From a virus, in the IMG/VR virus record IMGVR_UViG_3300049027_000140, positions 1 to 64,000 of that record: a stretch of DNA of 64,000 nucleotides, one strand, 5' to 3'. The position numbers and the translations under genes are program-made. Positions 1-64,000 of the stretch are shown here, one piece after another (position 1 is the first letter of the stretch; the number at the start of each line of letters is the position of its first letter). The notes under the pieces are model-generated. The model was not told the origin of the DNA and ran no database searches. It saw only the letters and a list, made by a program, of their open reading frames with translations.

Positions 1-265
1 CCACACCTCCACCGCCACCACCGCCACCACCTCGTCGCCAACCCGCCCGTCATTCGAGTCGATCCACTCGACGTTCTGCCACACGGTGGCAAGTTCCTCG
101 CGGATGGCGTCGGCCCGCCGGAGCGCGTCGGCAGCCTCCTGCGTGCGCGCCGCTGCATCCTCATTCCCGAGCTCTCGCAAGCGCGCTTGCCATGCGCTCG
201 ATGTCGCCCACGCGGTCGCAGAACCCGAGCTCCGTGAACAGGTAGTTGTAGCTGCCGCCGCTCAC
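1..265 (-). pseudogene. Frameshifted small conserved phage-type protein, 3' end cut by window edge
   Basis: A GTG at 265 overlaps the stop of the upstream gene (GTGA), as elsewhere in this operon, and opens a protein starting VSGGSYNYLF. That frame stops at 161-163 after 34 residues. One base out, from about 180, an open frame continues to base 1 and reads LRELGNEDAAARTQ, then later WQNVEWIDS. The joined product looks like a small protein with a GSYNYL start, a helical middle and a VEW-x-DS motif, a pattern I associate with phage and bacterial proteins of unknown function. A single +1 shift near 178-184 (GCGCTTGCG) would restore it. It could be a real mutation, a sequence error or recoding. 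Function unknown. Confidence 0.6.
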
Positions 266-648
266 CCTTCATCCTCCTCGCCCAACGCCGCCGTCTCCAC
301 GTACGCGCTCGGCGCCAGCGGCTGCTCTCGCCTCAGCTTCACGGACGCCTTCATCTCGTCGAGCTTCGCCGGGTCGAGGCGCCACGCCTCCGCGTCGATC
401 GTGGCTAGCACCACCGCGCGAACCGCCTCCTCATCGTCCGGACGTCCAGCCTCGCTCCAGCGGCGCTGGATCTTAGCGTGCAGCGTCTCCTCCAGCGTCG
501 GCCTCAGCTCGACGGTCGCCGATCCGGGGATGATGTTGTAGAACACCGGGTGCGACGCGGCCACCACGCGACCACAGCGGACAGGCCACTGACTCTCCGG
601 GTGGCGGTGGACCTGCATCTCGAGGTGCCAGCGGCCGATGCCGCTCAC
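262..648 (-). CDS. Hypothetical protein (128 aa)
   Basis: The GTG start at 648 is chosen because it overlaps the upstream stop as GTGA; the frame stays open further upstream but only as a shadow of that gene. The N-terminal half (about residues 1-50) looks like a beta-rich globular fold (RWHLEMQVHRH, ASHPVFYNIIPG). The C-terminal half is charged and helical and ends in an acidic tail. No known domain or catalytic motif is recognised. Confidence 0.7.
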   Translation of the reverse strand: MSGIGRWHLEMQVHRHPESQWPVRCGRVVAASHPVFYNIIPGSATVELRPTLEETLHAKIQRRWSEAGRPDDEEAVRAVVLATIDAEAWRLDPAKLDEMKASVKLRREQPLAPSAYVETAALGEEDEG

Positions 649-971
649 CTTCGCACCTGCACGATCGCGTTCTGGTGGTTGTCCAGCAGCGCGAGGAGCC
701 GCCGCAGCGCCGGCAGGAGCTCCTCGTAGCTTCCGAAGCCGTTGGGCGGGTTCATGGCGCGGTAGACGTCCGGCTCGCGCTCGAGCGCCGCGATGCCCTC
801 GCGCAGCACCGCGGCGCACTCACTCGCTCTCTTCCCCTTGAAGCCGAGGAGGTCGCAGCCGGCGCGCCGCCACATCGGCGCCAGGTTGCTTGTGCAGTCC
901 CAGTCGTCGGTCTCGGGCAGCACGCCGCAGTGGGCGCAGCGCTCGTGCATCAGCGTGATTCGGTAGCTCAT
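645..971 (-). CDS. Small conserved protein with N-terminal CxxC (108 aa)
   Basis: The product starts MSYRITLMHERCAHCG and continues with SNLAPMW, then NPPNGFGSYEELLPAL. This order (MSY start, Cys-x-x-Cys, N-L-x-P-M, NPxNGxG, C-terminal helix) resembles a widespread short phage and bacterial protein of unknown function. The two Cys near residues 12-15 and two more near 26 and 39 could bind a metal. The ATG at 971 overlaps the upstream stop (ATGA). Confidence 0.75.
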   Translation of the reverse strand: MSYRITLMHERCAHCGVLPETDDWDCTSNLAPMWRRAGCDLLGFKGKRASECAAVLREGIAALEREPDVYRAMNPPNGFGSYEELLPALRRLLALLDNHQNAIVQVRR

Positions 972-1282
972 TCTCCGCCTCCAGCCTGCCGCAGCTTCGC
1001 CGCCAGCGCATCCGCTCGTCGCTCCGCAGCCTCTGCGCGCTTCGTCGCCTCGTCGTAGAGCTCCAGCAGTTCCTCCGGCTTCTCGTAGACGTAGCGGCGC
1101 ATCGGGTGGTGCTTGTCCGGACCCGGCGGCAGCTTGGCCCCGCAGAACGGGCAGAACTCGGCGGGCACATCTACCGCGCCGGTGCCGTCGATGTAGAGCG
1201 CCACGGTCCAGCGGAGGCCGGCCCAGCGCACGGTATCGGCCTCTTCGGCGGTCTGGCAGCATTGCGGGCGCGCGTCACCCAT
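968..1282 (-). CDS. Zinc-ribbon-like protein with coiled-coil C-terminus (104 aa)
   Basis: The middle carries FCPFCGAKLPPG, a typical zinc-ribbon half, with a CC pair near residue 8. From about residue 60 to the end the sequence is a charged heptad-like helix (LYDEATKRAEAAERRADAL). A short metal-binding module plus coiled coil suggests a protein-protein or nucleic-acid adaptor; the actual role is unknown. It overlaps both neighbours by a few bases. Confidence 0.75.
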   Translation of the reverse strand: MGDARPQCCQTAEEADTVRWAGLRWTVALYIDGTGAVDVPAEFCPFCGAKLPPGPDKHHPMRRYVYEKPEELLELYDEATKRAEAAERRADALAAKLRQAGGGE

Positions 1283-1727
1283 GGTCCAGCACCTCCCGCG
1301 TCTCCTTCCACTCGACCGTCACCGCGACGCCGTGGCCAAAGGCGCCCGTCGCCTCCAGGAACGCTCCTACGCTGTCCCTGCGCGGTTCGCATGCGAGCTC
1401 GATCAGGATGGCGCCCGGCGCATGATGCCGCGCCGTGGCGTTGACCCCGCAGTGCAGCCGGGCCATCTCCTCCCACCAGCGCTTCCAACCGGCGCGGGGT
1501 GACGAGAGCGGCGGCTCGACGTCCTCTCCGATAGGCTCCCAGCGGGAGACGGTTCCGGCGATCTCCACGGCCAGCGTCGCGCTGCCGTCCTGCCAGGCCA
1601 CGCGCTGGAACGACATGCCGCGCTCGTCGCGCCCCTGCTCGGCCGCACGGGCCACCATCTCCCGCAGGTCAGGAGACCGCCACGCGCCACCAAGAGCCGC
1701 CCGCCGCATCACCTCGTCCAGGGTCAT
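1275..1727 (-). CDS. Hypothetical protein (150 aa)
   Basis: The start at 1727 is preceded by a strong Shine-Dalgarno (GGGGAGGGCGAG) and overlaps the upstream stop as ATGA. The protein starts MTLDEVMRRAALGGAW and has alternating strands and helices with several Trp (WKRWWEEMARLHCG). No recognised domain. The frame extends upstream of this start but has no ribosome site there and overlaps the neighbour heavily. Confidence 0.7.
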   Translation of the reverse strand: MTLDEVMRRAALGGAWRSPDLREMVARAAEQGRDERGMSFQRVAWQDGSATLAVEIAGTVSRWEPIGEDVEPPLSSPRAGWKRWWEEMARLHCGVNATARHHAPGAILIELACEPRRDSVGAFLEATGAFGHGVAVTVEWKETREVLDHG

Positions 1728-2047
1728 CTCGCCCTCCCCGCCGGCCCGTACTCCTTCGCCCGTTCCGCTGCCGTCCGCACGGCCTCGACGCGACCGGTGT
1801 GGTCCGTGGCCGCGAGTACGCCGTCCCGGAGCGCCATCCAGCCTTCCGGGCCGAGCTCGCCGGGGTGGCCAAGGTCCTCGAGCCACGCCGGCAACGCCGC
1901 TGCGTCGGTGCGGGCGCCGCGGAACCCGCACGGCTCCCACAGCCGGAGCACGGCGCCGTGGACGACGTCGGCCACCGCGAACACGATGCGCCCGACGGGA
2001 GCGAAGAAGACGTGGCCGACTGCGGGGGTGGTGGGCGGGTCAGGCAT
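1724..2047 (-). CDS. Hypothetical protein (107 aa)
   Basis: The product starts MPDPPTTPAVGHVFFAPVG and contains a central segment that could be read as an enzyme-like fold (RIVFAVADVVHGAVLRLW), then an acidic, Trp-containing C-terminal half. No known family is recognised. The start is fixed by the overlap with the upstream stop within the operon tiling. Confidence 0.65.
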   Translation of the reverse strand: MPDPPTTPAVGHVFFAPVGRIVFAVADVVHGAVLRLWEPCGFRGARTDAAALPAWLEDLGHPGELGPEGWMALRDGVLAATDHTGRVEAVRTAAERAKEYGPAGRAR

Positions 2048-2300
2048 CGACGCTCTCGCTCGCCGCCTCGCGCGGCACGTAGGTGAACCACCTCGTGAAC
2101 TCCCGGTCGGCGCTCGTGTATCGGCCGAGCGCCGCACGCGGCCAGAGCATGCCGAAGCTCAGCGCCGTGCGCGCGAGCCTCCGGCGCCTTGGCGATCGCA
2201 GCGACGCCGCCCGGAGCATGACGAGCCCGTAGGCATCGGGGTGATCCGGGTCGGCGCGGAAGACGCGCAGGCCGAGCGCGGGCGGCAGGATCTCGATCAT
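2040..2300 (-). CDS. Hypothetical protein (86 aa)
   Basis: A small basic protein (MIEILPPALGLRVFRA start) with a central run of arginines (SPRRRRLARTAL) and a hydrophobic stretch. Nothing identifies a function. The middle resembles the 2518-2853 product (WPRxALGRYT against WPRVALAAYQLGRTL), so the two may be distantly duplicated. That similarity is by eye only. Confidence 0.6.
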   Translation of the reverse strand: MIEILPPALGLRVFRADPDHPDAYGLVMLRAASLRSPRRRRLARTALSFGMLWPRAALGRYTSADREFTRWFTYVPREAASESVDA

Positions 2301-2521
2301 GGCGCCACCTTCAACCCCAACACCTCACGCCGCCAGCGCCGATCCTCGTCCGCCGTGATGCGCGATACCACGCCGCACCGACACGCCTCGTCCAGCGGAA
2401 ACGTGGGCACCTGGAAGTGCTCCATCAGCTCGCCGCACCCAGGGCACGCCCACACGTAGTGCTCCATGCAGACGTCGCAGTCGTTGGAGCCGTCGGCCAT
2501 GACGTCCATCGGTTCGCTCAC
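2297..2521 (-). CDS. Zinc-ribbon protein (74 aa)
   Basis: A small acidic protein with three Cys-rich motifs: CDVC near residue 15, CPGCG near 27, and CRCG near 48. The spacing is typical of a small zinc ribbon, so nucleic-acid binding or a regulatory adaptor role is possible. No catalytic residues are evident. It overlaps the upstream gene as ATGA. Confidence 0.7.
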   Translation of the reverse strand: MSEPMDVMADGSNDCDVCMEHYVWACPGCGELMEHFQVPTFPLDEACRCGVVSRITADEDRRWRREVLGLKVAP

Positions 2522-2853
2522 GGCACCACCTCACACCCCACGCGCCGAGCCAGCGCGAACGCCTCGTCCACCCGCGGCAGGTAGGCGATCTCCCGGTCCA
2601 CCGCCAGGCCGGCATCCGCCACGAGCACGACGCCCGCGCCGTCCCGCAGCAGGTAGCAGCGGCGCACGGGGCGAGCGAGACTCCAGCCGGCGACGGCGCC
2701 GAGGAGCAGGCCAGCAGCGAAGACGGCGAGCCCGCGACGAGAGGGGCCATGCCGGCGGAGCGTGCGCCCGAGCTGGTAGGCCGCCAGCGCGACACGCGGC
2801 CACACAAGCAGCGTCGGCACAGGCGGCGTTGGTCGATAGGGCGAACGCTTCAT
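2518..2853 (-). CDS. Small membrane protein (111 aa)
   Basis: After a basic N-terminus, one clear hydrophobic segment lies at about residues 40-60 (LAVFAAGLLLGAVAGWSLA) flanked by arginines, so a single-pass inner-membrane protein is likely. A soluble C-terminal part follows (about 45 residues). It is the first gene after a 100-bp gap that contains a palindrome, and may start a transcription unit. Function unknown. Confidence 0.65.
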   Translation of the reverse strand: MKRSPYRPTPPVPTLLVWPRVALAAYQLGRTLRRHGPSRRGLAVFAAGLLLGAVAGWSLARPVRRCYLLRDGAGVVLVADAGLAVDREIAYLPRVDEAFALARRVGCEVVP

Positions 2854-2932
2854 CGCAGCTCCGGGGAGCGCGCGCTCCCGTCCGATACCATGTCTAGCTG
2901 ATGCCCATTGAGGCGCAAGGAAGAATCGACAT

Positions 2933-2947
2933 GAGACATCATGTCTC
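2933..2947. promoter_or_regulatory. Perfect 7-bp inverted repeat
   Basis: The sequence GAGACATCATGTCTC has perfect 7-bp arms around one central base. It lies in the gap between the stop at 2957 and the start at 2853, upstream of the membrane protein gene. With no T-run it is more likely an operator than a terminator. No matching site was noticed elsewhere in the window. Confidence 0.4.
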
Positions 2948-2956
2948 GTCTGCGCT

Positions 2957-3106
2957 TCACGCCTCCACCTGTTCCTCAGGTGGCGACCACTCCAGCAGCC
3001 GCCGCGCCAGCTCTTCCAGAGCCGCGGCCCGCTCCGGTGCACTCCCCATCAGCGCGAGCGCCGCCAGGTCGGCCGGCTCCGCGTCGTCCAGCATGTCGAG
3101 CCACAT
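2957..3106 (-). CDS. Hypothetical small acidic protein (49 aa)
   Basis: A short frame encodes MWLDMLDDAEPADLAALALM and ends EEQVEA; the composition is helical and acidic. It starts 7 bases after the upstream stop and shares its strand and spacing, which supports it as a real small gene. No function can be assigned. It could be a small anti-factor or host-takeover peptide, but that is speculation. Confidence 0.5.
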   Translation of the reverse strand: MWLDMLDDAEPADLAALALMGSAPERAAALEELARRLLEWSPPEEQVEA

Positions 3107-3112
3107 GACCGA

Positions 3113-3328
3113 TCACCCCGCGGTCACCACCTCGACGGGCTCCCAGCGCTCGCCGGTGTCAAAGCTGTGCGCCGTCTTGTCGCCGAACCTCTCGCCCCAC
3201 AGCCAGCGCCGCGGGCTCAGGTAGAGCCGGCCGAGCACGAGTTCCTTCCCTGGCTGGAGTGCCGCGATTGCACGGCACGTCTCCAGCGCCTGCTCCTTCG
3301 TCCTGCCCCACGCATCCGTCGTCTTCAT
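3113..3328 (-). CDS. Hypothetical protein (71 aa)
   Basis: The start at 3328 has a good Shine-Dalgarno (AGGAGG) upstream. The product (MKTTDAWGRTKEQALETC start) has an N-terminal helix and then a strand-rich basic part (LYLSPRRWLWGERFG). No family is recognised. It is the first gene after the stem-loop at 3421-3454. Confidence 0.6.
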   Translation of the reverse strand: MKTTDAWGRTKEQALETCRAIAALQPGKELVLGRLYLSPRRWLWGERFGDKTAHSFDTGERWEPVEVVTAG

Positions 3329-3420
3329 GACCTCGGCTCCTCCTAACGGACCAAGGCCGGCGTCGCTCCTCGGAGCGACCCGACCAGGGTCCAGCTCGGC
3401 GCCTCCCGTGTTATCCAGTC

Positions 3421-3454
3421 GAGACGACGGGGGCCTTGCGGCCCCCTCCGTCTC
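3421..3454 (-). terminator. Strong stem-loop after the 57-residue gene
   Basis: An outer stem GAGACG/CGTCTC encloses a perfect inner stem GGGGGCC-TTGC-GGCCCCC. It directly follows the stop of the leaderless gene 3453-3626 and lies upstream of 3113-3328. No long T-run follows on the minus strand, so it may be an intrinsic terminator typical of GC-rich DNA or an RNA-stabilising hairpin. Confidence 0.55.
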
Positions 3455-3626
3455 AGCTCCAGGTTTTCGCGATCTCCGCCTTGATCTGCTCGGCCTGGGC
3501 GCCGCTCGCCCTCTCCAGCATCGCCTCAAGGATCCACCGTACCCTCACCCGCTCCGGAAGCGCCTCCGCCTTCGCCTTGCCGCCCGCCCGAACCACCATC
3601 GCCTTGTGTGCCGCGCCGTCGTTCAT
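3453..3626 (-). CDS. Small basic protein from leaderless operator-controlled promoter (57 aa)
   Basis: The protein starts MNDGAAHKAMVVRAGGKAK and ends AEQIKAEIAKTWS; it is basic and helical. The ATG at 3626 is exactly where transcription should begin from the promoter at 3633-3661, so the mRNA is predicted to be leaderless. A stem-loop follows the stop. The same promoter type drives the genes at 4115-4402 and 4586-4798, so these three are probably co-regulated. Function unknown. Confidence 0.6.
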   Translation of the reverse strand: MNDGAAHKAMVVRAGGKAKAEALPERVRVRWILEAMLERASGAQAEQIKAEIAKTWS

Positions 3627-3632
3627 GTGTTA

Positions 3633-3661
3633 GTTATACGTCGCGACGTATTACCGGTCAA
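3633..3661 (-). promoter_or_regulatory. Leaderless promoter with palindromic operator in the spacer
   Basis: On the minus strand, TTGACC (3656-3661), a 17-bp spacer and TATAAC (3633-3638) make a near-consensus sigma-70 promoter. The predicted +1 is base 3626, the A of the ATG. The perfect palindrome ATACGTCGCGACGTAT fills 3636-3651, from the -10 into the spacer, where a bound repressor would block RNA polymerase. Two further copies lie at 4412-4427 and 4560-4575. Confidence 0.8.
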
Positions 3662-3854
3662 GCCCTGTGTTGGGATGGTCGGTCGTTTTTTTGAGGCGCA
3701 TCGCCAGCGGCTCAAGCCGCCGCGCTGGCCCGGTGCCCGGCCGCCCTTGCCCCCCCGCCGCCTCGGCCACCTTCAAGCACTCGGCCTCCAGCCGCGCCTG
3801 CTTGCTGATGGCGGACTGGCTCGCGCCAGAGTGCCAGCCATCAGGCGCGCTGAC
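3651..3854 (-). other. In-frame open extension after a TGA stop; possible interrupted gene
   Basis: Directly after the TGA at 3855-3857, the same frame stays open for about 67 codons to a TAA at 3651-3653. The predicted peptide includes SGASQSAISKQARLEAE, which looks like a helix-turn-helix recognition helix, then a basic tail. There is no good start codon inside it. Either the upstream gene was once longer and gained a nonsense mutation, or this is non-coding DNA that happens to be open. The end overlaps the -35 of the promoter at 3633-3661. Confidence 0.35.
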
Positions 3855-4058
3855 TCAGGTCCCGATCGCTGCGAGGTCCGCCTCCAGCTTCCGCGCCGTG
3901 GCGCGCCACATGCCCGCGTCTCCGGCATCCTCGTCGGCGGCTCCGCGCCAGACTCCGGCGGCTCCGCGACTCTTCGTCTTCATGGCGCGCAGCCCGTTGC
4001 GGGTCGCCGATACCTCGCTATCGAACGCAAGCTCCTCGTACAGTGCGATTGTGCTCAT
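3855..4058 (-). CDS. Hypothetical protein (67 aa), possibly truncated by a stop
   Basis: The start at 4058 has a clear AGGAGG Shine-Dalgarno. The product (MSTIALYEELAFDSEVSATR start) is short and mixed, and ends LEADLAAIGT before a TGA. The frame continues open beyond that stop with helix-turn-helix-like sequence (see 3651-3854), so this could be the N-terminal half of a DNA-binding protein. Function unknown. Confidence 0.55.
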   Translation of the reverse strand: MSTIALYEELAFDSEVSATRNGLRAMKTKSRGAAGVWRGAADEDAGDAGMWRATARKLEADLAAIGT

Positions 4059-4114
4059 CGTGTCCTCCTGACGCCGAAGGCCCGCCGAGTCTCCCCGGCG
4101 GGCCGCTGTGCTTC

Positions 4115-4402
4115 TCAGATCCGCCCGGCCATCCACCCGCGGAGCGCCGAGGCGATCGCCCGCCCCTGGTGGACGTACTGGCTGCCCTCCTCGCAGGGGC
4201 GGCGGAGCTCCGCCAGCGTCGTCTTCCCGCGGGAGCCGCCAGCCCAGAAGAGGCGGAGCGTATCGCCCATCTCGACCTTGCCGCCCTTGCGGAAGAAGTA
4301 GGCGCGGACCTCGCTCTTGCCGACCCGGACGCTGACCTCACCGAGCCCGTCCGCCTCGATGATCATCGCCGTCTGCACCGTGACCGCCGCGCCGCTCTCC
4401 AT
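4115..4402 (-). CDS. Hypothetical protein from leaderless promoter (95 aa)
   Basis: The ATG at 4402 coincides with the predicted transcription start of the promoter at 4409-4437, so the message should be leaderless; longer readings upstream would run through the operator. The protein (MESGAAVTVQTAMIIEADG start) has a beta-rich first half (VRVGKSEVRAYFFRKG) and a basic C-terminal half. No known domain. It is divergent from 4586-4798 and shares the same operator type. Confidence 0.65.
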   Translation of the reverse strand: MESGAAVTVQTAMIIEADGLGEVSVRVGKSEVRAYFFRKGGKVEMGDTLRLFWAGGSRGKTTLAELRRPCEEGSQYVHQGRAIASALRGWMAGRI

Positions 4403-4408
4403 ACCCAA

Positions 4409-4437
4409 TCTATACGTCGCGACGTATAACCGCGCAA
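4409..4437 (-). promoter_or_regulatory. Leaderless promoter with palindromic operator (left arm of divergent pair)
   Basis: The minus strand has TTGCGC (4432-4437), a 17-bp spacer and TATAGA (4409-4414), with predicted +1 at 4402. The operator palindrome, here extended to 18 bp (4411-4428), overlaps the -10 and spacer. The 15 bases GCGCAAGTGCTGTTT just upstream (4432-4446) are repeated as a perfect inverted copy at 4541-4555, so the two divergent promoters share an identical upstream element. Confidence 0.8.
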
Positions 4438-4549
4438 GTGCTGTTTCCGGTCGACGCGTCGTTTTTTTTGGGCGGGGCCTCCGGCGCGGCATACCGCCGC
4501 GTCCACGTCGGCCTCGTCCAGGAATCGACCGCCGCCTCGCAAACAGCAC

Positions 4550-4578
4550 TTGCGCGACCATACGTCGCGACGTATCAT
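4550..4578 (+). promoter_or_regulatory. Leaderless promoter with palindromic operator (right arm of divergent pair)
   Basis: TTGCGC (4550-4555), a 17-bp spacer and TATCAT (4573-4578) place +1 at about 4585, one base before the ATG at 4586. The palindrome ATACGTCGCGACGTAT occupies 4560-4575. Between the two promoters (4447-4540) I see no gene, only an eight-T run and GC-rich DNA. The XRE protein encoded at 4870-5178 is the nearest candidate repressor. Confidence 0.8.
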
Positions 4579-4585
4579 GGTCTGC

Positions 4586-4798
4586 ATGAAGACGACGCGG
4601 GCGGGCGAGATCAAGGCGGCGGTGGCGACGGCGAAGACGGTGGAGCGGATCGGGGCGCGGACGTTCCAGGCGACGTTCCGCACCGACGACGCGGCGAAGG
4701 CGGCGGCCGTGGCCCTGAAGAAGGCCGGCTGCACCGCCATGGCCGCCTACAGCGCCAGGTTCGGGCAGGACGCCTTCGTGCAGTTCACGGCAGCCTGA
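4586..4798 (+). CDS. Hypothetical small protein from leaderless promoter (70 aa)
   Basis: The protein starts MKTTRAGEIKAAVATAK and ends FGQDAFVQFTAA. It is a compact alpha/beta sequence without Cys or obvious catalytic residues. The ATG at 4586 is preferred over one at 4577 because the latter lies inside the -10 hexamer. It is first in a short rightward unit with an XRE regulator and a Fis-like protein. Confidence 0.65.
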   Translation: MKTTRAGEIKAAVATAKTVERIGARTFQATFRTDDAAKAAAVALKKAGCTAMAAYSARFGQDAFVQFTAA

Positions 4799-4869
4799 GC
4801 GGCGGCCAGGCGGCGCCAGCCCCGGAGCTCGGCGGAGACGCCGACCCGGGGCTTCGCCGCTCGAGGACC

Positions 4870-5178
4870 ATGAGCAAGACGACCAAGAGCATCACCGAGC
4901 AGATCCGCGAGGCCGTCGCGGCCTGCGGCTCCCAGGCGGAGGCGCTCCGGCGCATCCAGGCGACCGGCAGCAAGCTCACGCAGCCGCTCCTGTCGGCCAT
5001 CATGGGCGGGCAGACGCCGAGCCTGACCACCCTGCGGGACGTCGCCCGCGCCACCGGCTACCGGTTCGAGGTCGCAGGGGAGACCGAGCTCGGCACCAGC
5101 CGGGAGAAGCGACCGTCGGAGGAACCCGTGGGGACGGCCGCCGAGGCGAAGAGGCGCGGGCGACCGGTGCGCGCATGA
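4870..5178 (+). CDS. XRE-family helix-turn-helix regulator (102 aa)
   Basis: Residues about 8-65 form an XRE-type DNA-binding domain: AEALRRIQATGSKLTQPLLSAIMGG contains the turn and recognition helix, followed by LTTLRDVARATGYRFEV. The C-terminal 35 residues are basic and probably disordered. An upstream GAGGACC serves as ribosome site. Placed downstream of one of the palindrome-controlled promoters, it is the best candidate for the repressor that binds the three ATACGTCGCGACGTAT sites, including its own promoter. That link is inferred from position only. Confidence 0.75.
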   Translation: MSKTTKSITEQIREAVAACGSQAEALRRIQATGSKLTQPLLSAIMGGQTPSLTTLRDVARATGYRFEVAGETELGTSREKRPSEEPVGTAAEAKRRGRPVRA

Positions 5179-5441
5179 CAGCTCGCGCGGGGTTCGACGA
5201 GCAGGCGCTGGACGATGTGGCGGCCGCTGCAATGGGCGAGGAAGACCCGATCGCCGCCGTGGACGCGGTGGCTCACGCCGTCCGCGAGCGCGTCCTGCGC
5301 GAGGCCCTCCTCGCCGAGAGTTGGAACCTAAACGCGGCCGCCCGTCGTCTGCGGAGACGGACGTCGACCGTGCAGTACGCGCTGGAGCGCACCTACCCCG
5401 CGCTCAACGCCGAGCGTCTCCGGCGCCTGAAGGGCCGGTAG
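5175..5441 (+). CDS. Fis-type helix-turn-helix small protein (88 aa)
   Basis: The C-terminal half (LREALLAESWNLNAAARRLR then TSTVQYALER) matches the shape of the Fis-type HTH found at the end of NtrC-like activators, in which a helix of NxxxAAxxLx leads into the recognition helix. The N-terminal half is acidic. It overlaps the XRE gene as ATGA, so the two are co-expressed. It may bind DNA or be an accessory regulator; there is no sigma-54 AAA domain. Confidence 0.6.
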   Translation: MTARAGFDEQALDDVAAAAMGEEDPIAAVDAVAHAVRERVLREALLAESWNLNAAARRLRRRTSTVQYALERTYPALNAERLRRLKGR

Positions 5442-5443
5442 AC

Positions 5444-6223
5444 CTACCTCGCCAGAGGGCGCTGCTTCCGCGGCTGCGTCGATTTGTCTTGACAAGTTTT
5501 CGCGGCTCTCCCCCTACTACCCCCGTCCCTGCTGGCGCTGACCTCACCGTACGAGCCTCCACCGTCACCGGGCTCCGAGAGGGACGCGAGCTTCGCCCGG
5601 CCACGAGCCACCGCAGCGTCAATCGCCGCCTGTAGCGCCGCCTCCGCTGCCCGGATGCGCTCGATGCGGAGCTCCCAAGCCGCCCGCGACCAGTGCCTCA
5701 GCTTTGAGGGCAGCGGAGCTCCCGGCGTCGGGTCGGCGCCGATGCGCTCTCGCTCTCGAGCCACACGGGCCAGCGCGAGCGGCACCGCGCGATCCTCGGT
5801 GCGGTTCCGGCACGACGGCAGCGTCAGCCGCGCGCAGACGCGACAGCGCAGGCCCGGGCCGTCGAGGTAGAGCCTCGCGACGCGGCGACCGCAGCCAGGG
5901 CACGCCGCGTGGAGCTGGACGCCGCCGCCGGGACGTCGGGACACGAGAACCTGGAGCACGGGGCCGCCAGAGAGGACGAGCCGCCGCCCATCGATGTCGA
6001 GCTCGCCTCTGGCCCCTGGCAGCCCCCTCAGCGCGGCGTGAGCGATGGCCGAGACGTCGAACACCTGGAGCTCGGTCGTGAGCCGCCTCGAGCCGTACGG
6101 AGCCCGCGGAGGCCGATCTGAAACGGTGGCCGGCCGCCGGAGCCATGACGCCACTGCGCACCGCGTCACGCCGACATCTGTTACCAGTCCGGTCACAGTT
6201 TCCGCCCGCCGCGGTTCACCCAT
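5444..6223 (-). CDS. Zinc-ribbon protein of unknown function (259 aa)
   Basis: The centre carries CPGCGRRVARLYLD, then LRCRVCARLTLPS, a two-knuckle zinc ribbon followed by a basic helical stretch (RVARERERIG). This arrangement resembles proteins of unknown function scattered through phages and mobile elements that have the form CPGCG-x-KLY then CRxCxxLTY. The C-terminal 60 residues are low-complexity and basic. It is convergent with 5175-5441 with two bases between stops. Confidence 0.65.
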   Translation of the reverse strand: MGEPRRAETVTGLVTDVGVTRCAVASWLRRPATVSDRPPRAPYGSRRLTTELQVFDVSAIAHAALRGLPGARGELDIDGRRLVLSGGPVLQVLVSRRPGGGVQLHAACPGCGRRVARLYLDGPGLRCRVCARLTLPSCRNRTEDRAVPLALARVARERERIGADPTPGAPLPSKLRHWSRAAWELRIERIRAAEAALQAAIDAAVARGRAKLASLSEPGDGGGSYGEVSASRDGGSRGRAAKTCQDKSTQPRKQRPLAR

Positions 6224-6226
6224 CTG

Positions 6227-6655
6227 CTACTCCGCTGGTAACAGTTTCGCGTCCCCGTCCGGCTCGACCCACCGCTCCGAGGGCCTGTCCGTCGACTCGA
6301 TCGCCGTCCCACACCTGCCGCGGCGGCCATCCGCCAGCGCCATCAGCGCCGACATCGCCTCCCGCTGCCTTCCAGCTTCCGCCGTCCCCGCTCCCGTCAG
6401 CCTGTACAGCTTCCTCGGCTTCCCACCGAGGTCCGCCCGCGGCTGCTCGCCGGCCGGCTCGATGAGCTGCTGCTCGAGCAGCCCCGTGATCGCTCCGGTG
6501 ACGTTCCCCCGGCTCAGCCGCATGCCGGTCGCCTCCTCCACGCGCTGACGGATCCCGTCCGCCCAGCAGGGCCCGGCGGCGAGCGCCTGCATTACGGCGA
6601 CCTGCGCCGGCACGACGAGTGCACCATCTCGGCGCTGACCCTTCCGGGCGGTCAC
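6227..6655 (-). CDS. Winged-helix (PadR/MarR-like) transcription regulator (142 aa)
   Basis: Residues about 10-95 read as a winged helix: VAVMQALAAGPCWADGIRQRV is the first helices, LSRGNVTGAITGLLEQQLI the recognition helix, and GGKPRKLYRLTGAG the wing ending in the usual YRLT. The GTG start at 6655 is the only plausible one after the upstream stop but lacks a good ribosome site. It may control the divergent promoter at 6909-6936 or act elsewhere. Confidence 0.65.
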   Translation of the reverse strand: MTARKGQRRDGALVVPAQVAVMQALAAGPCWADGIRQRVEEATGMRLSRGNVTGAITGLLEQQLIEPAGEQPRADLGGKPRKLYRLTGAGTAEAGRQREAMSALMALADGRRGRCGTAIESTDRPSERWVEPDGDAKLLPAE

Positions 6656-6668
6656 GTGGCGGGCGCCG

Positions 6669-6902
6669 TCACGCGGCCACCTCGATCGCGTACAGCACGA
6701 ACCCGAGCTCCTCCGCGCTGAGCGGCTTGCCGTCGCGGACCTTCGCCCGGACGGTCTCGCGCCAGATGCGGGCCTGCTCCTCGCGCCGCGCCAGATCGGC
6801 CAGCAGGTCGGTCTCCGTTGCGCCCCCGAGCACGACCCGCTCCAGCAGCACCTGCGGGTGGAGCGCCTGCCCGGGCGGCGGCTTGATGGTCTGCCTGTCC
6901 AT
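6669..6902 (-). CDS. Hypothetical protein from leaderless promoter (77 aa)
   Basis: The ATG at 6902 equals the predicted +1 of the promoter just upstream, and no Shine-Dalgarno is present, so translation is probably leaderless. The product (MDRQTIKPPPGQALHPQVLL start) is helical and charged with a hydrophobic end (LGFVLYAIEVAA). It is followed closely by the winged-helix gene, suggesting a small regulatory operon. Confidence 0.65.
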   Translation of the reverse strand: MDRQTIKPPPGQALHPQVLLERVVLGGATETDLLADLARREEQARIWRETVRAKVRDGKPLSAEELGFVLYAIEVAA

Positions 6903-6908
6903 GCGCGC

Positions 6909-6936
6909 ATGGTAGCGCCAGTTTAAGGCGGAGCAA
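6909..6936 (-). promoter_or_regulatory. Leaderless promoter with two 22-bp-spaced direct repeats
   Basis: On the minus strand, TTGCTC (6931-6936), 16 bp and TACCAT (6909-6914) give a +1 at 6902. The heptamer AAACTGG occurs twice on the same strand, at 6918-6924 in the spacer and at 6940-6946 upstream of the -35, exactly 22 bp (two helical turns) apart. That geometry fits a dimer bound to one DNA face. The next gene on the other strand starts at 7037. Confidence 0.65.
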
Positions 6937-7036
6937 TGCCCAGTTTGGGGCGATGGACCCACCGTGTCGCTCCCGCCGGAAGCGCCGGCGTGCTACCCGA
7001 CGAGCGCCGGGCTGGACGCCCGACAGAAGGAGACCT

Positions 7037-7315
7037 GTGGCAGTCACCTACAACAGCGACGACGACACGTACGAGCTTCGCGGCCAGAAGTACCGCGTGA
7101 CGGCGAAGCGCTTGGACAAGGACATCACCCAGTTGAGCATCGTTCGGGCCTCTGGCGGTGTCGCCACCACCGTGACGGTGGCCGAACTACCAGATGGCGC
7201 GAGGATGCCGTCGTGGGACACCGGAAGCGATGTCACCCTCGAATGGGAGGACGCGAAGAGCATCTACAGGGTCTGGCGGGAGCGCAACGAGCCGGAGCCA
7301 CCGGCCCAGGTCTGA
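7037..7315 (+). CDS. Hypothetical beta-rich protein (92 aa)
   Basis: A GTG start with AAGGAG six bases upstream is chosen; longer readings cross the divergent promoter region. The product (AVTYNSDDDTYELRGQKY start) is predicted to be mostly strands and acidic, ending PEPPAQV. No domain recognised. It stands alone on the plus strand between two minus-strand genes and may answer to the same regulator as 6669-6902. Confidence 0.6.
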   Translation: MAVTYNSDDDTYELRGQKYRVTAKRLDKDITQLSIVRASGGVATTVTVAELPDGARMPSWDTGSDVTLEWEDAKSIYRVWRERNEPEPPAQV

Positions 7316-7316
7316 G

Positions 7317-7679
7317 TCAGCCGCCCAATGCCTTCCCTCGCTTCTGGTCGCGCCAGGCCCGCACCGTCGTCCGGCAACGGAGGCAGCCGAACGTGAAGAA
7401 GACCGCGGCGACGCCGCACCCGGCTCCAAGCACGTCTGGAGCGCGGACGTCCGTCGACGCCGCCCACGCGGCGAATAGGACCACCGCGCTCCATGTGCCC
7501 ACGGCCGCCGCGAACCAGTTCCCCGACTCGCGGTCCGCCTCGCGGAACTCCTCCTCCAGCACCAGATGCGGCGCCTTCGGCTTCTTCTCGACCGGCACCG
7601 CATCCCTCGCGCCCGCCGTCCGGTAGTCGCCCACGCTCACCGCCTGCCCGCAGGCGGCGCAGGTCTTCGCTTCAGCCAT
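7317..7679 (-). CDS. Membrane protein with N-terminal zinc knuckle (120 aa)
   Basis: The N-terminus has CAACGQ (residues 7-12), and a second pair CLRCR lies near residue 98. Two hydrophobic stretches, about residues 58-74 (AAAVGTWSAVVLFAAWAA) and 81-98 (DVLGAGCGVAAVFFTFG), should span the membrane. GGAGGATAG precedes the start. A two-TM protein with metal-binding cytoplasmic ends is the most one can say. Confidence 0.65.
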   Translation of the reverse strand: MAEAKTCAACGQAVSVGDYRTAGARDAVPVEKKPKAPHLVLEEEFREADRESGNWFAAAVGTWSAVVLFAAWAASTDVRAPDVLGAGCGVAAVFFTFGCLRCRTTVRAWRDQKRGKALGG

Positions 7680-7816
7680 CCGCTATCCTCCGCGCCCCGA
7701 TCCGAATCACCACCATCAGGCTCCCAGACACATAGCGATGTGGACGGCGCCCTCGTCGCTGCGGCCCGACCATGCTCGCCCATTCGCGGGCCTCCAGTGG
7801 CGACCAGAAGGTGCCT

Positions 7817-8011
7817 GTGCTTCTCGAGCTCGTTCTTGCCCTGTCCATCGTGTTCGCCTTCACGTTCCTTGTCGCCATCGTCCCGGTCATCCTCTGCGGC
7901 AATCCGCGACGCGGCTCTCGCCGCTGGCGGATCGACCAGTCGGCCCTGTTCCAGATGCTCGCCAAGGTGGCCTGCGCCGCAATCGCGGCGTGGGCTAAGA
8001 CGAAGCTGTAG
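7817..8011 (+). CDS. Small membrane protein (64 aa)
   Basis: The GTG at 7817 has AGAAGG five bases upstream. Residues about 3-27 (LELVLALSIVFAFTFLVAI) are strongly hydrophobic, followed by a basic loop (RRGSRRWR) and a second weaker hydrophobic helix. This is a holin-like size and topology, but nothing else supports that role and it is far from the lysins. An ATG at 7772 in the same frame is possible but has no ribosome site. Confidence 0.5.
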   Translation: MLLELVLALSIVFAFTFLVAIVPVILCGNPRRGSRRWRIDQSALFQMLAKVACAAIAAWAKTKL

Positions 8012-8063
8012 CTGCTCGAAGGCGGCCGTGGTCGCGCTCCGCATCGGGGAAGCCGCGGCCGCC

Positions 8064-8459
8064 TCACACCACGCCCTTCGTCTTCCCCCTCATCACAGCC
8101 GGCTCGGGGCTGGTCTCCACGTCCCCCTCCGGCTGCTCGTCCGGCGGCGGCACCGTATCCGGCCGCCTGCCGATCGGCTCGACGCCCACGACGACGAGCC
8201 GCCGGATCTGCTGAACGATGCCGCCCATGCGGCCCGCGACGGCGCGCCCGCTCTCGCCTCGGCGGAGGAGCCGCGCGCAGGTCTCCAACGCGAGGATCAC
8301 GCGGCTGCGGGCCCGGGCGCCCTCCTCAGGGCTGGGCACCGCGATCGCCTGCACATCATCGGCCGCAGTTGCGAGCGCCCGCGCGCAGCATGGCCGGGCG
8401 GCGCTGGCAGCGCGCTCCAGCAGGGTCACGGCGCGGTCGCGGACGGCGGTGGGGGTCAT
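8064..8459 (-). CDS. Hypothetical helical protein (131 aa)
   Basis: MTPTAVRDRAVTLLERAAS opens a predominantly alpha-helical protein with several Arg-rich helices (LETCARLLRRGESGRAVA) and a disordered, proline-rich C-terminus. No family recognised. Start fixed by the ATGA overlap with 8456-8686; it is the last gene of this minus-strand run before the strand switch. Confidence 0.65.
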   Translation of the reverse strand: MTPTAVRDRAVTLLERAASAARPCCARALATAADDVQAIAVPSPEEGARARSRVILALETCARLLRRGESGRAVAGRMGGIVQQIRRLVVVGVEPIGRRPDTVPPPDEQPEGDVETSPEPAVMRGKTKGVV

Positions 8460-8686
8460 CCGCCCTCCGCAGCAGGCGCGTCCGTCGGGTCGGAGATGAC
8501 CCCGGTCTGCGCCCAGCGAAAGACGACCTTGGCCAGCAGCAGGAACTTCTCCTCGCTCCAACCCCAGCGGTCCGCGCACTCCGCGGCGGCCCTGAACACC
8601 GTCGTCAGCGCGGCGAGCTCGTCCTCCTCTGGGATGCCTCGCGACTGCCACTTCTTCGGGGCCACCTGCTCCACCGGCTTCGTCAT
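8456..8686 (-). CDS. Hypothetical protein (76 aa)
   Basis: A small acidic helical protein (MTKPVEQVAPKKWQSRG start) with WGWSEEKFLLLAKVVFRW near the C-terminus. No recognised motif. The ATG overlaps the stop of the 30-residue gene upstream. Confidence 0.65.
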   Translation of the reverse strand: MTKPVEQVAPKKWQSRGIPEEDELAALTTVFRAAAECADRWGWSEEKFLLLAKVVFRWAQTGVISDPTDAPAAEGG

Positions 8687-8775
8687 GCTCCCCCGCTCGG
8701 CACGATCGTGCATCGAATCCCTCTCTCGAGCGCCGCGGCCACGCAGTCGCGCGAGCCACAGAACACGACCATCAT
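8683..8775 (-). CDS. Very short peptide resembling the start of a DUF2493/SLOG-type fold (30 aa)
   Basis: The complete product is only MMVVFCGSRDCVAAALERG plus ten residues. VVFCGSRD is how DUF2493 (SLOG superfamily) phage proteins begin, where the strand-Gly-Ser-Arg-Asp turn binds a nucleotide; here the rest is missing. AGGGAAG precedes the start and both ends overlap neighbours, so the operon tiling keeps it. It could be a truncated relic or a real microprotein. Confidence 0.45.
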   Translation of the reverse strand: MMVVFCGSRDCVAAALERGIRCTIVPSGGA

Positions 8776-8924
8776 CGCTTCCCTGGGTCCGCGCTCGGCC
8801 GTTGCGCCCAGGTGAGCAGCACGGACTCGACGACCATCAGCAGTGCGATGCCCAGCGCGAAGCCCGCCAGCACCACGATCGTACCCAGCACGGTGTGCTG
8901 GCCGTAGAAGTCCCAGAACGTCAT
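8772..8924 (-). CDS. Single-pass small membrane protein (50 aa)
   Basis: MTFWDFYGQHTVLGTIVVLA opens a protein that is nearly all one transmembrane helix (about residues 12-36), with a short basic tail (QRPSADPGKR). Tiled by ATGA overlaps. Such one-helix proteins recur in this operon (11940-12131, 14270-14473); the role is unknown. Confidence 0.65.
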   Translation of the reverse strand: MTFWDFYGQHTVLGTIVVLAGFALGIALLMVVESVLLTWAQRPSADPGKR

Positions 8925-9253
8925 CGGTCGCCTCCGAACAGCGGAGGCGCGTGCCGGTAGTGCGGCGCCGACTCGGCGATGAAGCGCCCACGAGCGTCCA
9001 CGGGGTTCACCCGGTACGACGACACGCACTCGACCCCCGCGTTGTCCGCCTCGCGCTTCAGCTCCTGCAACAGCGTCACCATCCGCTCCTGCCACTCAAC
9101 AGGCATCGACTGGAGCAGGGCCCGCGGCACCACGAGGTAGTTCGCGTAGGAGAGCGAGAACCACGTGTGAATGGGCCCGAGCGTTCGGCACTCGTGGACG
9201 ACCGTTTGCTCGGAGGTGGCCTCGTCGGTCCCCGTGAACTGCCCTTCCGTCAT
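8921..9253 (-). CDS. Hypothetical protein (110 aa)
   Basis: MTEGQFTGTDEATSEQTVVH begins a mixed alpha/beta protein containing TWFSLSYANYLVVPRALLQS and a helix with QERMVTLLQELKREADNAG. The C-terminus is HYRHAPPLFGGDR. No known family. The chosen start overlaps the upstream stop as ATGA. Confidence 0.7.
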   Translation of the reverse strand: MTEGQFTGTDEATSEQTVVHECRTLGPIHTWFSLSYANYLVVPRALLQSMPVEWQERMVTLLQELKREADNAGVECVSSYRVNPVDARGRFIAESAPHYRHAPPLFGGDR

Positions 9254-9498
9254 CTCATCCTCCTCGCCTGCCGCAAGTTCCGCACGAGCGCCTCCTCGAC
9301 CATCAGGAGCCCGTGCATGGCGTCCCAGAAGTCGCGCTTGCCGTTGCGGGCGATCGCGTAGCAGCGGAGCGACTCTGCCGGGCCGAGAGCCATCCCAGCC
9401 AGCCAGAACATCACCGCGGCCCTGAGGCATTCGACCCTGGACCGCGTGCGGCGCGGGAAGCGTTTCACCCTCAGCGCCTCGGGTAGCACAGCCGTCAT
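9250..9498 (-). CDS. Hypothetical basic helical protein (82 aa)
   Basis: The protein (MTAVLPEALRVKRFPRRTRS start) has a basic N-terminus and helices with LRAAVMFWLAGMALG in the middle, which might touch a membrane. No motif identifies it. It lies inside the continuous minus-strand tiling. Confidence 0.6.
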   Translation of the reverse strand: MTAVLPEALRVKRFPRRTRSRVECLRAAVMFWLAGMALGPAESLRCYAIARNGKRDFWDAMHGLLMVEEALVRNLRQARRMR

Positions 9499-10061
9499 CT
9501 CGCCCTCTCCCACCTCAGCCGCTTCACCAACCAGCGTCCGACCCGCACCCCGCGGCCGTTCCGCTCGCTGAAGAGCAGGCGCCGTCGGCCCGTGTCCTTC
9601 ACAGCGACGCCCGGCCCGCGCTCCCAGAGGCGAGCCCACGCGATGCCGTCGCCGACGTGGGCGCAGATCGGACCGAGGCGGATGTCGCGGCCGGGGCGCT
9701 GCGGAGCGCTGCCGCGCAGGGACACCTCGCGGATCACCGCATCCGGGTCGGCCGGCGTCGTCGCGTCATGGTGGCGCCATCTGGAGTTGGCCCACAGGAC
9801 GCCGTCGCGGCTCTCGATCCAGGCCTCTCCCACGCGCCAGCCTCGCGACCAGAGGATCTCCTCGGGGACCACGGCATCGACAGGCGCCGCCGTCCTGTAG
9901 CCACCCACGTGCTCTGGGGTAGGCTCCGGGCCCGCCACCGCGGGGTTCTTCGAGGCCCTCTTGAGCCGCCACTCGCGGAAGTGCGCCCAGACGACGAGGC
10001 TCTGGAACACGAAGCAGGCCGCCTGGACCAACAGCGCCACCAGTCGAACATCGCGGCTCAT
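9495..10061 (-). CDS. Hypothetical protein with N-terminal membrane helix (188 aa)
   Basis: An N-terminal hydrophobic segment (LVALLVQAACFVFQSLVVW, about residues 7-25) is followed by a basic stretch and a long strand-rich soluble domain rich in Trp and Arg (ILWSRGWRVGEAWIESRDG). It may be membrane-anchored with the soluble domain in the cytoplasm, since the flank after the helix is positive. Function unknown. Confidence 0.65.
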   Translation of the reverse strand: MSRDVRLVALLVQAACFVFQSLVVWAHFREWRLKRASKNPAVAGPEPTPEHVGGYRTAAPVDAVVPEEILWSRGWRVGEAWIESRDGVLWANSRWRHHDATTPADPDAVIREVSLRGSAPQRPGRDIRLGPICAHVGDGIAWARLWERGPGVAVKDTGRRRLLFSERNGRGVRVGRWLVKRLRWERAR

Positions 10062-11425
10062 CTCCACGCCCTCTCCGCCACCTCGGCGTCGTACCGGCTC
10101 TGCTCGTCGTCGGGCTCCGGCGGCAGCGGCGGGCTGGACGGCTCGCGGCGCGTAGGCGGCTGCTCCGCCAGGGCGCCATCGGCCTCCGGCCCGCGCACGA
10201 AGATCCACCCGACCGGCGCCTCGGTGTCGAAGAAGACGTCGTAGCGGTCCCCGCCCACGCCGACGAGCCTACCGGTGGGCCCGCCCCGGACGTGGACCTC
10301 CGCGCCGCAAGGCAGGCGCCACGTCTGCCCCTCGGCGAGCGGTGGGCGCGCGCCGTCGTGGTCTTGGGCGCCCACCTCCCGCTCCTGCGCCATCCACTCC
10401 ACCGTCGCCTCGACGGGCACCTCGATCGCCTCCGCGGCCTTCCCGAGCCGCGCGCGGCGCTGCCAGAAGTCCGCCCAGTCGATCGCGGCCGAGACGTCCG
10501 CCTCGGCCTCCAGGGCCTGGCGGATGCGCGCGACGTCGCGCCCATGGTCCGCGGCGTCCACGTCCACGAAGTCGTCGCCCGTGGCGCCAGGGTCCGCCGC
10601 CGGCGTCTCGCGCCTGATGCCCAGGCGCGCGAGCCGATCGTCGAACTCGCGTCGGCGCCGCTTCACGTCGTCGCTGCGCTTCCACTCCGGCCACGTAGCG
10701 ACCGCTGCGCTGGCGGCGCTGAGGACACCATCGAGCGGCCCGCGATCTGCGGCGGCCGCTGCCGCCTGCGCGGTCTTCCCCTCCCCCGCATCCCACGCCG
10801 CCATCCGGGCCTGGAGAGCGTGGAGCGGGGCGGCGTGGCCGACATCCTCCCAGTTGCACCCGCCGTGAGCGTCGCAGGCGAAGTCGTCCACGTCCCCGCG
10901 GACCACGTGCGTCGCGGGCTTTCCGCACACGCCGCACTTCGGGAGCGCCGCGGCCAGCGAGCTCACCGCGGCCCGGTCGGCGGCGAGCTCGGCGCGGAGC
11001 GCCTTGTTCTCCTCCAACGCCTCGCCCAATTCGCTGCACGTGGATCGGAAGCTGTCGAGGACGTCGTGGATGGTGGCGTCGTCGTCGAACGCCATCTGGC
11101 GCTTCACCTCGCCGATGGCCTCCGCAATCTCATTGCACGCGTTGACCATGCTGGCGTCCCGCGCCCTCAGCCCCGCGTTCTCCCTGGCCAGCCGCACGTT
11201 CTCCTGGACGAGCGCCTGGTCGGCCACCGTGACTGCGCCCCCGCGGCTCCAGCTCGCGGCGCGGTGCCGCAGGTTGCCGAGCGCCATCTGCGCCTCGGCG
11301 GTGGTGCCCCGGTCCACGGCGTCGAGGACCTCGCGCACAGCGGCGTGGTCGAGCTCGGAGGCGGCGCGCAGGCGCTGCACCTCGGCATGGAGCTCGCGGA
11401 TGTACGCCTCGCGGTAGTCGCTCAC
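10058..11425 (-). CDS. Long coiled-coil protein with central zinc motif (455 aa)
   Basis: GTG at 11425 overlaps the upstream stop (GTGA). Residues 1-150 are heptad-like (YIRELHAEVQRLRAASELD). Near residue 170 lies CGVCGKPATHV with later CDAHGGC, a probable zinc site. The C-terminal third ends with a small beta domain (LAEGQTWRLPCGAEVHVRGG) and an acidic tail. Architecture suggests a scaffold or adaptor; no enzyme motif is visible. Confidence 0.65.
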   Translation of the reverse strand: MSDYREAYIRELHAEVQRLRAASELDHAAVREVLDAVDRGTTAEAQMALGNLRHRAASWSRGGAVTVADQALVQENVRLARENAGLRARDASMVNACNEIAEAIGEVKRQMAFDDDATIHDVLDSFRSTCSELGEALEENKALRAELAADRAAVSSLAAALPKCGVCGKPATHVVRGDVDDFACDAHGGCNWEDVGHAAPLHALQARMAAWDAGEGKTAQAAAAAADRGPLDGVLSAASAAVATWPEWKRSDDVKRRRREFDDRLARLGIRRETPAADPGATGDDFVDVDAADHGRDVARIRQALEAEADVSAAIDWADFWQRRARLGKAAEAIEVPVEATVEWMAQEREVGAQDHDGARPPLAEGQTWRLPCGAEVHVRGGPTGRLVGVGGDRYDVFFDTEAPVGWIFVRGPEADGALAEQPPTRREPSSPPLPPEPDDEQSRYDAEVAERAWR

Positions 11426-11949
11426 GCCGCGCTCCTCTCTGCCTCGCCCACCAGCCAGCCGCCCTCCGCCAGCATCTCCCGCAGCGCGTCCTCCCAGCGC
11501 GAGAGCCCGACCGCCCTCGCAGCCGCCGCCATTCGCAGCGACTCGAACACGTCGGGCCACCGCGCCTGCGGCACGCGGTTCCAGGCCACCATCGCCAGCA
11601 GCCGGCGGGCCTCGGCGCCTTCGCCGGGGGCGAGCGTGATGTGGTCGAGGTGGTCCCACATCGCCCGGTCGAGGATGCTCTGCAACGACGCGGCGGGATC
11701 GAACCGTGCGACCTCCCAGGCCCGGCCGAAGTAGCTCTCGAGCGTGCTGCTCACGCCGTACGGCACCACGACGAGCCGGCACTCAGCGTCCCACGTCAGC
11801 GCGCCCTCCACGTGACAGGCGCACCGACACGGGCTCTTGCGCTGGTACTCCGGCCGGTGGCAGAGCAGCCCGCGCTCCCGACGCGTCCGCTCCGTGCCAC
11901 CCGGTCGCGCGCACACGCAGTTGATGGGCATCCGCTCGCTCATCTCCAT
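11422..11949 (-). CDS. Cys-rich N-terminus protein of unknown function (175 aa)
   Basis: The N-terminal 60 residues hold many Cys and His (NCVCARPGG, then CRCACHVEG), a likely zinc-binding region. The rest is helical with DRAMWDHLDHITLAPGEG and ends ALREMLAEGGWLVGEAER. A GGAGG sits nine bases before the ATG at 11949; the next ATG at 11943 overlaps the upstream stop and is an equal alternative. Confidence 0.65.
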   Translation of the reverse strand: MEMSERMPINCVCARPGGTERTRRERGLLCHRPEYQRKSPCRCACHVEGALTWDAECRLVVVPYGVSSTLESYFGRAWEVARFDPAASLQSILDRAMWDHLDHITLAPGEGAEARRLLAMVAWNRVPQARWPDVFESLRMAAAARAVGLSRWEDALREMLAEGGWLVGEAERSAA

Positions 11950-12131
11950 TCTCCCGCTCCTCCCCGCCTTCTCCACTCGTCCACCGCCCACAAGAACAGC
12001 GCCAGCGCCGCCAGCGCTCCCGCGATCGCGCCCGTCAGGCTCGCCGTCTGCGGCGCCTCCGCCCGCTGCACGCCGGCCAGCACGGCGAACGGGACGAAGA
12101 GCGCGGCCAGCCGCGTCGCGGCTGGTCTCAC
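11940..12131 (-). CDS. Small membrane protein, two hydrophobic segments (63 aa)
   Basis: Residues 5-22 (ATRLAALFVPFAVLAG) and 33-51 (TGAIAGALAALALFLWAV) are hydrophobic, with a basic C-terminus (DEWRRRGGAGEWR). Tiled by ATGA overlaps on both sides. It could be a two-TM protein or one with a signal-like first segment. Function unknown. Confidence 0.65.
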   Translation of the reverse strand: MRPAATRLAALFVPFAVLAGVQRAEAPQTASLTGAIAGALAALALFLWAVDEWRRRGGAGEWR

Positions 12132-13111
12132 GGCCCACCTCCAGCATCCAGCGCCATGGGGGCGTCGGCGTGAACCTCGGAAACTCCTGGGTTGGGCGTG
12201 GCGGGCTTCGGCCGCGGCACCTCCACCCTGGCCACGTCGAGCCCCTCACGCACCACGCGGTCGACGGTCTCGGCGGGCGCGTCGGCGGAGAGCGGCAGGG
12301 CGCGGATGAGCGCCACAGCAGCAGCCCGCTCCACGGTCACTGATCCCGTGCCGAGGTCGACGTCCGCCATGCTATCGATCGCAACTGCCGCCCGCTCGCG
12401 CATCTCGGCGGCGCCCTGCTCGCGGGCCACGCGCTCGCAAGCTCGCTCGTGCGCCTTGCCAAGGCGGTCGATCTCCACCTGCGCTTCGCGACGTGCCCCA
12501 CGCTTCGCCTCCCGCGCGGAGCGCCACGCCTCCTCCTCCAGCTCCGCCACCCGCTTCCGCAGTCGGTCCGCCTCCGAGCGCTCGAAGGCGAGGTCCCGCC
12601 GGGCTTGCTCGAGATCGGCCGCGCAGCTTCCCGCATCCGGGGCCTTCTCTCCCCGCGCCGCGGCGACGCCCATGCCGTAGAGCCGCTCGCCGACCATGCG
12701 ATCGTGTTCGCGCATCTCCTCGTCGAGCTTCTCCCACGTCAGCCGCGCGCCCCCGGCGCCCCTCCACGCCTGGTACACCTCGTGGACCTCCCGCCCGAGA
12801 GCCTCCCGGTCCGGATCGCCAGCGACCACCGCGGCCTTCTCCTCGCCCGCCTCCCGCTCTCCCCCGCCGGGCCCGTGCGGCGCATCCAGCAGGCGGCGTA
12901 GGTCGGCGGCGCACGTCCGGTGGGCAGCCTGTACGGCCGCCATGAATCCAAGCATGTAGCGCGAGGGCTTGCCGGCCCTGAGCCTCGCGCGCTCGCCGGC
13001 CATCACCTCGTCCATCTCCGAGGCCTCGGTCTCCCACCCCTCCGCCAGCGCGAGCAGCGCCGAGCGGTCCACGGGGGGGCGCGGGGGTGGCGATGCCCCG
13101 CATCGGGACAA
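12128..13111 (-). CDS. Coiled-coil protein beginning in a VDRxALLALA module (327 aa as a separate gene)
   Basis: This frame encodes VDRSALLALAEGWETEASEM and then long charged helices (DLEQARRDLAFERSEADRLR). Proteins or domains beginning VDRxALLALAxxxE are familiar in phage and mobile-element operons, with unknown function. As a separate gene it must start at a TTG (13111) or GTG (13072) without ribosome site. The better reading may be that it is the C-terminal part of the 14273 gene, joined by a one-base shift in a 7-C run (see that entry). Confidence 0.55.
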   Translation of the reverse strand: MSRCGASPPPRPPVDRSALLALAEGWETEASEMDEVMAGERARLRAGKPSRYMLGFMAAVQAAHRTCAADLRRLLDAPHGPGGGEREAGEEKAAVVAGDPDREALGREVHEVYQAWRGAGGARLTWEKLDEEMREHDRMVGERLYGMGVAAARGEKAPDAGSCAADLEQARRDLAFERSEADRLRKRVAELEEEAWRSAREAKRGARREAQVEIDRLGKAHERACERVAREQGAAEMRERAAVAIDSMADVDLGTGSVTVERAAAVALIRALPLSADAPAETVDRVVREGLDVARVEVPRPKPATPNPGVSEVHADAPMALDAGGGP

Positions 13112-14273
13112 GGTCAGCGCCGCATCGGCAGCGCCCGTTGACCGCCCCGATCACCTCGCGCTCGGTGCAGGTCGGGTTGGGACAATCGCCAGCGGCGGGC
13201 ATGCCACCATCCGGCGCCGGCTCTCCGCCTGTCGCCAGCGGGTGACCGTACTTCGGACACGGGTCGATCACCTCGGCCATGCCCGGGGGCGGTCCGCAGC
13301 GACAAGGATCCCCGCCCGTCGGGGGATAGCCGTCCGGGTGCGTCGCCGGGAGCGACACGTCGAACGCGTCAGAGAGGTCGAGCATGCACGATCGCCTGAT
13401 AAGCGCGCTCGAGTCGCGACGCGCCCACGAACCTGGATCGCTCTCGCTCGTCGCATCCCGAAGCCTGAGAGAGTGCCTCCGCGACGCTTCCCACGACGTG
13501 AGGAGCTCCGCCGCCTTGGCCTTGGCGCGGCGCTCGCCCTCGACGACGCCGTCATCGTGCGTCCTGCGGATCAGATCCGGGATCTGGGTCGCGGCGCGGC
13601 GCTCGCCTTCCTCGATGCCGGCGTTGAAGGCTGGTTGCCTGTCGTCGGCGGCAAGGTGCGGGTCGACGCAATGGGTCGCGCGCTGCCACCGCGTGTCGCG
13701 CTCACGCAGCGCCGCCGCTTCCGCGCGCGCCTCGTCGCGCTCGCGCGTCAGCTTCTCTGCCAGCGCGCCGGCCTCCTCCAGAGCGCGCGCGTGCTTCTCG
13801 ATCGCGGCGAACAGGTCGCGCGGGTTGCCGGTGAAGACGCGCAGGTCGCCACGGTCCAGCGCTTCGAGGGCGGCGACGGCCCGAGCGCTGTTCCGCGTGC
13901 GACACGGCCACGAGTCGAACGCCTCGCAGATCTCCAACGGCCCGCACTTCTGGCTGGCCAGGTCGCTGGCGCTCTCGTCGTAGCCCAGTCGCAGCAGCAT
14001 CCCGGCCACGGCATCGCGCGCTGTGGGCTCGCTCGGGGCGGGCGCAGCAGGTGGCGATTCCGAGCACCCGGGATCTCCGCAGTAGCCGCACCCGTCCGCC
14101 TCTGCCTCGCCGCCGCGCTCCTGGACATCGCGGATGCGCGCGGCGTGGATCGCCTCGGCGACGGGGTCAGGCTTCGCCGGGAGCCTCTGCGCCCGCCGCC
14201 CCGCCAGCGCCTGTGTCACCTCGGCGATCTCCGCGGCCGAATCGAACGTGATCTCCAGCTTGCCGTGTATCAC
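13074..14273 (-). CDS. Coiled-coil/zinc protein, probable N-terminal part of a frame-shifted fusion (400 aa up to the C-run)
   Basis: GTG at 14273 overlaps the stop of the membrane gene upstream (GTGA). The product begins VIHGKLEITFDSAAEIAEVT, has CGYCGDPGC near residue 60, a long coiled coil (ALAEKLTRERDEARAEAAAL) and a Cys-rich end (CPNPTC, then CRCGADLVP). This frame has no stop for another 700 bases and runs on, as out-of-frame shadow, to 12372. At 13073-13079 (seven G on the plus strand) losing one base would join it directly to VDRSALLALA of the next frame, giving a protein of about 715 residues. Indel, assembly error or programmed slippage are all possible. Confidence 0.55.
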
Positions 14274-14473
14274 TGGTTCTCCTTGCACACTCGCGCGGCT
14301 CGCTCCTCGAAGTACATCAAGACGTAGCCAACAACAAACGCCATGAAGAAGCCCGCGCCCATGCCAAAGGTCACGGCGAGCGCGGCGTCTTGACGGGCGG
14401 CTCCGTTCGCGCACAGCGCGGCGAGGAGCACGACGAACACCGCGTGGACTGCGGCCTGGAGGATGCGCTTCAT
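14270..14473 (-). CDS. Two-TM small membrane protein (67 aa)
   Basis: MKRILQAAVHAVFVVLLAAL begins the first membrane helix (about residues 6-24), and residues 33-53 (AVTFGMGAGFFMAFVVGYVL) form the second. The C-terminus is basic. Size and topology are holin-like, but it sits in the middle of non-lysis genes, so this is not proposed. The start has GGAGG-like sequence (GGGAGGCCCC) upstream. Confidence 0.65.
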   Translation of the reverse strand: MKRILQAAVHAVFVVLLAALCANGAARQDAALAVTFGMGAGFFMAFVVGYVLMYFEERAARVCKENQ

Positions 14474-14483
14474 GGGGCCTCCC

Positions 14484-14834
14484 TCAGCACCGGATCAGTC
14501 CATCGGTCGGCCAGCTCTGGCCGCCGCTGGTCCCATGGATCTTGCCCAGCGCCTCCTGATCGCCGCCATAGGACGGGTCGATCACGTGCCTGAACTGCGC
14601 CGCGAGGTAGCGGCGGATCAGGGTGGCGTCCGGGCCGACAGGGCTCGGCTTCCGGAGGTGGTCCGTCAGCCACGCGACGAACACGTTGCTATGGTCCGGC
14701 TCCACCTTCGCGACCAGCGCGAGATGCGCCTCGATGCAGCGCGCGGCCGCGCCGTCGAGCTTCGGCGCGACAGACATCGCGTCACACAGCTCAAAGTACC
14801 CCTGCAACCAGTAACAGAACTCGTTCGCCTTCAT
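14484..14834 (-). CDS. Conserved phage protein, MKANEFCYWLQGYFEL family (116 aa)
   Basis: The opening residues (MKANEFCYWLQGYFELCDA) match a short protein found in many phages and prophages, where this exact N-terminal block precedes helices and a conserved HxIDPSYG-like end. Here the C-terminal part reads FRHVIDPSYGGDQEALG. The family has no established function as far as I know. The ATG overlaps the upstream stop (ATGA). Confidence 0.75.
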   Translation of the reverse strand: MKANEFCYWLQGYFELCDAMSVAPKLDGAAARCIEAHLALVAKVEPDHSNVFVAWLTDHLRKPSPVGPDATLIRRYLAAQFRHVIDPSYGGDQEALGKIHGTSGGQSWPTDGLIRC

Positions 14835-15742
14835 GCTTCGGTCTCCTTCGCGCCGCCGCCCAGCGCATCCGCCGCCACATCCCGCCGCACCTCGGCCCAA
14901 TACGCCTCGCCGAAAGCCCTGTAGTCGAACTCCAGACCTCGCAGCACGCGCTCCACCCGGGCGTATCGCCGCAGGCACGAGGCCCGCAGCGCCTCGACCG
15001 ACGGGTGCAGGTCCGTGGCCGAGAGGAACGGGCGCGCGCGGTCGGCGAGGCGGGGCAGGTACTCGCCGAGCCAGAAGCCCATGAAGTCGGCCCAGCTACG
15101 GTACCGTCGCGCCGTGCCGCCGATGACGCTGTAGCGGTTCAGCCGAAAGCGTCCAAGCTCCTCCTCCGGGAAGTAGCACCGCCCGGCCGCCGCATCCTCC
15201 GCGATGTCCCGCACGTTGTTCCACGCCTGATCCAGCGCTCCGAACGCGCCGATGCTCTCCCAGTGCTCCGGCGTCAGAAACGGGAAGAGCCGGAAGAAGC
15301 CACCCACCTCAAGGACCATGCGGTCGTGCTGCTCCAACGTCACGGGCACGAGGGAGCGGCCGTAGTCGGCGGAGAGGGCGTCGAGCCAGCAGGACCACGC
15401 CTCGAGCGACCGATCGCGCTCGAACATCGACGCCGGCGCCCACGCGCGCCCGATGCTGCGGATCATCTCCGCGTGCGGCTCGAGCGGGTCCGGGACACAG
15501 CGCAGGTACTCGCTCCGCCGCCAGAGACGCAGGAACTGGCCGAGCACCCAGCGGTCGGCCTCGGACAGGCGGTCGACCTCGCGCATCCACCGGCAGCGCT
15601 CCTTCCACACGGCGCGCACGTCGGCGGGCTGGTCGCGCAGGAAGGCGAGGTTGTCCTCGTCCTTGAGCCGGTCGTCGCTGTCGCGGTGGTGCGACGCGTA
15701 GCCGTTGTCGAGGGTGGGGAGAGCGGGAGAGGCGAGGGTCAT
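14831..15742 (-). CDS. Squalene/phytoene-synthase-like protein (303 aa)
   Basis: Residues about 180-240 read LDQAWNNVRDIAEDAAAGRC, then YFPEEELGRFRL. This matches the second Asp-rich signature of head-to-head prenyl synthases (squalene/phytoene synthase), N-x-x-R-D-x-x-E-D followed by GR-x-Y-x-P-x-x-x-L-x-x-F. The size and all-helical nature also fit. The first Asp-rich motif (DxxxD) is not clear, so activity is uncertain; it could be a divergent, repurposed or inactive member. The start at 15742 overlaps the upstream stop (ATGA). Neighbours offer no terpenoid pathway context. Confidence 0.5.
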   Translation of the reverse strand: MTLASPALPTLDNGYASHHRDSDDRLKDEDNLAFLRDQPADVRAVWKERCRWMREVDRLSEADRWVLGQFLRLWRRSEYLRCVPDPLEPHAEMIRSIGRAWAPASMFERDRSLEAWSCWLDALSADYGRSLVPVTLEQHDRMVLEVGGFFRLFPFLTPEHWESIGAFGALDQAWNNVRDIAEDAAAGRCYFPEEELGRFRLNRYSVIGGTARRYRSWADFMGFWLGEYLPRLADRARPFLSATDLHPSVEALRASCLRRYARVERVLRGLEFDYRAFGEAYWAEVRRDVAADALGGGAKETEA

Positions 15743-15987
15743 GCTCTCGCACCTCGACTGGCCGGGAGAGCCGCGCGGCGAGCGTCGAGCTCGCTGCATG
15801 TGATCGTCTCGGCGCCCGGCGGCGCGCAGTGCTTCGGCGGGTTGTTCCACCACGAGCGCCCGCACGTCAGGCATGCCTCGGCCTCGAAGCAAGAACCGTC
15901 GTCGCTCATCACTGCGATGAGGTCTGATTGGGTGGCGTGTCCGGCGCACCAAGGACACAGCCCCAGCGGGCTATTCGACACACTCAT
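15739..15987 (-). CDS. Zinc-finger protein (82 aa)
   Basis: The protein starts MSVSNSPLGLCPWCAGHATQ and has a second pair in EACLTCGRSWWNNPP, a typical two-knuckle zinc ribbon spaced about 25 residues apart. A tail with further Cys (KHC, TCS) follows. Nucleic-acid binding is possible. It starts after a short gap below the replication genes. Confidence 0.65.
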   Translation of the reverse strand: MSVSNSPLGLCPWCAGHATQSDLIAVMSDDGSCFEAEACLTCGRSWWNNPPKHCAPPGAETITCSELDARRAALPASRGARA

Positions 15988-16068
15988 CACATCTCCTCCG
16001 CGCTCACGGCGTCCGCCGGCTGCGCGAGTGGGGTGTAGCAGGTGAAGAGTTGGGCGCAAGGTGGATAG

Positions 16069-16998
16069 TCATGCAGCCTTGGTGTTCGCGACGGGGTGGA
16101 GGTCGATAATCACGCCCTGCTCCTCGATGCGGTTGATGGTCGGCGGGCCATACCGCTCCTCGAGCTCAGCGATCGTGCGCCCGCTGGTGATGAACGTCGG
16201 CCTCCCGCGGTCCTCGCAGCGGTCGTAGATCACATCGCGGATGACGGCCGGGTCCTCCTCGAACCCCACCTCATCAAGGATCAGCAGCGTCGCGCGCTGG
16301 GCGATGCGCTCGAGTTCCGCCAGCTCACCGAGCCGCGTCTCACGGCGCGCCCGTCCGAGCTTCAGGCCGGATACCACCCTGACGCCGCGCGCGAAACGGA
16401 ACGCGTTGGCGTCAAGTCCCCCTTGCAGGGCCTCGTCGAGGATGCGGTGCGCGCACGCGATTGCTGTCTTGCTCTTGCCAATGCGCGTTGGCCCGACGAG
16501 AAGCACGTTACCAACCTTCCGCTTCCAGACGGCGCGCTCGATGAGCGGTAGCGCTGCCTGCGGGTTCGCCGACCGCCGCGCCGCCTCGCGCGCCTTCTGC
16601 GTTGCATCCGCAAACTCCTGCTTCCCCACGCGGCACCACTCGAGCGAATCCGCGGCGCTCGCCGCGGACCCCACACGAGAGACCGAGTCGTACGCCTCCG
16701 CGAGCAGCGCGAGTCGCTGCCGCCGGCGGTCCTTCTCGGCGCACGGCGCGCAGTACCCGCCGCGGCGCTCGACCGGCTTGTCGCACCCGCCGGCGCAGCG
16801 GAACACGAAGTCCTTGGGCGGCTCGATGCCTGCCCGGCGAGCAAAGAGCCCGACGAGTTCGTCGAAGCCGCTGTCCTGTGGTCCTGCTGGGGCCTCAATG
16901 CGCCTGCGCTCTTCCACCTCACGCAGCATCCGGACGTCGTCCTCAGTGAGGTCGCCGGATGCGTCGCCCGTGTCGTCGATCTCGTGCTCGGTGCTCAT
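16069..16998 (-). CDS. DnaC/IstB-like AAA+ helicase loader (309 aa)
   Basis: Walker A GPTRIGKS (about residues 169-176), Walker B LLILDE (about 238-243), sensor-like TFITSGRT and a terminal INRI box give the DnaC/IstB AAA+ core. An N-terminal zinc knuckle (Cys 68, 72, 83, 86) precedes it, as in many phage loaders. It would load the host replicative helicase at the phage origin, working with the O-like protein encoded immediately upstream (ATGA overlap). The P-loop has Thr-Arg-Ile where Gly/Ser residues are more usual, but the key GKS is intact. Confidence 0.85.
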   Translation of the reverse strand: MSTEHEIDDTGDASGDLTEDDVRMLREVEERRRIEAPAGPQDSGFDELVGLFARRAGIEPPKDFVFRCAGGCDKPVERRGGYCAPCAEKDRRRQRLALLAEAYDSVSRVGSAASAADSLEWCRVGKQEFADATQKAREAARRSANPQAALPLIERAVWKRKVGNVLLVGPTRIGKSKTAIACAHRILDEALQGGLDANAFRFARGVRVVSGLKLGRARRETRLGELAELERIAQRATLLILDEVGFEEDPAVIRDVIYDRCEDRGRPTFITSGRTIAELEERYGPPTINRIEEQGVIIDLHPVANTKAA

Positions 16999-18203
16999 AT
17001 CCCGTCCTGCTCAAGGTGAAGTGCGAGCTCCGCGGCCCGCTTTCGCTGATGGGCCGCTCGCTCGTCTGGGTCGGTCCGACCGCCCTGGAACTGCACCACG
17101 CGGCCCGATCGCGGCCCCGTTGTCGGCTTGCCACCCTGAAGCCACTCCGCCCACTTCGGCGGCGTGAACCCCTTCTCGAAGTGCTCCTGGCCGGACTTCG
17201 CCCGCCTGTACTCCGCGGAACTGGCCCGAATCCACGCGGTGGCGGCTTCGCCCGTGAGTGGCTGTCCGTCGGCGTCGAGCGCGTACGCCTTCAGGATCGG
17301 CCAGAAGACCGACTTCTGCGGTGGCACCGCGAACGGTGCCCCGGTAACGTCGGTCTGCCCCTGCGCGTAGGCCTCGGCGTAGCGCTGCCCTGCCGGCGGC
17401 TCGTCGGCTGCGCGCGCAGAGCTCCGGGGTGCACGGCGCGCGGCTTTCGCCGGCGCCGCCGCACCCGCCGGCGCCATGGCGCCGAACAGGGGCAGCGGGC
17501 CGGTGACCGCCGCCCGCTTGGGCGACTCGACCGGCGGCGCCGGGCGCGCGGAGGGCATCGGGCGGACGCTGGCAGGCGTCGGCTCGGGGTCGCCGCCGCC
17601 ATCGAACTCCGGCGTCCCGGCCACTGCGCCCACATCGGACCCCTCCACGCGCGCGGCGCTAGCCGGCGCGCAGTCCCCCGCAGGGGGGTGGTCTTCCTTG
17701 GGTGCTTCCATGGGAGATTCCCTGAGAGATTTGTGTCCGGTTACCGGACCCCTGCCGTCCGGTAATCGGACCCCTGCCGTCCGGTAATCGGACCCCTGCC
17801 GTCCGGTAATCGGACTGGTCCGATTATCGGACTGGTCCGGCAGCTGGACTAGTCCGACCATCGGACTGGTCGCGGGAGCCTCGACCGGCGGCGACGGCGC
17901 GCGGACGACGCTGCCGCCGCTGGTCCGGACGAGGTACATCGTCGAGGCGCGGCCGCCTGGGCCGGCGGGCGCGCACCCCTGCCGCTCGATCCAGCGCGCC
18001 GCCTCGAGCTCGTTCAGGCACGTCACGACCGTGCTCCTCGCGAGGCCGGTCATCGCAGCCAAGCGAGACAGCGACGGCCAGGCGCGGTCGGAATCCCGTG
18101 CGTGGTCGGCCAGCACCAGCAGGACGAGCCGGTGCGACGCCGACATCTGCTTGGGTGAGAGGGCCTCCAGGACCCGCATCACCTCGAAGATGGCGAGCGC
18201 CAT
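16995..18203 (-). CDS. O-like replication initiation protein with internal origin (402 aa)
   Basis: Residues about 10-95 form a winged helix of the kind found in phage replication proteins (HRLVLLVLADHARDSDRAWP, then LARSTVVTCLNELEAARWI). A long variable linker (about 120-270) follows, rich in Pro and Ala, and a C-terminal region ends in EHFEKGFTPPKWAEWLQGG. The DNA of the linker contains tandem iterons (17733-17876), so the protein probably binds repeats inside its own gene, as lambda O does. The loader follows directly, an O-P order. ATG at 18203 overlaps the GIY-YIG stop. Confidence 0.8.
   Translation of the reverse strand: MALAIFEVMRVLEALSPKQMSASHRLVLLVLADHARDSDRAWPSLSRLAAMTGLARSTVVTCLNELEAARWIERQGCAPAGPGGRASTMYLVRTSGGSVVRAPSPPVEAPATSPMVGLVQLPDQSDNRTSPITGRQGSDYRTAGVRLPDGRGPVTGHKSLRESPMEAPKEDHPPAGDCAPASAARVEGSDVGAVAGTPEFDGGGDPEPTPASVRPMPSARPAPPVESPKRAAVTGPLPLFGAMAPAGAAAPAKAARRAPRSSARAADEPPAGQRYAEAYAQGQTDVTGAPFAVPPQKSVFWPILKAYALDADGQPLTGEAATAWIRASSAEYRRAKSGQEHFEKGFTPPKWAEWLQGGKPTTGPRSGRVVQFQGGRTDPDERAAHQRKRAAELALHLEQDGI
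17733..17876. repeat. Tandem iterons inside the replication gene; probable origin
   Basis: Three exact 22-bp repeats occupy 17747-17768, 17769-17790 and 17791-17812 (each begins GACCCCTGCCG and ends GGTAATCG). They are followed by 17-bp units starting at 17813, 17830 and 17847 (GACTGGTCCGATTATCG and variants), with a partial unit at 17864. Half-palindromes such as CGGACTGGTCCG occur in the second set. Neither 22 nor 17 is a multiple of three, so the peptide is not repeated and selection must be on the DNA. This fits an origin bound by the encoded initiator. Confidence 0.85.
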
Positions 18204-18928
18204 CAGTGCGCCTCGTGGGGAAGGATGTCGTCTCCCACCCGGGATCCGTATTCCACGCCGGCGTCGAGGGCCGCTGTAGCTCCCATCTCGCTCGGGTCGA
18301 TGCACTCATTCTCGTCATCGGCCATGCGCTGCTCAGCAACGGCCATGTAGTGTTGGGACAGCGCCTCGTTGATTCGGTCGACGACCACGGCGACGCTCTC
18401 GACGGACGTGGCCGCGCGCCTGCCGTCGAGGCGGGCCTGAGTCAGCGGGTTGGTCGGGGCGCTGATCTCGGAGGCGAGGTACTTCGCGTTGAGCAGCGTC
18501 GCTAAGTCATCGTCGGACAGGACCCCTGTGTGCCCGAACGTGACAACGTCCGCGTCCGCGATCTTGTCGCCGATTGGCATTCCCTCAGCGATGCCGAGGA
18601 TGAACTGCACCTGCTCGTCCGTGAACCCATGCATGGCAGGCGCCTCTCGAGGCTTCCGCTTCTGCTCCTCCGGGAAGGCCCACCGCATCCCATCGATGAA
18701 GCCAATCAGACGCGGATCCGCGCGGAACCACTCGCCGTGGAGCCGCAGGTCGGCGAAGCGCTCGTGGAGGCCCCGCTCGTGCTGCGGGCTCCCGGGGGCG
18801 AACGCGAGCAGCTTCAGCGGCTTTGAGTTGCCGGTCTGGAGCGCCGAGAGCCGCGCAAACGGGTCCCCGCCCGTGTAGCCGATCTTGATGGCCCCGTCGG
18901 GGGCCTCCTGGATGAAGTAGATCGGCAT
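18203..18928 (-). CDS. GIY-YIG-type nuclease (T5orf172/MUG113-like) protein (241 aa)
   Basis: The N-terminal 75 residues read YFIQEAPDGAIKIGYTGG, then RLSALQTGNSKPLKLL and ERGLHERFADLRLHGEWF, the standard order of this GIY-YIG subgroup (IKIG, LQTGN, E..LH..F, GEWF). The remaining 165 residues have no known domain. It lies in the replication module, so a role in DNA processing or anti-host nicking is possible. A second GIY-YIG protein is encoded at 29427-30062. Confidence 0.8.
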   Translation of the reverse strand: MPIYFIQEAPDGAIKIGYTGGDPFARLSALQTGNSKPLKLLAFAPGSPQHERGLHERFADLRLHGEWFRADPRLIGFIDGMRWAFPEEQKRKPREAPAMHGFTDEQVQFILGIAEGMPIGDKIADADVVTFGHTGVLSDDDLATLLNAKYLASEISAPTNPLTQARLDGRRAATSVESVAVVVDRINEALSQHYMAVAEQRMADDENECIDPSEMGATAALDAGVEYGSRVGDDILPHEAH

Positions 18929-19266
18929 CAGGCGGCCCTCCGCGTGCGGCCCGCCGGCGTCGGCAGACCGAGGTCACGGGCGGCCATCTTGGCCCCGTGC
19001 ATGACCGACGTGTGGTCGCGGTCGAACAGGGCGCCGATCGATGGGTAGCTCCACCGCCGTTCCTCGTGGAACCACAGCCAGATCCGGTGTCTCACACGCA
19101 CGACGTGGGCATGCCGCCGCGTGCCGAACACGTCCTCCAGCAGGACGTTTCCGTCTATGCAGAATTTGTTGATATCTCCCAGCAGTCCGAGCTGGTCGAG
19201 GTGGGCCAGCCGGCGCTTCAGGTTCTTGACTTGGTCAGCATCCGGCGATAAGGATTCCTGCGTCAC
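18928..19266 (-). CDS. DnaA domain IV-like DNA-binding protein (112 aa)
   Basis: The C-terminal half reads RHRIWLWFHEERRWSYPSIG, then LFDRDHTSVMHGAKM. This is the signature of DnaA domain IV, where the RDHTSVMHG motif contacts the DnaA box. No AAA+ domain is present. A stand-alone DnaA-C protein could bind DnaA boxes near the phage origin or compete with host DnaA. GTG at 19266 overlaps the methyltransferase stop as GTGA. Confidence 0.8.
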   Translation of the reverse strand: MTQESLSPDADQVKNLKRRLAHLDQLGLLGDINKFCIDGNVLLEDVFGTRRHAHVVRVRHRIWLWFHEERRWSYPSIGALFDRDHTSVMHGAKMAARDLGLPTPAGRTRRAA

Positions 19267-20333
19267 GAGACCACCTCTCGTTCTGAGACGCCGACGGCTC
19301 CACCCGCCGGCGTTTCGCTTTTTGTGGCGCGCCTGCTCGCCGCCGCGAACAAGCCAAGCTGTCCACGGCTCGCAGCCCTTGCCGCCACGCCGTCGCTCTC
19401 CGCGTCGAACCGCGCGGCCATGGCGCGGCAGTAGGTCTCCTCGCGCTCGACCAGGATGCAGCGCCGGCCGTTTCGGACCGCGCCGATCCCGGTCGTCCCA
19501 GAGCCCGCCGTCAGGTCGATGACCGGCTCGTCCGTGTCCTCGCGGTCGATGAAGAGCTCGAGCAGACGCACCATGAGCTCTTCCGGCTTCTGCGTGGTGT
19601 GGACGCGCTCCTCGCCGTCGGGTGAACCGCGGTCGAGAACGATCGGGATCGCCCAGTCCGCCGGGAGCCCGCCGCCGTTCCAGCGCTTCGCCTTCGGCTT
19701 CCCGCGAGCGCCGCGCGCATGGTGGAGGAGGATCGCCTCGCGGCTGACGGCGGGCCGGTCGCCGGAGACCTGCGGCGTCGAGCAGAGCTTCCGCCACGAG
19801 CCCTCGCGCACGTACTCGGCCCCTGCGGCAGCGAGCGAGAGACGCCAAAGCCATGTCCCCTCGGTGTCGGCGAAGGTCGCGATCCAGCGGGCGGCCAGCG
19901 CGACGGCCGCGCGGGCGAGCGATCGGCGGTCCCGTGGCCAGAGCGGGTCGAAGCCGATCTCCATCTTCCGGCGCTTGTTCGCGGGGCTCGTGAGGGAACC
20001 GCCGGCCTTCGAGCCGACGACCCCGTGCCGCTTTCCGAGAGACCGCGCGCTCGCGTGCACGTGGGGCGAGTAGGCCGGGTCGAATGCGACGAACCCGCGC
20101 ACGCCGGCGGCGGCGAGCTGAAGCCCGATAGCGGCGCCGTCTCCGTGGTAGATGGTGACCAGGCCGCGCTGGTAGAAGGGCGTGGGGAGCCCGGTCGGGA
20201 CGTCCAGCGGCTCCGCCAGCATCGCTTGTCGCTCGGCCTCGACCAGCAGAGTCCAGAGCGCGGCGCCGTTGGCGTCCTCGAGGACGAGCTCCTTCAGAGC
20301 GGTCAGCAGAGCGGGCTCGATCTCCGGCTTCAC
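19263..20333 (-). CDS. DNA adenine/cytosine-N4 methyltransferase (356 aa)
   Basis: The order of motifs is DPAY (about residues 85-88, catalytic motif IV), then TTQKP (246-250) and DLTAGSGTTG (273-282, SAM-binding motif I), which is the beta class of amino-methyltransferases. It modifies an exocyclic amino group in DNA; DPAY instead of DPPY/SPPY makes the base specificity uncertain. No restriction partner is adjacent, so an orphan phage enzyme protecting or marking phage DNA is likely. GTG start overlaps the RusA stop. Confidence 0.8.
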   Translation of the reverse strand: MKPEIEPALLTALKELVLEDANGAALWTLLVEAERQAMLAEPLDVPTGLPTPFYQRGLVTIYHGDGAAIGLQLAAAGVRGFVAFDPAYSPHVHASARSLGKRHGVVGSKAGGSLTSPANKRRKMEIGFDPLWPRDRRSLARAAVALAARWIATFADTEGTWLWRLSLAAAGAEYVREGSWRKLCSTPQVSGDRPAVSREAILLHHARGARGKPKAKRWNGGGLPADWAIPIVLDRGSPDGEERVHTTQKPEELMVRLLELFIDREDTDEPVIDLTAGSGTTGIGAVRNGRRCILVEREETYCRAMAARFDAESDGVAARAASRGQLGLFAAASRRATKSETPAGGAVGVSEREVVS

Positions 20334-20977
20334 GCTCCCCTCCCCGTCCACACCTCGACGAGCACGCAGCCTTTCCCGGGCGGCGCACTCTCGACCCACG
20401 CCGCGAGGTCGATCTCGCCCTGGGAGTCCCCGCGGAGGTACCCCAGCTCGGCCGGGCCCATCTGCTCCTGCATCCTGGCCCAGACATCCGGCGAAAGGTG
20501 ATCCGGGCGCTTGCGCTTCCCGATCTGGAGCCGGTCCAGTGGGACCTTCGTGAAACCCGTGTCGTAGTCCTTCACGCGACCGCTGAACCGCACGATGCGG
20601 ACCATCGGCCGGCCGGTGAGGGGAGCCGCCGCGCGCGCGCCGATCTGCTCCAGCATGCGCTTCAGCACGCGGGCCTTGAGCTTCTTCAGCGCCCACGTGC
20701 CGAATCGCCCCATCTCCACGAGGCGGTTCGTCGTCGGCGCGTCTTCGAGCGGCAGCACGCAGCGGAGCACCAGAGAGCCCACGCCCTCCACGCGCTCGAC
20801 GGCTGGCTGCACACGCCCGCCCTTGAGCTTCTTCTCCGGCGGCGGCGGCTCGGCGAGGCGCTGGTCGACGAACGCGAGCGCCGCAGCCACGTCGAACGCC
20901 TTGGCGGGCTTCCTCGGCTTCTTCGCGGCGGCCGGCTCACCCGTGGTGGCCCGGCGGCGGAACGCGGCGCGCCTCAT
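20330..20977 (-). CDS. rusA: RusA-like Holliday-junction resolvase (215 aa)
   Basis: From residue 65 the sequence follows RusA: a first strand (LVLRCVLPLEDAPTTNRLVE), a helix, then RVKDYDTGFTKVPLDRL with the Asp pair and Lys expected for the metal site (D137, D139, K144, D148), and late acidic residues in YLRGDSQGEIDL. The N-terminal 60 residues are an added basic extension. It would resolve recombination or replication junctions of phage DNA, fitting its place beside the replication genes and the RecT/YqaJ system in the other arm. Confidence 0.7.
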   Translation of the reverse strand: MRRAAFRRRATTGEPAAAKKPRKPAKAFDVAAALAFVDQRLAEPPPPEKKLKGGRVQPAVERVEGVGSLVLRCVLPLEDAPTTNRLVEMGRFGTWALKKLKARVLKRMLEQIGARAAAPLTGRPMVRIVRFSGRVKDYDTGFTKVPLDRLQIGKRKRPDHLSPDVWARMQEQMGPAELGYLRGDSQGEIDLAAWVESAPPGKGCVLVEVWTGRGA

Positions 20978-21123
20978 GACGGCTCCTCCTCTTGCGCGGG
21001 CGCCTCGGACTCGTCCTGCTTCGGCTCCACCGGGAACATCTCCAGCGTCCTCTCGTCACGGATGTCGCGACAGGCGCACTCGCCGCCGCCGAGCAGTGGG
21101 CACCACGGCCTGTGGATTGTCAT
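20974..21123 (-). CDS. Tiny Cys-containing protein (49 aa)
   Basis: MTIHRPWCPLLGGGECACRD is followed by an acidic tail (SEAPAQEEEPS). Three Cys in the first 20 residues could hold a metal. Tiled by ATGA overlaps to both neighbours. Function unknown. Confidence 0.55.
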   Translation of the reverse strand: MTIHRPWCPLLGGGECACRDIRDERTLEMFPVEPKQDESEAPAQEEEPS

Positions 21124-21713
21124 GTGGCCTCCTGCGCTGCGCGAGCCTGCAAGGACGGTATCAGAGCGCAAGTCGCGACTCTGTCATGCGCGGAGCGGAG
21201 GCGCCATGTGGGGAGAGTAGGAATCGACGATGTGCGTTGTCGGTGCAAAGCGCGCTCGCGGTTGCGCTTCGCCGTCAGCTCGTCTCGACGGCATCCGCAA
21301 CTCCGCACCTTCTCGCGCACGAGGTCGTCCTTGAGCACGGTGACGATCTGCCCGCAGGTGCAGCGGCAGCGCACGCGGAGCCGGGTGCGGCGCCCGCGCC
21401 GGCGCTGCGTCACGAAGGCGAGCGTCCGGAGGCGCCCGTGCCACCTTCGGACCGGCGCGCACCGGCGCCGCTTGCCGGCGGAGACGATCTCGATGGGCTG
21501 CGCCTCGAGGATCTCGACGTGCCGCAGCAGCAGCCCGGCCACGAGCAGGTGCAGAATCGCCGTGTGCTCGAGGCGGTAGAGTAGCGCCGGACCGACGAAG
21601 CGCGCGCCAGAGTCGCGAACCTCCTCGGCGGCGATCTCGGCGGCGTGCGCCTGGATGGCGGCGAGGTCGCAGCCGGCGACGTTCGCGGCAAGGGCGAGGA
21701 CGTCGAGCGTCAC
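21120..21713 (-). CDS. Phage protein with C-terminal CxCxCG/SCGC zinc motif (197 aa)
   Basis: Near residue 140 the protein reads VRCRCTCGQIVTVLKDDLV, then KVRSCGCRRDEL. This small four-Cys module (C-x-C-G then S-C-G-C) is often seen in phage HNH or AP2-type DNA-binding proteins and in short phage zinc proteins. The N-terminal part is helical (LAALAANVAGCDLAAIQAHA-like pattern). DNA binding is likely, but nuclease residues are not seen. GTG start overlaps the upstream stop. Confidence 0.6.
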   Translation of the reverse strand: MTLDVLALAANVAGCDLAAIQAHAAEIAAEEVRDSGARFVGPALLYRLEHTAILHLLVAGLLLRHVEILEAQPIEIVSAGKRRRCAPVRRWHGRLRTLAFVTQRRRGRRTRLRVRCRCTCGQIVTVLKDDLVREKVRSCGCRRDELTAKRNRERALHRQRTSSIPTLPTWRLRSAHDRVATCALIPSLQARAAQEAT

Positions 21714-22336
21714 TCGGCGCTCCCGGCGCGCTTCGGCGCCCTCAGCCCGCGGTACTTCTCCAGCACCTGCTCCGCGGTGGGCTGCTGCTTCCGCGGCGCC
21801 GCCGGGACGGGTGCAGCACTCTCCACGGCGGGGCGCGCACGCAGCGCCGGCGGCGGCATCGGGCCGCCCGGGGCGCGCGGGCCGCGAGGCCGGCCGGGCC
21901 CCCGCTTCGGCGGCGCAGGCGGCTCCGGCGCAGCGGCGGGCTCCACGGCGTGAGGCTCGTCGTCCAGCGGCTCCACGGGCTCCGGCTCGACCTCGGCGTC
22001 GCCGGCCGCCTCGATGCGCTCCGCCAGCGCGAGGAGCTTGCCTCCAGCGAGCAGCAGCCCGGCCGCGTACCGGCGGAGCAGCCGCGCCAGCGCCGTCCCG
22101 GCGAGGCGGAGGAACGCCGGGCGCTGCTGGATCTCCCGCACGACCTGCTCCGCGTACGCGTGCGCGCGCTGCATCTCCTCCGGCGAGAGCCACTGCGTGA
22201 AGTCGACGGCGGGTGTGGGCTGCTGCGGCTCTTGCTGCACATGGCTCCGATCCGGGCGGCGCGCGGCGCGCCCTGCTGGCGTGGCGGTCGGCTCGGCCGA
22301 CATGTCGATGGCGAAGGCGAGTCCAAGCTGCGTCAC
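21710..22336 (-). CDS. Hypothetical protein with Pro/Ala-rich C-terminus (208 aa)
   Basis: Residues 45-115 are helical (WLSPEEMQRAHAYAEQVVRE) with a hydrophobic segment (LLRRYAAGLLLAGGKLLAL) and the rest is low-complexity with an AT-hook-like GRPRGPRAPGG (preceded by KRGPG). The AT-hook suggests DNA contact. No family recognised. Confidence 0.6.
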   Translation of the reverse strand: MTQLGLAFAIDMSAEPTATPAGRAARRPDRSHVQQEPQQPTPAVDFTQWLSPEEMQRAHAYAEQVVREIQQRPAFLRLAGTALARLLRRYAAGLLLAGGKLLALAERIEAAGDAEVEPEPVEPLDDEPHAVEPAAAPEPPAPPKRGPGRPRGPRAPGGPMPPPALRARPAVESAAPVPAAPRKQQPTAEQVLEKYRGLRAPKRAGSAE

Positions 22337-22659
22337 AGGGGACCTCCGGAAACGACGTACGGGTGGAGCTCCAGCCCGGGCTCGCGGTACCGGTCGAGCT
22401 CAGCGACGGCGCACCCACGCCACCAATCGGAGCTCGCGAGGTCGCCTTCGCCGCGGCAGCGGAGCGCGTGGCTCGCGAACGCGGCGGCGCTCCGGACGAA
22501 GTGCAGGCGGCCGGTGAACCGCACGGCCGCTGCGGCGTCGTAGAGAACGCGGGCGCGAGCGACGTCGTCGGTCGCGGCGTCGATCCCGGCGAGGTCCCCG
22601 CCGTGACCGATGGCTCGGAGGTCGGCGGCGACGGCGGCCAGCAGCTCGTCAAGCGTCAC
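22333..22659 (-). CDS. Hypothetical helical protein (108 aa)
   Basis: GTG start at 22659 overlaps the upstream stop. MTLDELLAAVAADLRAIGHG opens an all-helical protein with two central helices (ARVLYDAAAAVRFTGRLHF). No motif recognised. Confidence 0.65.
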   Translation of the reverse strand: MTLDELLAAVAADLRAIGHGGDLAGIDAATDDVARARVLYDAAAAVRFTGRLHFVRSAAAFASHALRCRGEGDLASSDWWRGCAVAELDRYREPGLELHPYVVSGGPL

Positions 22660-23120
22660 GGGCGCCTCCCTTCAGCGGCGCGGGCGGCGCGCATCCCGAT
22701 CAGCGCGGCGATGACGCGGACGACGATTTGCTGATCCGTCGTGCCGTCCGCCACGACGACCATGCCGATCGGGCTGGTGCGGCCGCGGCGCTTGCCCTCC
22801 GCGATGAAGCGCCGCGCCCCGTCGAGGCTGCTCTTCACCTGGACGCGGTACAGGCGATCGTCGTCGCACAAGACGACGATGTCCGCGCCGATCCGGTCCT
22901 CTCGCGCGCCGCCGGCGCGTACGCCGACGATCCAGTTCGGCAGCGCCGCAGCGCGGAGCGCGGAGAGCACGCGGCGCTCGTTCGCGAAGCCGCGTACCTC
23001 GCCGAGGCGCTCTCGGGCGGCGCCGGTCGCGGCGGCGACCTCGGCGGCCGTGGCTCCGCGGCGGAGCAGGGCGGCCTCACGCGCGTCCTCGGCGCGGTCG
23101 ATCAGGCCGGCGAGGCTCAT
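22656..23120 (-). CDS. Predicted PD-(D/E)XK-fold nuclease (154 aa)
   Basis: An N-terminal HTH-like helix pair (RRGATAAEVAAATG) precedes FANERRVLSAL (Glu about 48), then REDRIGADIVVL (Asp 80) and YRVQVKSS (Gln 94, Lys 96). The pattern E ... D-x13-Q-x-K fits the metal-binding core of restriction-like PD-(D/E)XK nucleases, with a following strand-rich part (IGMVVVADG). Substrate unknown. It could act in host DNA degradation, recombination or counter-defence. Confidence 0.65.
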   Translation of the reverse strand: MSLAGLIDRAEDAREAALLRRGATAAEVAAATGAARERLGEVRGFANERRVLSALRAAALPNWIVGVRAGGAREDRIGADIVVLCDDDRLYRVQVKSSLDGARRFIAEGKRRGRTSPIGMVVVADGTTDQQIVVRVIAALIGMRAARAAEGRRP

Positions 23121-23401
23121 TCGGCACCGTCCTCTCCGCCGACGCCGCTCATGTCGCTGTCGCCGGCGTCGGTGGCGCACACGGGCATCGCGTCGCAGGC
23201 GGCGTGGCAGTCGTCCCGCAGCACGCCGCAGTCGCGGTGGCACGAGTCGCACGCGTCCTTGACGAGGCAACCCGTCAGCGCGAGCAGCGACAGGAGGCCG
23301 AGCGCGCGCTTGGCCCGTTCGGACAGCGCGAGCAGCGCCTCGCCGCGCGCGGCAGCGAAGATCAGCAGGGCGCTGACGAACACGAGGACGGTGCCGCTCA
23401 T
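23117..23401 (-). CDS. Membrane/lipoprotein-like Cys-rich protein (94 aa)
   Basis: An N-terminal hydrophobic helix (TVLVFVSALLIFAAARG, residues 4-20) is followed by a second one that ends in LSLLALTGC, a good lipobox. A Cys-rich stretch (CDSCHRDCGVLRDDCHAAC) and an acidic tail complete it. It could be a lipoprotein made from an internal start or a two-TM protein; the lipobox is internal, which is unusual. Spanin-like identity cannot be claimed. Confidence 0.55.
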   Translation of the reverse strand: MSGTVLVFVSALLIFAAARGEALLALSERAKRALGLLSLLALTGCLVKDACDSCHRDCGVLRDDCHAACDAMPVCATDAGDSDMSGVGGEDGAE

Positions 23402-23529
23402 CGGGAAGCCCTCCCGGCCTGGGCATCGCGGCCCGGGGCGCGCCTGGCGCTGGGCGCCCGGGACGTGTGCGCGCTCTGGGCGCACGAAGGCGCGGCGGGG
23501 GCCGCGGCAAGGACGTCCAGCGGGGGCAT
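23398..23529 (-). CDS. Hypothetical short protein (43 aa)
   Basis: MPPLDVLAAAPAAPSCAQSA continues into a basic Arg/Ala tail. Overlaps both neighbours by one to four bases (TGATG upstream, ATGA downstream), which is the main reason to accept it. Composition is close to what a shadow frame would give, so it may not be expressed. Confidence 0.4.
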   Translation of the reverse strand: MPPLDVLAAAPAAPSCAQSAHTSRAPSARRAPGRDAQAGRASR

Positions 23530-23915
23530 CACGCCTCCCCCGGAGCGGTCTCGTGGACCGAGCCGACGTGGTGGGAGGCCGCGTGGACCGCGCGCGCGTT
23601 GCCGGCGCTCCGGCACCAGGTCGCGTGCTCGTCGTCGTTGGTGGTGCCGCAGTCGTCGCAGGCGGCGGGGGCGACGTAGCGGCGCGGGCCGTCAGCGAGG
23701 CGCTCGTACAGGCGGAAGGTGCGGGGGCGGCGGCGTCGCATGGGGCTCTCCTGGTGTCCGCCGGCGATGACGCGCAGGTCGGGCTGGTAGTGGCAGCAGC
23801 AGGCGCAGGGGTCGGTGCCGATCCGGTGGTCGCAGAGCTCCGGGTCGACGTGGTCGCAGCAGCAGCCGACGTCGCCCGCAGCGTCGCGCCACTCGGTGGG
23901 GGTGACGGGGCGCAT
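23529..23915 (-). CDS. Cys/His-rich metal-binding protein (128 aa)
   Basis: Two blocks of Cys and His, GCCCDHVDPELCDH and DPCACCCHYQPD, lie in the first half, and ACDDCG in the second. The high density suggests one or more zinc sites. The middle is basic (MRRRRPRTFRLYERL). Starts at MRPVTPTEW with TGATG overlap. Confidence 0.6.
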   Translation of the reverse strand: MRPVTPTEWRDAAGDVGCCCDHVDPELCDHRIGTDPCACCCHYQPDLRVIAGGHQESPMRRRRPRTFRLYERLADGPRRYVAPAACDDCGTTNDDEHATWCRSAGNARAVHAASHHVGSVHETAPGEA

Positions 23916-24121
23916 CACGAGGCGGCTCCGTCGGTGAGGCATGCCGGGCAGGTCACCGCGCCGCGCTCGAACGCGTAGAGGCGGCCGTCGTCGCGGAGGT
24001 ACACGCCATCCGGCAGACCCTCTGGCTGCCCGCTCCACTTCGGCGTGTCCCACGAGCCGTCGCAGGCGATGCGGACGTGCGGCTGGCTAGCCTCGTCGGA
24101 GAGGTGGACGGGCGCGCTCAC
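23915..24121 (-). CDS. Small CxxC protein (68 aa)
   Basis: Beta-rich small protein (PHVRIACDGSWDTPKWSG) ending in TCPACLTDGAAS. A single CPAC pair is at the C-terminus. Tiled by overlaps. No function assigned. Confidence 0.6.
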   Translation of the reverse strand: MSAPVHLSDEASQPHVRIACDGSWDTPKWSGQPEGLPDGVYLRDDGRLYAFERGAVTCPACLTDGAAS

Positions 24122-24845
24122 CGGCCACCTCCCGCCGCGCCGGAGCGCGAGGAGGCGGAGGTGGTGGCGAAAGTGACCGTCGAGCCGCGAGTGGCGTGGA
24201 TGGCGTCGAGCGCCGCGGTGAGGTCAGCCTTGGACCGCGGCTTCCGCAGATCGTCGTTCGACGAGAACGCGCGAACCCCGGCGTCGGTGACCACGCACAG
24301 CGCTATGTGCTCCGCGCTGTACGGCCAGCGAGCGACGCCGCAGTCGCAGATGATGTGGACGATCGTCCGGCTGGCCCGGGTGCGCCCGACCTCCAGCGGC
24401 AGCGACCCGGGCTCGACGATGAGCGCCGCCGTCCCGTCGCCGCTGCGCTGGAGCAGCTGAAGCGGCTCGGCCCACGCGAAGGTGCCGTCGTCGCAGTACC
24501 CGAAGCCGCCGGTGGGCGCGAACGTGGCACTGAAGCCAGCTAGAAGGCGGCCCAGCCTCGCGTTGTTCTCTTCGGCGAACCTGTCACCGGCCGGACCCAC
24601 GCCGACGGGCACGTGAGCGAACGCGAGGAACCCGTCGAGCCACCACGACAGGAGAACGTGCAACGCGTAGGCGTCGTAGACGCTGTAAGCAGAGTCGCTC
24701 TGCGTCAGGAACTGGGCCACCCACGTTTGGCCGGCGTCGCTGTAGAAGAGGCGGAGGCAGTGCTCGACCTCCTCCGGGTCCATCCCCTTGGCCCGGTCGC
24801 GCCAGTAGCAGTTCTGGAGCTCTCGCTCGTGAAGCGTGAGCGAGC

Positions 24846-24849
<4 letters not shown>
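24118..24849 (-). CDS. Hypothetical protein (243 aa)
   Basis: MSSLTLHERELQNCYWRDRA begins a mixed protein with an aromatic-rich central part (YALHVLLSWWLDGFLAFAHV) and a beta-rich C-terminal half (VHIICDCGVARWPYSAEH). No known domain. It is the first gene downstream of the integrase (ATGA overlap), so in the integrated state it lies beyond the attachment core, on the other prophage end. Confidence 0.65.
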
Positions 24850-26536
<1,687 letters not shown>

Positions 26537-26540
<4 letters not shown>

Positions 26541-26797
26541 GGCTTCTGGCTCCCGACCGTCGAGAGGGACAGCAGGCCCTTCCGCTGGGCGATCTGCTGC
26601 GCGCGGCGCGCGGTCACCTCATCGACGGGCCCCGAGGGGCGATAGGGCGGGCGCGGACCGCGACGCGACTGGGTTACCGGCGCCGCATTGGCTGGGAGGG
26701 GCGGCTTCGCGTCGGCGCCGTCTGCGCCAGGCTCCTCCAGCACCGCGAGCATCGCCTTGAGCCCAGCCGTGACAGCGCGTCGAAGCTGATCGTCCAT
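26537..26797 (-). CDS. Hypothetical basic protein upstream of integrase (86 aa)
   Basis: The ATG at 26797 is chosen for its strong GGAGG site; an ATG at 26818 overlapping the upstream stop is an alternative. An N-terminal helix (MDDQLRRAVTAGLKAMLAVL) leads into a basic, proline-rich middle and a helix TARRAQQIAQRKGLLSL. Position just before int would fit an excisionase, but no winged-helix signature is clear. Confidence 0.55.
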
Positions 26798-26817
26798 GGT
26801 CACCTTCCTCCCCTCCA

Positions 26818-26934
26818 TCACGTCACCCACCCTTCCGCCGGCACCTGCTCCTCGCTGGCGCCGTAGTTGACGTCGCCATCGCGCCTCGGGCGTTCCTCGT
26901 GCTCGCGCGCGTCGTCTGCCTCCACGTCGCGCAT
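26818..26934 (-). CDS. Very short charged protein (38 aa)
   Basis: MRDVEADDAREHEERPRRDG then NYGASEEQVPAEGWVT. Linked to both neighbours by TGATG overlaps. Highly charged and probably unstructured. Kept because the tiling is otherwise unbroken; function unknown. Confidence 0.45.
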   Translation of the reverse strand: MRDVEADDAREHEERPRRDGDVNYGASEEQVPAEGWVT

Positions 26935-27659
26935 CAGCATGCGGCCCTCCGGGAGAGGTACACGTCGCACGCCATGAGCCCGTCGACCGCCCACTCGACG
27001 CCAACCGCATCTTTCAGGAACCACGTGATGCGGCTGAGCGCGCGGCGCCGCTGCCAGTCGGCGACGGCGCCGTGCTCCGGGAGAGCCGCCTCGAGCATCT
27101 CGATCGCCGAGGCGGTGGCGCCGATGACGTCCGCCGCCGGCGCCTCATCCTCCGCCAGCGAGCACATCGCCGAGGTGAACGCCGCCGGGCGCCTCGGGGT
27201 CGCGTCGGCGATCGTGGCGAGGATGAGCCGCCGGGCGTCGTCCCGCGTCCACGGCGTCGGCTCCTCGGGCGAGCGCGGCGGCGCCAGCGGCTCAAGCGCG
27301 GCGACGGGCGGCGGGGCCGGGAGCGCGGGGGAGACCTCGCCGGCGTAGTCGAAGCCGTTCTCGAGGAGCCAGCGCGCCGTCGCGATAGGATCCTGGAGGC
27401 GCTGTCCGTCGACGAGCAGCGGGTGCCCGCTGCCGGTCCACCGCTGCCCCTCACGCGGCGCCGGGGCGACGACGCGTAGCCCCACCGGGATCGAGTCGAT
27501 GCGGCAAAGCGGCGCGTCATCGGCTGAGGCGCCGCGGGTGACCCACCACCTCTCATCGAACGCGCGCGTGATCACCCAGCCGACGTTGAGGGCCCACTCC
27601 CACGCGACCCTCGCCCCCGGCTCGAACACCTGCGGCACCTCCGTCTTCAGCTCGCGCAT
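26934..27659 (-). CDS. Hypothetical protein (241 aa)
   Basis: MRELKTEVPQVFEPGARVAW begins a small beta domain with many Trp (EWALNVGWVITRAFDERWWV), then a linker rich in Pro and a C-terminal helical half (ARRLILATIADATPRRPAAF, LEAALPEHGAVADWQRRRAL). GAGGACGT precedes the start. No domain recognised. Confidence 0.65.
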   Translation of the reverse strand: MRELKTEVPQVFEPGARVAWEWALNVGWVITRAFDERWWVTRGASADDAPLCRIDSIPVGLRVVAPAPREGQRWTGSGHPLLVDGQRLQDPIATARWLLENGFDYAGEVSPALPAPPPVAALEPLAPPRSPEEPTPWTRDDARRLILATIADATPRRPAAFTSAMCSLAEDEAPAADVIGATASAIEMLEAALPEHGAVADWQRRRALSRITWFLKDAVGVEWAVDGLMACDVYLSRRAAC

Positions 27660-28072
27660 ACGTCCTCCACGGCGCTCTCCAGCGCCTGCACGGCGAGACG
27701 CTGCGGCGCCTCGCATCCTCCCGCGATCCGCTCCAGAGCTCCGCGCAGGTGGCGCGCCTCCGCGCCGACGACCGCCGCCCGGTCGCACTCGGCGCGCAGG
27801 TGGCGGTGGTCCTCGACGCGGAGGATCGTCAGCCCGTGCTTGTCGATCTCCCGCACGAAGTCCGCCTGCTCGACCACCTTGGCGCGCGCGGCGTCGCGCT
27901 CTCCGCGGAAGCGCTTCGCCGTCGCGATGATCCTCACCAGCCGGGCCCGCATCCGGCGCGCCCTCGCCTCGAGCACCGCGGTGCTCGCGTCCCGCCGCGT
28001 CTCGGCGACGTGGTAGGCGATGAGCGCGGCGCCGAGGAGCCACGGGACCAGCTGCACCCCCCGGGCCCTCAC
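27647..28072 (-). CDS. Membrane-anchored coiled-coil protein (141 aa)
   Basis: GTG start overlaps the upstream stop. A hydrophobic N-terminal segment (VQLVPWLLGAALIAYHVA, about residues 6-24) is followed by a basic coiled coil (ARARRMRARLVRIIATAKRF). Topology is that of a single-pass protein with a cytoplasmic coil. A spanin i-component has this shape, but location and lack of an overlapping lipoprotein gene argue against it. Confidence 0.6.
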   Translation of the reverse strand: MRARGVQLVPWLLGAALIAYHVAETRRDASTAVLEARARRMRARLVRIIATAKRFRGERDAARAKVVEQADFVREIDKHGLTILRVEDHRHLRAECDRAAVVGAEARHLRGALERIAGGCEAPQRLAVQALESAVEDVCAS

Positions 28073-28416
28073 GATGCCAGCTCCACGGGTGCGGGTGAGC
28101 CGTCGCGGCGAACGATGCCGCTCTCCGTGGGCTCCGGGCGCTCGGTACCGAGGAGTTCCTCGAGAGCCTCGCGGGCGTCTCTGTACGCGAGCGCCTCCGC
28201 CTTGCCGGCGCCCTGGGACACCCTGGCCGCGTCCGCGCGCCTGTAGCGGACCCACGCCTTCGAGATGTCGCCGAGGAGACGGTGCGCTTCGGCGTTGCGC
28301 TCGGCCTGGTACCAGAGCCGCTGCCGCGTCCGCCGTACCGCGGAGACGCCGCCGGTGAAGAGGCCAGCGAGGAAGCCGAGGACGACTCCAGTGGTGACGA
28401 TCGCGAACAGGTTCAT
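28069..28416 (-). CDS. Membrane-anchored helical protein (115 aa)
   Basis: MNLFAIVTTGVVLGFLAGLF forms an N-terminal transmembrane helix; the remainder is helical with basic residues (SAVRRTRQRLWYQAERNAEA). It pairs with the similar architecture of the next gene downstream (27647-28072), and the two overlap as GTGA. Function unknown. Confidence 0.65.
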   Translation of the reverse strand: MNLFAIVTTGVVLGFLAGLFTGGVSAVRRTRQRLWYQAERNAEAHRLLGDISKAWVRYRRADAARVSQGAGKAEALAYRDAREALEELLGTERPEPTESGIVRRDGSPAPVELAS

Positions 28417-28904
28417 GTGCGCCCCTCCTTCGCTCGCCGCGCCTGGGCGATGCGGATCAGGTCGTGTCCAAGTAGTTCAACAGCATCGGTCGGGAGTGCT
28501 TCGCTGTAGGCTTTCGCCACCTCGACGCCCCAATCGGGCCGCCTTTCGGCGACGAGAAGCAGGTGCTCCAGGGCGAACGGCTTTGTCGGCTCGTCGCTTA
28601 GCGCGAGCGAGACATGCTGCGGCTGCACGTCGACCACGCACGCAAGCTCACTGAACGAGATCGGCCTGAACGCACCACGCACGAGTTTCACGGCGCGCTT
28701 GCGCGCCTCGTGCCTGACGCCGCTCTGGAGCTGATAGGAACTGCGCGCCTGCGCAGGTGACGGGACCACCGGCGCAACCACATTGCGCGCCGCGACCTGT
28801 GCCGCAAGCTCTGCGATATGGATGACGCCGGCGCCGCTCGGCGGAGACGCACTCGCGCGCTCTCCGGATGGGATACTACTGCTCTTGTCACGGAAGATGC
28901 TCAT
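28413..28904 (-). CDS. Putative DNA-binding regulator (163 aa)
   Basis: Residues about 80-125 look like an HTH (FRPISFSELACVVDVQPQHV, then LALSDEPTKPFALEHLLLV), with the spacing of an XRE-type fold. The N-terminal part includes PSPAQARSSYQ, similar by eye to PTQARSSYE near the C-terminus of the product of 42624-43196. A role in copy control or lysogeny is possible but not shown. Confidence 0.5.
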   Translation of the reverse strand: MSIFRDKSSSIPSGERASASPPSGAGVIHIAELAAQVAARNVVAPVVPSPAQARSSYQLQSGVRHEARKRAVKLVRGAFRPISFSELACVVDVQPQHVSLALSDEPTKPFALEHLLLVAERRPDWGVEVAKAYSEALPTDAVELLGHDLIRIAQARRAKEGRT

Positions 28905-28952
28905 TGTTCTACGATCCCCCGCAGACGGTTGGGGCCGAGCGACGCACCAGAG

Positions 28953-29423
28953 TCACTCGGCGACATTCTCTCTCGCGTGATCGCCGGCATCGTCCCGGCA
29001 AATGAGGACGGCGGCGGAGGCTACATGCCCCATGGGGGCGGGATAGGCGGCGTCGATCTTCCGCTGGATCGCGTCGAGGAGGTCCTCGACAGACACGGCA
29101 TCGAGGCCGGTGGCAATGACGCCGCGAGCGCGCTCGAGGTCGGCCTCGATGGCGGCGATGCGCGCACGGGCCTCGGTCATCCCAGCGAGTGCGCCTTGAT
29201 GGGCCTCGGCCTGGACTCGGGCGGCAGCCTCGAATGCGTCGGCGCGCGCCCGCTGCTCGCGCTCGCGGTGCTGGGCGTTCTCCAGGAGCGCCTCAAGGGC
29301 GGCGATACGCTCGCTCTTGCCGTCGCGCTCCGGACGGTCGACGCCGTCCCAGGTCGCCTCGAGGTCGGCGGCGGGCGGCGCGCTGGTGACCACCTCGGGG
29401 TCGGCATTCTCGTGCGGGTGCAT
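28953..29423 (-). CDS. Coiled-coil protein (156 aa)
   Basis: After an acidic N-terminus, residues 35-115 form a long coiled coil (ERIAALEALLENAQHREREQ, MTEARARIAAIEADLERAR). The C-terminal part ends ICRDDAGDHARENVAE. No function recognised. Three bases separate its start from the GIY-YIG gene stop. Confidence 0.65.
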   Translation of the reverse strand: MHPHENADPEVVTSAPPAADLEATWDGVDRPERDGKSERIAALEALLENAQHREREQRARADAFEAAARVQAEAHQGALAGMTEARARIAAIEADLERARGVIATGLDAVSVEDLLDAIQRKIDAAYPAPMGHVASAAVLICRDDAGDHARENVAE

Positions 29424-29426
29424 GGG

Positions 29427-30062
29427 CTACCTCCCACCCGCGGCGGCGCGGGCGCGGAGCGCTTCGAGGCGCTCGCGGCGCGCCTGCTGGTACTGATGCA
29501 AGCCGCGGATGGGCGCAAACCGGAGCGCGACGACCACGCCGTTTCGCGTGAGCCACGACCGCCTCGGGACCGCGCCGCCGGTCCAGAGCTCAATCATCTC
29601 GGCGGCGATCTCGTCCGGAGTCGACCGGCCGCAGCGCCAGTAGCAGATGCTCTGGGTCGAGCACGGGATCTCAGCGGCCGCCTGGGCCTGGGTTACCCCG
29701 CGGGAATTGAGGAACTCGTCGAGCAGAAGCTCTCCGTCGCGGCCGTCGAACCCCGCATCGAACTCGCGGAGCACCTCGCCACGCACGCGGCCACCAATCG
29801 TATCGATGTAGTCCGCTACTGGCCCGGTCGGCAGGAACCACTCGGTGGTGCCGTCGCCGGCCTCCAGGTACATGCGCGCGTGGCGGAAGTCCCAATGCCA
29901 GTCCTTCTCTTCCCGCTGGCCACCCGGGGCCGTGGCGATGACCTCGAGCGCATCGCCGATGGAGGCGGAGATGTCGGCAGCCCGGCGCTCAGGGCGCACC
30001 GAGTGACCGACCTTGATCGGGCCGCCATGCGGGCGCTGAAGGAAGTAGACGACGGAGCCCAC
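29427..30062 (-). CDS. GIY-YIG-like domain fused to a helix-turn-helix (211 aa)
   Basis: Residues 1-85 (VVYFLQRPHGGPIKVGHS, RAADISASIGDALEVIAT, then FRHARMYLEAGDGTTEWFLP) follow the same pattern as the GIY-YIG protein of 18203-18928, here with GHS for the second strand and weaker conservation. Residues 115-170 contain an HTH with RGVTQAQAAAEIPCSTQSIC. It is the second gene of the leftward operon, next to a regulator, so it may be a DNA-binding regulator that has kept a nuclease-like fold. Catalytic competence is doubtful. Confidence 0.65.
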   Translation of the reverse strand: MGSVVYFLQRPHGGPIKVGHSVRPERRAADISASIGDALEVIATAPGGQREEKDWHWDFRHARMYLEAGDGTTEWFLPTGPVADYIDTIGGRVRGEVLREFDAGFDGRDGELLLDEFLNSRGVTQAQAAAEIPCSTQSICYWRCGRSTPDEIAAEMIELWTGGAVPRRSWLTRNGVVVALRFAPIRGLHQYQQARRERLEALRARAAAGGR

Positions 30063-30065
30063 GGG

Positions 30066-30392
30066 TCAGGCTGCCCCTCGAGCCGCAGCCATCGCCTCGC
30101 GCTCGCTCTCGACCAACCAGTCATCGGCGAGGATCGTCGGCTTGCTGAGCTTGCCGCCCTTGACCGCCTTCCGGCTCCAGAGCGCAATGTGGGCGCGGCT
30201 GATGGTGTCGGGGCGGGCGATACCGTGCCGCCAGTTGTGGATGGTCGCCCTCGCGTACGGGGGCGACTTCCCGACGAGGACGGTGATCTCGGAGGCGACC
30301 TCGGCGGATGAGAGGCCGCGCTCGTCGACGAGCTCGTCGAACTTCTTGGACCCGGGGGTCGGGTACGGACCCGGCTTGGCTGTTCTTCTCAC
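30066..30392 (-). CDS. HTH regulator, first gene of leftward operon, leaderless (108 aa)
   Basis: The GTG at 30392 coincides with the predicted +1 of the promoter at 30399-30428. The protein has an HTH-like core: DELVDERGLSSAEVASEITV, then PPYARATIHNWRHGIARPDT, where the Ser-Ser-Ala and WRHG turns resemble Cro-type folds. It faces the repressor gene 30487-31032 across about 95 bases. The pair looks like a Cro/CI switch, with this gene as the lytic-side, Cro-like partner. Confidence 0.65.
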   Translation of the reverse strand: MRRTAKPGPYPTPGSKKFDELVDERGLSSAEVASEITVLVGKSPPYARATIHNWRHGIARPDTISRAHIALWSRKAVKGGKLSKPTILADDWLVESEREAMAAARGAA

Positions 30393-30398
30393 GCCCCA

Positions 30399-30428
30399 AT
30401 TGTATGCACGACAAGACGAACTGCGCAA
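30399..30428 (-). promoter_or_regulatory. Leftward leaderless promoter
   Basis: On the minus strand TTGCGC (30423-30428), 18 bp and TACAAT (30399-30404) give a +1 at the GTG at 30392. It is the apparent start of the leftward arm. No perfect palindrome sits in the spacer, unlike the other leaderless promoters, though ATTGTATGCAC overlaps the -10. Confidence 0.6.
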
Positions 30429-30454
30429 GGGGGAACCGGTGACGGAAGTTTTTT

Positions 30455-30469
30455 CCGCAATACATGCGG
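30455..30469. promoter_or_regulatory. Inverted repeat upstream of the repressor gene
   Basis: CCGCA-ATACA-TGCGG has 5-bp arms and lies 17 bases before the repressor start, in the rightward leader or promoter. It includes CAATAC, which recurs at 31574-31579 and 31608-31613. This is a candidate autoregulatory operator. Confidence 0.5.
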
Positions 30470-30486
30470 GGTGTTACAGGAGAACG

Positions 30487-31032
30487 ATGCGCAGATCCGA
30501 AGCGAGGAAGGTGCTCGCCGCGTATGTGGCCGACCGGCTCGGGCGCGAGTGCGCCGAACGACGCGGCGCGCAAGCGGAGATCGCTCGGGCGCTTGGCTTC
30601 AGCCGTGGGCACCTCAGCAACGTGCTGCGGGGCCAGTACTCCGTCGGCGAGGACCTAGCCGCACGATTGGCCGACTACTGGGGGATGACTTACGACCAGC
30701 TCCATGCGGAGGCCGAGAAGTGGGGCAAAACGTCTCAGCGACCGGCCGCAGTGGATAGACCAGAGCCTTGGCGCCGATTGAAGGATCGGCCGGAATGGAC
30801 AGCGAGCCTCGAATCTGCTCGGGCGTTCTACAAGGATATCCCGGACGACTATTTCCTGCGCGTTGGCGCCATCCTGGACGACGTGAGCCGTCACATTGAC
30901 GCGCAGTTCATCGGCGAAATGGCGAGGGTGATCTGGAGTGCCGAGGTCCGTGAGTCTGCCGTGCCCCCCGTATCTGTGGTGGAGACAACGAAGCACAGTC
31001 ACGGGAAAGACAAAAAGTCTGGCGGCAGTTGA
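30487..31032 (+). CDS. CI-like XRE repressor (181 aa)
   Basis: Residues about 24-65 (RRGAQAEIARALGFSRGHLS, then LRGQYSVGEDLAARLADYWG) are a clear XRE-type HTH. The remainder is a helical domain without a Ser-Lys LexA-type protease, so it is not a self-cleaving repressor. AGGAG precedes the ATG at 30487. Divergent from the Cro-like gene and followed by an ImmA-like protein, it is the likely lysogeny repressor. Confidence 0.8.
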   Translation: MRRSEARKVLAAYVADRLGRECAERRGAQAEIARALGFSRGHLSNVLRGQYSVGEDLAARLADYWGMTYDQLHAEAEKWGKTSQRPAAVDRPEPWRRLKDRPEWTASLESARAFYKDIPDDYFLRVGAILDDVSRHIDAQFIGEMARVIWSAEVRESAVPPVSVVETTKHSHGKDKKSGGS

Positions 31033-31103
31033 ACCACAAACGGTATGGTGAGATCACCGATGTAGTGCTCTGGGCCCGGCCGTAGCCCAGAAGGGGGTGG
31101 TCA

Positions 31104-31550
31104 GTGACTATGACGCCGAACAACCGCTTGGCCGTAGAACACGCCAATGACGGTTGTGGGTGCGAAATGCACCGAGGGACACCGACCCGTAGGGATCTCG
31201 ATGCATTCCCGCATCCGTACGCGATCGCAGACGTTCTGGGATTCCGCGTCGTCGAGGTACCTTCCCTCCCCGCCGGCGCCGAGCAGATGACGGACGGCCG
31301 CACCATCTGGGTCGCGTGGGCACACGACCAGCGCCAGCGCGGCAGCAGGCTCTTCCGCGCCATTGCCGCGGCCCTGCTCTCCGCCCAGGGGGCGCCGCGC
31401 TCGGAGGCTGCGGCCTACGAGCTCGCCGCGAAGCTGGCCGTGCCGCCGGAGCTCATGCGACGCGTGGGCCTGGACGAGACCATCCGCCGGCAGGCATGGG
31501 CGACCGAGTGCCTGATCCGCTGGTGGTGGAACGCCGCCGTCGTGGAGTAG
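31104..31550 (+). CDS. Degenerate ImmA/IrrE-like protein lacking HExxH (148 aa)
   Basis: The layout matches ImmA/IrrE: an N-terminal part with VLGFRVVEVPSLPAGAE, strands DGRTIWVAWAH, then RLFRAIAAALLSAQG where HELxHxLLH normally lies, and EAAAYELAAKLAVP matching the EAxxFAxxLLMP helix. The HExxH zinc site is replaced by FRAIA, so it should not be an active metalloprotease. Active ImmA cleaves the neighbouring repressor; this one may bind it without cutting. GTG 31104 or ATG 31110 are both possible starts. Confidence 0.65.
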   Translation: MTMTPNNRLAVEHANDGCGCEMHRGTPTRRDLDAFPHPYAIADVLGFRVVEVPSLPAGAEQMTDGRTIWVAWAHDQRQRGSRLFRAIAAALLSAQGAPRSEAAAYELAAKLAVPPELMRRVGLDETIRRQAWATECLIRWWWNAAVVE

Positions 31551-31573
31551 GCAGCCGGCTCTCGTCGTTCGCG

Positions 31574-31616
31574 CAATACATTTCCGGTTGACGTATTGTC
31601 TTGCGAGCAATACCAT
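31574..31616 (+). promoter_or_regulatory. Rightward promoter with GTATTG/CAATAC operator
   Basis: TTGACG (31588-31593), a 17-bp spacer and TACCAT (31611-31616) form a strong sigma-70 promoter. An inverted repeat GTATTG (31593-31598) and CAATAC (31608-31613) lies in the spacer, and another CAATAC half-site lies at 31574-31579. The same half-site occurs upstream of the repressor gene at 30458-30463, so the repressor may control both. About 30 nt of leader with a GAGGAGG site leads to 31655. Confidence 0.7.
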
Positions 31617-31654
31617 GGTCTCCGTCAGGCCGCGCTTGCGGCCGAGGAGGCCCG

Positions 31655-31978
31655 ATGCTCTCAGCCGTCTCCGCCCTTGCTTCTCCGCCGCGCACCGCGC
31701 CGGCCGTTCCGTTCGCTGACCGCGCCGTCGCTGCGCTGCTTCACGGGGGCGGCGAGCTCGCCAGCGCCCGTCGCTCGCGGCCCACCGGGCGGCTGCGGTA
31801 CTTCGCCGAGCCCCGGCCCTCCGGGCGCGTGGCGGTGGAGGTCGTCGAAAGCCCCTATGGGGCCGAGCGGAGCGCGCTGGAGCACGCGGCCCGGCTGCTG
31901 CGTGGACGCGGGTTCAGGGTGCTGGAGCTTCCGAAGAGCGGGCGCCTCATCGTGTGCGCGGGCCGGAGGGTGCAGTGA
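31655..31978 (+). CDS. Hypothetical protein, first gene after PR-like promoter (107 aa)
   Basis: GAGGAGG sits upstream of the ATG. The protein (MLSAVSALASPPRTAPAVPF start) has a disordered N-terminus and a beta-alpha domain in the second half (GRVAVEVVESPYGAERSALE, then GFRVLELPKSGRLIVCAG). As first gene under an operator-controlled promoter it is probably an early protein. No family recognised. Confidence 0.65.
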   Translation: MLSAVSALASPPRTAPAVPFADRAVAALLHGGGELASARRSRPTGRLRYFAEPRPSGRVAVEVVESPYGAERSALEHAARLLRGRGFRVLELPKSGRLIVCAGRRVQ

Positions 31979-32412
31979 ACGCCGCTCGCATCTCGACCTT
32001 TGGCGGCTACGAGACCGCCCTCATCGCCGCCGCCAAGCTCAACGCCGGTCTCGGCGACGCCGCCCGGGTGCCCGGCTACCGCGCCGCGCTCATCGCCTCG
32101 CTGGAGCGCCTGCACCAGGCCGGCTGCGGCCCGTGGATCGCGGAGTGGCTCGAGTTCCTGAACGACGAGCGCTGCTGGCTCCCGATCTGGGAGGCCGACG
32201 GCCACGAGATGGTCAAGACGCTCGGCGCACTCCTGAACCTGGACGAGATGGCGCTGGAACTGCCCTGCCCGCGCAGCGTCCCGATCACTCCCCCGCCCTC
32301 GGTGACGGCTGAGGCCGATGAGCACGCCGCCGCGCGCGACACCCGCGACACGCTGCCGCCGCTCGGCGACGTGGAGCTCTGGGACCTCGAGAAAACCCTC
32401 GTTCCGGTTTGA
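31975..32412 (+). CDS. Hypothetical protein (145 aa)
   Basis: GTG start overlaps the upstream stop (GTGA). VNAARISTFGGYETALIAAA opens a helical protein with WIAEWLEFLNDERCWLPIWE in the middle and a disordered C-terminus. No motif recognised. Confidence 0.65.
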   Translation: MNAARISTFGGYETALIAAAKLNAGLGDAARVPGYRAALIASLERLHQAGCGPWIAEWLEFLNDERCWLPIWEADGHEMVKTLGALLNLDEMALELPCPRSVPITPPPSVTAEADEHAAARDTRDTLPPLGDVELWDLEKTLVPV

Positions 32413-32422
32413 GGAGGACGCC

Positions 32423-32833
32423 ATGCGAGCATTCGAGACCTTCCGATCCGAGCTTCTTGCGGCCCTCCGCGACGCGACCCGTGGCTACGGCTGCGACTCC
32501 TGGGAGCGCGCCGTGAGGACGCTCCCCCGCGCCGGCGCGCCGGAGTGGCGCGAGGACTGGCTCTACGCCGTCTCGGGCCACGGCAACGACGGCATGATCT
32601 ACCAGGTCGAGCGCGAGCTCGGCCGGGCCGGCAACACCCCGCGGAGCGCCCGCGCGTGGCTGCGCGTCTACGATCTGCTGGTCGGGCTGCGCGAGGAGTT
32701 GCGGACCGCGCCGGCGGTTGCGCCGGTGGTCGCGATCGGCGCCGATCCGGTCAAGGTCGCCTGCGAGTGCGTCTCCGGGTGCGCCGAGTGCGACGGCGAG
32801 GGCGTGACGTTCGTCGAGCCGGAGGCCGCGTGA
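32423..32833 (+). CDS. Hypothetical protein with C-terminal Cys cluster (136 aa)
   Basis: GAGGAGG precedes the ATG. MRAFETFRSELLAALRDATR begins a helical protein; the C-terminus has CECVSGCAECDGEG, resembling half of a DnaJ-type zinc cluster (CxxCxGxG). Function unknown. Confidence 0.65.
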   Translation: MRAFETFRSELLAALRDATRGYGCDSWERAVRTLPRAGAPEWREDWLYAVSGHGNDGMIYQVERELGRAGNTPRSARAWLRVYDLLVGLREELRTAPAVAPVVAIGADPVKVACECVSGCAECDGEGVTFVEPEAA

Positions 32834-33300
32834 ACCGCCCGGCGACCCGAGGCTCCGTGTGGGTCCGCCGCGAGGCTATCGCGCGCGCTGTTGCCGGCGA
32901 AGCGCTCGGCGGCGCAGAGGTCTGCACCGTGCTCGGTGTGACTTCGGCAGGTGTCGACGCTCTGACGTGGGGCGGCATGCGCAGCACCGTGCTGACGCCG
33001 GTGTTCCTCGACCTGTGGGAGCGAAGTCCCAGGCGCGATCTCTGCGTCTCTCGCACCGTCCGGCTGCTCGACCGTAAGGTGTCGCCGGAGCTCGACATCC
33101 GGCGTGGCGGATCGACCGTGTTCGTCCACGAGTGGGACTCGCTCGCGGCCGTGCGACGCGCGCTCGCCGGGTACGGATTGCGGCTCGGGAAGGTGGGGAG
33201 GAGGAAGAAGTACGGTCCGATCGGGTATCGATACGTGGGCACGACGTGGAGCGTGCGCGGGCACTTCCGCGAGCCAGCGCCGGCGATGGAGGGCAAGTGA
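32830..33300 (+). CDS. Hypothetical protein (156 aa)
   Basis: GTG start with GTGA overlap. An N-terminal helix set (WVRREAIARAVAGEALGGAE) resembles an HTH, followed by a basic beta-rich part (LRLGKVGRRKKYGPIGYRYV). Could bind DNA; not assigned. Confidence 0.6.
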   Translation: MNRPATRGSVWVRREAIARAVAGEALGGAEVCTVLGVTSAGVDALTWGGMRSTVLTPVFLDLWERSPRRDLCVSRTVRLLDRKVSPELDIRRGGSTVFVHEWDSLAAVRRALAGYGLRLGKVGRRKKYGPIGYRYVGTTWSVRGHFREPAPAMEGK

Positions 33301-33635
33301 ACCGCACCGGCGCCCCTGGCTTCGGCGACGCCGACGACGCCCTCGACGCCGAGCGCATCGACGGCATCGGGCACATCGCCCGCACGCAGCGCCTGAGCCC
33401 CCGCGGCCTGCACCAGAGCCCGGCCTACCTGCGCGGGCGCGTGGAGCGGCTGGCGGCGCGGCTGCGGGAGGAGGGCGGTGACCCTGGCAAGGTCGTCACG
33501 GCCGAGGATACGGCGGCTCTCCTCGCGGAGGTGCTGCGGCTGGAGGGGGAGATCGGCGCCGCGCTGAATCGGAAGCGCGAGCCGGTGACGGGACTGGACG
33601 AGCCGGGCGCCGGTGAGGCGATCGCGGCGGAGTGA
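33297..33635 (+). CDS. Hypothetical helical protein (112 aa)
   Basis: GTGA overlap start. The acidic N-terminus (DADDALDAERIDGIGHIART) is followed by a coiled coil (LRGRVERLAARLREEGGDPG; EDTAALLAEVLRLEGEIG). No known function. Confidence 0.6.
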   Translation: MNRTGAPGFGDADDALDAERIDGIGHIARTQRLSPRGLHQSPAYLRGRVERLAARLREEGGDPGKVVTAEDTAALLAEVLRLEGEIGAALNRKREPVTGLDEPGAGEAIAAE

Positions 33636-33645
33636 AGGAGGGGTC

Positions 33646-33789
33646 ATGGTCGGAGCACACCGGGTCATCCGGACGGCGAGCGAGGTGGCGGGATTCGTCG
33701 GCTTCATGGCGGCATGGGGCTGGGTGACGGTGAAAGGGCTCGTGAAGCACCCGGTCGCCCTTCTCCGCACCCTGCGGGGTGCCAGGTGA
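33646..33789 (+). CDS. Tiny membrane protein (47 aa)
   Basis: AAGGAGG precedes the ATG. MVGAHRVIRTASEVAGFVGF leads into a hydrophobic helix (AGFVGFMAAWGWVTVKGLV) and a basic tail. Probably peripheral or single-pass. Too short for standard gene finding but well placed in the tiling. Confidence 0.55.
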   Translation: MVGAHRVIRTASEVAGFVGFMAAWGWVTVKGLVKHPVALLRTLRGAR

Positions 33790-34049
33790 TCGGCGCGGCC
33801 ACCACGGTCCTCGTCACGCGCACGGTGGTGATCCGCCGCGGGCGTCGCATCGAGGTCTGCATCGAGCGCTACGACGTCGCCGTCTGCGAGGAGAAGCCGG
33901 GGAAGGCGCCGCTCCTGCTCGACACGCGCACGGGCGAGCCCTGGGCCGGCGCGTTCACCCCGGAGGAGCAGGCCGAGGCGGACGCGCTGCTGGAGCGGGC
34001 GCGGGAGATGCGGCGGCTGGATGAGACGCGGTGGCCGAGGGCGGCGTGA
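33786..34049 (+). CDS. Hypothetical protein (87 aa)
   Basis: GTG start in GTGA overlap. A beta-rich N-terminal part (TTVLVTRTVVIRRGRRIEVC) and an acidic helical C-terminus (PEEQAEADALLERAREMRRL). No domain recognised. Confidence 0.6.
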   Translation: MIGAATTVLVTRTVVIRRGRRIEVCIERYDVAVCEEKPGKAPLLLDTRTGEPWAGAFTPEEQAEADALLERAREMRRLDETRWPRAA

Positions 34050-34201
34050 TGGTGACGATCGGCGATCTGGCCGCGGCCGCGCTCGGCGTCTCCATCGCTG
34101 CCGGGCTCGTGTTCGCGGCGTGGTGCCTCGGCGTGCTGCTGGCCGATGCGGTGTGGGCGGCGAGACGGGTTGTGCGGCGGTGGCGGCAGAATGGCCGCTG
34201 A
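34049..34201 (+). CDS. Small membrane protein (50 aa)
   Basis: TGATG overlap gives the start. Residues 6-34 (DLAAAALGVSIAAGLVFAAW) are hydrophobic, with a basic C-terminus (ARRVVRRWRQNGR). Single-pass, positive side inside. Function unknown. Confidence 0.55.
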   Translation: MVTIGDLAAAALGVSIAAGLVFAAWCLGVLLADAVWAARRVVRRWRQNGR

Positions 34202-34210
34202 GGAGGAGCG

Positions 34211-34453
34211 ATGGCGACGAAGAAGATGACGGGCAAGGACATCTCGACGGAGCAGGTGCTCGCCGCGGTGGGCGACGGCGCGACGTTCGGGGACATGTGC
34301 GCGAAGCTCGGACTGCCGTGCGACTCGCGCGCGCTCGACCAGGCGCTCCAGCGGGAGAAGCGCGCGGGGCGCATCCGCCTCGGCGAAAAGCGGCGGTGGG
34401 TCAAGGCGGATGCGCCGCCAGCGGCGAAGGCGAAGCGCGAGAGGTCGGCGTGA
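34211..34453 (+). CDS. Small winged-helix-like protein (80 aa)
   Basis: GGAGGAGC precedes the ATG. ISTEQVLAAVGDGATFGDMC then RALDQALQREKRAGRIRLGE resembles the helices and wing of a small wHTH domain (last strand RRWVKADA). A DNA-binding role is plausible. Confidence 0.55.
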   Translation: MATKKMTGKDISTEQVLAAVGDGATFGDMCAKLGLPCDSRALDQALQREKRAGRIRLGEKRRWVKADAPPAAKAKRERSA

Positions 34454-35256
34454 CAGCTCCGAAGCTGTTCGCGCTCGCGACGCTGGTCGATTCTGGCGAC
34501 CGGTTCGTCACGGTCGACGCCGGCCACGCTGGTCACTTCGACCTGCACTTCAACAACCTCGTGCCGGCGGAGATCGCGGCGCTGAACGGGAAGCATCGTG
34601 CGCTCCGCGTCACCATCGAGCCCGCCTCCCCCGCCCCTTCGCCGCCTCGCTCCGCCGAGGAGATCGCGCGGGAGATGGTTCAGCCGATGACGCGGGAGGA
34701 TCGCGTCGACGGCGAGTTTCGCATGCTGGTGCGGGCCGGAGGCTGGCAGACCGAGGTGTCGACGCGCGCGCCAGACACGCTCGTCTGCGTCGTCGCCCGT
34801 GCCATCGAGCAGGCCAACGTTGACGGCGCCGCGGCGGAGCGCGCAGCGCAGAACGAGCGACTGACTGCGCAGATTCGCGACGACTGGAAGATCCCCGCGG
34901 TCGACCATTACCGCGAAGGCTTGCACCGCATATGGCGGGGCGAGCCGAACCCGCAGGCAATCGCGTGCTCGTACCTCGGCGAGGACGACCCGTCGCAGCC
35001 CCGCGACCTCGCCGGCCGCATCCGCGCGCTGGTGATGGAGTACGCGGGGCGGTGGTGCGACGCAGTTGGCGATGCGGACGTGGGCGTCGAGAACGCGCTG
35101 GCCGCGCTCCGGTTTGCTCTGGCGGCTCACAACAGAGGCGGCGACGTCCAGAACCACATTCTCTGGATGAAGCAGCGAACGTGCCAGTACACGCGCAGAG
35201 CAGCCGACGAGCTCGAGGCCATCGTGCGCGAGTGCGGGGAGGAGAAGCGGTCATGA
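34450..35256 (+). CDS. Hypothetical protein (268 aa)
   Basis: GTG start (GTGA overlap). The N-terminal 60 residues are beta-rich (LFALATLVDSGDRFVTVDAG). The rest is helical with conserved-looking aromatic motifs (AAHNRGGDVQNHILWMKQRT). No enzyme motif is recognised. Confidence 0.65.
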   Translation: MTAPKLFALATLVDSGDRFVTVDAGHAGHFDLHFNNLVPAEIAALNGKHRALRVTIEPASPAPSPPRSAEEIAREMVQPMTREDRVDGEFRMLVRAGGWQTEVSTRAPDTLVCVVARAIEQANVDGAAAERAAQNERLTAQIRDDWKIPAVDHYREGLHRIWRGEPNPQAIACSYLGEDDPSQPRDLAGRIRALVMEYAGRWCDAVGDADVGVENALAALRFALAAHNRGGDVQNHILWMKQRTCQYTRRAADELEAIVRECGEEKRS

Positions 35257-35594
35257 AGCTCAAAGTCGGCCAGACGGCGACGTGGACATCCCAGGCCGGC
35301 GGCATCGCCCGCGAGAAGACCGGGAAGGTGCTCGCGATCGTCACCGCGGGGGAGAGCCTCGGGATCGTGCGGCGGCGACTCAGGCTCGACGTGCTCCGCC
35401 GGGACGTGAAAGCGGACGCCGACACGTCGATGTTCGATCGGTACCTCATTGAGGTCATGGTCGATCGCAAGCGCGGCGGCCCGAAGCCGGTGCTCTACGT
35501 GCCCAAGTGCTCGGTGGTCGACGCGCAGGTGGCTGCCGCGCCGGAGGCGAAGGCGCGCCAGGAGTCGTTCCGCCTCATCACGGAGGCCCTGTGA
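35253..35594 (+). CDS. Hypothetical beta-rich protein (113 aa)
   Basis: MKLKVGQTATWTSQAGGIAR starts a domain of the KTGKVLAIV type seen in small beta-barrel proteins of phages, where V-G-x-x-V-x-W plus K-x-G-x-V repeats occur. The C-terminal part is helical. ATG overlaps the upstream stop (ATGA). Confidence 0.6.
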   Translation: MKLKVGQTATWTSQAGGIAREKTGKVLAIVTAGESLGIVRRRLRLDVLRRDVKADADTSMFDRYLIEVMVDRKRGGPKPVLYVPKCSVVDAQVAAAPEAKARQESFRLITEAL

Positions 35595-35809
35595 CCGCGG
35601 CCGCCCAGCTCTGCCGCTGCTGCCGCGGCGTCGGCGCCGTCGTGGAGGAGCTCCGCGCCCGCGGCTGGCGCGCCCGGCGAACGGTGGCCTGCGAGGCGCC
35701 CGGCTGCGTGGGCGGCGTCGTGACGCCCGCGGCGCTCGGGCTGAGGCTGGCGGTGAGCTGGGATGGGCTCGTGGGCGTGTGCAGGGTTGTGGAGGTGGGG
35801 CTTTGCTGA
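35591..35809 (+). CDS. Zinc-ribbon-like protein (72 aa)
   Basis: GTG start overlaps the upstream stop. LCRCCRGVGAVVEELRARG and CEAPGCVGGVV give two CxxC-like pairs spaced about 30 residues, resembling a DnaJ-type or zinc-ribbon module. Function unknown. Confidence 0.6.
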   Translation: MTAAAQLCRCCRGVGAVVEELRARGWRARRTVACEAPGCVGGVVTPAALGLRLAVSWDGLVGVCRVVEVGLC

Positions 35810-35819
35810 GGAGGATGTG

Positions 35820-36254
35820 ATGGACATCGACATTCGCATCGGTCGTTTCAGGCTCTCATGGTCGTCGCGCTCATCGCTCATGCCGGAGAGCGCCCGGGAG
35901 ATGGAGCAGGAACTCCTGAGCCTCCGCGCTCGGAACCGGCACATCGAGCTCAAGGAGATGGACATGCAGGACCTCCTCCGGCGCGAGCTCCGCGGCGAGC
36001 CCGAGGACGAGCCGAGCCCGCACGCGGCGAAGTGCGCGGCCGACCTGATCCGGCGCCTGAAAGAGGAGCTGGCCGAGGAGCGCTCCGGCGCGCGCGAGCT
36101 CCTCACCGGGCTGATGAAGCGCGGAGCCACGCTCGCCCAGGTCGCGGACGCGGCCGGCGTCGAGTTGGACGAGCACCTCGACGACAACCAGATCGTCGGC
36201 GCGGTCCGGAGCCTGCGGGCGCGCACGGCGCCGCTGGTGCGGAGCGCGGCGTGA
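35820..36254 (+). CDS. Coiled-coil protein (144 aa)
   Basis: GAGGATGTG precedes the ATG. Short beta start (MDIDIRIGRFRLSWSSRSSL) then a long helix (REMEQELLSLRARNRHIELK) and a C-terminal HTH-like segment (RGATLAQVADAAGVELDEHL). It overlaps the exonuclease gene and may be its partner. Confidence 0.6.
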   Translation: MDIDIRIGRFRLSWSSRSSLMPESAREMEQELLSLRARNRHIELKEMDMQDLLRRELRGEPEDEPSPHAAKCAADLIRRLKEELAEERSGARELLTGLMKRGATLAQVADAAGVELDEHLDDNQIVGAVRSLRARTAPLVRSAA

Positions 36255-36973
36255 TCCTCGCCCTCGACATCGAGACCATCCGTCACCCGGACGTCCCGGC
36301 GCCGGAGGCCGACGAGCAGGAGGACCGCTGCCCGGCGGCGCCGCATCACCGGATCGTCGCGGCGGCTGGAGTGGTGCTGGAGGAGCAGCACAAGCCGCTC
36401 TGGTACGAGGCTGACCGCGCCGTGACGTTCGGCGAGGGCAGCACGGAGGAGCCCGTGATACTGGAGCACCTCGCGCGCGCCTTCCGGAACCGGCCGCAGC
36501 TGCTCACCTGGAACGGCGACGGCTTCGATCTGCGCGTGATCATCGCCGCGGCGATGGAGCACGGCATCCCGGTGCCGTGGCTCCTCTCCCGCGAGGTGAC
36601 CTATCGATACGGCTGTGACGGCCACGAGGACCTCTGCGACACGCTCTCGCAGTACGGAGCGGCGAGGCGTGCCAAGCAGGACGCTTACGCCCGGCGGATC
36701 GGCCTGCCGGGGAAGATGGGCGTGGATGGCGGAGACGTGGCCGCGATGGTTGCCGAGGGCCGCCTGGAGGTGCTGCGAGAGTACAACCTCCAGGACTGCG
36801 GCCAGCTCGCGGGGGTGTTCATCCGGCGCGAGTACGTGGCCGGGCGGCTGACGCTGGAGGGGTACCGGCAGAGCGCGGCGTCGCTCGTGGGCTTGATGGA
36901 GAGAACGCCGGGGCTTCGGCCGATCGTCGAGCACGAGCGGTTCAACCGGAAGCGTTTTTTGCTGGAGGGGTAG
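36251..36973 (+). CDS. DnaQ-like 3'-5' exonuclease (PolB-exo2 type) (240 aa)
   Basis: Exo I is ALDIET (Asp and Glu at 5-7), Exo II is WNGDGFDLRVI, and Exo III is YNLQDC, matching the DEDD exonucleases related to PolB proofreading domains. The protein lacks a polymerase domain. It lies directly before YqaJ and RecT, so it probably trims DNA ends in recombination-dependent replication. GTG start in GTGA overlap. Confidence 0.8.
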   Translation: MILALDIETIRHPDVPAPEADEQEDRCPAAPHHRIVAAAGVVLEEQHKPLWYEADRAVTFGEGSTEEPVILEHLARAFRNRPQLLTWNGDGFDLRVIIAAAMEHGIPVPWLLSREVTYRYGCDGHEDLCDTLSQYGAARRAKQDAYARRIGLPGKMGVDGGDVAAMVAEGRLEVLREYNLQDCGQLAGVFIRREYVAGRLTLEGYRQSAASLVGLMERTPGLRPIVEHERFNRKRFLLEG

Positions 36974-37828
36974 ATGCTGACGGAATCCCAACGCGCAGCC
37001 AGGATGGCGGGGCTCGGCAGTTCGGATATCGCTGCGGTGGCCGGCGAGCACCCGTACAAGAACGCGCACGCCGTCTGGCTGGAGAAGCGCGGGCTCGTGG
37101 ATCCGCAGCCCGAGACCGACGCGACGTGGCTGGGCCACCAGATGGAGCCCATCATAGCTGCCCGGTACGCGCAGGAGATGGGCGTGCGCATCGTTCCAGG
37201 ACCCGGCACGGTCGCGCATCCGGAGCACCCGTGGGCGCTCGCGACGACCGACTACGAGCATGCGGACGGCGCGCGCGTGGTCGAGTGCAAGTGGGTTGGA
37301 ATGCGGCCTATGGCACACTGGTCAATGGATGCGGACGGAGCGCCGATCTACGTGAATCTGCAAATGCAGCATCAGATGTTCGTGCGAGGCATCAACCGCG
37401 CCGACTGCGCTGTCATCTTCGGCGCAACTGCCGAGTTCAGGATCTACGAGTTCACGCGGGACAACGGGATAATCGATGCTATCTTCCGCATCGGCCAGCG
37501 CTTCTGGCAGCGAGTGCTCGACGGCGAGCCGCCGCCCATCGACGAGACGGAGGAGGCGCGGCAGACGCTGCTCGCGCTCTACCCGACGAGCTACGCGCCG
37601 CTGAAGCCGGCGCCGCCGGAAGCTGACCGGTGGTTCCAGGAGCACGAGGCGGCGGACGCCGATGCGGAGGCGGCGCTGGCGAGGAAGAAGCTGGCGGCGA
37701 ACAAGCTGCGTGAGGCGATCGGGGATGCCGTGGGGATCGAGGGTCCCTTCGGCAAGGCGACTTGGAAGGCGGACAAGAGGGGCGTGCGCACGCTGCGCAC
37801 CTACCCGAGGAAGGAGCGCGCCGCGTAG
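36974..37828 (+). CDS. YqaJ/lambda-exo-like viral recombination exonuclease (284 aa)
   Basis: RMAGLGSSDIAAVAGEHPYK is the usual YqaJ opening; GHQMEPIIAARYA has the metal-binding Glu, and VVECKWVG supplies the E-x-K catalytic pair, with Gln in NLQMQHQMFV next. It degrades one strand of dsDNA to load the annealase encoded just downstream. The start is immediately after the exonuclease stop, and RecT follows after 14 bases. Confidence 0.85.
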   Translation: MLTESQRAARMAGLGSSDIAAVAGEHPYKNAHAVWLEKRGLVDPQPETDATWLGHQMEPIIAARYAQEMGVRIVPGPGTVAHPEHPWALATTDYEHADGARVVECKWVGMRPMAHWSMDADGAPIYVNLQMQHQMFVRGINRADCAVIFGATAEFRIYEFTRDNGIIDAIFRIGQRFWQRVLDGEPPPIDETEEARQTLLALYPTSYAPLKPAPPEADRWFQEHEAADADAEAALARKKLAANKLREAIGDAVGIEGPFGKATWKADKRGVRTLRTYPRKERAA

Positions 37829-37842
37829 GCGCGGAGGACGAG

Positions 37843-38718
37843 ATGGCGAATCAGGCACCGGCGAACATGACGACGACCAACGGCAACGGCAGCGCGGCTG
37901 TGGTGAGGGGGCCGCAGGCGCGGCTCAAGGCCATCAAAGAAGAGCTGGCCAAGGCGAGCAAGACGCTGGCGGTGCTGCTGCCGAAGCACGTCACCATCGA
38001 CCGCATGGTCCGGATCGTGACGTCATCGGTCAGCAGGACCCCTGCCCTACTCGACTGCACGCCGCAGTCGATCGTCCTCGCGACGGCGCAGGCGTGCGCG
38101 CTCGGTCTGGAGCCGGGGACCGCGCTCGGGCTCGGCTACCTCGTGCCCTTCAAGAAAGAGGCGCAGTTCATCCCAGGTTACCGCGGCCTGGCGAAGCTCG
38201 CGGTGCAGAGCGGCGAGGTGCAGTGGATCCAGTCGCGTGTTGTCTACGAGAAGGACACTTTCTCCATCGACTACGGCACCGAGCAGAAGATCGTCCACGC
38301 TCCCTTCCTCGCCGAGGAGGACGCCGGCAAGGTCATCGGCGCCTACGCGGTCGCGGAGATGAAGAACGGCGCGAAGCTGTTCGAGTTCATGACGATCGCT
38401 CAACTGGAGGGCATCCGGCGCCGCTCGAAGTCGGCGGACGACGGCCCGTGGAAGACGGACACGGAGGAGATGTACCGGAAGACGACCGTCCGCCGCCTCT
38501 GCAAGTCGCTTCCGCTCTCCGAGGAGCGCCTGGAGCGCGCACTTCACCATCAGGCGGTGGCCGAGGCCGGCGAGGCGCCCGACTACGGCGACGTGATCGA
38601 GGTGCTCGGCGACGTGGCCGAGGACGCGACGAACGGCGGCGACGGAGCGCCCGCCCCCGAGCCATCCCGCACGGACGCCGCGCGTGACCGTCTCCAGGCG
38701 CGGGCGGGCCAGTCGTGA
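37843..38718 (+). CDS. recT: RecT-family single-strand annealing protein (291 aa)
   Basis: The core shows RIVTSSVSRTPALLDCTPQS, LATAQACALGLEPGTALGLG and QFIPGYRGLAKLAVQSGEV, the defining RecT blocks, followed by FMTIAQLEGIRRRSK. It anneals complementary ssDNA produced by the adjacent exonuclease. The C-terminus is acidic and variable. GAGGACGAG precedes the ATG at 37843. Confidence 0.9.
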   Translation: MANQAPANMTTTNGNGSAAVVRGPQARLKAIKEELAKASKTLAVLLPKHVTIDRMVRIVTSSVSRTPALLDCTPQSIVLATAQACALGLEPGTALGLGYLVPFKKEAQFIPGYRGLAKLAVQSGEVQWIQSRVVYEKDTFSIDYGTEQKIVHAPFLAEEDAGKVIGAYAVAEMKNGAKLFEFMTIAQLEGIRRRSKSADDGPWKTDTEEMYRKTTVRRLCKSLPLSEERLERALHHQAVAEAGEAPDYGDVIEVLGDVAEDATNGGDGAPAPEPSRTDAARDRLQARAGQS

Positions 38719-39239
38719 GCCCGGACCAGCGCGTCCAGGCTGAGCTGACGGCGATCCGGCGCGAGCTGGCCGAGATCAAGGCGCTCCTCCTGGGTGGATC
38801 GGGTGCAGCAGCGGCGCGTGGAGGGTCCGGCGCCGGCCGCGGCGGCGCGGTAGCCGACGACCGCGACCTCGATAGCGACTACGGCAACTTCAGCATCAAG
38901 CGCGATCCACCGCGCTGGGACGGGCAGAGCTACGTGGGCTACAAGCTCAGCGAGACGGAGCCCGCATACCTCGACGTCCTCGCCTCGTTCAAGGACTGGC
39001 AGGCGGACAAGGACGAGCAGCAGGACAAGCGCGACGCGAAGGGGCGGCCTACCGCGCCCATGAACCGCAAGGACGCGGCCCGCGCTCGCGGGTGGGCTAC
39101 GAGGCTGCGGAATGGGTGGGCGGCTGGCGGCGGGGGCGGCGGGCACGCGAACGGTCACGGCGCCCCGTCTGGGGGCGGCTATGAGCAGCACGCGAACGGC
39201 TTCAGCGGCGGCGACGCCGATGACGGGATCCCGTTCTGA
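38715..39239 (+). CDS. SSB-tailed recombination accessory protein (174 aa)
   Basis: The last residues, GGDADDGIPF, match the conserved acidic tip of bacterial SSB (D-D-x-I-P-F), preceded by a Gly/Asn-rich linker. The N-terminal half, with a short coiled coil (RVQAELTAIRRELAEIKALL) and a basic aromatic domain (NFSIKRDPPRWDGQSYVGYK), is not a recognised OB fold. It overlaps RecT as GTGA. It may be a divergent ssDNA-binding protein or a mimic that recruits SSB-interacting proteins. Confidence 0.7.
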   Translation: MSPDQRVQAELTAIRRELAEIKALLLGGSGAAAARGGSGAGRGGAVADDRDLDSDYGNFSIKRDPPRWDGQSYVGYKLSETEPAYLDVLASFKDWQADKDEQQDKRDAKGRPTAPMNRKDAARARGWATRLRNGWAAGGGGGGHANGHGAPSGGGYEQHANGFSGGDADDGIPF

Positions 39240-39535
39240 TGCTCACCGCCCTCGACCTCGCCACCATCGACGCCTCCTGGGACGAGGAGCCCAGCGGCGT
39301 CCGCGCCCGCCCGCAGCGCAAGCCGCCGCTCCCGGTCCAGGCGATGCCGACCGAGGCCGTAGCGGCGCTCTACCTGCTCACGCGCTTCGAGCTGGAGGAC
39401 CGCCTCGACTCCGGGCAGCGCCTGCGGGTCGAGCTCGACGGCGACGTGTTCGAGGTGGTGCGGGTGGCCGACCGGTTCGACGCGGAGGGCAGGTTCGTGG
39501 CGAAGGGCGGGCTGCGGGTGGAGAGAAAGCGATGA
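39239..39535 (+). CDS. Hypothetical protein (98 aa)
   Basis: MLTALDLATIDASWDEEPSG then a basic Pro-rich part and a C-terminal beta domain (QRLRVELDGDVFEVVRVADR), which resembles small PilZ-like or other barrel folds only in outline. TGATG overlap start. Confidence 0.6.
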   Translation: MLTALDLATIDASWDEEPSGVRARPQRKPPLPVQAMPTEAVAALYLLTRFELEDRLDSGQRLRVELDGDVFEVVRVADRFDAEGRFVAKGGLRVERKR

Positions 39536-39603
39536 TCTGGGCGGCTCTGGTGGCGTTCGGGTGGCTGGTCGCGGCCGACGTGGCCGAGAGGAGGCGGCGA
39601 TGA
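39532..39603 (+). CDS. Membrane microprotein MIWAALVAF (23 aa)
   Basis: MIWAALVAFGWLVAADVAER is one hydrophobic stretch with a basic end (RRRR). It uses an ATGA overlap with the previous stop and is followed, in the same manner, by a similar microprotein. The repeated opening MIW and the overlaps argue against chance. Confidence 0.45.
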   Translation: MIWAALVAFGWLVAADVAERRRR

Positions 39604-39677
39604 TCTGGGTGGTGGCGTGGCTGATGGTATTCCGCCTCGGCTCGGCCGTGGGCGGCGATGTGGAGTGGAGGAAGTGA
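39600..39677 (+). CDS. Membrane microprotein MIWVVAWLM (25 aa)
   Basis: MIWVVAWLMVFRLGSAVGGD is another short hydrophobic peptide with charged end (VEWRK). It looks like a tandem duplicate of 39532-39603 (ATGATCTGG shared at the start of both). Possible small membrane effector. Confidence 0.45.
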   Translation: MIWVVAWLMVFRLGSAVGGDVEWRK

Positions 39678-39787
39678 TGAAACCGATCTTCTCGATTCAG
39701 GGCATTCTCCACCGGGACGCGCTCTCGGTGCTCGCCGGGTGCTTCTGCCTGCGGGCGATGCAGCGCCGGGACTGGGGGAAGGCGTGA
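39677..39787 (+). CDS. Small peptide with CxC motif (36 aa)
   Basis: MKPIFSIQGILHRDALSVLA continues to GCFCLRAMQRRDWGKA. Third in the run of overlapping microgenes; GAGGAAG upstream is a fair ribosome site. Function unknown. Confidence 0.45.
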   Translation: MKPIFSIQGILHRDALSVLAGCFCLRAMQRRDWGKA

Positions 39788-40002
39788 CGCTGGGCCAGCT
39801 CCTCTGGCTGGTCGCACGCGGGCTCGGTATCGCCCTACTGGGAGTGCTGTGCCTGCTCCTCATCCCGGCGCACTGGCTGCTGGACCACGGCGGCCGCGGG
39901 CTCGCGCGGATGGCAGACCGCATCGTCGCGTTCGTGGCCTGGACCATCGAAGCCTTCGAGGCCTGGAAGCGCGACGTGCGGGCGACGGAGGCAAGCCTGT
40001 GA
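39784..40002 (+). CDS. Membrane protein, amphipathic (72 aa)
   Basis: GTG start overlapping the previous stop. Residues 8-30 (LVARGLGIALLGVLCLLLIP) are a strong transmembrane segment; the rest is amphipathic helix with charged end (FEAWKRDVRATEASL). Perhaps functions with the preceding microproteins. Confidence 0.6.
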   Translation: MTLGQLLWLVARGLGIALLGVLCLLLIPAHWLLDHGGRGLARMADRIVAFVAWTIEAFEAWKRDVRATEASL

Positions 40003-40772
40003 CCGCGCCCCTTCCCTACGTTGGTATCTCCGGCCTGACGACCCGCACCGAGGTCCTCGCCGCCCGCTCGGTCTTCCCCGCGTGCGGCCGGCAGCTCATG
40101 GTCGGCGTTCTCGCCAGCGAGAAGACGCTCGCCGGCCAGCAGAACCGGTGGCACCGGCGCTATCCCCGCATCGAGAGCATCGCCGGGATCTTCAGCGACG
40201 ACCCGCGCTGCCTCAACCTGGTTCACTTCGGCGCCGACACGCCGCCAGACGCCGCGACGCTGCTGCGCCTGTTCGAGCTGGCGGGGCATCGCTGCCACGG
40301 GTTTCAATTCAATGGCGCCTGGCCCTACCGCTCGGACCTTTTCCGCCTCCACGAGGCAGCGGCGCACCGCGGGCGCGATCTGCGCGTGGTGCTCCAATGC
40401 CGGTGCGCGGGGCCCAGCGATCTCGTCTGGCTCACGGTGCCGTCGGTGGCGCACTACGGCGGGGCCATCACGGACGTGCTCGCGGATGCGTCAGGCGGCA
40501 CCGGCAAGCCGCTGGAGCGCCACCACGTGGACGCGTGGCGGCAGAACGTCGCCAAGATCTGGCGCGATCGGCCGCTCGGCATCGGCATCGCCGGCGGGCT
40601 CTGCGCCGAGGCGATCCCCGGGGTGGCCGACCTGCTGCGCGCCGGCGCATCGTGCGATGCGGAGGGCCGGCTGCGCGATGACGCCGACGGCGGCGGGCGG
40701 CTGGTGCAGGAGAAGGTCGAGGCGTACCTCGAGGCGGCAGGAGAGGCGGCCACGTCCACGCCGACCCCATGA
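39999..40772 (+). CDS. TIM-barrel protein, TrpF-like fold (257 aa)
   Basis: YVGISGLTTRTEVLAARSVF, LMVGVLASEKTLAGQQNRWH, GIFSDDPRCLNLVHFGADTP and CHGFQFNGAWPYR follow the beta/alpha order of a family I recognise as phosphoribosylanthranilate-isomerase-like barrels found in phages and bacteria without trp context. A GG-T/S-GK loop (DASGGTGKPLE) and LGIGIAGGLC near the end look like phosphate-binding loops. The substrate is unknown; a nucleotide-sugar-phosphate is a guess. GTG start, GTGA overlap. Confidence 0.6.
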   Translation: MTAPLPYVGISGLTTRTEVLAARSVFPACGRQLMVGVLASEKTLAGQQNRWHRRYPRIESIAGIFSDDPRCLNLVHFGADTPPDAATLLRLFELAGHRCHGFQFNGAWPYRSDLFRLHEAAAHRGRDLRVVLQCRCAGPSDLVWLTVPSVAHYGGAITDVLADASGGTGKPLERHHVDAWRQNVAKIWRDRPLGIGIAGGLCAEAIPGVADLLRAGASCDAEGRLRDDADGGGRLVQEKVEAYLEAAGEAATSTPTP

Positions 40773-41209
40773 CCTCCTCCCGCCCGCCGCGCTCCCCTTC
40801 CCCGCCGCCTCCTGGCACCTCGGCCACGGAGCTCCGCGAGGGCGTGCCGTGGACGGTGCTGACCGGCTGCATCACGCCGGAGGGGCTGCGCGCGTCGGCG
40901 GAGGCGTACCGGCGGCTTGGCGGCGGGGCGATCTGGGTGTTCGACACGCTCGGGGCCACGCGGTACACGCGGCCGGCGATCGGCTGCGCGCTCGACATCG
41001 CAGAGCGGGCGAGCCGCGAGCACGGGCTCCGGGTGGCGATCGTGGGCGTGCGGCCGGCGTCGGCGCTGTCGATGGGTCTCGCGGTGCTGCGGCTGCGCGG
41101 GCACCTGTTCGAGCAGCCGGTGGAGTACCTGGGCGCCGCGTCGGAAGACGAGATGCTGGCCGAGGTGCGGTGGTGGCAGGCGAAGCTGGCGGGAGGAGAT
41201 GGGCGATGA
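40769..41209 (+). CDS. Alpha/beta domain protein, possibly partner of the barrel protein (146 aa)
   Basis: After a Pro/Ser-rich start, VPWTVLTGCITPEGLRASAE, AIWVFDTLGATRYTRPAIGC and GLRVAIVGVRPASALSMGLA alternate strand and helix like a STAS or Rossmann-like fold. It overlaps the barrel gene (ATGA). Function unknown. Confidence 0.6.
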   Translation: MTSSRPPRSPSPPPPGTSATELREGVPWTVLTGCITPEGLRASAEAYRRLGGGAIWVFDTLGATRYTRPAIGCALDIAERASREHGLRVAIVGVRPASALSMGLAVLRLRGHLFEQPVEYLGAASEDEMLAEVRWWQAKLAGGDGR

Positions 41210-41427
41210 ACGACGAATCGAAGCGGTGCCAGTGCGGCGGTGTTCCGTACAAGCACCCTCCTCACCTGGAGGCGAAGCGGAAGGCGATGTGGGCCAAGAG
41301 CGTGGAGGAAGGCCGGCGTCGCCCTGACGAGGAGATGCCCGCCCTGTGCGCGGCCTGCATCTGGCGGCGCCTGACCGACGGCCTCGACGCGCGACACGAC
41401 GTGAACGCCAGCGGCGGCAGCGCCTGA
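41206..41427 (+). CDS. Small Cys-rich protein (73 aa)
   Basis: MNDESKRCQCGGVPYKHPPH and PALCAACIWRRLTDG give a likely zinc site of four Cys. Short and basic. GGAGATGGGCG precedes the start within the upstream gene's end. Confidence 0.6.
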   Translation: MNDESKRCQCGGVPYKHPPHLEAKRKAMWAKSVEEGRRRPDEEMPALCAACIWRRLTDGLDARHDVNASGGSA

Positions 41428-41885
41428 TGTCCTGCGCCGCCGTCGACCCCTTCGCCTGGCTCCCGCCGCACCTGCGCTCCGCCGGCGAGCGCTGGGCCTT
41501 CGGCTTGCGGCCGGGCGCGACCTGGTGCGTGTTCAGCATCCGCGGCGCGCTCTGGTACGGCGACGGCGCGTGCCTCGTGAGCTCGGGGCTGCCAGCGCAT
41601 GGGCCGCAGTCCGCGACGGCGCGGCTGCTGGAGGAGTACCTCGACACGGCTGCGGGCGAGCTGGCGATACCGGTGGTGCGTGGCGGCCCGGTGCGCGTGG
41701 GCGATGCGTGGATTCCGGAGGCGCATCACGGGCTGGTAGCCGAGCTCTTCCCTGGGGCGACGTGGAGCAATCCGCTCTGGTGGAGCGACTGGGAGCGAGA
41801 TGCTGTGCCAGCGGCGCTCGCCAGATGCGATGGTGAAGCGGTGGCGTTGGTGCTTCCGCTGACTGGCAGTCTCGACAAGGTGTGA
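41427..41885 (+). CDS. Hypothetical protein (152 aa)
   Basis: ATG overlaps the upstream stop (TGATG). MSCAAVDPFAWLPPHLRSAG opens a beta-rich protein with several Trp (GATWCVFSIRGALWYGDGAC; NPLWWSDWERDAVPAA). No family recognised. Confidence 0.65.
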   Translation: MSCAAVDPFAWLPPHLRSAGERWAFGLRPGATWCVFSIRGALWYGDGACLVSSGLPAHGPQSATARLLEEYLDTAAGELAIPVVRGGPVRVGDAWIPEAHHGLVAELFPGATWSNPLWWSDWERDAVPAALARCDGEAVALVLPLTGSLDKV

Positions 41886-41927
41886 TAGGCTGTGCGGACT
41901 GACGGCGCCGCGAGGCGCGCTGGAGAG

Positions 41928-42152
41928 ATGATGAACGACCCGATTCCAATGCTCATCTGGTGTCCGCTATGCAAGGAGCGCCACATCGACCGCGGCGAGT
42001 TCGCCACGAAGCCGCATCACACGCATTCGTGTCAGGGCTGCGGGCTGACGTGGAGACCGGCGGTCGTGGCGACGGTGGGCGTCCAGTACCTGCCAGGCTT
42101 CAAGGACGAAGATTGGCACACGGAGAAGAAGCCGGCCGCGTCGGAGACGTAG
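41928..42152 (+). CDS. Conserved phage zinc protein (74 aa)
   Basis: MNDPIPMLIWCPLCKERHID, then EFATKPHHTHSCQGCGLTWR and VGVQYLPGF, is a pattern I know from many temperate phages (CPxCxxRHID...PHxTHxCQxCGxxWRP...TVGVxFLPGF). Four Cys bind a zinc; the role is unknown. GGAGAG precedes the double ATG at 41928/41931. Confidence 0.8.
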   Translation: MMNDPIPMLIWCPLCKERHIDRGEFATKPHHTHSCQGCGLTWRPAVVATVGVQYLPGFKDEDWHTEKKPAASET

Positions 42153-42193
42153 AACAAAAAAATGAGCGCGTCGCGAGTCGCTACGGAGCCAAG

Positions 42194-42418
42194 ATGGCAA
42201 TCGTCGTGAAGTGGCGCAAGGACGGGACTTACCTCAGCGGTTTCTACTCGTCGCGCAAAGGTCCGCGCTTAGCCTGGAGCCGAAAGCAGTCGGAGGCGAT
42301 GCTGTTTGCGACCGCCCAAGGCGCGAAAGACTGCGTGAAGGGACACCTGGGACGGTGGGGATTCATGCGAGCGCAGGTCGCGCTCGTCCGCCTCGTGCCC
42401 AAGAAGCGCGCCGCGTGA
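42194..42418 (+). CDS. Hypothetical basic protein (74 aa)
   Basis: MAIVVKWRKDGTYLSGFYSS begins a small basic beta-alpha protein (AMLFATAQGAKDCVKGHLGR). Its sequence (strand, KG rich, then helix) resembles small phage domains with no known function. CGGAGCC is a weak ribosome site. Confidence 0.55.
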   Translation: MAIVVKWRKDGTYLSGFYSSRKGPRLAWSRKQSEAMLFATAQGAKDCVKGHLGRWGFMRAQVALVRLVPKKRAA

Positions 42419-42618
42419 CCCTCCTCGCCTCGCGCTACCCGCACCTCTCCCCTGCGCACCTTGCCGATGCGGAGGAGCAGTTCCAGGCGATGCGGGCGGC
42501 GCTGAACGAGCGGAACGGCCGCGGGCTCGGGCCGAGGCGGAGCGACGGGTGGCTGGCGGAGATGGCGGTGGATGCCGCGTTGCGGGGTGTGAAGGTGGGG
42601 TGGTTGTGGGGCGGGTGA
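42415..42618 (+). CDS. Hypothetical small protein (67 aa)
   Basis: GTG start overlapping the previous stop. HLADAEEQFQAMRAALNERN and GWLAEMAVDAALRGVKVGWL give two helices. Function unknown. Confidence 0.55.
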   Translation: MTLLASRYPHLSPAHLADAEEQFQAMRAALNERNGRGLGPRRSDGWLAEMAVDAALRGVKVGWLWGG

Positions 42619-42623
42619 GGAGG

Positions 42624-43196
42624 ATGATCGTGAGACACAAGGAGTTCATGGTGTCGCTGGTAGACGGCTCGCACTTCACGACGCGCGAGGTTGAGCCCCG
42701 CATCCGGACGGCGTTCGGGAAGGAGTTCGTCCCAGCAATCGAAGCCGCAAACCCGGGTGCAATCCAGGTGCTCGCCGACGAGCTGACCAAGCTGATTCAG
42801 CGCAAAGGTCGCGCGGTGGCCGAGGCCGGCGTCAACGAGTACGTCAAGGAGGCGTGCTCAGACCTGCGCGATCGGTACAACCGGGCGATCGAGGAGGCCG
42901 ACGCGGAGCGTGCTGCGCTCGCCGCGGAACGCCTCCGCCTGAGCCAGTCCGACCCGCGGTTCGCATGGGCGGAGGAGCGGATCGCTGCGCTCATGGAGGA
43001 AGCGAAAGGCTCGCGCGACCGATACGCACTCCAGCAGGCAATCCGTAGCTCTGGCCTCATTGCCTTCGCTGCACTCGGGGGCACGTCCGTCGGGGCACAC
43101 GCCCCGCAGCCGACCCAGGCGAGGTCCTCGTACGAGGACGATGAGGACTGGGGGAGCGAGTCGCCCAACGGCTCTTGCTGCCCGGGGGACGCATGA
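42624..43196 (+). CDS. Coiled-coil protein with N-terminal structured part (190 aa)
   Basis: The N-terminal 60 residues (MIVRHKEFMVSLVDGSHFTT, RTAFGKEFVPAIEAANPGAI) look structured; a coiled coil follows (YNRAIEEADAERAALAAERL). The C-terminus holds PTQARSSYEDDEDWGS, echoed as PSPAQARSSY in the 28413-28904 product. The start at 42624 follows GTGAGGAGG. Confidence 0.6.
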   Translation: MIVRHKEFMVSLVDGSHFTTREVEPRIRTAFGKEFVPAIEAANPGAIQVLADELTKLIQRKGRAVAEAGVNEYVKEACSDLRDRYNRAIEEADAERAALAAERLRLSQSDPRFAWAEERIAALMEEAKGSRDRYALQQAIRSSGLIAFAALGGTSVGAHAPQPTQARSSYEDDEDWGSESPNGSCCPGDA

Positions 43197-43732
43197 AGAG
43201 CGCCCACGCCGACCCCCTCGCCCCCTCCCCCGCGGCCTCGCCGGAGCAGCGGGAGGCGTGCCCTCCTCCGGACGACCCCCGGTTCGTCGAGTTCGACCGG
43301 ATGGCGACGATGGCGCTGGCCGAGCCGGATCCAGGCGGCGACTGCCTCCGGTGCCACCTGCCGATGCGGCGACCGGACCGCGGCGACGGCGAGGATGCGA
43401 CGCCGCTGTGCCACGCCTGCGCGCAGGAGGTCCTCGCGACGCTCGCGACGGCGGTGCTCGCGCTGTCGGCCGAGGTGCGGAGGCTGAGGGAGCGGGAGAC
43501 GACGGCCGCGCGCGATCGGGCGATCGGTTTGCTGGTCAGACATGGGTGGCTCGCGGCGGCTCAAGCGCTGGCCTCGGGCGCGGCTTCCGCGGCAACGATC
43601 GCGCGGCGGCTGAGGCGCAGCGAGCTGCTGCTCTGCGAGCCGGGGAACGAGGACCGCGCGTGCATTGCCGCAGTGGAGGCGCTGGCGTCCGTGGAGCCGC
43701 CGCAGGCGGGAGAGGAGCGGGAGGATGGTTGA
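43193..43732 (+). CDS. Zinc-motif protein (179 aa)
   Basis: GGDCLRCHLPMRRPDRGDGE, then PLCHACAQE near residue 80 form a CxxC...CxxC zinc site, flanked by a Pro-rich start and a helical C-terminal part (ATIARRLRRSELLL). Overlaps the upstream gene as ATGA. Function unknown. Confidence 0.6.
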   Translation: MKSAHADPLAPSPAASPEQREACPPPDDPRFVEFDRMATMALAEPDPGGDCLRCHLPMRRPDRGDGEDATPLCHACAQEVLATLATAVLALSAEVRRLRERETTAARDRAIGLLVRHGWLAAAQALASGAASAATIARRLRRSELLLCEPGNEDRACIAAVEALASVEPPQAGEEREDG

Positions 43733-44366
43733 TGTGCGAGCTGAACCGATCGGGCTGCTGGCCACGACAACAGGGAAGGTCGCCGGCTTCGTTTGCGGCG
43801 CATGCCGCTGCACCACCATGGGCATGTTCCCGAGCGGCTACCTCGGCACCGAGGATGAGCGCCTCGCCGCCGCGCGGCAGACCGCCGTGGAGCACTGCGA
43901 GCCGAAGCTCTGCCCGTGCGGTGCCGAGCGCGAGCGGAACTACACGGTGTGCGCCACGTGCCGGCAGCAGCAATGGGCGGCGGAGCACGAAGCGAAAGAG
44001 GTGGCCGCCTTCGAGCGCGCCGAGAAGGTCAAAGCCTCGGACTGGACCGGCGAATACGTGTGGAGCGAGCGCTTCGAGGAGATCTTCGACAGCATCTCCG
44101 AGCTGCTCGGCCGGTACGAGGACGAGGGGGAGGAGCCGCCCGACTACGTGTGGGAGTGCGAGGAGGAGGTGCTCGCGCTGGACGCCGAGGACATCCTCCA
44201 CAACGCGCTGGAGCGGGAGGGCGCGACCTACATGATGGAGCACATCCCGCCCGTGGTGCTCGACGACCTCAAGAAGGCGCTGGACGACTGGGCGAAGAAG
44301 CACCCGGTGAAGTGGTGGGTCGAGGCGAACCGGCGAGCGGTGGTGCTGATCACGGAGGAAGGGTGA
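43725..44366 (+). CDS. Zinc-ribbon protein with acidic C-terminus (213 aa)
   Basis: AGFVCGACRCTTMGMFPSGY and LCPCGAERERNYTVCATCRQ supply two pairs of Cys; the second half is acidic (DDEGEEPPDYVWECEEEVLA-like composition) and ends WWVEANRRAVVLITEEG. It may be a regulatory or DNA-mimic-type protein; not assigned. Confidence 0.65.
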   Translation: MVDVRAEPIGLLATTTGKVAGFVCGACRCTTMGMFPSGYLGTEDERLAAARQTAVEHCEPKLCPCGAERERNYTVCATCRQQQWAAEHEAKEVAAFERAEKVKASDWTGEYVWSERFEEIFDSISELLGRYEDEGEEPPDYVWECEEEVLALDAEDILHNALEREGATYMMEHIPPVVLDDLKKALDDWAKKHPVKWWVEANRRAVVLITEEG

Positions 44367-44611
44367 TGGCGAGCAACATCCAGTCGTTCTTCGGGTTCCC
44401 CGCCGCCGACCCGTGGCCTCGGACGTGCGGCGTCCCCGGCCCGCGCGGCCTCACCTGCGTCCGGCCGCACCGTCACCGCGGCGATCACCGGGTCGAGGTG
44501 GAGGGCCCGCCGCTCGCCTGCGACGTGTGCAGCGCCCGGGCCGGCGAGGACTGCGCCGACCCGAAGGCGTGCCGCGCGGCTCGCGAGCAACTGATGGCGG
44601 TGGCCACGTGA
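44366..44611 (+). CDS. Hypothetical protein with Cys cluster (81 aa)
   Basis: ATG in TGATG overlap. A C-terminal PLACDVCSARAGEDCADPKA resembles the zaC-type small zinc motif (C-x-x-C...C-x4-C) seen in short phage proteins with a CxxCxxxxGxxC start. N-terminal part has CGVPGPRGLTCVRPHRHRGD. Function unknown. Confidence 0.6.
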   Translation: MASNIQSFFGFPAADPWPRTCGVPGPRGLTCVRPHRHRGDHRVEVEGPPLACDVCSARAGEDCADPKACRAAREQLMAVAT

Positions 44612-45180
44612 CGACCGATCTCCTCCCCGAGCTCCGCTCCCTCCTCGCCGCGCAGCCGCCCGGCTCTGGTGCCCACGACACGCTGGAGAGAGCCGTCGCT
44701 GAGATCGAGCGCCTCCGCTCCCGCCGTAGCTTCCAGGAGCAGGTAGCCGAGTTCCACCGCGCGCTGGACTTCCCGGTGCGGGAGACGCCGACGGTGCCCG
44801 GGGACGACGAGGTGCGGCTGCGGGCGCGGCTCATCGCTGAAGAGGCCTTCGAGGTGCTAGCGGCGATGTTTCCGAAGGAGCGCTGGATCTCGTGGTACCG
44901 CGGCGTGCGCGAGGTCATCGATCGGGCGCACGTCGACGTGTACCTCCCCGCGCTGGCCCACGAGCTCGCCGATCTCCACTACGTCACGAGCGGCACGGCG
45001 GTGCAACTCGGGATCGGCGAGGGCGCCGTGCTGGCCGAGGTCCACCGCGCCAACTGCGAGAAGCGCGGAGGCGGGAAGGATGCAGGGGGCAAGGCGCTGC
45101 GCCCCGCGAACTGGCGCCCGGCCGACGTTGCCGCCGTGCTGCGCGCGCAGGGGTGGGACGGCGGCGAGGAACCGCGATGA
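44608..45180 (+). CDS. MazG-like/PRA-PH-type NTP pyrophosphohydrolase (190 aa)
   Basis: After a helical N-terminal region, VAEFHRALDFPV, RLIAEEAFEVLAAMF and HELADLHYVTSGTAVQLG show the EExxE-type and ExxD metal sites of all-alpha NTP pyrophosphatases, then VLAEVHRANCEKRGG is the expected end. It would hydrolyse NTPs or an alarmone, as phage MazG-type proteins do. Fits a phage protein that alters nucleotide pools. GTG start, GTGA overlap. Confidence 0.7.
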   Translation: MTTDLLPELRSLLAAQPPGSGAHDTLERAVAEIERLRSRRSFQEQVAEFHRALDFPVRETPTVPGDDEVRLRARLIAEEAFEVLAAMFPKERWISWYRGVREVIDRAHVDVYLPALAHELADLHYVTSGTAVQLGIGEGAVLAEVHRANCEKRGGGKDAGGKALRPANWRPADVAAVLRAQGWDGGEEPR

Positions 45181-45434
45181 GCGAGCCCCGTTGTTCTTTC
45201 TGCGGCGTCACCCCGTCCTTCCCGCATCGCCGCCGCCCGTTCGTCTGGCAGGACGTCGCTGGCCGGCTGGTCTGCGACGAGGACTGCGCTGGGCTGGAGC
45301 GGGCGCGGCAGCCGGCTCAGCCGGTGCTGCTGGAGTACGCCGAGGTGGACGGGTGGTGGGGTCTACGGGGTGGCGTCGAGTACGTCGGCCCGTTCGAGAG
45401 CCGGGAGCGTCTACAGGACGTCATCGCGTGGTGA
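45177..45434 (+). CDS. Zinc-finger protein (85 aa)
   Basis: MSEPRCSFCGVTPSFPHRRR and LVCDEDCAGLERARQ form a zinc ribbon, followed by a small beta part ending SRERLQDVIAW. ATG overlaps the pyrophosphohydrolase stop (ATGA). Confidence 0.65.
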   Translation: MSEPRCSFCGVTPSFPHRRRPFVWQDVAGRLVCDEDCAGLERARQPAQPVLLEYAEVDGWWGLRGGVEYVGPFESRERLQDVIAW

Positions 45435-45445
45435 GGAGCAAGGAC

Positions 45446-45802
45446 ATGACCGAGCAACAGCGGATCGAGGCGACGGAGGCAGCGCTGCGGGCGGCGTGCG
45501 TGGAGGCGCGGGAGCAGGGGCTCGTGCTGGTGCGGGAGTCGCCCGGCGTGACGGTGGCCGGCGTCTTCGTCGGCTGCTGCGCGTGGACCGCGCTCGGCCT
45601 GACCGCGGACGCAGAGGCGGAGCTTCCGGAGGTCGACGCGCCCGAGTATGACGCCATCGAGCACGGCTGGGACGGGGAGCGCGCCATCGCCGAGCGCGAC
45701 GGGTTGCCCATGCCCTGGTTCGGCATCGGCGCGAGGCTGGCGGCGGAGTTCCAGCCGGTGGCGGCGAGCGCGCTGGAGGCGGGGCGATGGCGAGGCCGCT
45801 GA
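45446..45802 (+). CDS. Hypothetical protein (118 aa)
   Basis: GTGAGGAGCAAGG precedes the ATG at 45446. QRIEATEAALRAACVEAREQ forms a helix, then a beta domain (VTVAGVFVGCCAWTALGLTA) and GDGLPMPWFGIGARL-like end. No motif recognised. Confidence 0.65.
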   Translation: MTEQQRIEATEAALRAACVEAREQGLVLVRESPGVTVAGVFVGCCAWTALGLTADAEAELPEVDAPEYDAIEHGWDGERAIAERDGLPMPWFGIGARLAAEFQPVAASALEAGRWRGR

Positions 45803-46152
45803 GCACGGACCCCGATGTGCTGAGGATGAAGCCGATGGTGCTGCGCCTGCTGGAGGCGACGCCCGGAGCTTGGATGTCATACGGGGAGATCGACCGGCTG
45901 CTGCCGTCGTCCGGGCATAGGGAGTCCGCCGACGTACTCCTCGCCATCTGCGACCTCGCCGACGAGGCGAAGATCGAGCACCTGCGCCGCCCTAGCGACG
46001 GCGAGGACGTCTACCGTGCGCTGCGCCCGAACCCGGACGCGGACATGTCGAGGCGGGTGAGCGTGCTCGAGGCCGAACTCCAGAGCGCGCTGAAGCGGCT
46101 CGCGGATCTGGAGCGCGAGGTGGAGCACCTGACGACGCCGAGGAGCGGGTGA
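45787..46152 (+). CDS. Winged-helix-like protein with coiled-coil tail (121 aa)
   Basis: MVLRLLEATPGAWMSYGEID and SADVLLAICDLADEAKIEHL fit a winged-helix domain; residues 85-115 (SVLEAELQSALKRLADLERE) are a coiled coil. It precedes the macro gene with ATG/TGA overlap and may be its regulator. Confidence 0.6.
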   Translation: MARPLSTDPDVLRMKPMVLRLLEATPGAWMSYGEIDRLLPSSGHRESADVLLAICDLADEAKIEHLRRPSDGEDVYRALRPNPDADMSRRVSVLEAELQSALKRLADLEREVEHLTTPRSG

Positions 46153-46664
46153 TGCCCGAGATCCTCCTCTCCCCCGGCGACATCTTCGCCAGCGGCTGCG
46201 AGGCGCTGGTCAACCCGGTCGACACCACGGCCGCCATGGGTGCCGGCCTCGCGCTGGCGTTCACCAAGCGCTTCTCGCAGCAGACGACGTGGTACCGCGA
46301 GCACGCCCGCCGCGGGTTCGCTGAGGCCGGCAGCGTCTACCACGTGCTGCCGCGCCGAGACGAGGAGAGGCTCTCCGCCGCGCGCTGGGTGCTGGAGCGG
46401 CACAGGGCCGGCGGACGCGCGCAGCCGCTCGTGCTGTTCGCCACGACCAAGGCGTCGTGGAAGAAACCCTCCGACCTCCGCTGGGTCATCGGCTGCTGCC
46501 AGGCGCTCGTGGACGTGGTGGCCGAGCTCGGCATCCGGTCGATCGGCATCCCGGCGCTGGGCTGCGGCGAGGGAAAGCTCTCCTGGACCGACGTGCGCCC
46601 GCTGCTGCTCGGCGCGGCGCAGCAGATGCAGTGCGAGCGCGTGGTGGTGTTTGAGCCAAGGTGA
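46152..46664 (+). CDS. Macro-domain protein (ADP-ribose-binding) (170 aa)
   Basis: SPGDIFASGCEALVNPVDTT, AAMGAGLALAFTKRF and IRSIGIPALGCGEGKLSWTD match the macro fold: the GDI, NPV-D, AMGxGLA loop and GIPxLGxGxGxL loop bind ADP-ribose. The closest shape is the DarG/ALC1-type with AMGAGLA. In phages such domains can remove ADP-ribose marks placed by host defence toxins (such as DarT) or NAD-derived signals. No DarT toxin gene is adjacent. The start could be GTG 46149. Confidence 0.75.
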   Translation: MPEILLSPGDIFASGCEALVNPVDTTAAMGAGLALAFTKRFSQQTTWYREHARRGFAEAGSVYHVLPRRDEERLSAARWVLERHRAGGRAQPLVLFATTKASWKKPSDLRWVIGCCQALVDVVAELGIRSIGIPALGCGEGKLSWTDVRPLLLGAAQQMQCERVVVFEPR

Positions 46665-46702
46665 TTGCGGATCTGCCCGACAGACATCATATTAGGATAT
46701 CG

Positions 46703-47527
46703 ATGCAGCTGCCAATTGGACGCCGGTTGAAGCACAGCGACATCACGCCGGAGATGGAGACCGAGCTTGCGCGCCAGTGTCAGGCTGGCGACACGCGAGC
46801 CGGTGCCGCTCTGGTCATGGCGAACGAGCCCATGATCTACAAGTTCGTGCGGCGGTACTTTCGCAAAGGCGTCCGGACCGAGGACATCATGCAGGCGGCG
46901 CGGTTTGGGTTCTACCGCGGGATCTTACGATTCGACCCGGCCGTGGGCGCTCGGCTCACGACCTATGCGCTCTACTGGGCGAGGAACGAGGCGGTCGACG
47001 CACTCCAGGGCGAGGGGCCCACGATCCGCATCCCGCGGCACGTCTTCGACGCGATCTACAAGTCGGCGAAGACCGGAGAGGCACTGGATGAGGAGACGGC
47101 CGAGGCGGCGCGGCTGCTGACCACGCCGAGCCTCGACATCCCGGTGCGCAGGGACGGGTCCACGCGCGGCGACCTCGAGGTGAACCCGATGCCGGGCCCA
47201 GAAGCATCGGCCGAGGCCGACGACGCCCAGCGACGCCGCCGGGAGCTCATCCAGCGGGCGCTGACGTGGCTGACCGATCGGGAGCGCGAGATCGTCGAGC
47301 GTCGGTTCTGCGAGGAGCCGGAGAGCTACGAAGCGATCGGCGCCTCGCTCGGCTTCACGAAGCAGAGGACCGAGCAGATCATGAAACGCGCGCTGCCGAA
47401 GCTCGACCGGGCCGTGCGGCGCGTGATGGCGAAGGACGACTGGATGCTCTGGGGCGCGCGCGGGCCGCTGAAGCCGCTTGGGGAGACGGCGAGGGGCGAA
47501 GCGGAGAGCGTGGAGGTGGCGAGGTGA
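46703..47527 (+). CDS. Phage sigma-70-family RNA polymerase sigma factor (274 aa)
   Basis: Region 2 (about residues 40-113) reads DIMQAARFGFYRGILRFDPA, VGARLTTYALYWARNEAVDA, the usual core-binding and -10-recognition helices. A linker (115-178) without a recognised region 3 follows, then region 4 (about 180-240) with LTDREREIVERRFCEEPESY and LGFTKQRTEQIMKRALPKLD. This could direct host polymerase to late phage promoters. A start at GTG 46661 is also open; ATG 46703 has AGGA five bases upstream. Confidence 0.8.
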   Translation: MQLPIGRRLKHSDITPEMETELARQCQAGDTRAGAALVMANEPMIYKFVRRYFRKGVRTEDIMQAARFGFYRGILRFDPAVGARLTTYALYWARNEAVDALQGEGPTIRIPRHVFDAIYKSAKTGEALDEETAEAARLLTTPSLDIPVRRDGSTRGDLEVNPMPGPEASAEADDAQRRRRELIQRALTWLTDREREIVERRFCEEPESYEAIGASLGFTKQRTEQIMKRALPKLDRAVRRVMAKDDWMLWGARGPLKPLGETARGEAESVEVAR

Positions 47528-48288
47528 GCGACGACGAGCAGCAAGACAGCGACCTCCCGCAGCGCCCCCGCGCGCGCGGCGACTGCGCCGGCGGTGCGCG
47601 CCCGTGTCCGTACGTCTCGTGCCGGCACCACCTCTACCTGGACGTGCCGCGCGGTGGGAGCGGCTTCCGGTTGACCCACCCTGACCTGGAGCCGTGGGAG
47701 CTCGAGGAGACGTGCTCGCTCGACGTGGCCGATCGCGGCGGTGGCACGCTGGAGGACGTGGCCGCGGTGATGAGCGTGACCCGCGAGCGCATCCGCCAGA
47801 TCGAAGAGCTGGCGCTGCGTCGGCTCCGTCCGATCGCGAACAGGGCGCTGAGCGACGATCTGCCAGCTCCACGCCGGGCGGCTCCCGTGGTGGCCCCGGT
47901 GCGACGCCTGCCGGTCCTCGCCCCGCCTCGGCCGCGCCCGGCCCTCATCGAAGCTCCGCGCGCTGAGCCGGTGGCGCCTCCGGTCGCGCCCGTTGAGGTC
48001 GAGGGTGCCCGCGAGGCGCCGCCCGCGCCTGTGGCCGAGCCGGAGCCCGTCAGTGCGCCGCTCCTGCCTGCGCCCCCTGCGGCCGTCGAGCCGCCCGCGC
48101 GCCCCGTTGTCCGGCGGCAGGTCTTCGGCACCATCGACGCCATCCCACCTGCTCCACCGGAACCGCCGCCGACAGGGCTGACGCCCGCCGAGATCCAGGC
48201 GGCCCGGATCGCGCGGATGCGCCCGCTGCGGCCACCGACGCGGAAGCCCGCCGGCGACGACGCATGGCCGCTCCGGGAGCGCGCATGA
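47524..48288 (+). CDS. Sigma-region-4-like DNA-binding protein (254 aa)
   Basis: [20 protein letters not shown], then [20 protein letters not shown] and [20 protein letters not shown], is a known type: a Cys-containing start followed by a sigma-70 region 4 HTH ([10 protein letters not shown]). The Pro/Ala-rich remainder is disordered. It overlaps the sigma gene (GTGA), so it may act with it, as a co-regulator or anti-sigma-like factor. I associate this family with GC-rich bacteria and their phages. Confidence 0.75.
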
Positions 48289-48512
48289 CCGACCAGAAGA
48301 AAGCTTCCGACGACCAGAAGGATCTTTCTCCCGTGCTGGACGCCGCTCGGCGTCGCCGGATGCGGGAGGCCGCGGAGAGGACGCGGTTCTTCAGTGACTG
48401 GAGCGGCCAGCTCGGCGGCATGCTCTCGTCCTGCCTCGACGCGCTGGAGCAGACGGAGCGGGAGCGCGACGTGCTGCGGGAGAGGCTCGCGGCGGCGGAA
48501 AGGGGCGCCTGA
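48285..48512 (+). CDS. Coiled-coil protein (75 aa)
   Basis: [20 protein letters not shown], then [20 protein letters not shown] gives two helices, the second a coiled coil. ATGA overlap start. Function unknown. Confidence 0.6.
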
Positions 48513-48513
48513 G

Positions 48514-48933
48514 ATGCCCTGCTATCGCGTGAACGTGAAGCCGATGACGCTGTGGGACGCGAAGGAAGCGGCCGGCTCCCAGCATGGCTGGAAGCGGAAG
48601 CGCCCCAAGCCAGGGCAAGGTCACCCGGGGCACCCGGACCTGTGGCCGGAGGAGGTCGCGACAGAGCGATCCGAGATCCTCCCGGGCGGGACATTCATCA
48701 TGTGCGGCGATCTCGGGCCACACTGCTCCGATCCGTCATGCGGCGCCGTCGGCGACAACCTCTGCGACTGGCCGATGGGCCGCGGGAAGACGTGTGACCT
48801 GCCGCTCTGCGACGAGCACGCGCGCGAGATCGGTATGGACCGGCACCTGTGCCCGGTTCACCACCCGATGTGGGTCAAGGCGGCCGGCGTCGAGCGCGTG
48901 AACCCGTGGCCGCCCCCGCCGAGGAAGCGATGA
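48514..48933 (+). CDS. Cys/His-rich phage protein (139 aa)
   Basis: The C-terminal half reads [20 protein letters not shown], then [12 protein letters not shown], a zinc-binding pattern (CDxPxGxGKTCDxPLCxxHA) that I recognise from short phage proteins of unknown role. The N-terminal part is basic. Two bases separate it from the gene before. Confidence 0.7.
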
Positions 48934-49250
48934 CCCGCACGCTCGACTGGAGCACCGGCACCTTCAGCAACTTCGCGGGCGAGCCACTCACCATGGAGAA
49001 GCTCGCGGCCCCGATCGAGGCCTTCCGCCCGCCGGAGCCGTCTGTCGAAGCGCTGGAGCAAGCCTCTTTCCTCGGCTTCTTCGCCTTCGGCGTCCCCTGC
49101 TGCGCCGGCTGGGATGGTCGCCGCATCCGCGTGGTGGCGCTTGAGCCCGTCAGCCGGCTCGACCTCAACGTCGCCCGGATGAAGCTGCGGCGGTGGTACC
49201 CCGAGCTGGCCGAGGTGGTCGAGCTGGCGGCGGCGGGGAGGTGGCGGTGA
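48930..49250 (+). CDS. Hypothetical protein (106 aa)
   Basis: [20 protein letters not shown] opens a mixed protein with SFLGFFAFGVPCCAGWDGRR in the centre and an aromatic helix at the end (ARMKLRRWYPELAEVVEL). No domain identified. ATGA overlap start. Confidence 0.65.
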   Translation: MTRTLDWSTGTFSNFAGEPLTMEKLAAPIEAFRPPEPSVEALEQASFLGFFAFGVPCCAGWDGRRIRVVALEPVSRLDLNVARMKLRRWYPELAEVVELAAAGRWR

Positions 49251-49945
49251 GCCAGCTCGACCTGTTCGGCCTGACCGTCCGCGTCCCGCCGGCCCTGTGC
49301 CCGCCTGCGCTGAGAGCTGCCGAGCGGCGCCCCGTCCCCGCACCGCCACCGGAGACATCCGTTGCCACCTCGCCCGCCGTAGCGCTCGCGCTCGATCTCC
49401 GGGAGAGCCTCGACTACAACGACGGGCCGGGGACCACGGTCGCGAGCTACAGCCTGACCCTGCGCAACCCGCACTGGGGCGAGTGGTGCCGCGCCGGCTT
49501 GTGGGTCTCGGTCGAGCGGCATTTCGGCACGCGCCCCCACCGCTGGATGGCCGAGGTGTACCTGGAGCTCCCGGACGAGGCCCGCACGTGGTGGAAGGCG
49601 CACGAGATCTTCGCCAGTCAGGACGAGGCCGCGGCGGAGGCGGCCGCGATGGCGCTGGCGGCGCGCGCGATGCTGGAGGCGGCGATCCGCGGCGAGCCGG
49701 TGGAGACGCCAGGGCGGCGACGGCAGCGGGCCGCGGAGGCCCACGCGGGCGCCCTGCCAGAGGTCCAGGCGGCGGCGAGGAAGGTGGCCGCGGAGCGCGC
49801 CGCGCGGGACGCGATCGGCGCTGGCAACGACGGGTACCCCGAGGCACACCGACGCTACCTCGCCGCGAAGGACGCCGTCGATGGGCTGCGACGTCGCGCC
49901 GTGCAGGCGTTCTGCGAGGCGCACACGTGGCGGGAGTTCGTGTGA
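49247..49945 (+). CDS. Hypothetical protein (232 aa)
   Basis: GTG start (GTGA overlap). The first third includes SQLDLFGLTVRVPPALCP, then a beta-rich domain (WCRAGLWVSVERHFGTRPHR, MAEVYLELPDEARTWW) and a helical, Ala-rich C-terminal third. Protein openings of the type QLDLFG are common in phage proteins downstream of replication genes but carry no function. Confidence 0.65.
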   Translation: MSQLDLFGLTVRVPPALCPPALRAAERRPVPAPPPETSVATSPAVALALDLRESLDYNDGPGTTVASYSLTLRNPHWGEWCRAGLWVSVERHFGTRPHRWMAEVYLELPDEARTWWKAHEIFASQDEAAAEAAAMALAARAMLEAAIRGEPVETPGRRRQRAAEAHAGALPEVQAAARKVAAERAARDAIGAGNDGYPEAHRRYLAAKDAVDGLRRRAVQAFCEAHTWREFV

Positions 49946-50157
49946 TGGGAGGGCAGTTGTTGCGGAACGCGCAACAACTCAGCCTCTTCAGCGCCTCCAG
50001 CATCGGCCACCTGCTGGTCGAGCCCATCGACGGCGTGCCTGGCTGGCCGTGGTGCGTCCACGGCTCGGCGCCGCACTCGGCCTGGATCGAGCTCTACAAG
50101 AGCCGCGAGGAGGCCGAGGCGGACGCGCGGGCGATGCTGGAGCGCGGGCGGAGGTAG
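49945..50157 (+). CDS. Last gene of rightward operon, hypothetical (70 aa)
   Basis: TGATG overlap start. MGGQLLRNAQQLSLFSASSI opens a short protein with GWPWCVHGSAPHSAWIELYK and a helix SREEAEADARAMLERGR. No function recognised. Its stop lies in a hairpin shared with the convergent gene. Confidence 0.6.
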   Translation: MGGQLLRNAQQLSLFSASSIGHLLVEPIDGVPGWPWCVHGSAPHSAWIELYKSREEAEADARAMLERGRR

Positions 50158-50169
50158 AGCCGGTCTACC
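50153..50169. terminator. Short inverted repeat spanning both convergent stops
   Basis: GGTAGA-GCCGG-TCTACC is a perfect 6-bp stem that contains the stop codon of 49945-50157 and, on the other strand, that of 50165-50353. It may act as a bidirectional end signal, though it is short and lacks T-runs. Confidence 0.4.
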
Positions 50170-50353
50170 CGGCGGCCCACAACCTGGAGAGCGCCGCAGC
50201 CACGGCGCAGGCCAGGACGAAGACGGCGGGTCCGGTCACCTTCAGCTCAAAAGAGCTCTTTTGGGCTGGAACTGCCCCGAGTTCCAGATGGCGGTTGTCA
50301 ACCGGAACGACGGCGGGTACCTTCTCATGCGGAAGACGTTCGTGATTCGTCAT
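50165..50353 (-). CDS. Small single-pass membrane protein (62 aa)
   Basis: GGAGG lies upstream of the ATG at 50353. The N-terminal half is polar (MTNHERLPHEKVPAVVPVDN), the C-terminal half is a hydrophobic helix (GPAVFVLACAVAAALSRLW). A near-perfect 26-bp palindrome lies within the frame, so the segment may also serve as a terminator or operator. It is the only gene between the two operons' ends. Confidence 0.5.
   Translation of the reverse strand: MTNHERLPHEKVPAVVPVDNRHLELGAVPAQKSSFELKVTGPAVFVLACAVAAALSRLWAAG
50243..50268. other. 26-bp near-perfect palindrome inside 50165-50353
   Basis: The palindrome is centred on GAGCTC, flanked by AAAA/TTTT and CAGCTC/GGGCTG arms, with one mismatched pair. 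A second hairpin, GGAACT-GCCCCG-AGTTCC, starts at 50268. The pair could terminate the rightward operon. The T-runs on each side would fit a rho-independent terminator in both directions. Confidence 0.5.
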
Positions 50354-50594
50354 GGATGCCTCCACGAGCCCGGTCCCCCATCTCCGCCAAGAGCATGGGA
50401 CCGGGCTTCTGCTTTCAGGCGCACGAACCCAGCGCCACGCACACCGGTGCGTGAGCCGTGTTCGCTGACCTGGGCAGGAGCATGCCATCGAATCCGCGAA
50501 ACCCAAAGCGCGGGTGTAGGTCCAACGTCGCGCGGATGCACATTTCCGTGTCGGCGTCGTGGTTCACGTGGCGAAGGGCCGCCTTTTGCAAAGA

Positions 50595-50798
50595 TCACCC
50601 CTCCACCACCTCGACCGCTCGCCACCACCCTCCACAGCGCCACGTCGCCGCGACGATGCCCCCGCCGTCGTAGGTCACGTCGAGCAGCACGCCCGGCGCG
50701 GCCGGGTGCGGCACCGTGAGCGTCCCGACGGGCTCGTCGAGGGCGGCTTCAGCGATGGCTGCGAGGTCTTCGAGATCGTCGGGGGAGAGGTCGTCCAT
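50595..50798 (-). CDS. Hypothetical acidic protein (67 aa)
   Basis: MDDLSPDDLEDLAAIAEAAL starts an acidic helix, followed by a small beta domain (GVLLDVTYDGGGIVAATWRC). It follows the XRE gene by 49 bases and may be its partner. Upstream of it (50354-50594 on the other side) no gene is seen, only GC-rich sequence with the start region of the membrane gene. Confidence 0.6.
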   Translation of the reverse strand: MDDLSPDDLEDLAAIAEAALDEPVGTLTVPHPAAPGVLLDVTYDGGGIVAATWRCGGWWRAVEVVEG

Positions 50799-50847
50799 GC
50801 CCGGAAGGTCGACGCGTGCGCGGGGCGGGTTGCGTCGGAAGTGTGCG

Positions 50848-51081
50848 CTACGGGCCGTCGCCTACGCGCTCGACGCGCAGCCTGCACCCTGCCGCCGACA
50901 GCAGCCGCACGACCGTCGACAGCGACGGATCCGCGGCGCCGGTGAGCGCCCGGCTGATGCTGCTCTGGGCGATGCCGGTCGCCACCTTCAGGTCGCGCTG
51001 CGAAAATCCTGCCGCGTCGATGGCGGCCGCGATCTGCTGGCGCAGTTCGGCGGTGAGGGTCGCGGGGTCGTCCTGGGGCAT
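50848..51081 (-). CDS. XRE-family regulator (77 aa)
   Basis: ATLTAELRQQIAAAIDAAGF, SQRDLKVATGIAQSSISRAL and TVVRLLSAAGCRLRVERVG are the five helices of an XRE domain with a short end. The ATG at 51081 overlaps the stop of the gene upstream (TGATG). As second gene under the promoter at 51631-51659, it probably binds the palindrome there and represses its own operon, like an antitoxin-type autoregulator. Confidence 0.75.
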   Translation of the reverse strand: MPQDDPATLTAELRQQIAAAIDAAGFSQRDLKVATGIAQSSISRALTGAADPSLSTVVRLLSAAGCRLRVERVGDGP

Positions 51082-51593
51082 CAAGACCAGTTTCCTGAGA
51101 AGCCCGGGTTCTCATCGCGCCACTCGGACACGATCTTCTCGTGGAGCGCGCGGTCCTCATCGTTGCCGCGCGCGAGGTAGCCCGCCCGCCGGCAGAGCGC
51201 CGTGTAGAGCTCGGCCTGGTCCTCGCCGTCGGTGCGGCGGAGGCGTTCGGCCGTGCCATCCTCCACCAGGCTTCCCGCAGCGCCCAGCAGGGCATCGGGT
51301 CGGCACGTCCAGAGGCAGGTGCCGTCGTTGACCACAACCCCGGCCTCGAACAGCGTGATCTTGAGGCCGGTGATGCCGGCCTCATTGAGAGCCGCCTTGA
51401 TCTGCCGAACCGACGGCGCCGGGGCCTCGACCGAGATGAGCGACGGGTCCTCGGCGGCCACAGCGCGCGCCTCCTCGACGGAGAGGCCCTCGCGGGCGCC
51501 CTCGGTCGGGTCCGCCGCCTTGCTCAGGAGGAGCCCGCTGCGCTCCGCCACCTCGATCGCCGTCCACCCCGTCAGCCGCACCGTCGTCGCCAT
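51081..51593 (-). CDS. Hypothetical protein in regulated XRE operon (170 aa)
   Basis: GGGAGGGAG precedes the ATG at 51593. MATTVRLTGWTAIEVAERSG begins a helical part; the centre (IKAALNEAGITGLKITLFEA) and end (CRRAGYLARGNDEDRALHEK) suggest an alpha/beta fold. It is encoded before the XRE gene under an operator-controlled promoter, the order of reverse toxin-antitoxin or phage counter-defence pairs. No toxin family is recognised. Confidence 0.6.
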   Translation of the reverse strand: MATTVRLTGWTAIEVAERSGLLLSKAADPTEGAREGLSVEEARAVAAEDPSLISVEAPAPSVRQIKAALNEAGITGLKITLFEAGVVVNDGTCLWTCRPDALLGAAGSLVEDGTAERLRRTDGEDQAELYTALCRRAGYLARGNDEDRALHEKIVSEWRDENPGFSGNWS

Positions 51594-51630
51594 GATCGTC
51601 TCCCTCCCGGCGCCGCGCGCCGATGGTCTA

Positions 51631-51659
51631 CTGATATCGTATACGCTATCAGCTGTCAA
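51631..51659 (-). promoter_or_regulatory. Operator-in-spacer promoter for the XRE operon
   Basis: Minus strand: TTGACA (51654-51659), 17 bp, TATCAG (51631-51636). A 22-bp near-perfect inverted repeat with outer arms CTGATA/TATCAG and the core CGTATACG lies over the spacer and -10. The binding protein is probably the XRE product of 50848-51081. A leader with Shine-Dalgarno follows, so this promoter is not leaderless. Confidence 0.8.
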
Positions 51660-52030
51660 GGGGCGTGCGCTGACGAGGTCACAGTAGCCGGCGCCATCGG
51701 GTGGACGCGCCTCCACCACCGGCGCCACAGCGGGTAGGCCGCGAACACGGCGCAGCCGACGAGCGCGGCGTAGGTGCCGGACCACACGAAGTAGAGCGCC
51801 CAGCAGAGCTCCTTGCCGATGAAGTACCACGTCGATGCGCGGTGGCACTCGACCGACGGCACCGCACGGGCGGCCTCGCGCTCTCGCAGCCGCTCGGACA
51901 CGGAGGCGTGCCCGAAGCTCAGGTAGACGGCGAGCGACCCGGCGAGCTCTCGCAGCTCGTGTCCGGTCGCCAGCCAGACGCCGAGGAGAACCGTCACCAC
52001 CACCGCATGCTCGAAGTGCCAAGTCTTCAT
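51656..52030 (-). CDS. Membrane protein, three hydrophobic segments (124 aa)
   Basis: MKTWHFEHAVVVTVLLGVWL gives the first helix (8-25), LRELAGSLAVYLSFG the second, and ELCWALYFVWSGTYAALVGC with following FAAYPLWRRWWRR the third. The pattern (W-x-FEHAVV start, ending YPLWRRWWRR) recalls a phage membrane protein family of unknown role. The C-terminal end overlaps the promoter region of the XRE operon. Confidence 0.65.
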   Translation of the reverse strand: MKTWHFEHAVVVTVLLGVWLATGHELRELAGSLAVYLSFGHASVSERLREREAARAVPSVECHRASTWYFIGKELCWALYFVWSGTYAALVGCAVFAAYPLWRRWWRRVHPMAPATVTSSAHAP

Positions 52031-52218
52031 CCTCTGCCTCCCAGGGCTCTCGCCCTCTCGTCCGCTATCCGCGACGCGCCCGTCGCCCCCAGCCTTCGGT
52101 ACTCGCCGCACCACCGCTCGTGCTCGGCGTCCCGCGCGCCGCACGGGCAAAGATCCCGCCGCGGGTCGGCCCCGCGCTTCTGCGCCGCCTCCCAGTCCTC
52201 GAACGTCCGCTCCCGCAT
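52027..52218 (-). CDS. Small Cys-containing protein (63 aa)
   Basis: AGGAGGG precedes the ATG at 52218. MRERTFEDWEAAQKRGADPR is followed by DLCPCGARDAEHERWCGEYR, three Cys in a possible zinc site. Function unknown. The 64 bases before it are non-coding. Confidence 0.6.
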   Translation of the reverse strand: MRERTFEDWEAAQKRGADPRRDLCPCGARDAEHERWCGEYRRLGATGASRIADERARALGGRG

Positions 52219-52282
52219 CGGGCCCTCCTGATAGAGAGGACGCCATCCAGCGGCGGATCGATCGCGGGCCGCGTCGATTTCT

Positions 52283-52717
52283 TCAGCCGCCGGGCGCTGG
52301 CCGGATCTCGTACTCCGGCCACGGCTCCAGGCCGCTCTCCTCGCGCCCGCGCATCCACCACTCGGCCGCGTCGCGCGACGGGAAGATGAAGGCCCGCTCG
52401 ATGGGGCCGAAGGCCTCCTCGTCGAGCCCGTTGCGGACGAGCCCTGAGAGGTAGGCGAGCGCCTCGTCGTCCTCGTCCTTGACGCGCAGGACCACGCCGC
52501 CCGGTGCAGGACCCGCCATGCTGTGCTCGGCCAGCCACTCCGTCTTCGCGCGCTCCGCATGCTCCAGCCGCACGCCTGCGCCGAGGAGCGCGGCCATGGC
52601 CTCGCGCTCGGTCTGCACGTGCTTTGCGGCGTCGTAGAGCCAGCTCGGCCCGGGGATGTACGCCTGACGCTCCTCGTGGAACCAGCGCAGGAAGTCGGCC
52701 CACGCCGGTGCGCTCAT
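52283..52717 (-). CDS. Hypothetical protein (144 aa)
   Basis: MSAPAWADFLRWFHEERQAY opens a helical domain with YDAAKHVQTEREAMAALLGA; the C-terminal part (EAFGPIERAFIFPSRDAAEW) is beta-alpha. No family recognised. ATGA overlap with the upstream gene. Confidence 0.65.
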   Translation of the reverse strand: MSAPAWADFLRWFHEERQAYIPGPSWLYDAAKHVQTEREAMAALLGAGVRLEHAERAKTEWLAEHSMAGPAPGGVVLRVKDEDDEALAYLSGLVRNGLDEEAFGPIERAFIFPSRDAAEWWMRGREESGLEPWPEYEIRPAPGG

Positions 52718-53124
52718 CGGAACCCCAGGATGCGCGCGAGGTCCTCGACGCGCCGCTGTCCCGCCTCGACGGTGGCGCGGAGCTCCTCCGCCGTCTGCGG
52801 CAGCGGCTCCCCGCGCGCGGCGATGTTGTAGACGGTCTGCACGTAGGCATCGACGCGGTCCGTTGCCGCGGCGACTGGGGACCGCGCCGCCTCCTCGATG
52901 CCGACACGCTCGGCGAGTTCGACGGCCCGCTGCGCCTCACCGCGGTCGCCGACGATGAGCGCGAGCCTGGCGATGGTCTCCTCGCGGGCCTGTGCGCGCT
53001 GTGCCGAGGCGGCCAGGATGGGGTGCGTGGCGAGGGAGGGGAGGAGGGGCGTGAGCTTGAGCTTCGGCCGTTTCCCGGTCGCGGCGAGGCGCAGTGCGTG
53101 GAGCTTGGAGGGAGGCGCCCTCAT
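52714..53124 (-). CDS. Hypothetical helical protein (136 aa)
   Basis: MRAPPSKLHALRLAATGKRP has a basic start; residues 40-130 are helical (RAQAREETIARLALIVGDRG and LPQTAEELRATVEAGQRRVE). Tiled by overlaps. Function unknown. Confidence 0.65.
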   Translation of the reverse strand: MRAPPSKLHALRLAATGKRPKLKLTPLLPSLATHPILAASAQRAQAREETIARLALIVGDRGEAQRAVELAERVGIEEAARSPVAAATDRVDAYVQTVYNIAARGEPLPQTAEELRATVEAGQRRVEDLARILGFR

Positions 53125-53432
53125 CGGAGCGCCTCGATCCTCGCAGCAAGGTCGATGACGCGGCCGTAGAGCTCGTGGACGCGGCGCGCGTCGGAGGGCG
53201 AGAGCCCCACCGCCTCCACATTGACCCGCGCCGACATCGACGCCGTTTGCCGCAGCACGACGAGTTCGACCGCTGGGTGTCCACCCCGCGGGCACGGCGG
53301 GCGCCACGTCAGCATCATCCGGTCCGCGCGGAGTCCTTCCTCCCGCACGTCGCCGGCCGTCATGCCGGCGTGCTCCAGCCCGAACTCGATCACGAGCTCG
53401 GCGGCGCGCTGGATGAGGGCGACGGAGGTCAT
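53121..53432 (-). CDS. Hypothetical protein (103 aa)
   Basis: MTSVALIQRAAELVIEFGLE opens a helix, followed by strands (MMLTWRPPCPRGGHPAVELV; ASMSARVNVEAVGLSPSDAR) and a final helix. Probably an alpha/beta domain. No recognised motif. Confidence 0.65.
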   Translation of the reverse strand: MTSVALIQRAAELVIEFGLEHAGMTAGDVREEGLRADRMMLTWRPPCPRGGHPAVELVVLRQTASMSARVNVEAVGLSPSDARRVHELYGRVIDLAARIEALR

Positions 53433-53611
53433 TGCGGGCCGTCCTTCGGACGCTTGAACAGGTACACGTCGGGTGCGTCGCCGGACGTGATGACCTGCAC
53501 GAGTTCCCAGCCAACGCCACCGAGTTCGTCCAGACCCGTGTCCAGCTTCCAGTCAGCGGTCTCCTGCATGATCTCCACTTCGGTCGCCCTGAGATATTCC
53601 CACTTGGTCAT
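53429..53611 (-). CDS. DUF4177-like small protein (60 aa)
   Basis: MTKWEYLRATEV, then TGLDELGGVGWELVQVITSG and VYLFKRPKDG match the DUF4177 shape: WEY strand, LNxLGxxGWELVxV helix-strand, and YLFKRP end. This is a common small domain of unknown function in bacteria and phages. TGATG overlap. Confidence 0.75.
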   Translation of the reverse strand: MTKWEYLRATEVEIMQETADWKLDTGLDELGGVGWELVQVITSGDAPDVYLFKRPKDGPQ

Positions 53612-54012
53612 CACGCCTCCTCCTCGTCCTTCGGTTCCGGCTCCTCGTCCCTGAACTCCTGCACGAGTCCAGGGCTCACGTACGCCCGGATGACCCGCCA
53701 CGCCCACGCCAGCCGCCGCGCAGCAGCCATGTGGAGGCGGAAGTGCCGCGAGGCGAGTCTGTGCGAGCGCTCCGCCTTCTCCTCGGCCGCCCGCGACCGC
53801 GCCTCTGCTGCGGCCTCCCGAGCCTTCAGCGCCACGATCTCGGCCTGCGCGTTCATGAGTTCAGCTTGAAGACGCGCTCGCTCGTCGCTCCAGTTGAGCG
53901 GCTCCGCACCATTGATCCGCGGCGAGGTCGTGGAGTAGCCGCGCTGGGCAAGGTCTGCGGCCACCCCGCGCGCGACCGAGACGCTGCCTCTTCTGTATGC
54001 CGCTGCACCCAT
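53611..54012 (-). CDS. Coiled-coil protein (133 aa)
   Basis: LQAELMNAQAEIVALKAREA and EEKAERSHRLASRHFRLHMA make a long coil; the end is highly acidic (FRDEEPEPKDEEEA). ATG start overlaps nothing upstream. Function unknown. Confidence 0.6.
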   Translation of the reverse strand: MGAAAYRRGSVSVARGVAADLAQRGYSTTSPRINGAEPLNWSDERARLQAELMNAQAEIVALKAREAAAEARSRAAEEKAERSHRLASRHFRLHMAAARRLAWAWRVIRAYVSPGLVQEFRDEEPEPKDEEEA

Positions 54013-54013
54013 G

Positions 54014-54220
54014 TTACGCCTCCTCGAACCCCTGCATGATGGCGAACAGCCTCTCCGCCTCCGCTGTCACCGCCTGCGCCAGATCGGCCGGCGTCGTCGG
54101 ATTCACCAGCTTTAGCGCCGCTCGGATGTGCCGCACCGCGCGGTCCAGCAGCTCCGCGGCGGCGACTGGGTCCTTGATGGCGCCCGCGATGCAGCGGCGC
54201 GCGGAGATGAGGTGTTGCAC
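54014..54220 (-). CDS. Hypothetical helical protein (68 aa)
   Basis: GTG at 54220 with AAAGG eight bases upstream is the likely start. LISARRCIAGAIKDPVAAAE then VRHIRAALKLVNPTTPADLA and EAERLFAIMQGFEEA give three helices. No family recognised. Confidence 0.55.
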   Translation of the reverse strand: MQHLISARRCIAGAIKDPVAAAELLDRAVRHIRAALKLVNPTTPADLAQAVTAEAERLFAIMQGFEEA

Positions 54221-54243
54221 GGAGATGGCCTTTCGTCGAGTGA

Positions 54244-54762
54244 TTAAGCAGCTCGGACACGCACGCTGACCGACTCCGCGCCCGCGTCCCACGCCTCGCG
54301 CTTCAGCTGCTCGCACAGCTCCTCGGCGCCCTGCCGGTCAGCGGGCACCTTGCGGCAGTAGGCCAAGCGGCGCACGCCGTCACTGCCCGAGCTGTCGAGG
54401 ATCACCTGGTCGGCCGGGTAGAAGCCCGGCGCGCCGTGGACCTCGACCTCGAAGGCGTACTCCGTGCCGTCCGCCACGCCGCGCATCTCGGCCGCCTGCT
54501 CCTGGGTCAGCACCTCGGAGAACGCCCGCTTGATGGCGCGGCGGCTGCCCTCCGGCGCGGCCGCGCAGAGGACACCGAGCTTGCGAGGGTACGAGCCCGG
54601 GATCGAGCGGAGCCAGCGCGCGTGGACCGCGTGGCGGCGGAGCTCAGTGCCGAGCAGCCGCATCGCCGGAGCCGCGAGTAGGTAGGAGAGCTCGACCCGG
54701 AGGAGGGCGAGAGCCTGAGCCGGGGTGCCGATCCAGTCCTGGGCAGCGGGGCGACGGGGCAT
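54244..54762 (-). CDS. Hypothetical protein from leaderless operator-controlled promoter (172 aa)
   Basis: The ATG at 54762 is the predicted transcription start of the promoter at 54769-54796. LLRVELSYLLAAPAMRLLGT and FSEVLTQEQAAEMRGVADGT are helical; the C-terminal half (EYAFEVEVHGAPGFYPADQV) is beta-rich, ending in EELCEQLKREAWDAGAES. No family recognised. It is the first gene of the leftward island unit 54762 to 52027. Confidence 0.65.
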   Translation of the reverse strand: MPRRPAAQDWIGTPAQALALLRVELSYLLAAPAMRLLGTELRRHAVHARWLRSIPGSYPRKLGVLCAAAPEGSRRAIKRAFSEVLTQEQAAEMRGVADGTEYAFEVEVHGAPGFYPADQVILDSSGSDGVRRLAYCRKVPADRQGAEELCEQLKREAWDAGAESVSVRVRAA

Positions 54763-54768
54763 GTCTTA

Positions 54769-54796
54769 TTAGTAGCGCTTCGCTCTGTTAAGTCAA
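54769..54796 (-). promoter_or_regulatory. Leaderless promoter, second operator family, site 1
   Basis: Minus strand: TTGACT (54791-54796), 16 bp, TACTAA (54769-54774), with +1 at the ATG (54762). The spacer holds AGCGAAGCGCTA, with GCGCTA matching the half-site of sites 2 and 3. The spacing of 16 bp is shared by all three. Confidence 0.75.
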
Positions 54797-54831
54797 CGGC
54801 AGCTCGGTGGGAATCGGCCGACTCCACGCCG

Positions 54832-54859
54832 TTGACATCCTAGCGCCCGTCGCTACCAT
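54832..54859 (+). promoter_or_regulatory. Promoter, second operator family, site 2
   Basis: TTGACA (54832-54837), 16 bp, TACCAT (54854-54859). The spacer has TAGCGCCCGTCGCTA, with TAGCG/CGCTA arms. Unlike sites 1 and 3 it has a leader of about 30 bases with a GAGG site before the ATG at 54896. Sites 1 and 2 are divergent with about 35 bp between their -35 boxes. Confidence 0.75.
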
Positions 54860-54895
54860 TGGCACGCGAGGTGCTATGAGGGAGCGAGGACGAGG

Positions 54896-55243
54896 ATGGT
54901 GAAGGGCGTGATGGGTCGGCCGCGTGGAGCTCCGCTGCCGGCGAGCGAACTGGCCGACGTAGGCGAAGGCATGGTGCGCGTGTTCCTGCGGGTGCCGCCG
55001 CCGCTCGCGGAAGGGATGGGCAAACCGAGGCAGCGGCCGGTCCACCTGGCGATCGCGGTCGAGCGGCTGCTGCTGACCGAGCCGCGGCCGCGCATCCCCG
55101 AGGTGATGGCCGAGGGGCCCGGTGCGCAGTGGACGGTCCTGCGCTGGCAGGCCGAGCGAATGGAGGAGCGCTTCGGGCTCGCAGATCGCGACCGCGCCTT
55201 CCTCCTGGCGATCGAGCGGTACATCTCAGAGATAGACCAGTAG
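54896..55243 (+). CDS. Hypothetical protein, candidate regulator of island (115 aa)
   Basis: GAGGACGAGG precedes the ATG. After a basic start (MVKGVMGRPRGAPLPASELA), MVRVFLRVPPPLAEGMGK looks like the strand and first helix of a ribbon-helix-helix protein. The remainder (WQAERMEERFGLADRDRAFL) is helical. If it is an RHH protein it could bind the TAGCGC sites. That is position-based inference. Confidence 0.55.
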   Translation: MVKGVMGRPRGAPLPASELADVGEGMVRVFLRVPPPLAEGMGKPRQRPVHLAIAVERLLLTEPRPRIPEVMAEGPGAQWTVLRWQAERMEERFGLADRDRAFLLAIERYISEIDQ

Positions 55244-55289
55244 AGACGCTGCGTTAGGCGGCCCCCCGCAAGAACCGAATCACGGCCCG

Positions 55290-55317
55290 TTGACATCGTA
55301 GCGCCATGCGCTACTAT
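55290..55317 (+). promoter_or_regulatory. Leaderless promoter, second operator family, site 3
   Basis: TTGACA (55290-55295), 16 bp, TACTAT (55312-55317); +1 falls on the A of the ATG at 55324. The spacer and -10 edge contain GTAGCGC-CAT-GCGCTAC, a perfect 7-bp inverted repeat around three bases. A start at 55306 in the same frame would lie in the promoter and is rejected. Confidence 0.8.
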
Positions 55318-55323
55318 GTCGAC

Positions 55324-55905
55324 ATGAGCAACGGTGCTGCGGCGGTCTTCGGTGAGGTGGCGGCGAACGACGTGTGTGCGACGGTCTCCGAAGACCGCGC
55401 TCGCCGGCTGGAGCCTGAGTACGCGCGGCTCCGCGAGGTGGCGAAGGGGCACTGGACGGGCGCCAAATACGACAAGGAGCGGCCGTTCACGGAGACGGCG
55501 AAGCTCATCCGCAAAGAGCTCGCCGCGGCGTCGAAGGCTGACGGCGTGCTCCGCGGCGTGAAGTGCACCGTGAAGTCCGGGTGGTCGACGTACAAGCGGT
55601 CGCTCGACATCAAGATCGTCGAGGTCGCCACCGGGGACAAGATGCCGATCATGAACCCGGCCCGTGTCGAGCGCGAGATGCGGAACCCGCACGCCGCCGT
55701 GCTCGGCTGCTGGCTCTCGAAGCGCGGGAAGGAGATCGAGAAGGCTGTCGAGACGATCGCGCGTCAGTACAGCTACGACAAGAGCGACTCGATGTCGGAT
55801 TACCATGACACCGCGTTCCACATCTCGGTGACGTTCGCGAGTGATGTGCAAGCGTCGCACCGCGCCGAGGTCGAGGCCGCCGTGCGGATGGCCGGCCGGG
55901 TCTGA
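55324..55905 (+). CDS. LPD29-domain protein (193 aa)
   Basis: ETAKLIRKELAAASKADGVL, then RGVKCTVKSGWSTYKRSLDI matches the LPD29 (large polyvalent protein-associated domain 29) pattern: TAKxIRKELKxxFP then FSVxxxxYxxGxSIxV. The N-terminal 50 residues are helical, and the C-terminal half includes YSYDKSDSMSDYHDTAFHIS, the expected YNYDxSDSMxDYFD-like stretch. Such domains occur in anti-restriction and counter-defence polyvalent proteins; here it stands alone. Its own repressed leaderless promoter suggests immediate early expression. Confidence 0.7.
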   Translation: MSNGAAAVFGEVAANDVCATVSEDRARRLEPEYARLREVAKGHWTGAKYDKERPFTETAKLIRKELAAASKADGVLRGVKCTVKSGWSTYKRSLDIKIVEVATGDKMPIMNPARVEREMRNPHAAVLGCWLSKRGKEIEKAVETIARQYSYDKSDSMSDYHDTAFHISVTFASDVQASHRAEVEAAVRMAGRV

Positions 55906-55983
55906 CGCGAGCCCACCGACAACCCACCACGCCGCGCCTGCATCCGGTCCGCCGGTGCGGGCTTTCGGCGTCGGGAGGGGGCC

Positions 55984-56196
55984 ATGGTGGTGCAGTGGAG
56001 CTTGGAGATGCTCGAGGCGACGTGGCGGCGGCAGGGGCTCGCGGTGGAGCGCGGCGGCATGGTGCGGGCGCGCTGCCGCGGCGAGGTGGTCGAGATTCCG
56101 TGCGAGCTCGTGGGCCGGGCGGCGAGCGGGCGGACGGTGATCTGCGTGGCCGGGCGGCTGGAGCAGTTCGACCCGGAGGAGGTCGTCGATGGGTGA
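55984..56196 (+). CDS. Hypothetical beta-rich protein (70 aa)
   Basis: GGGAGGGGG precedes the ATG. LEMLEATWRRQGLAVERGGM then VRARCRGEVVEIPCELVGRA look like a small barrel. No known family. The 78-bp gap before it has no clear promoter. Confidence 0.6.
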   Translation: MVVQWSLEMLEATWRRQGLAVERGGMVRARCRGEVVEIPCELVGRAASGRTVICVAGRLEQFDPEEVVDG

Positions 56197-56476
56197 GCAG
56201 TACTGGGCCGAGGTGACGGGGGAGAACGAGACGTACGTGATCGCCACCGGGGACGCCGCGCCGGTGGCCGAGATCGTGGCGCACTGGACCCGGGAGCGGG
56301 AGCGTGCGATCGACATCTACACCGGGGAGAGCCTGCCGACGGCGCGCCGGGTCGACCAGCTCATGAGGGCGCTGGACGGCACCCTGCGGCGGACGCAGCA
56401 CGGGCGGGAGCTCGTGGCGCGCGGGAGCGACGCGGGGTGGCTGGAGGCGATTCGGGCGACGGGCGCGGTAAAGTAG
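56189..56476 (+). CDS. Hypothetical protein (95 aa)
   Basis: MGEQYWAEVTGENETYVIAT starts a beta domain; the C-terminal half is helical (TARRVDQLMRALDGTLRRTQ). GGAGGTCG precedes the ATG, inside the end of the previous gene. Function unknown. Confidence 0.6.
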   Translation: MGEQYWAEVTGENETYVIATGDAAPVAEIVAHWTRERERAIDIYTGESLPTARRVDQLMRALDGTLRRTQHGRELVARGSDAGWLEAIRATGAVK

Positions 56477-56494
56477 GGCCCATGGAGCGCGAAA

Positions 56495-56517
56495 ACCGCC
56501 GGGACGTGCCCGGCGGT
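56495..56517. terminator. 9-bp hairpin between convergent units
   Basis: ACCGCCGGG-ACGTG-CCCGGCGGT is a perfect 9-bp GC-rich stem downstream of the gene ending at 56476 and facing the stop at 56541 on the other strand. GAAAA precedes it, giving a T-run on the minus strand, so it may terminate the leftward virion operon as well. Confidence 0.65.
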
Positions 56518-56540
56518 CTCGCTCTGCGACTCGGCGGAGG

Positions 56541-56849
56541 CTAACCTCCCGGCGCGCGGCCTCCAGGTGGACCACCGCCGCCGCCTCCACCCTGCCCATC
56601 CTCACGCGGCCGCCCCTTGAATCCGGTGTCCTCGGCATGCGCAGCTCCGCGAGCATCCCGCTCGTCTCCGTGCCGGCCGAGGTCGGACTGGTAGCCGACG
56701 AGGTAGGCGCCGTTCTGCGGGCGCTGGCCGTTGCGCGCTGTCTCCCAGCGGTCCACGCCGATAACGGCGAGGCATTCCTCCGGCGTCGGCGTCCGCTCCG
56801 GGTCGGCGTCGGCCACGCGGATCACGAGGTGCAGGGTGCGGATGGCCAT
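56541..56849 (-). CDS. Virion-block protein with Gly-rich tail (102 aa)
   Basis: MAIRTLHLVIRVADADPERT has a beta start, then a charged middle and a C-terminal GGGGGGGPPGGRAPGG stretch. Three bases separate its start from the repeat protein gene. Possibly a small virion or tail-associated protein. Function unknown. Confidence 0.6.
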   Translation of the reverse strand: MAIRTLHLVIRVADADPERTPTPEECLAVIGVDRWETARNGQRPQNGAYLVGYQSDLGRHGDERDARGAAHAEDTGFKGRPREDGQGGGGGGGPPGGRAPGG

Positions 56850-56851
56850 GG

Positions 56852-57871
56852 CTACACCGCCCTCTCGTGGACCTTGAAGCTGCCCGGCTCCGCGGCGCGC
56901 GCGCCTGTCGTGACGACGGTGTACTCGTACACGCCGGCGCCGCGCTCCTCGGTGATCTCGACCTGCACGTCGAACGTCCCCTCCCCGGTACGGATCACGG
57001 CATCGCCATCCCCGCTGGTGGGCGCGACCCCATAGACCAGATCGAAGCTATCCCCGAGCGGGGTGCGCACGCTGACGGTGAGCGACGACGGGTCGACGAA
57101 CTCGCCGGCGCGTGTGCGGACGGTGATGCCGGGAATGACGGCGGTGTCGCCGATGTGGAGTCTGGCCATGGGCCTCGTCAGGGTGATCGTGTGGGTGGAG
57201 GCGACCGCGGGCAGCGCGAGCTCGTAGAGGGCGCCTGCGCGCGGCAGCGTGAGAAAGGCGGGCTCGTCGTCTTCGCCGGAGGTGACCAGCGAGCCGGTCG
57301 CGTCGGCGGTGAGCGCCGGGAGCGCGGCGGAGCCGGTGCCGACGAAGCGGAGCGCGCCCGTCGCCGCGGCGACCATGGCTGGCAGCGAGACGGCCGCCGT
57401 GCCGGCGAAGACCAGCGTGATGGTTCCGGCGCCCGCGGCGGCGATACCCGGGAGCGCGGCCGCTCCGGTCCCGGCGAAGCCCAGTGCGCCGGCGGCGTCG
57501 CTCTCCAGCACGCCCAGAGCGACCGCGGCGGCGCCGAGGAAGACCTGCAGGCCGTCGCCATCGGCGGCGGGCGCCGGCAGGGCAGCGGCCCCGGTACCGG
57601 AAAACCCCAGCGCCCCGTCCCCCTCGCTGGCGACCGTCGGGAGCTCCACATCGGCCGTGCCGGCGAAGGTCTGGCTCCCCTCGCCCGCGGCCCCCAGCGC
57701 AGGCAGCGCCACGGCCGCGACGCCCACGAAGACCAGCTGGCCGACGCCGGCGGCGGTCAGGGTCGGGAGCTCAGCCTCGGCCGCGCCATCGACCGGCGGC
57801 GGCGCATCGCCGAGCGGCAGGTCGAGCGGCCCCGCGCCGGGACCGCGGAGAGCGATGTCGAGCGCGGCCAT
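56852..57871 (-). CDS. Tail-type protein with eight 21-residue beta repeats (339 aa)
   Basis: Residues about 28-198 hold eight copies of a 21-residue unit of the form GTAAVxLPALxxxGxGxLxF (for example AGTAAVSLPAMVAAATGALR and AGTADVELPTVASEGDGALG). The C-terminal 130 residues are an Ig/beta-sandwich-like domain (FVDPSSLTVSVRTPLGDSFD; EERGAGVYEYTVVTTGARAA). Repeats of this sort form extended beta structures in phage tail fibres or surface proteins, so a virion adhesin or decoration role is inferred. Position beside the large tail-type protein supports this. Confidence 0.7.
   Translation of the reverse strand: MAALDIALRGPGAGPLDLPLGDAPPPVDGAAEAELPTLTAAGVGQLVFVGVAAVALPALGAAGEGSQTFAGTADVELPTVASEGDGALGFSGTGAAALPAPAADGDGLQVFLGAAAVALGVLESDAAGALGFAGTGAAALPGIAAAGAGTITLVFAGTAAVSLPAMVAAATGALRFVGTGSAALPALTADATGSLVTSGEDDEPAFLTLPRAGALYELALPAVASTHTITLTRPMARLHIGDTAVIPGITVRTRAGEFVDPSSLTVSVRTPLGDSFDLVYGVAPTSGDGDAVIRTGEGTFDVQVEITEERGAGVYEYTVVTTGARAAEPGSFKVHERAV
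57280..57790 (-). repeat. 63-bp-unit tandem repeat region in the tail gene
   Basis: This DNA encodes the eight 21-residue repeats of 56852-57871. Units are divergent at the base level and vary by a codon or two in one copy. Such arrays change copy number by recombination, a way for phages to vary fibre length. Confidence 0.7.
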
Positions 57872-57874
57872 CGC

Positions 57875-59821
57875 TCAGCTCGGGGTGAACGGCAGGGTGC
57901 GACCCGACTTCGTGCCGTACTCCGTCTGGGCGTACAGCTCCAAGGTGTCGCTGTAGAAGGTGAACGAGTATCCGCCGCCGACGGCGCTCGTGGTCTGGTA
58001 GAGGAGCTCGTCGTTGTCGGCCCGGTGGACCTTGATCACGGCGCCGGACCCGTCCCCCTCGCTGGCGAAGTCGGAGAGCGTCCCACTCTCGCTGACCGTG
58101 ATCGTGTGATACGTGATGCTCGCGACGAACGACGAGAAGCCGCCGTGGCTGTTGGTGCCGTCCAAGAATCCAGAGATGCGCCACGTGCGCGAGGTCTCCA
58201 GCTCGAGCCGGTTCGGGTCAGGGTCTACCGGGTGCCGGTAGAAGTGCGCTGAGGCGTTGCACCACGGCGTGTTCACCGAGGTCTCGTTCGACACGCAGAA
58301 GCCGTTGGTCAGCAGCGTCTCCCACCCGTCGCCGATCCCCTCTCCGCTCTGGCGCTCGGCCAGGAGCGCGAGCATCCCGCGGCCGGCCTGCAAAAAGTCG
58401 ATCTTGAAGCCGAGGCAGGTGACCCAGTATTCGCTCTCTGGGATCGCCGGCTGAAACGTGTAGTCCCGGACCGTGGACGAGCCCACCGCATCCGTCCCGC
58501 CGCCCCACAGATCGATCGTGTGGTTGTGCGCGCCGGCGCCGTCGGCTGCCAGATCCGACACGTAGTTGAGGATGAGCATCGAGGTCCAGCCGTAGCCGGC
58601 GCCGCCGCTGCCCGTGCTGGTCCGGTACCAGGCCAGCGTGATCTCGTTCTCCCCGCGCGCGAGCGTCACGCCGCTGCCCGCCGCGGCGCCGGAGTCGAAC
58701 CGGTGGCACACCGTCTGCTGCCCGGCAGGGCTGTTGTACAACGTGCTCGGCGTGTAGGTCCTGTGGCTTTGCGAGCCGACAGCGATATTGAGGCCGGCGA
58801 GCGTGCTGTTGGGCATGTTGTAGGCTGCCACCACCCCGCTCTGCTTCAGCGTGATCGTCCCCGGCTCCTCAATGGGCACCACCATCGAGACCTTGGACTG
58901 GAGCCCAGATGTGGCCCCGCCGAAGTTGCCCGGCTCGGTGGGCATCGGCATCTGGAGCGAGTTCAGAAGCTGCGTCGTCGTGTCGTGGTCGTAGGTGTAG
59001 GTGACGTAGAGCAGAGCGAACAGCTGCGGGAACTTCCCTGTCGCGGTGCCGCGCGCCTTGAAGGCGTGCGCGGTGGACGTGGCCATGTCGGTCCGCTTCC
59101 AGACGGCCTCCAGCCACGGCGACGAGTCGAGCGCCTGCTCGCAGACGCCGAGCGTCACCTCGCTCTCCGCATCGAGCGAGACCGCGAGCGAGAAGTCCGT
59201 GGTCCCCGAGGCGTGGCCCTCGTTCGCCATCACCACGAAAAAGATGTCCCGGATGGTGATGCCCGCCTCCGGGAGGAGCCCGCCGACGCCGGTGAGCTGC
59301 GGGATCTGGTTCGTCCCGATCTCCGCGAGCGAGTCGGTCAGCGTGCTCGCCGCACTCTCCAGCGGGATGCAGACGCTCTTCGTGCGGGTGCTCGCGCTCG
59401 CGTCGTCGTAGCTGTACGTGATGACGAGCCGCGCGCTGTGGTTGATGGTCGGAAGCGTGCCGAACTGCACCGCGACCTGGACCGAATGCGAGGTGCCGGT
59501 GAAGTTGGTCTGGAGGTAGCTCGTGACGTCGCGGCGGAACCTGAACGAGTCCTGGTCGCCGCTGGTGCCGATGGTCTCGACCTTCGACTCGTCGTTCCAC
59601 GCGACGGCATCGACTCGGATCCCGATGAGCCGGCTGGTCATCGACGTGGCCGCGGTCTCGTTGCCTCGGCAGGCGACCTCCAGGTACGCCGACACGATGG
59701 TGCGGCTCGACGTCTCCGCGATGGCGACGGTGATGGCGCCGAACTCCCGGCGCGTGGCCGCGGCGAGCGCGGTGGCGTCGGTGGTCCAGCCGTAGGTGAC
59801 GGTGCTGGTGCGGATCGCCAT
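57875..59821 (-). CDS. Large beta-rich virion (tail) protein (648 aa)
   Basis: The protein is rich in Ser/Thr and short strands (MAIRTSTVTYGWTTDATALA start). Two internal segments look alike: HSARLVITYSYDDASASTRT and FALLYVTYTYDHDTTTQLLN, suggesting duplicated sandwich domains. The C-terminal 65 residues (AVIKVHRADNDELLYQTTSA, then GGGYSFTFYSD) form a carboxypeptidase-regulatory-like beta domain. No enzymatic site is seen. Large size, fold type and neighbours suggest a tail or receptor-contact protein. Confidence 0.7.
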   Translation of the reverse strand: MAIRTSTVTYGWTTDATALAAATRREFGAITVAIAETSSRTIVSAYLEVACRGNETAATSMTSRLIGIRVDAVAWNDESKVETIGTSGDQDSFRFRRDVTSYLQTNFTGTSHSVQVAVQFGTLPTINHSARLVITYSYDDASASTRTKSVCIPLESAASTLTDSLAEIGTNQIPQLTGVGGLLPEAGITIRDIFFVVMANEGHASGTTDFSLAVSLDAESEVTLGVCEQALDSSPWLEAVWKRTDMATSTAHAFKARGTATGKFPQLFALLYVTYTYDHDTTTQLLNSLQMPMPTEPGNFGGATSGLQSKVSMVVPIEEPGTITLKQSGVVAAYNMPNSTLAGLNIAVGSQSHRTYTPSTLYNSPAGQQTVCHRFDSGAAAGSGVTLARGENEITLAWYRTSTGSGGAGYGWTSMLILNYVSDLAADGAGAHNHTIDLWGGGTDAVGSSTVRDYTFQPAIPESEYWVTCLGFKIDFLQAGRGMLALLAERQSGEGIGDGWETLLTNGFCVSNETSVNTPWCNASAHFYRHPVDPDPNRLELETSRTWRISGFLDGTNSHGGFSSFVASITYHTITVSESGTLSDFASEGDGSGAVIKVHRADNDELLYQTTSAVGGGYSFTFYSDTLELYAQTEYGTKSGRTLPFTPS

Positions 59822-59824
59822 GGG

Positions 59825-60130
59825 TCAGCGGGGCGGCTCGACGTGGCCGATGGCGCGGAAGACGATGCCGGGGAGCGCGCGCGGGACGCTCGGCACCGGC
59901 GTAGCGGCCTGCTCCGGCGGGGGCGCCAGGCGCGCTGCGAGGTCGGCGTGCTCGGGCGCGAGCTCCACGGCGACGGGCACGACGCGAAGCCAGCCCGGGC
60001 CGTGCAGCCGGTCGAGGCGCGCCTGCTCGGCAGCGAGGCGCTCGTCGGACGGCGGCGCCGAGAAGAGCGGGGCGAAGATGGTCCCGCCGCGCTGGTGACG
60101 GAGGGCGAAGAGGCCAGCCTGCGCGCTCAT
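59825..60130 (-). CDS. Hypothetical virion-block protein (101 aa)
   Basis: MSAQAGLFALRHQRGGTIFA begins a short protein with LDRLHGPGWLRVVPVAVELA in the middle and a Pro-rich end. ATGA overlap with the upstream gene. No family recognised. Confidence 0.6.
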   Translation of the reverse strand: MSAQAGLFALRHQRGGTIFAPLFSAPPSDERLAAEQARLDRLHGPGWLRVVPVAVELAPEHADLAARLAPPPEQAATPVPSVPRALPGIVFRAIGHVEPPR

Positions 60131-60525
60131 GAGCCGATCGGCTGCGAGACGGTGAAGGACGAGATGGATATCTCGGCGCCGACGTCCCAGAGCAGGCCGG
60201 GGAACTCGATGTCCCCACCGCCGCCCGTTGCCGTGACGGTGAGGTCGGCAACCGCGGTGCCGCCGCTCGTGACCGCGCGCGCCCACGCCACGGTCCCCTG
60301 GGTGCCGACGGTGCCGGCCACGATGGCGTTCGCAGTGGCGCTGGCGCTCGCAGCGGCCGCGAAGGCATCCGCGTTGAAGTCGAGGGTGACGAGCAACTCC
60401 TGGGTGGAAATCGCCGTCTCCGGCGTCGCGGGCCTCGATCCGTCGTAGAAGCGGAGCTCGCCGCCATCCAGCAGCGCCGTGAAGACGTTGATCATTGCGT
60501 TGCGAGAGGCGACAGATGCACGCAT
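60127..60525 (-). CDS. Putative virion structural protein (132 aa)
   Basis: ALLDGGELRFYDGSRPATPE, then QELLVTLDFNADAFAAAAS and GVAWARAVTSGGTAVADLTV-type strands are the pattern of small phage tail/virion proteins that carry LxGGxLxIYDGxxPATxxxA. AAGGA precedes the ATG at 60525. It begins the unit downstream of the lysis genes. Confidence 0.7.
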   Translation of the reverse strand: MRASVASRNAMINVFTALLDGGELRFYDGSRPATPETAISTQELLVTLDFNADAFAAAASASATANAIVAGTVGTQGTVAWARAVTSGGTAVADLTVTATGGGGDIEFPGLLWDVGAEISISSFTVSQPIGS

Positions 60526-60623
60526 GCGTGTCCTTTCGAGCCGGCTCGGCCGGCGTGAGGCGATGGGGGGCGCCGACGCGAGAGGGCGTCAGCGCGAGGA
60601 GGCTTGATGGTGGCGAGCGGCGC
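60526..60623. promoter_or_regulatory. 98-bp gap with two inverted repeats
   Basis: Between the endolysin stop (60624) and the structural gene start (60525) are GCCGGC-TCG-GCCGGC and GACGC-GAGAGG-GCGTC. They could terminate lysis-gene transcription or precede a late promoter. No sigma-70 consensus is clear, so a promoter for the phage's own sigma factor is a possibility. Confidence 0.4.
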
Positions 60624-61337
60624 TCAGCCCGGGAACGAGCGGTAGACGCCCGTCATCCGGTGGGCGTACTGGTCCGGCGTTTCGGTGAACCACACGAGTT
60701 CGCCGAGCTTGAGCGCGGCGTCGTATGGGCGGCCTGCGTCGAAGAGGGGCAGCGCGTCCTCGTAGGTCTTCGACATCACGCGCCAGTAGTCCGCCGAGCC
60801 GGCCTGCGGCGTCCCGTGCGCGCGAAACAGCATGTCGCGCCACTCCCACCGATCCGGGTTCTGCTCGATGCGCTCCTGGACGCGGATGACGTACACCGAG
60901 CCCTGCCAGCGGAAGCCAGTGATGTTGCCGAAGTTGTTGCAGTAGACGTGTTGCCCGCGGCCGTTCTCGAGCGCCACGTGGGCCCAGGCGACGGCGAGGC
61001 GCGACCGTGTCGGCTGCGCACCGAAGACCGCTTCGTGGCCCCGGGCGAGAGCGTTGGCGAGGCCGACCTCGGAGAGCGGCGTATGCACCTTCTCGACACG
61101 GCGGCGCTCGGCCTGCGGCGGCGTCGCCTCGTCGGCGAGCTCGGCTCGGGTCTGCGGCCCGACGATGCCGTCGGCGTGGAGGCCGCGGGCTGCCTGGAAG
61201 GCGCGCGCGGCGGCCTCGGTCTTGCGGCCGAAGATGCCGTCGCTCGGACCAGGGTCGTGCCCGCGGGCGCGGAGGAGGTCCTGGACGGCGGCGACGTCCG
61301 CGCCGGAGGAGTCACGGCGAAGGATGCGCGGCCTCAC
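60624..61337 (-). CDS. Endolysin with peptidoglycan-binding domain (237 aa)
   Basis: Residues about 5-68 form a PG_binding_1 domain (SSGADVAAVQDLLRARGHDP, SDGIFGRKTEAAARAFQAAR, then ADGIVGPQTRAEL). The C-terminal 150 residues (AWAHVALENGRGQHVYCNNF, GNITGFRWQGSVYVIRVQER) look like a glucosaminidase/lysozyme-like catalytic domain with Glu in HVALENG and NNFGNIT as the usual signature. It would cleave the host cell wall. GTG start overlaps the upstream stop. Confidence 0.75.
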   Translation of the reverse strand: MRPRILRRDSSGADVAAVQDLLRARGHDPGPSDGIFGRKTEAAARAFQAARGLHADGIVGPQTRAELADEATPPQAERRRVEKVHTPLSEVGLANALARGHEAVFGAQPTRSRLAVAWAHVALENGRGQHVYCNNFGNITGFRWQGSVYVIRVQERIEQNPDRWEWRDMLFRAHGTPQAGSADYWRVMSKTYEDALPLFDAGRPYDAALKLGELVWFTETPDQYAHRMTGVYRSFPG

Positions 61338-62170
61338 GCGGCCCCCTTCTGCCGCAGCGCGCAGTTCGGCGGGCACGTCCGGTGGCACGCTCCCGCGGGC
61401 GCGCCCTCCTTCTCGGCCAACCGGTGGCGAGCCTTCTCGAGCGCCCCGTTGAGGCGCGTGCGGTCCGCCTCCACCGTGTCGATCGCGTAGAGCAGATCCC
61501 GGAACTCGGCCTCGTGGTGCTCGTGCGGGACCTCGAGACGAGCCTGGATCACACGGGCCCACGTCTCCCCGTCGTGTGTCGCGTGCAGGTGCGCGGTCAG
61601 CGCGAGGACGACGGACTCGAGCGCGGCTACCTCGCGAGAGACACGGCGGGTCAATGCGTCGAAGCTGCGACCCCCGCGCTTGAACGAGATGGCCGCCGGG
61701 AAGAAGTCCCGGATGTCGCGCTCGGGAATCCGCGTAGCCCTGACCGTCGGCGTGCGGCCGGGTCCCGTGCGGACGAGACCGAACATCGCCTCGATCTCCC
61801 ACAGCCCGAAGTCCTCGGTGTGCGAGATGCACACCCGATCGAAGCGCTCGGTGAAGCGCGCGGCCTCCTGAAGACCCGTTGCGATCTTGACCACCGCGTC
61901 GCCCAGAAACCGCCACTCCCTGAACTGGGCCATGTACTGGCCAGGCACCTCGCCGTCGTAGAGGTCGTGGCTGATCTGGACGAGTTCAGCCCGATCCCCC
62001 TCTGTGGCAGCGATCATGATGGCACGCCGCCCGGGGTGCTCGATGCGCCAGAAGGCGGCGCGAACGAGGATCTCCCGCTTCCGACGGCTGCGCTCGCCTT
62101 CGAGCATGAGGCATTCCTCGTCCCCCTCCACGAAGCGCGCCTCGAAGCTCTCGAGCGTGGCGTCGGTCAT
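61334..62170 (-). CDS. Hypothetical protein in lysis/virion block (278 aa)
   Basis: MTDATLESFEARFVEGDEEC opens a protein with strands and helices (RRAIMIAATEGDRAELVQIS; VCISHTEDFGLWEIEAMFGL). The C-terminal part is helical and ends in CHRTCPPNCALRQKG. The central strand-helix layout recalls a P-loop ATPase, but no Walker A motif is present. Its position between two lysins suggests a virion or lysis accessory. Start at 62170 by ATGA overlap. Confidence 0.6.
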   Translation of the reverse strand: MTDATLESFEARFVEGDEECLMLEGERSRRKREILVRAAFWRIEHPGRRAIMIAATEGDRAELVQISHDLYDGEVPGQYMAQFREWRFLGDAVVKIATGLQEAARFTERFDRVCISHTEDFGLWEIEAMFGLVRTGPGRTPTVRATRIPERDIRDFFPAAISFKRGGRSFDALTRRVSREVAALESVVLALTAHLHATHDGETWARVIQARLEVPHEHHEAEFRDLLYAIDTVEADRTRLNGALEKARHRLAEKEGAPAGACHRTCPPNCALRQKGAA

Positions 62171-63585
62171 CCGTCGAGCCATCCAGCGCCGCGGAATTTC
62201 GGGTCCCGGAGATCACGATCCATCTCGGCCACGCGGTCACCCTTCGCTCCGCTGTTGCCCTCGACCGTTTTGACCTTCGTGCCGCTGACGGTCCGGCGCT
62301 TGATGCCGACGTGGCCGCGCCAATCGTCGCGCGTCGTGCGGTCCCAGAATATGAGCATCCCGTCGCGGAGTTTGAGCGGGTCCTTGAGCAGATCGTCGGC
62401 GTCGATGAAGCGCCCGGCGCGCCGGAACTGCGCCTCGAGCGTCTTCGCGCCCGCGCTCCCGATGACGGGCGCCACGGTACCAATCGCCTCTGCCGCGTCG
62501 AGGATCCACGAACTCGCCGTGACGGAGCACCAGTCAGCAGGCGGCTCGATGTCGAAGCGGCGGAGATATTGCCCGATGCGCTCGCCGTCGTTGGGCCGCT
62601 CCTCGCAGACGCCGGCCTCGAGGTCGGCCACGGCGCGCGCGAGCGCGGCGGCCGCGAGTCCATCGGGCGGCGCCGCCGGCTGCGGCCGAGGCCGCACCAT
62701 CTCCGCGGCGGCCCGCGTCTTCGGCCCGACCACACCGTCGGCCTTGAGGTGTGCGTCGCCCTGGAACTCCTTCGTGGCGCGCTCGACCAGCGGCCCGAAC
62801 GCGCCATCAGGCGCGCCGGGGTCGTAGCCCAGGGCGATCAGGCGCTCCTGCCAGGCGAGAACGTCGGGCCCCTTCGCGCCGCGCTTGAGCGCCCGCGGCG
62901 GCTCGCGCTCGGTCGAGGGTGGCTCCGGCGTGTCGCGGCTCTCGGTCGGCGCTGCGCCCCCGCTCGCCATGGCGTCCGCCGCGAACGTGGGCCCCCACCC
63001 ATCGCGCGCGGCGACGTGCTCGGCCTTGTCGTCTGTCGCGACGTTGTGCGCGCGCACGAGAAAGCGCCCGCCCTGCCCACCGGCGAGCTTCAGGACCTCC
63101 TCGGCGACCTTCGTCGTGCTCGCTACGTTGCCGTAGGTCCGGACGTCCGTGTGCCCGATCCAGAGCGTCGAGCGCCCCGCCTTCGCCTCACGCGCCCAGT
63201 CGACCAGCCACTGCACGCCCGCGTCGCTCGCGGTGTTGTCGCGGTCCAGCGTCGTGTGCCCGCCGTCGAGCAGCACGAGGCCGGCGAGCTCGGCGCGGTC
63301 GGCCGGCCGCATGGCGCGTGCGAGGGCGTAGGAGCCCGACCAGCAGACGAGCCACGTCGAGGCGTAGCCCTGCCGCGGCGGCTTGTACTTCGCGAGAAGG
63401 CCGGGTAGCACGCGGCCGTTCTGGAGGCAGGCGTGGGCCAGCGCGTCGTAGGCGGCGCTCATGCCGGCGTACGGCGAGCGGATCGGCACGACGTCCACGT
63501 CGAGACCACGAGCCGCGGCGGCAGCGCCGAACATGGGCGCGACGTCCGGCGTGGCGTGCGCGAGGAGGATGAGGTGGTGGCTCAC
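62167..63585 (-). CDS. Multidomain lytic protein: hydrolase-like, PG-binding and CHAP-like domains (472 aa)
   Basis: Residues 1-190 resemble an alpha/beta hydrolase with a serine elbow (WLVCWSGSYALAR), strand LAGLVLLDGGHT and a later IGHTD. Residues about 235-300 form PG_binding_1 (RGAKGPDVLAWQERLIALGY; DGAFGPLVERATKEFQGDAH). Residues about 345-472 (ADWCSVTASSWILDAAEAIG, DGMLIFWDRTTRDDWRGHVG) match a CHAP/NlpC-type amidase with Cys and His. An esterase plus amidase lysin would suit hosts with an unusual envelope. Domain order is as in some mycobacteriophage and myxophage lysins only in outline. Confidence 0.7.
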   Translation of the reverse strand: MSHHLILLAHATPDVAPMFGAAAAARGLDVDVVPIRSPYAGMSAAYDALAHACLQNGRVLPGLLAKYKPPRQGYASTWLVCWSGSYALARAMRPADRAELAGLVLLDGGHTTLDRDNTASDAGVQWLVDWAREAKAGRSTLWIGHTDVRTYGNVASTTKVAEEVLKLAGGQGGRFLVRAHNVATDDKAEHVAARDGWGPTFAADAMASGGAAPTESRDTPEPPSTEREPPRALKRGAKGPDVLAWQERLIALGYDPGAPDGAFGPLVERATKEFQGDAHLKADGVVGPKTRAAAEMVRPRPQPAAPPDGLAAAALARAVADLEAGVCEERPNDGERIGQYLRRFDIEPPADWCSVTASSWILDAAEAIGTVAPVIGSAGAKTLEAQFRRAGRFIDADDLLKDPLKLRDGMLIFWDRTTRDDWRGHVGIKRRTVSGTKVKTVEGNSGAKGDRVAEMDRDLRDPKFRGAGWLDG

Positions 63586-63917
63586 GGGGTGGCTCTTGGC
63601 GGCGGGATGGTCAGCGCGTCCGGCTCGGTCGGGTCGGGGTCCGGCGGCTCCTCGCCACGCAGGGCGGTGCCAGGGAGCGGCCGCGAGGGAGCGCTCGCTC
63701 CCGGCGTAGCTCGGCTGAGCCGCTCGTCGATGCCGGCGTGGCCCCGCGCCGTGATGTCGGCGTCGGCGCGCTTGGGGAAGTTGTCCGTCCTGCGCGGCGT
63801 GGGCGTGGCCGGTTTCGGGGTCGGCTTGGCGGCCACGCGGTTCACGAGGAAGGCGCCGATCGCGGCGACAGCGACCTCGGCGAGGAGCGTGCCCAGTTTG
63901 TCCCAGGGGAACTTCAC
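63582..63917 (-). CDS. Small membrane protein, holin candidate (111 aa)
   Basis: A short N-terminal helix at residues 9-28 (GTLLAEVAVAAIGAFLVNRV) is the only hydrophobic segment; the rest is a long, Pro-rich, charged tail. GTG start overlaps the upstream stop. Directly upstream of two lysins, it is the best holin or pinholin-type candidate in the window, although one TM is fewer than classic holins. Confidence 0.55.
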   Translation of the reverse strand: MKFPWDKLGTLLAEVAVAAIGAFLVNRVAAKPTPKPATPTPRRTDNFPKRADADITARGHAGIDERLSRATPGASAPSRPLPGTALRGEEPPDPDPTEPDALTIPPPRATP

Positions 63918-64000
63918 GAGCAGGCCTCCATTGCGCCCTGGTTGGGCGTGATGGCGGCTTGCCGCGGCGCTGGCGCCCGCGGCTGCCCGAGCGTCTCGAT
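63914..64000 (-). CDS. C-terminal end of an unidentified gene, cut by window edge
   Basis: Only 28 codons are visible, reading IETLGQPRAPAPRQAAITPN and ending GAMEACS. The stop overlaps the start of 63582-63917 (GTGA). No family can be named from this fragment. Confidence 0.5.
   Translation of the reverse strand: METLGQPRAPAPRQAAITPNQGAMEACS

Follow-up and report, generated by a model that had tools for sequence, protein, structure and literature searches.

A perfect palindrome in the −35/−10 spacer of three predicted leaderless promoters of a GC-rich temperate phage

Bases 1-64000 of the 98,115-base virus record IMGVR_UViG_3300049027_000140, the stretch analysed here and referred to as the window, contain three promoters (P1–P3) in which the same perfect 16-bp palindrome, ATACGTCGCGACGTAT, lies between the −35 and the −10 element, and from which transcription would start on, or one base before, the ATG of a small open reading frame. 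The palindrome is present in exactly three copies in the whole record. By position, symmetry and genome-wide statistics, the arrangement is well supported as a set of operator-controlled leaderless promoters, and control by a small XRE-like protein encoded next to P3 is plausible. The features of the region are compiled in Table 1.

Table 1 Features of the palindrome-bearing region (positions in the window; hairpin rank, among 174 genes, from the folding energy over the first 55 bases past the stop codon)
Feature	Position	Strand	Details
Palindrome copy 1	3636-3651		predicted operator of P1
Palindrome copy 2	4412-4427		predicted operator of P2; symmetry reaches 18 bp (4411-4428)
Palindrome copy 3	4560-4575		predicted operator of P3
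P1	3633-3661	−	TTGACC (3661-3656)-N17-TATAAC (3638-3633); ATG 3626
P2	4409-4437	−	TTGCGC (4437-4432)-N17-TATAGA (4414-4409); ATG 4402
P3	4550-4578	+	TTGCGC (4550-4555)-N17-TATCAT (4573-4578); ATG 4586
AAACAGCACTTGCGCG, upstream element of P2	4431-4446	−	within inverted repeat
AAACAGCACTTGCGCG, upstream element of P3	4541-4556	+	within inverted repeat
A7 tract	3686-3692	−	last A 24 nt upstream of P1 −35
A8 tract	4462-4469	−	last A 24 nt upstream of P2 −35
57-aa ORF	3453-3626	−	predicted leaderless; no assigned function
95-aa ORF	4115-4402	−	predicted leaderless; no assigned function
70-aa ORF	4586-4798	+	predicted leaderless; no assigned function
GC hairpin directly 3' of 57-aa ORF	3423-3452	−	z −3.86; rank 4/174; terminator-like, without U tract
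11-bp GC hairpin 3' of 95-aa ORF	4079-4104	−	z −2.68; rank 5/174
Long GC hairpin between 70-aa ORF and XRE gene	4804-4867	+	z −3.07; rank 1/174
XRE/HTH_3-like protein, 102 aa	4870-5178	+	best candidate repressor; has Shine-Dalgarno sequence
Fis/PucR-type HTH-like protein, 88 aa	5175-5441	+	second candidate regulator; match below cut-off

At all three promoters, 4 bp separate the end of the −35 hexamer from the palindrome, whose last three bases form the TAT of the −10 element while the rest is contained in the 17-bp spacer. The ATG follows the −10 hexamer after 6 (P1), 6 (P2) or 7 nt (P3), which under usual spacing places it on +1, +1 and +2, respectively. A sequence-only reading of this DNA had pointed out the three palindrome copies, all of which proved to be exact, and had likewise claimed a 17-bp spacer with an ATG on or one base from +1, as found here. 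A Shine-Dalgarno (SD) sequence was detected before none of the three ATGs; an SD-like word precedes 127 of the 174 predicted genes of the phage. All three ORFs thus begin on or beside the predicted +1 without an SD sequence, as leaderless genes do. The 17-bp spacing is optimal, so that P1–P3 would work without DNA distortion. The built-in promoter scan returned no match at P1–P3 because its consensus rule is stricter.

The divergent promoters P2 and P3 do have in common the inverted upstream element described in the earlier reading (AAACAGCACTTGCGCG, 15–16 bp); both copies are enclosed by a 38-nt inverted repeat of 89% identity, making P2 and P3 near-copies of each other. Since, moreover, the −10 TAT is supplied by the palindrome itself, the three promoters are not independent inventions, and their −35 elements do not represent three independent events. 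The positions of the ATGs and the arrangement of P1 are independent events; P1 resembles P2 only in the TTG of the −35 element, in the palindrome and in the A tract, all in exact register. Runs of at least six A or T number only five in the 98-kb genome, and the tracts of P1 and P2 are among them. A third such run, an A6 tract, is located 20 nt before the −35 element of the leaderless-looking GTG gene 30066-30392. The A tracts, as well as the GC hairpins and the recurrence of the design described below, had been overlooked in the sequence-only reading.

Further copies of ATACGTCGCGACGTAT were absent from the window when one to three mismatches were allowed, and a scan of the complete 98,115-base record, which had been proposed earlier, returned only the same three sites with up to two mismatches. 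In shuffled sequence 0.21 near-matches are expected, and three were reached in none of 100 shuffles. An Rfam search of the window for RNA families gave no matches, and the palindrome core, searched as text, gave none in the literature.

The three ORFs have a phage-like codon GC profile, with third-position GC values of 0.88, 0.96 and 0.97 (phage mean, 0.90). Their products had been described as having no known function, consistent with protein family searches that yielded no match above cut-off, and a recognisable DNA-binding domain was found in none of them. The low-confidence model of the 95-aa protein consists of four strands and a C-terminal helix, and a fold search with this protein did not retrieve a meaningful match. 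An interpretation of the small ORFs as defence genes was dropped, as PADLOC returned no matches. Right behind each ORF there is a strong hairpin, which gives each unit the look of a monocistronic cassette made up of promoter, ORF and hairpin. The hairpins are stable and GC-rich, like those of intrinsic terminators, and lack a U tract; a scan for consensus terminators picked up none of the three.

Even palindromes of 16–18 bp have the size bound by Cro/C1-type dimers such as P22 c2 and the 434 proteins. A dyad repeated in fixed register to the −35 and −10 elements, as observed here, is what a repressor operator on a sigma-70 promoter looks like, and a perfect dyad of 16–18 bp, centred at about −17 between optimally spaced −35 and −10 elements, points to a place where RNA polymerase and a dimeric repressor would compete. 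In general terms, the palindromes are thus probably repressor operators. We propose that they serve one phage-encoded, symmetric (dimeric) DNA-binding repressor which, bound from about −25 to −10, would occupy the spacer as well as the upstream half of the −10 element and thereby shut out the host RNA polymerase. When the repressor is missing or inactivated, each promoter would give rise to a short, leaderless, single-gene mRNA ending at the GC hairpin. The 57-, 95- and 70-aa products would have accessory or early roles in the life of a temperate phage. The XRE-like protein 4870-5178 could be made at a low level, e.g. by read-through from P3, and so curb its own synthesis. This complete explanation, with the XRE-like protein as the most likely repressor, is the best we can offer, and we give it an even chance.

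For the specific claim that the XRE-like protein is itself the binder, we would put the chance slightly below even. The HTH_3 match of the 102-aa protein does not reach the curated cut-off (12.6 versus 23 bits), and a second family search did not list the protein. By phmmer it weakly matches a paralogue of the same phage, the bona fide XRE protein encoded at 50848-51081 (E value of 4e-4 in a set of 174 proteins). Its predicted structure comprises four helices at low confidence (pLDDT 61); the best structural matches of this model are mostly XRE proteins (DdrO, HipB, HigA2, P22 c2), all with E values above 1. Weak matches were obtained by tblastn, three out of nine in plasmid genes annotated as helix-turn-helix. 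These data weakly and indirectly support the XRE character of the protein. P3 reads towards its gene, which follows downstream on the same strand; the strong hairpin in between argues against the XRE-like protein, as does the lack of relatives in which co-variation of operator and regulator could be followed. Searches of IMG/VR with the 95-aa, 70-aa and XRE-like proteins and the integrase, terminase and capsid proteins gave matches of at best 25–29%, to the integrase or terminase, and relatives were not found in a phage collection searched with the 57-, 95- and 70-aa and XRE-like proteins or with the DNA from 3400 to 5500. The best argument for autoregulation by the XRE-like protein comes from another operon of the phage. 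Its promoter, 51659(−), TTGACA-N17-TATCAG (region 51593-51659), has a spacer palindrome of its own, the 22-bp near-palindrome CTGATAGCGTATACGATATCAG, and is followed by an orphan gene as the first and the bona fide HTH_3 XRE gene (50848-51081) as the second and last gene.

It is possible, albeit rather unlikely, that the operators are bound by another protein of the phage, namely the Fis-like protein, the main lysogeny repressor (30487-31032), or one of the three leaderless products, acting on its own family of promoters in the way of lambda CI, which is made from a leaderless mRNA. The HTH-like ORF of the Fis-like protein overlaps the stop codon of the XRE gene and adjoins the region as closely as the latter, but its HTH match is below cut-off. 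The C1/HigA-like main repressor carries an HTH domain above the Pfam cut-off; its region, however, holds other repeated words (GTATTG/CAATAC) and not ATACGTCGCGACGTAT. Phage repressors, among them lambda cI and PaaR2 (PMC8630535), typically have leaderless mRNAs, which speaks for this alternative; the absence of a recognisable DNA-binding domain from all three leaderless products speaks against it.

We consider it improbable that the three genes are switched on through the palindrome, with an activator as its binder or with the phage sigma factor (46703-47527) reading it as part of its recognition sequence. The phage indeed encodes this sigma-70 family factor, the −35 hexamer TTGCGC is a poor match to the consensus, and an A tract is found upstream of two promoters. 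However, MerR-type spacer-bound activators need spacers of 19–20 bp, in contrast to the 17 bp of P1, P2 and P3, and for a sigma-factor class three sites in 98 kb are too few and a perfect dyad would not be read.

Capture of a host operator by a phage is known, for example from LexA-controlled prophage promoters, but there is little likelihood that a host regulator uses the palindrome as its operator and is exploited by the phage to sense the state of its host. Public genomes (257 billion bases, 84,980 species, from which the host lineage may be missing) contain 18 exact matches to ATACGTCGCGACGTAT, fewer than the approximately 60 that an evenly composed random 16-mer should produce. These matches were scattered and chance-like, and none showed a credible promoter-plus-ATG (TTG/ATG) context; the single case was an AT-rich Mucilaginibacter sequence. 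A search of IMG/VR returned one match, within a coding gene. Judged from these counts, ATACGTCGCGACGTAT is not a common host motif.

That the repeats have no regulatory role and stem from promoter duplication, or are a partition, replication or methylation site located there by chance, is very improbable: the near-identity of P2 and P3 over 38 nt and a DNA methyltransferase gene of the phage would fit, but P1 and P2 share palindrome and A tract in exact register, different palindromes occupy the same place in other promoters of the phage, and the core word TCGCGA is neither avoided nor enriched (76 seen, 77 expected), for which reason a methylation- or restriction-site reading was dropped.

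Operators within the spacer of leaderless promoters appear to be a recurrent feature of this phage. A genome-wide scan identified 23 promoter-like sites, seven of which have a strong dyad across the spacer, compared with 0.7 expected from Markov simulations (largest value, 2). An ATG 5–9 nt past the −10 element was likewise found at seven of the 23 sites, with 0.3 expected (largest value, 1); one of these, 30667(+) inside the repressor gene, is probably due to chance. A second triad, at 54762-55324, consists of a divergent pair, 54796(−)/54832(+), and a third promoter, 55290(+), which have the spacer palindrome TAGCGC-N3-GCGCTA in common; two of the three are of the leaderless type, with an ATG 6 nt past the −10 element. 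The scan also recovered promoter 51659(−), described above, and promoter 6936(−), which has two CGCC-NN-AAACTGG boxes (6902-6955), one of them inside the spacer, and precedes a predicted leaderless 77-aa ORF (6669-6902). The "small, self-contained regulon" postulated from the sequence thus holds in so far as the palindrome is confined to three sites in 98 kb; its design, though, is shared by several other spacer-palindrome promoters of the phage. A wider proposal would be that an operator in the spacer, combined with a leaderless ORF, is a general design by which the phage keeps many small genes under separate repression (different palindromes mark at least two triads, and there are further single cases), each set having its own small XRE-type repressor, and that the host-takeover or lysogenic-conversion proteins they encode are translated without a leader (by 70S ribosomes, without SD sequence) when normal initiation is impaired; in this full form we regard it as speculative and unlikely. 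A weak match to PHROG 1926, 'released from the phage upon host infection' (E value of 5e-7), was noted for gene 55306-55905 of the second triad.

One phage regulator acting at several separated, identical sites is known from the C1 sites of phage P1 and the conserved inverted repeats of phiC31. The stoperators of cluster A mycobacteriophages (PMC9283540, PMC6550527) are comparable in this respect, but they are asymmetric, numerous and located mostly within transcribed regions, whereas the three perfect palindromes described here all lie inside core promoters. Further parallels are lambda cI with PRM-OR and the PaaR2/YdaS switch of an E. coli O157:H7 cryptic prophage (PMC8630535), which combine palindromic operators over core promoters, a phage XRE-type regulator (a candidate in our case) and a leaderless mRNA beginning at AUG (predicted in our case). 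In those systems, it is the regulator itself that is encoded by the leaderless gene, and a single intergenic region contains the cluster of operators; here, by contrast, the leaderless genes are orphans, each of three promoters has a single site, and an SD sequence precedes the candidate regulator gene. The DdrO/RDRM system of Deinococcus (PMC5552922), a genus in which leaderless mRNAs are common, likewise pairs an XRE-family repressor, to which our candidate shows a weak fold match, with one palindrome, of 17 bp, which recurs at promoters of small genes that are not linked to each other. It differs in being a chromosomal DNA-damage regulon with a palindrome of variable position and different sequence, and in its control by the IrrE protease, the ORF behind the main repressor of the phage being devoid of HExxH.

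That phage operators overlap core promoters is textbook knowledge, and leaderless phage repressor genes (lambda cI, PaaR2) and single-palindrome XRE regulons (DdrO) have been described as well; the present arrangement is a well-supported case of this kind, unusual in combining orphan leaderless genes, each with one operator and ending in a hairpin, with a design repeated within one phage. A perfect operator with three outputs and a nearby candidate regulator would constitute a compact switch; the searched collections contain hardly any relatives of this phage group. Repeated use of a spacer operator and a leaderless start in a genome of 71% GC would indicate that phage accessory genes can routinely be built on a feature best known from lambda cI. 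If binding by the XRE-like protein holds true, operator and protein would form a ready-made orthogonal repressor-operator pair.

The record represents a temperate, contractile-tailed phage without a close relative in the collections searched. It encodes a tyrosine integrase, C1/Cro-like proteins, a sigma-70 family factor, RecT and YqaJ recombination proteins and a DNA methyltransferase, along with a large terminase, a B3/Mu-like capsid protein and a Mu-like tail sheath. The integrase ORF (24846-26540) holds a tRNA-Lys(UUU)-like 3' half with its core at about 25145-25187, CTTTTAATCCGTAGGTCCAGGGTTCGAGTCCCTGTCGACCCA; attP may accordingly lie inside int, as in Myxococcus phage Mx8 (PMC6070905), and integration would replace the C-terminus of the integrase. 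This tRNA half was absent from nine test genomes and from IMG/VR. Together with the GC content, it suggests a myxobacterial host, which we take as a lead only. Mx8 resembles the present phage in being GC-rich and temperate, with attP inside the integrase gene, a DNA methylase and a small HTH regulator; it differs in having about half the size and no such palindrome reported.

Some further genes are worth recording. The GTATTG/CAATAC repeats surround the C1-like gene and the promoter that follows it (30392-30454, 31588-31620; immunity region), and the ORF directly behind the C1-like gene (31167-31550) resembles an ImmA/IrrE-type partner in its position but has no HExxH motif. Gene 14831-15742 matches the Pfam squalene/phytoene synthase family above cut-off (E value of 5e-7) and contains the motif NNxRDxxEDxxxGRxYFP, which is surprising for a phage. 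Two terminase-like paralogues with 32% identity, at bases 89590-90285 and 92275-93909 of the record, flank the portal region on either side; the smaller one appears to be truncated.
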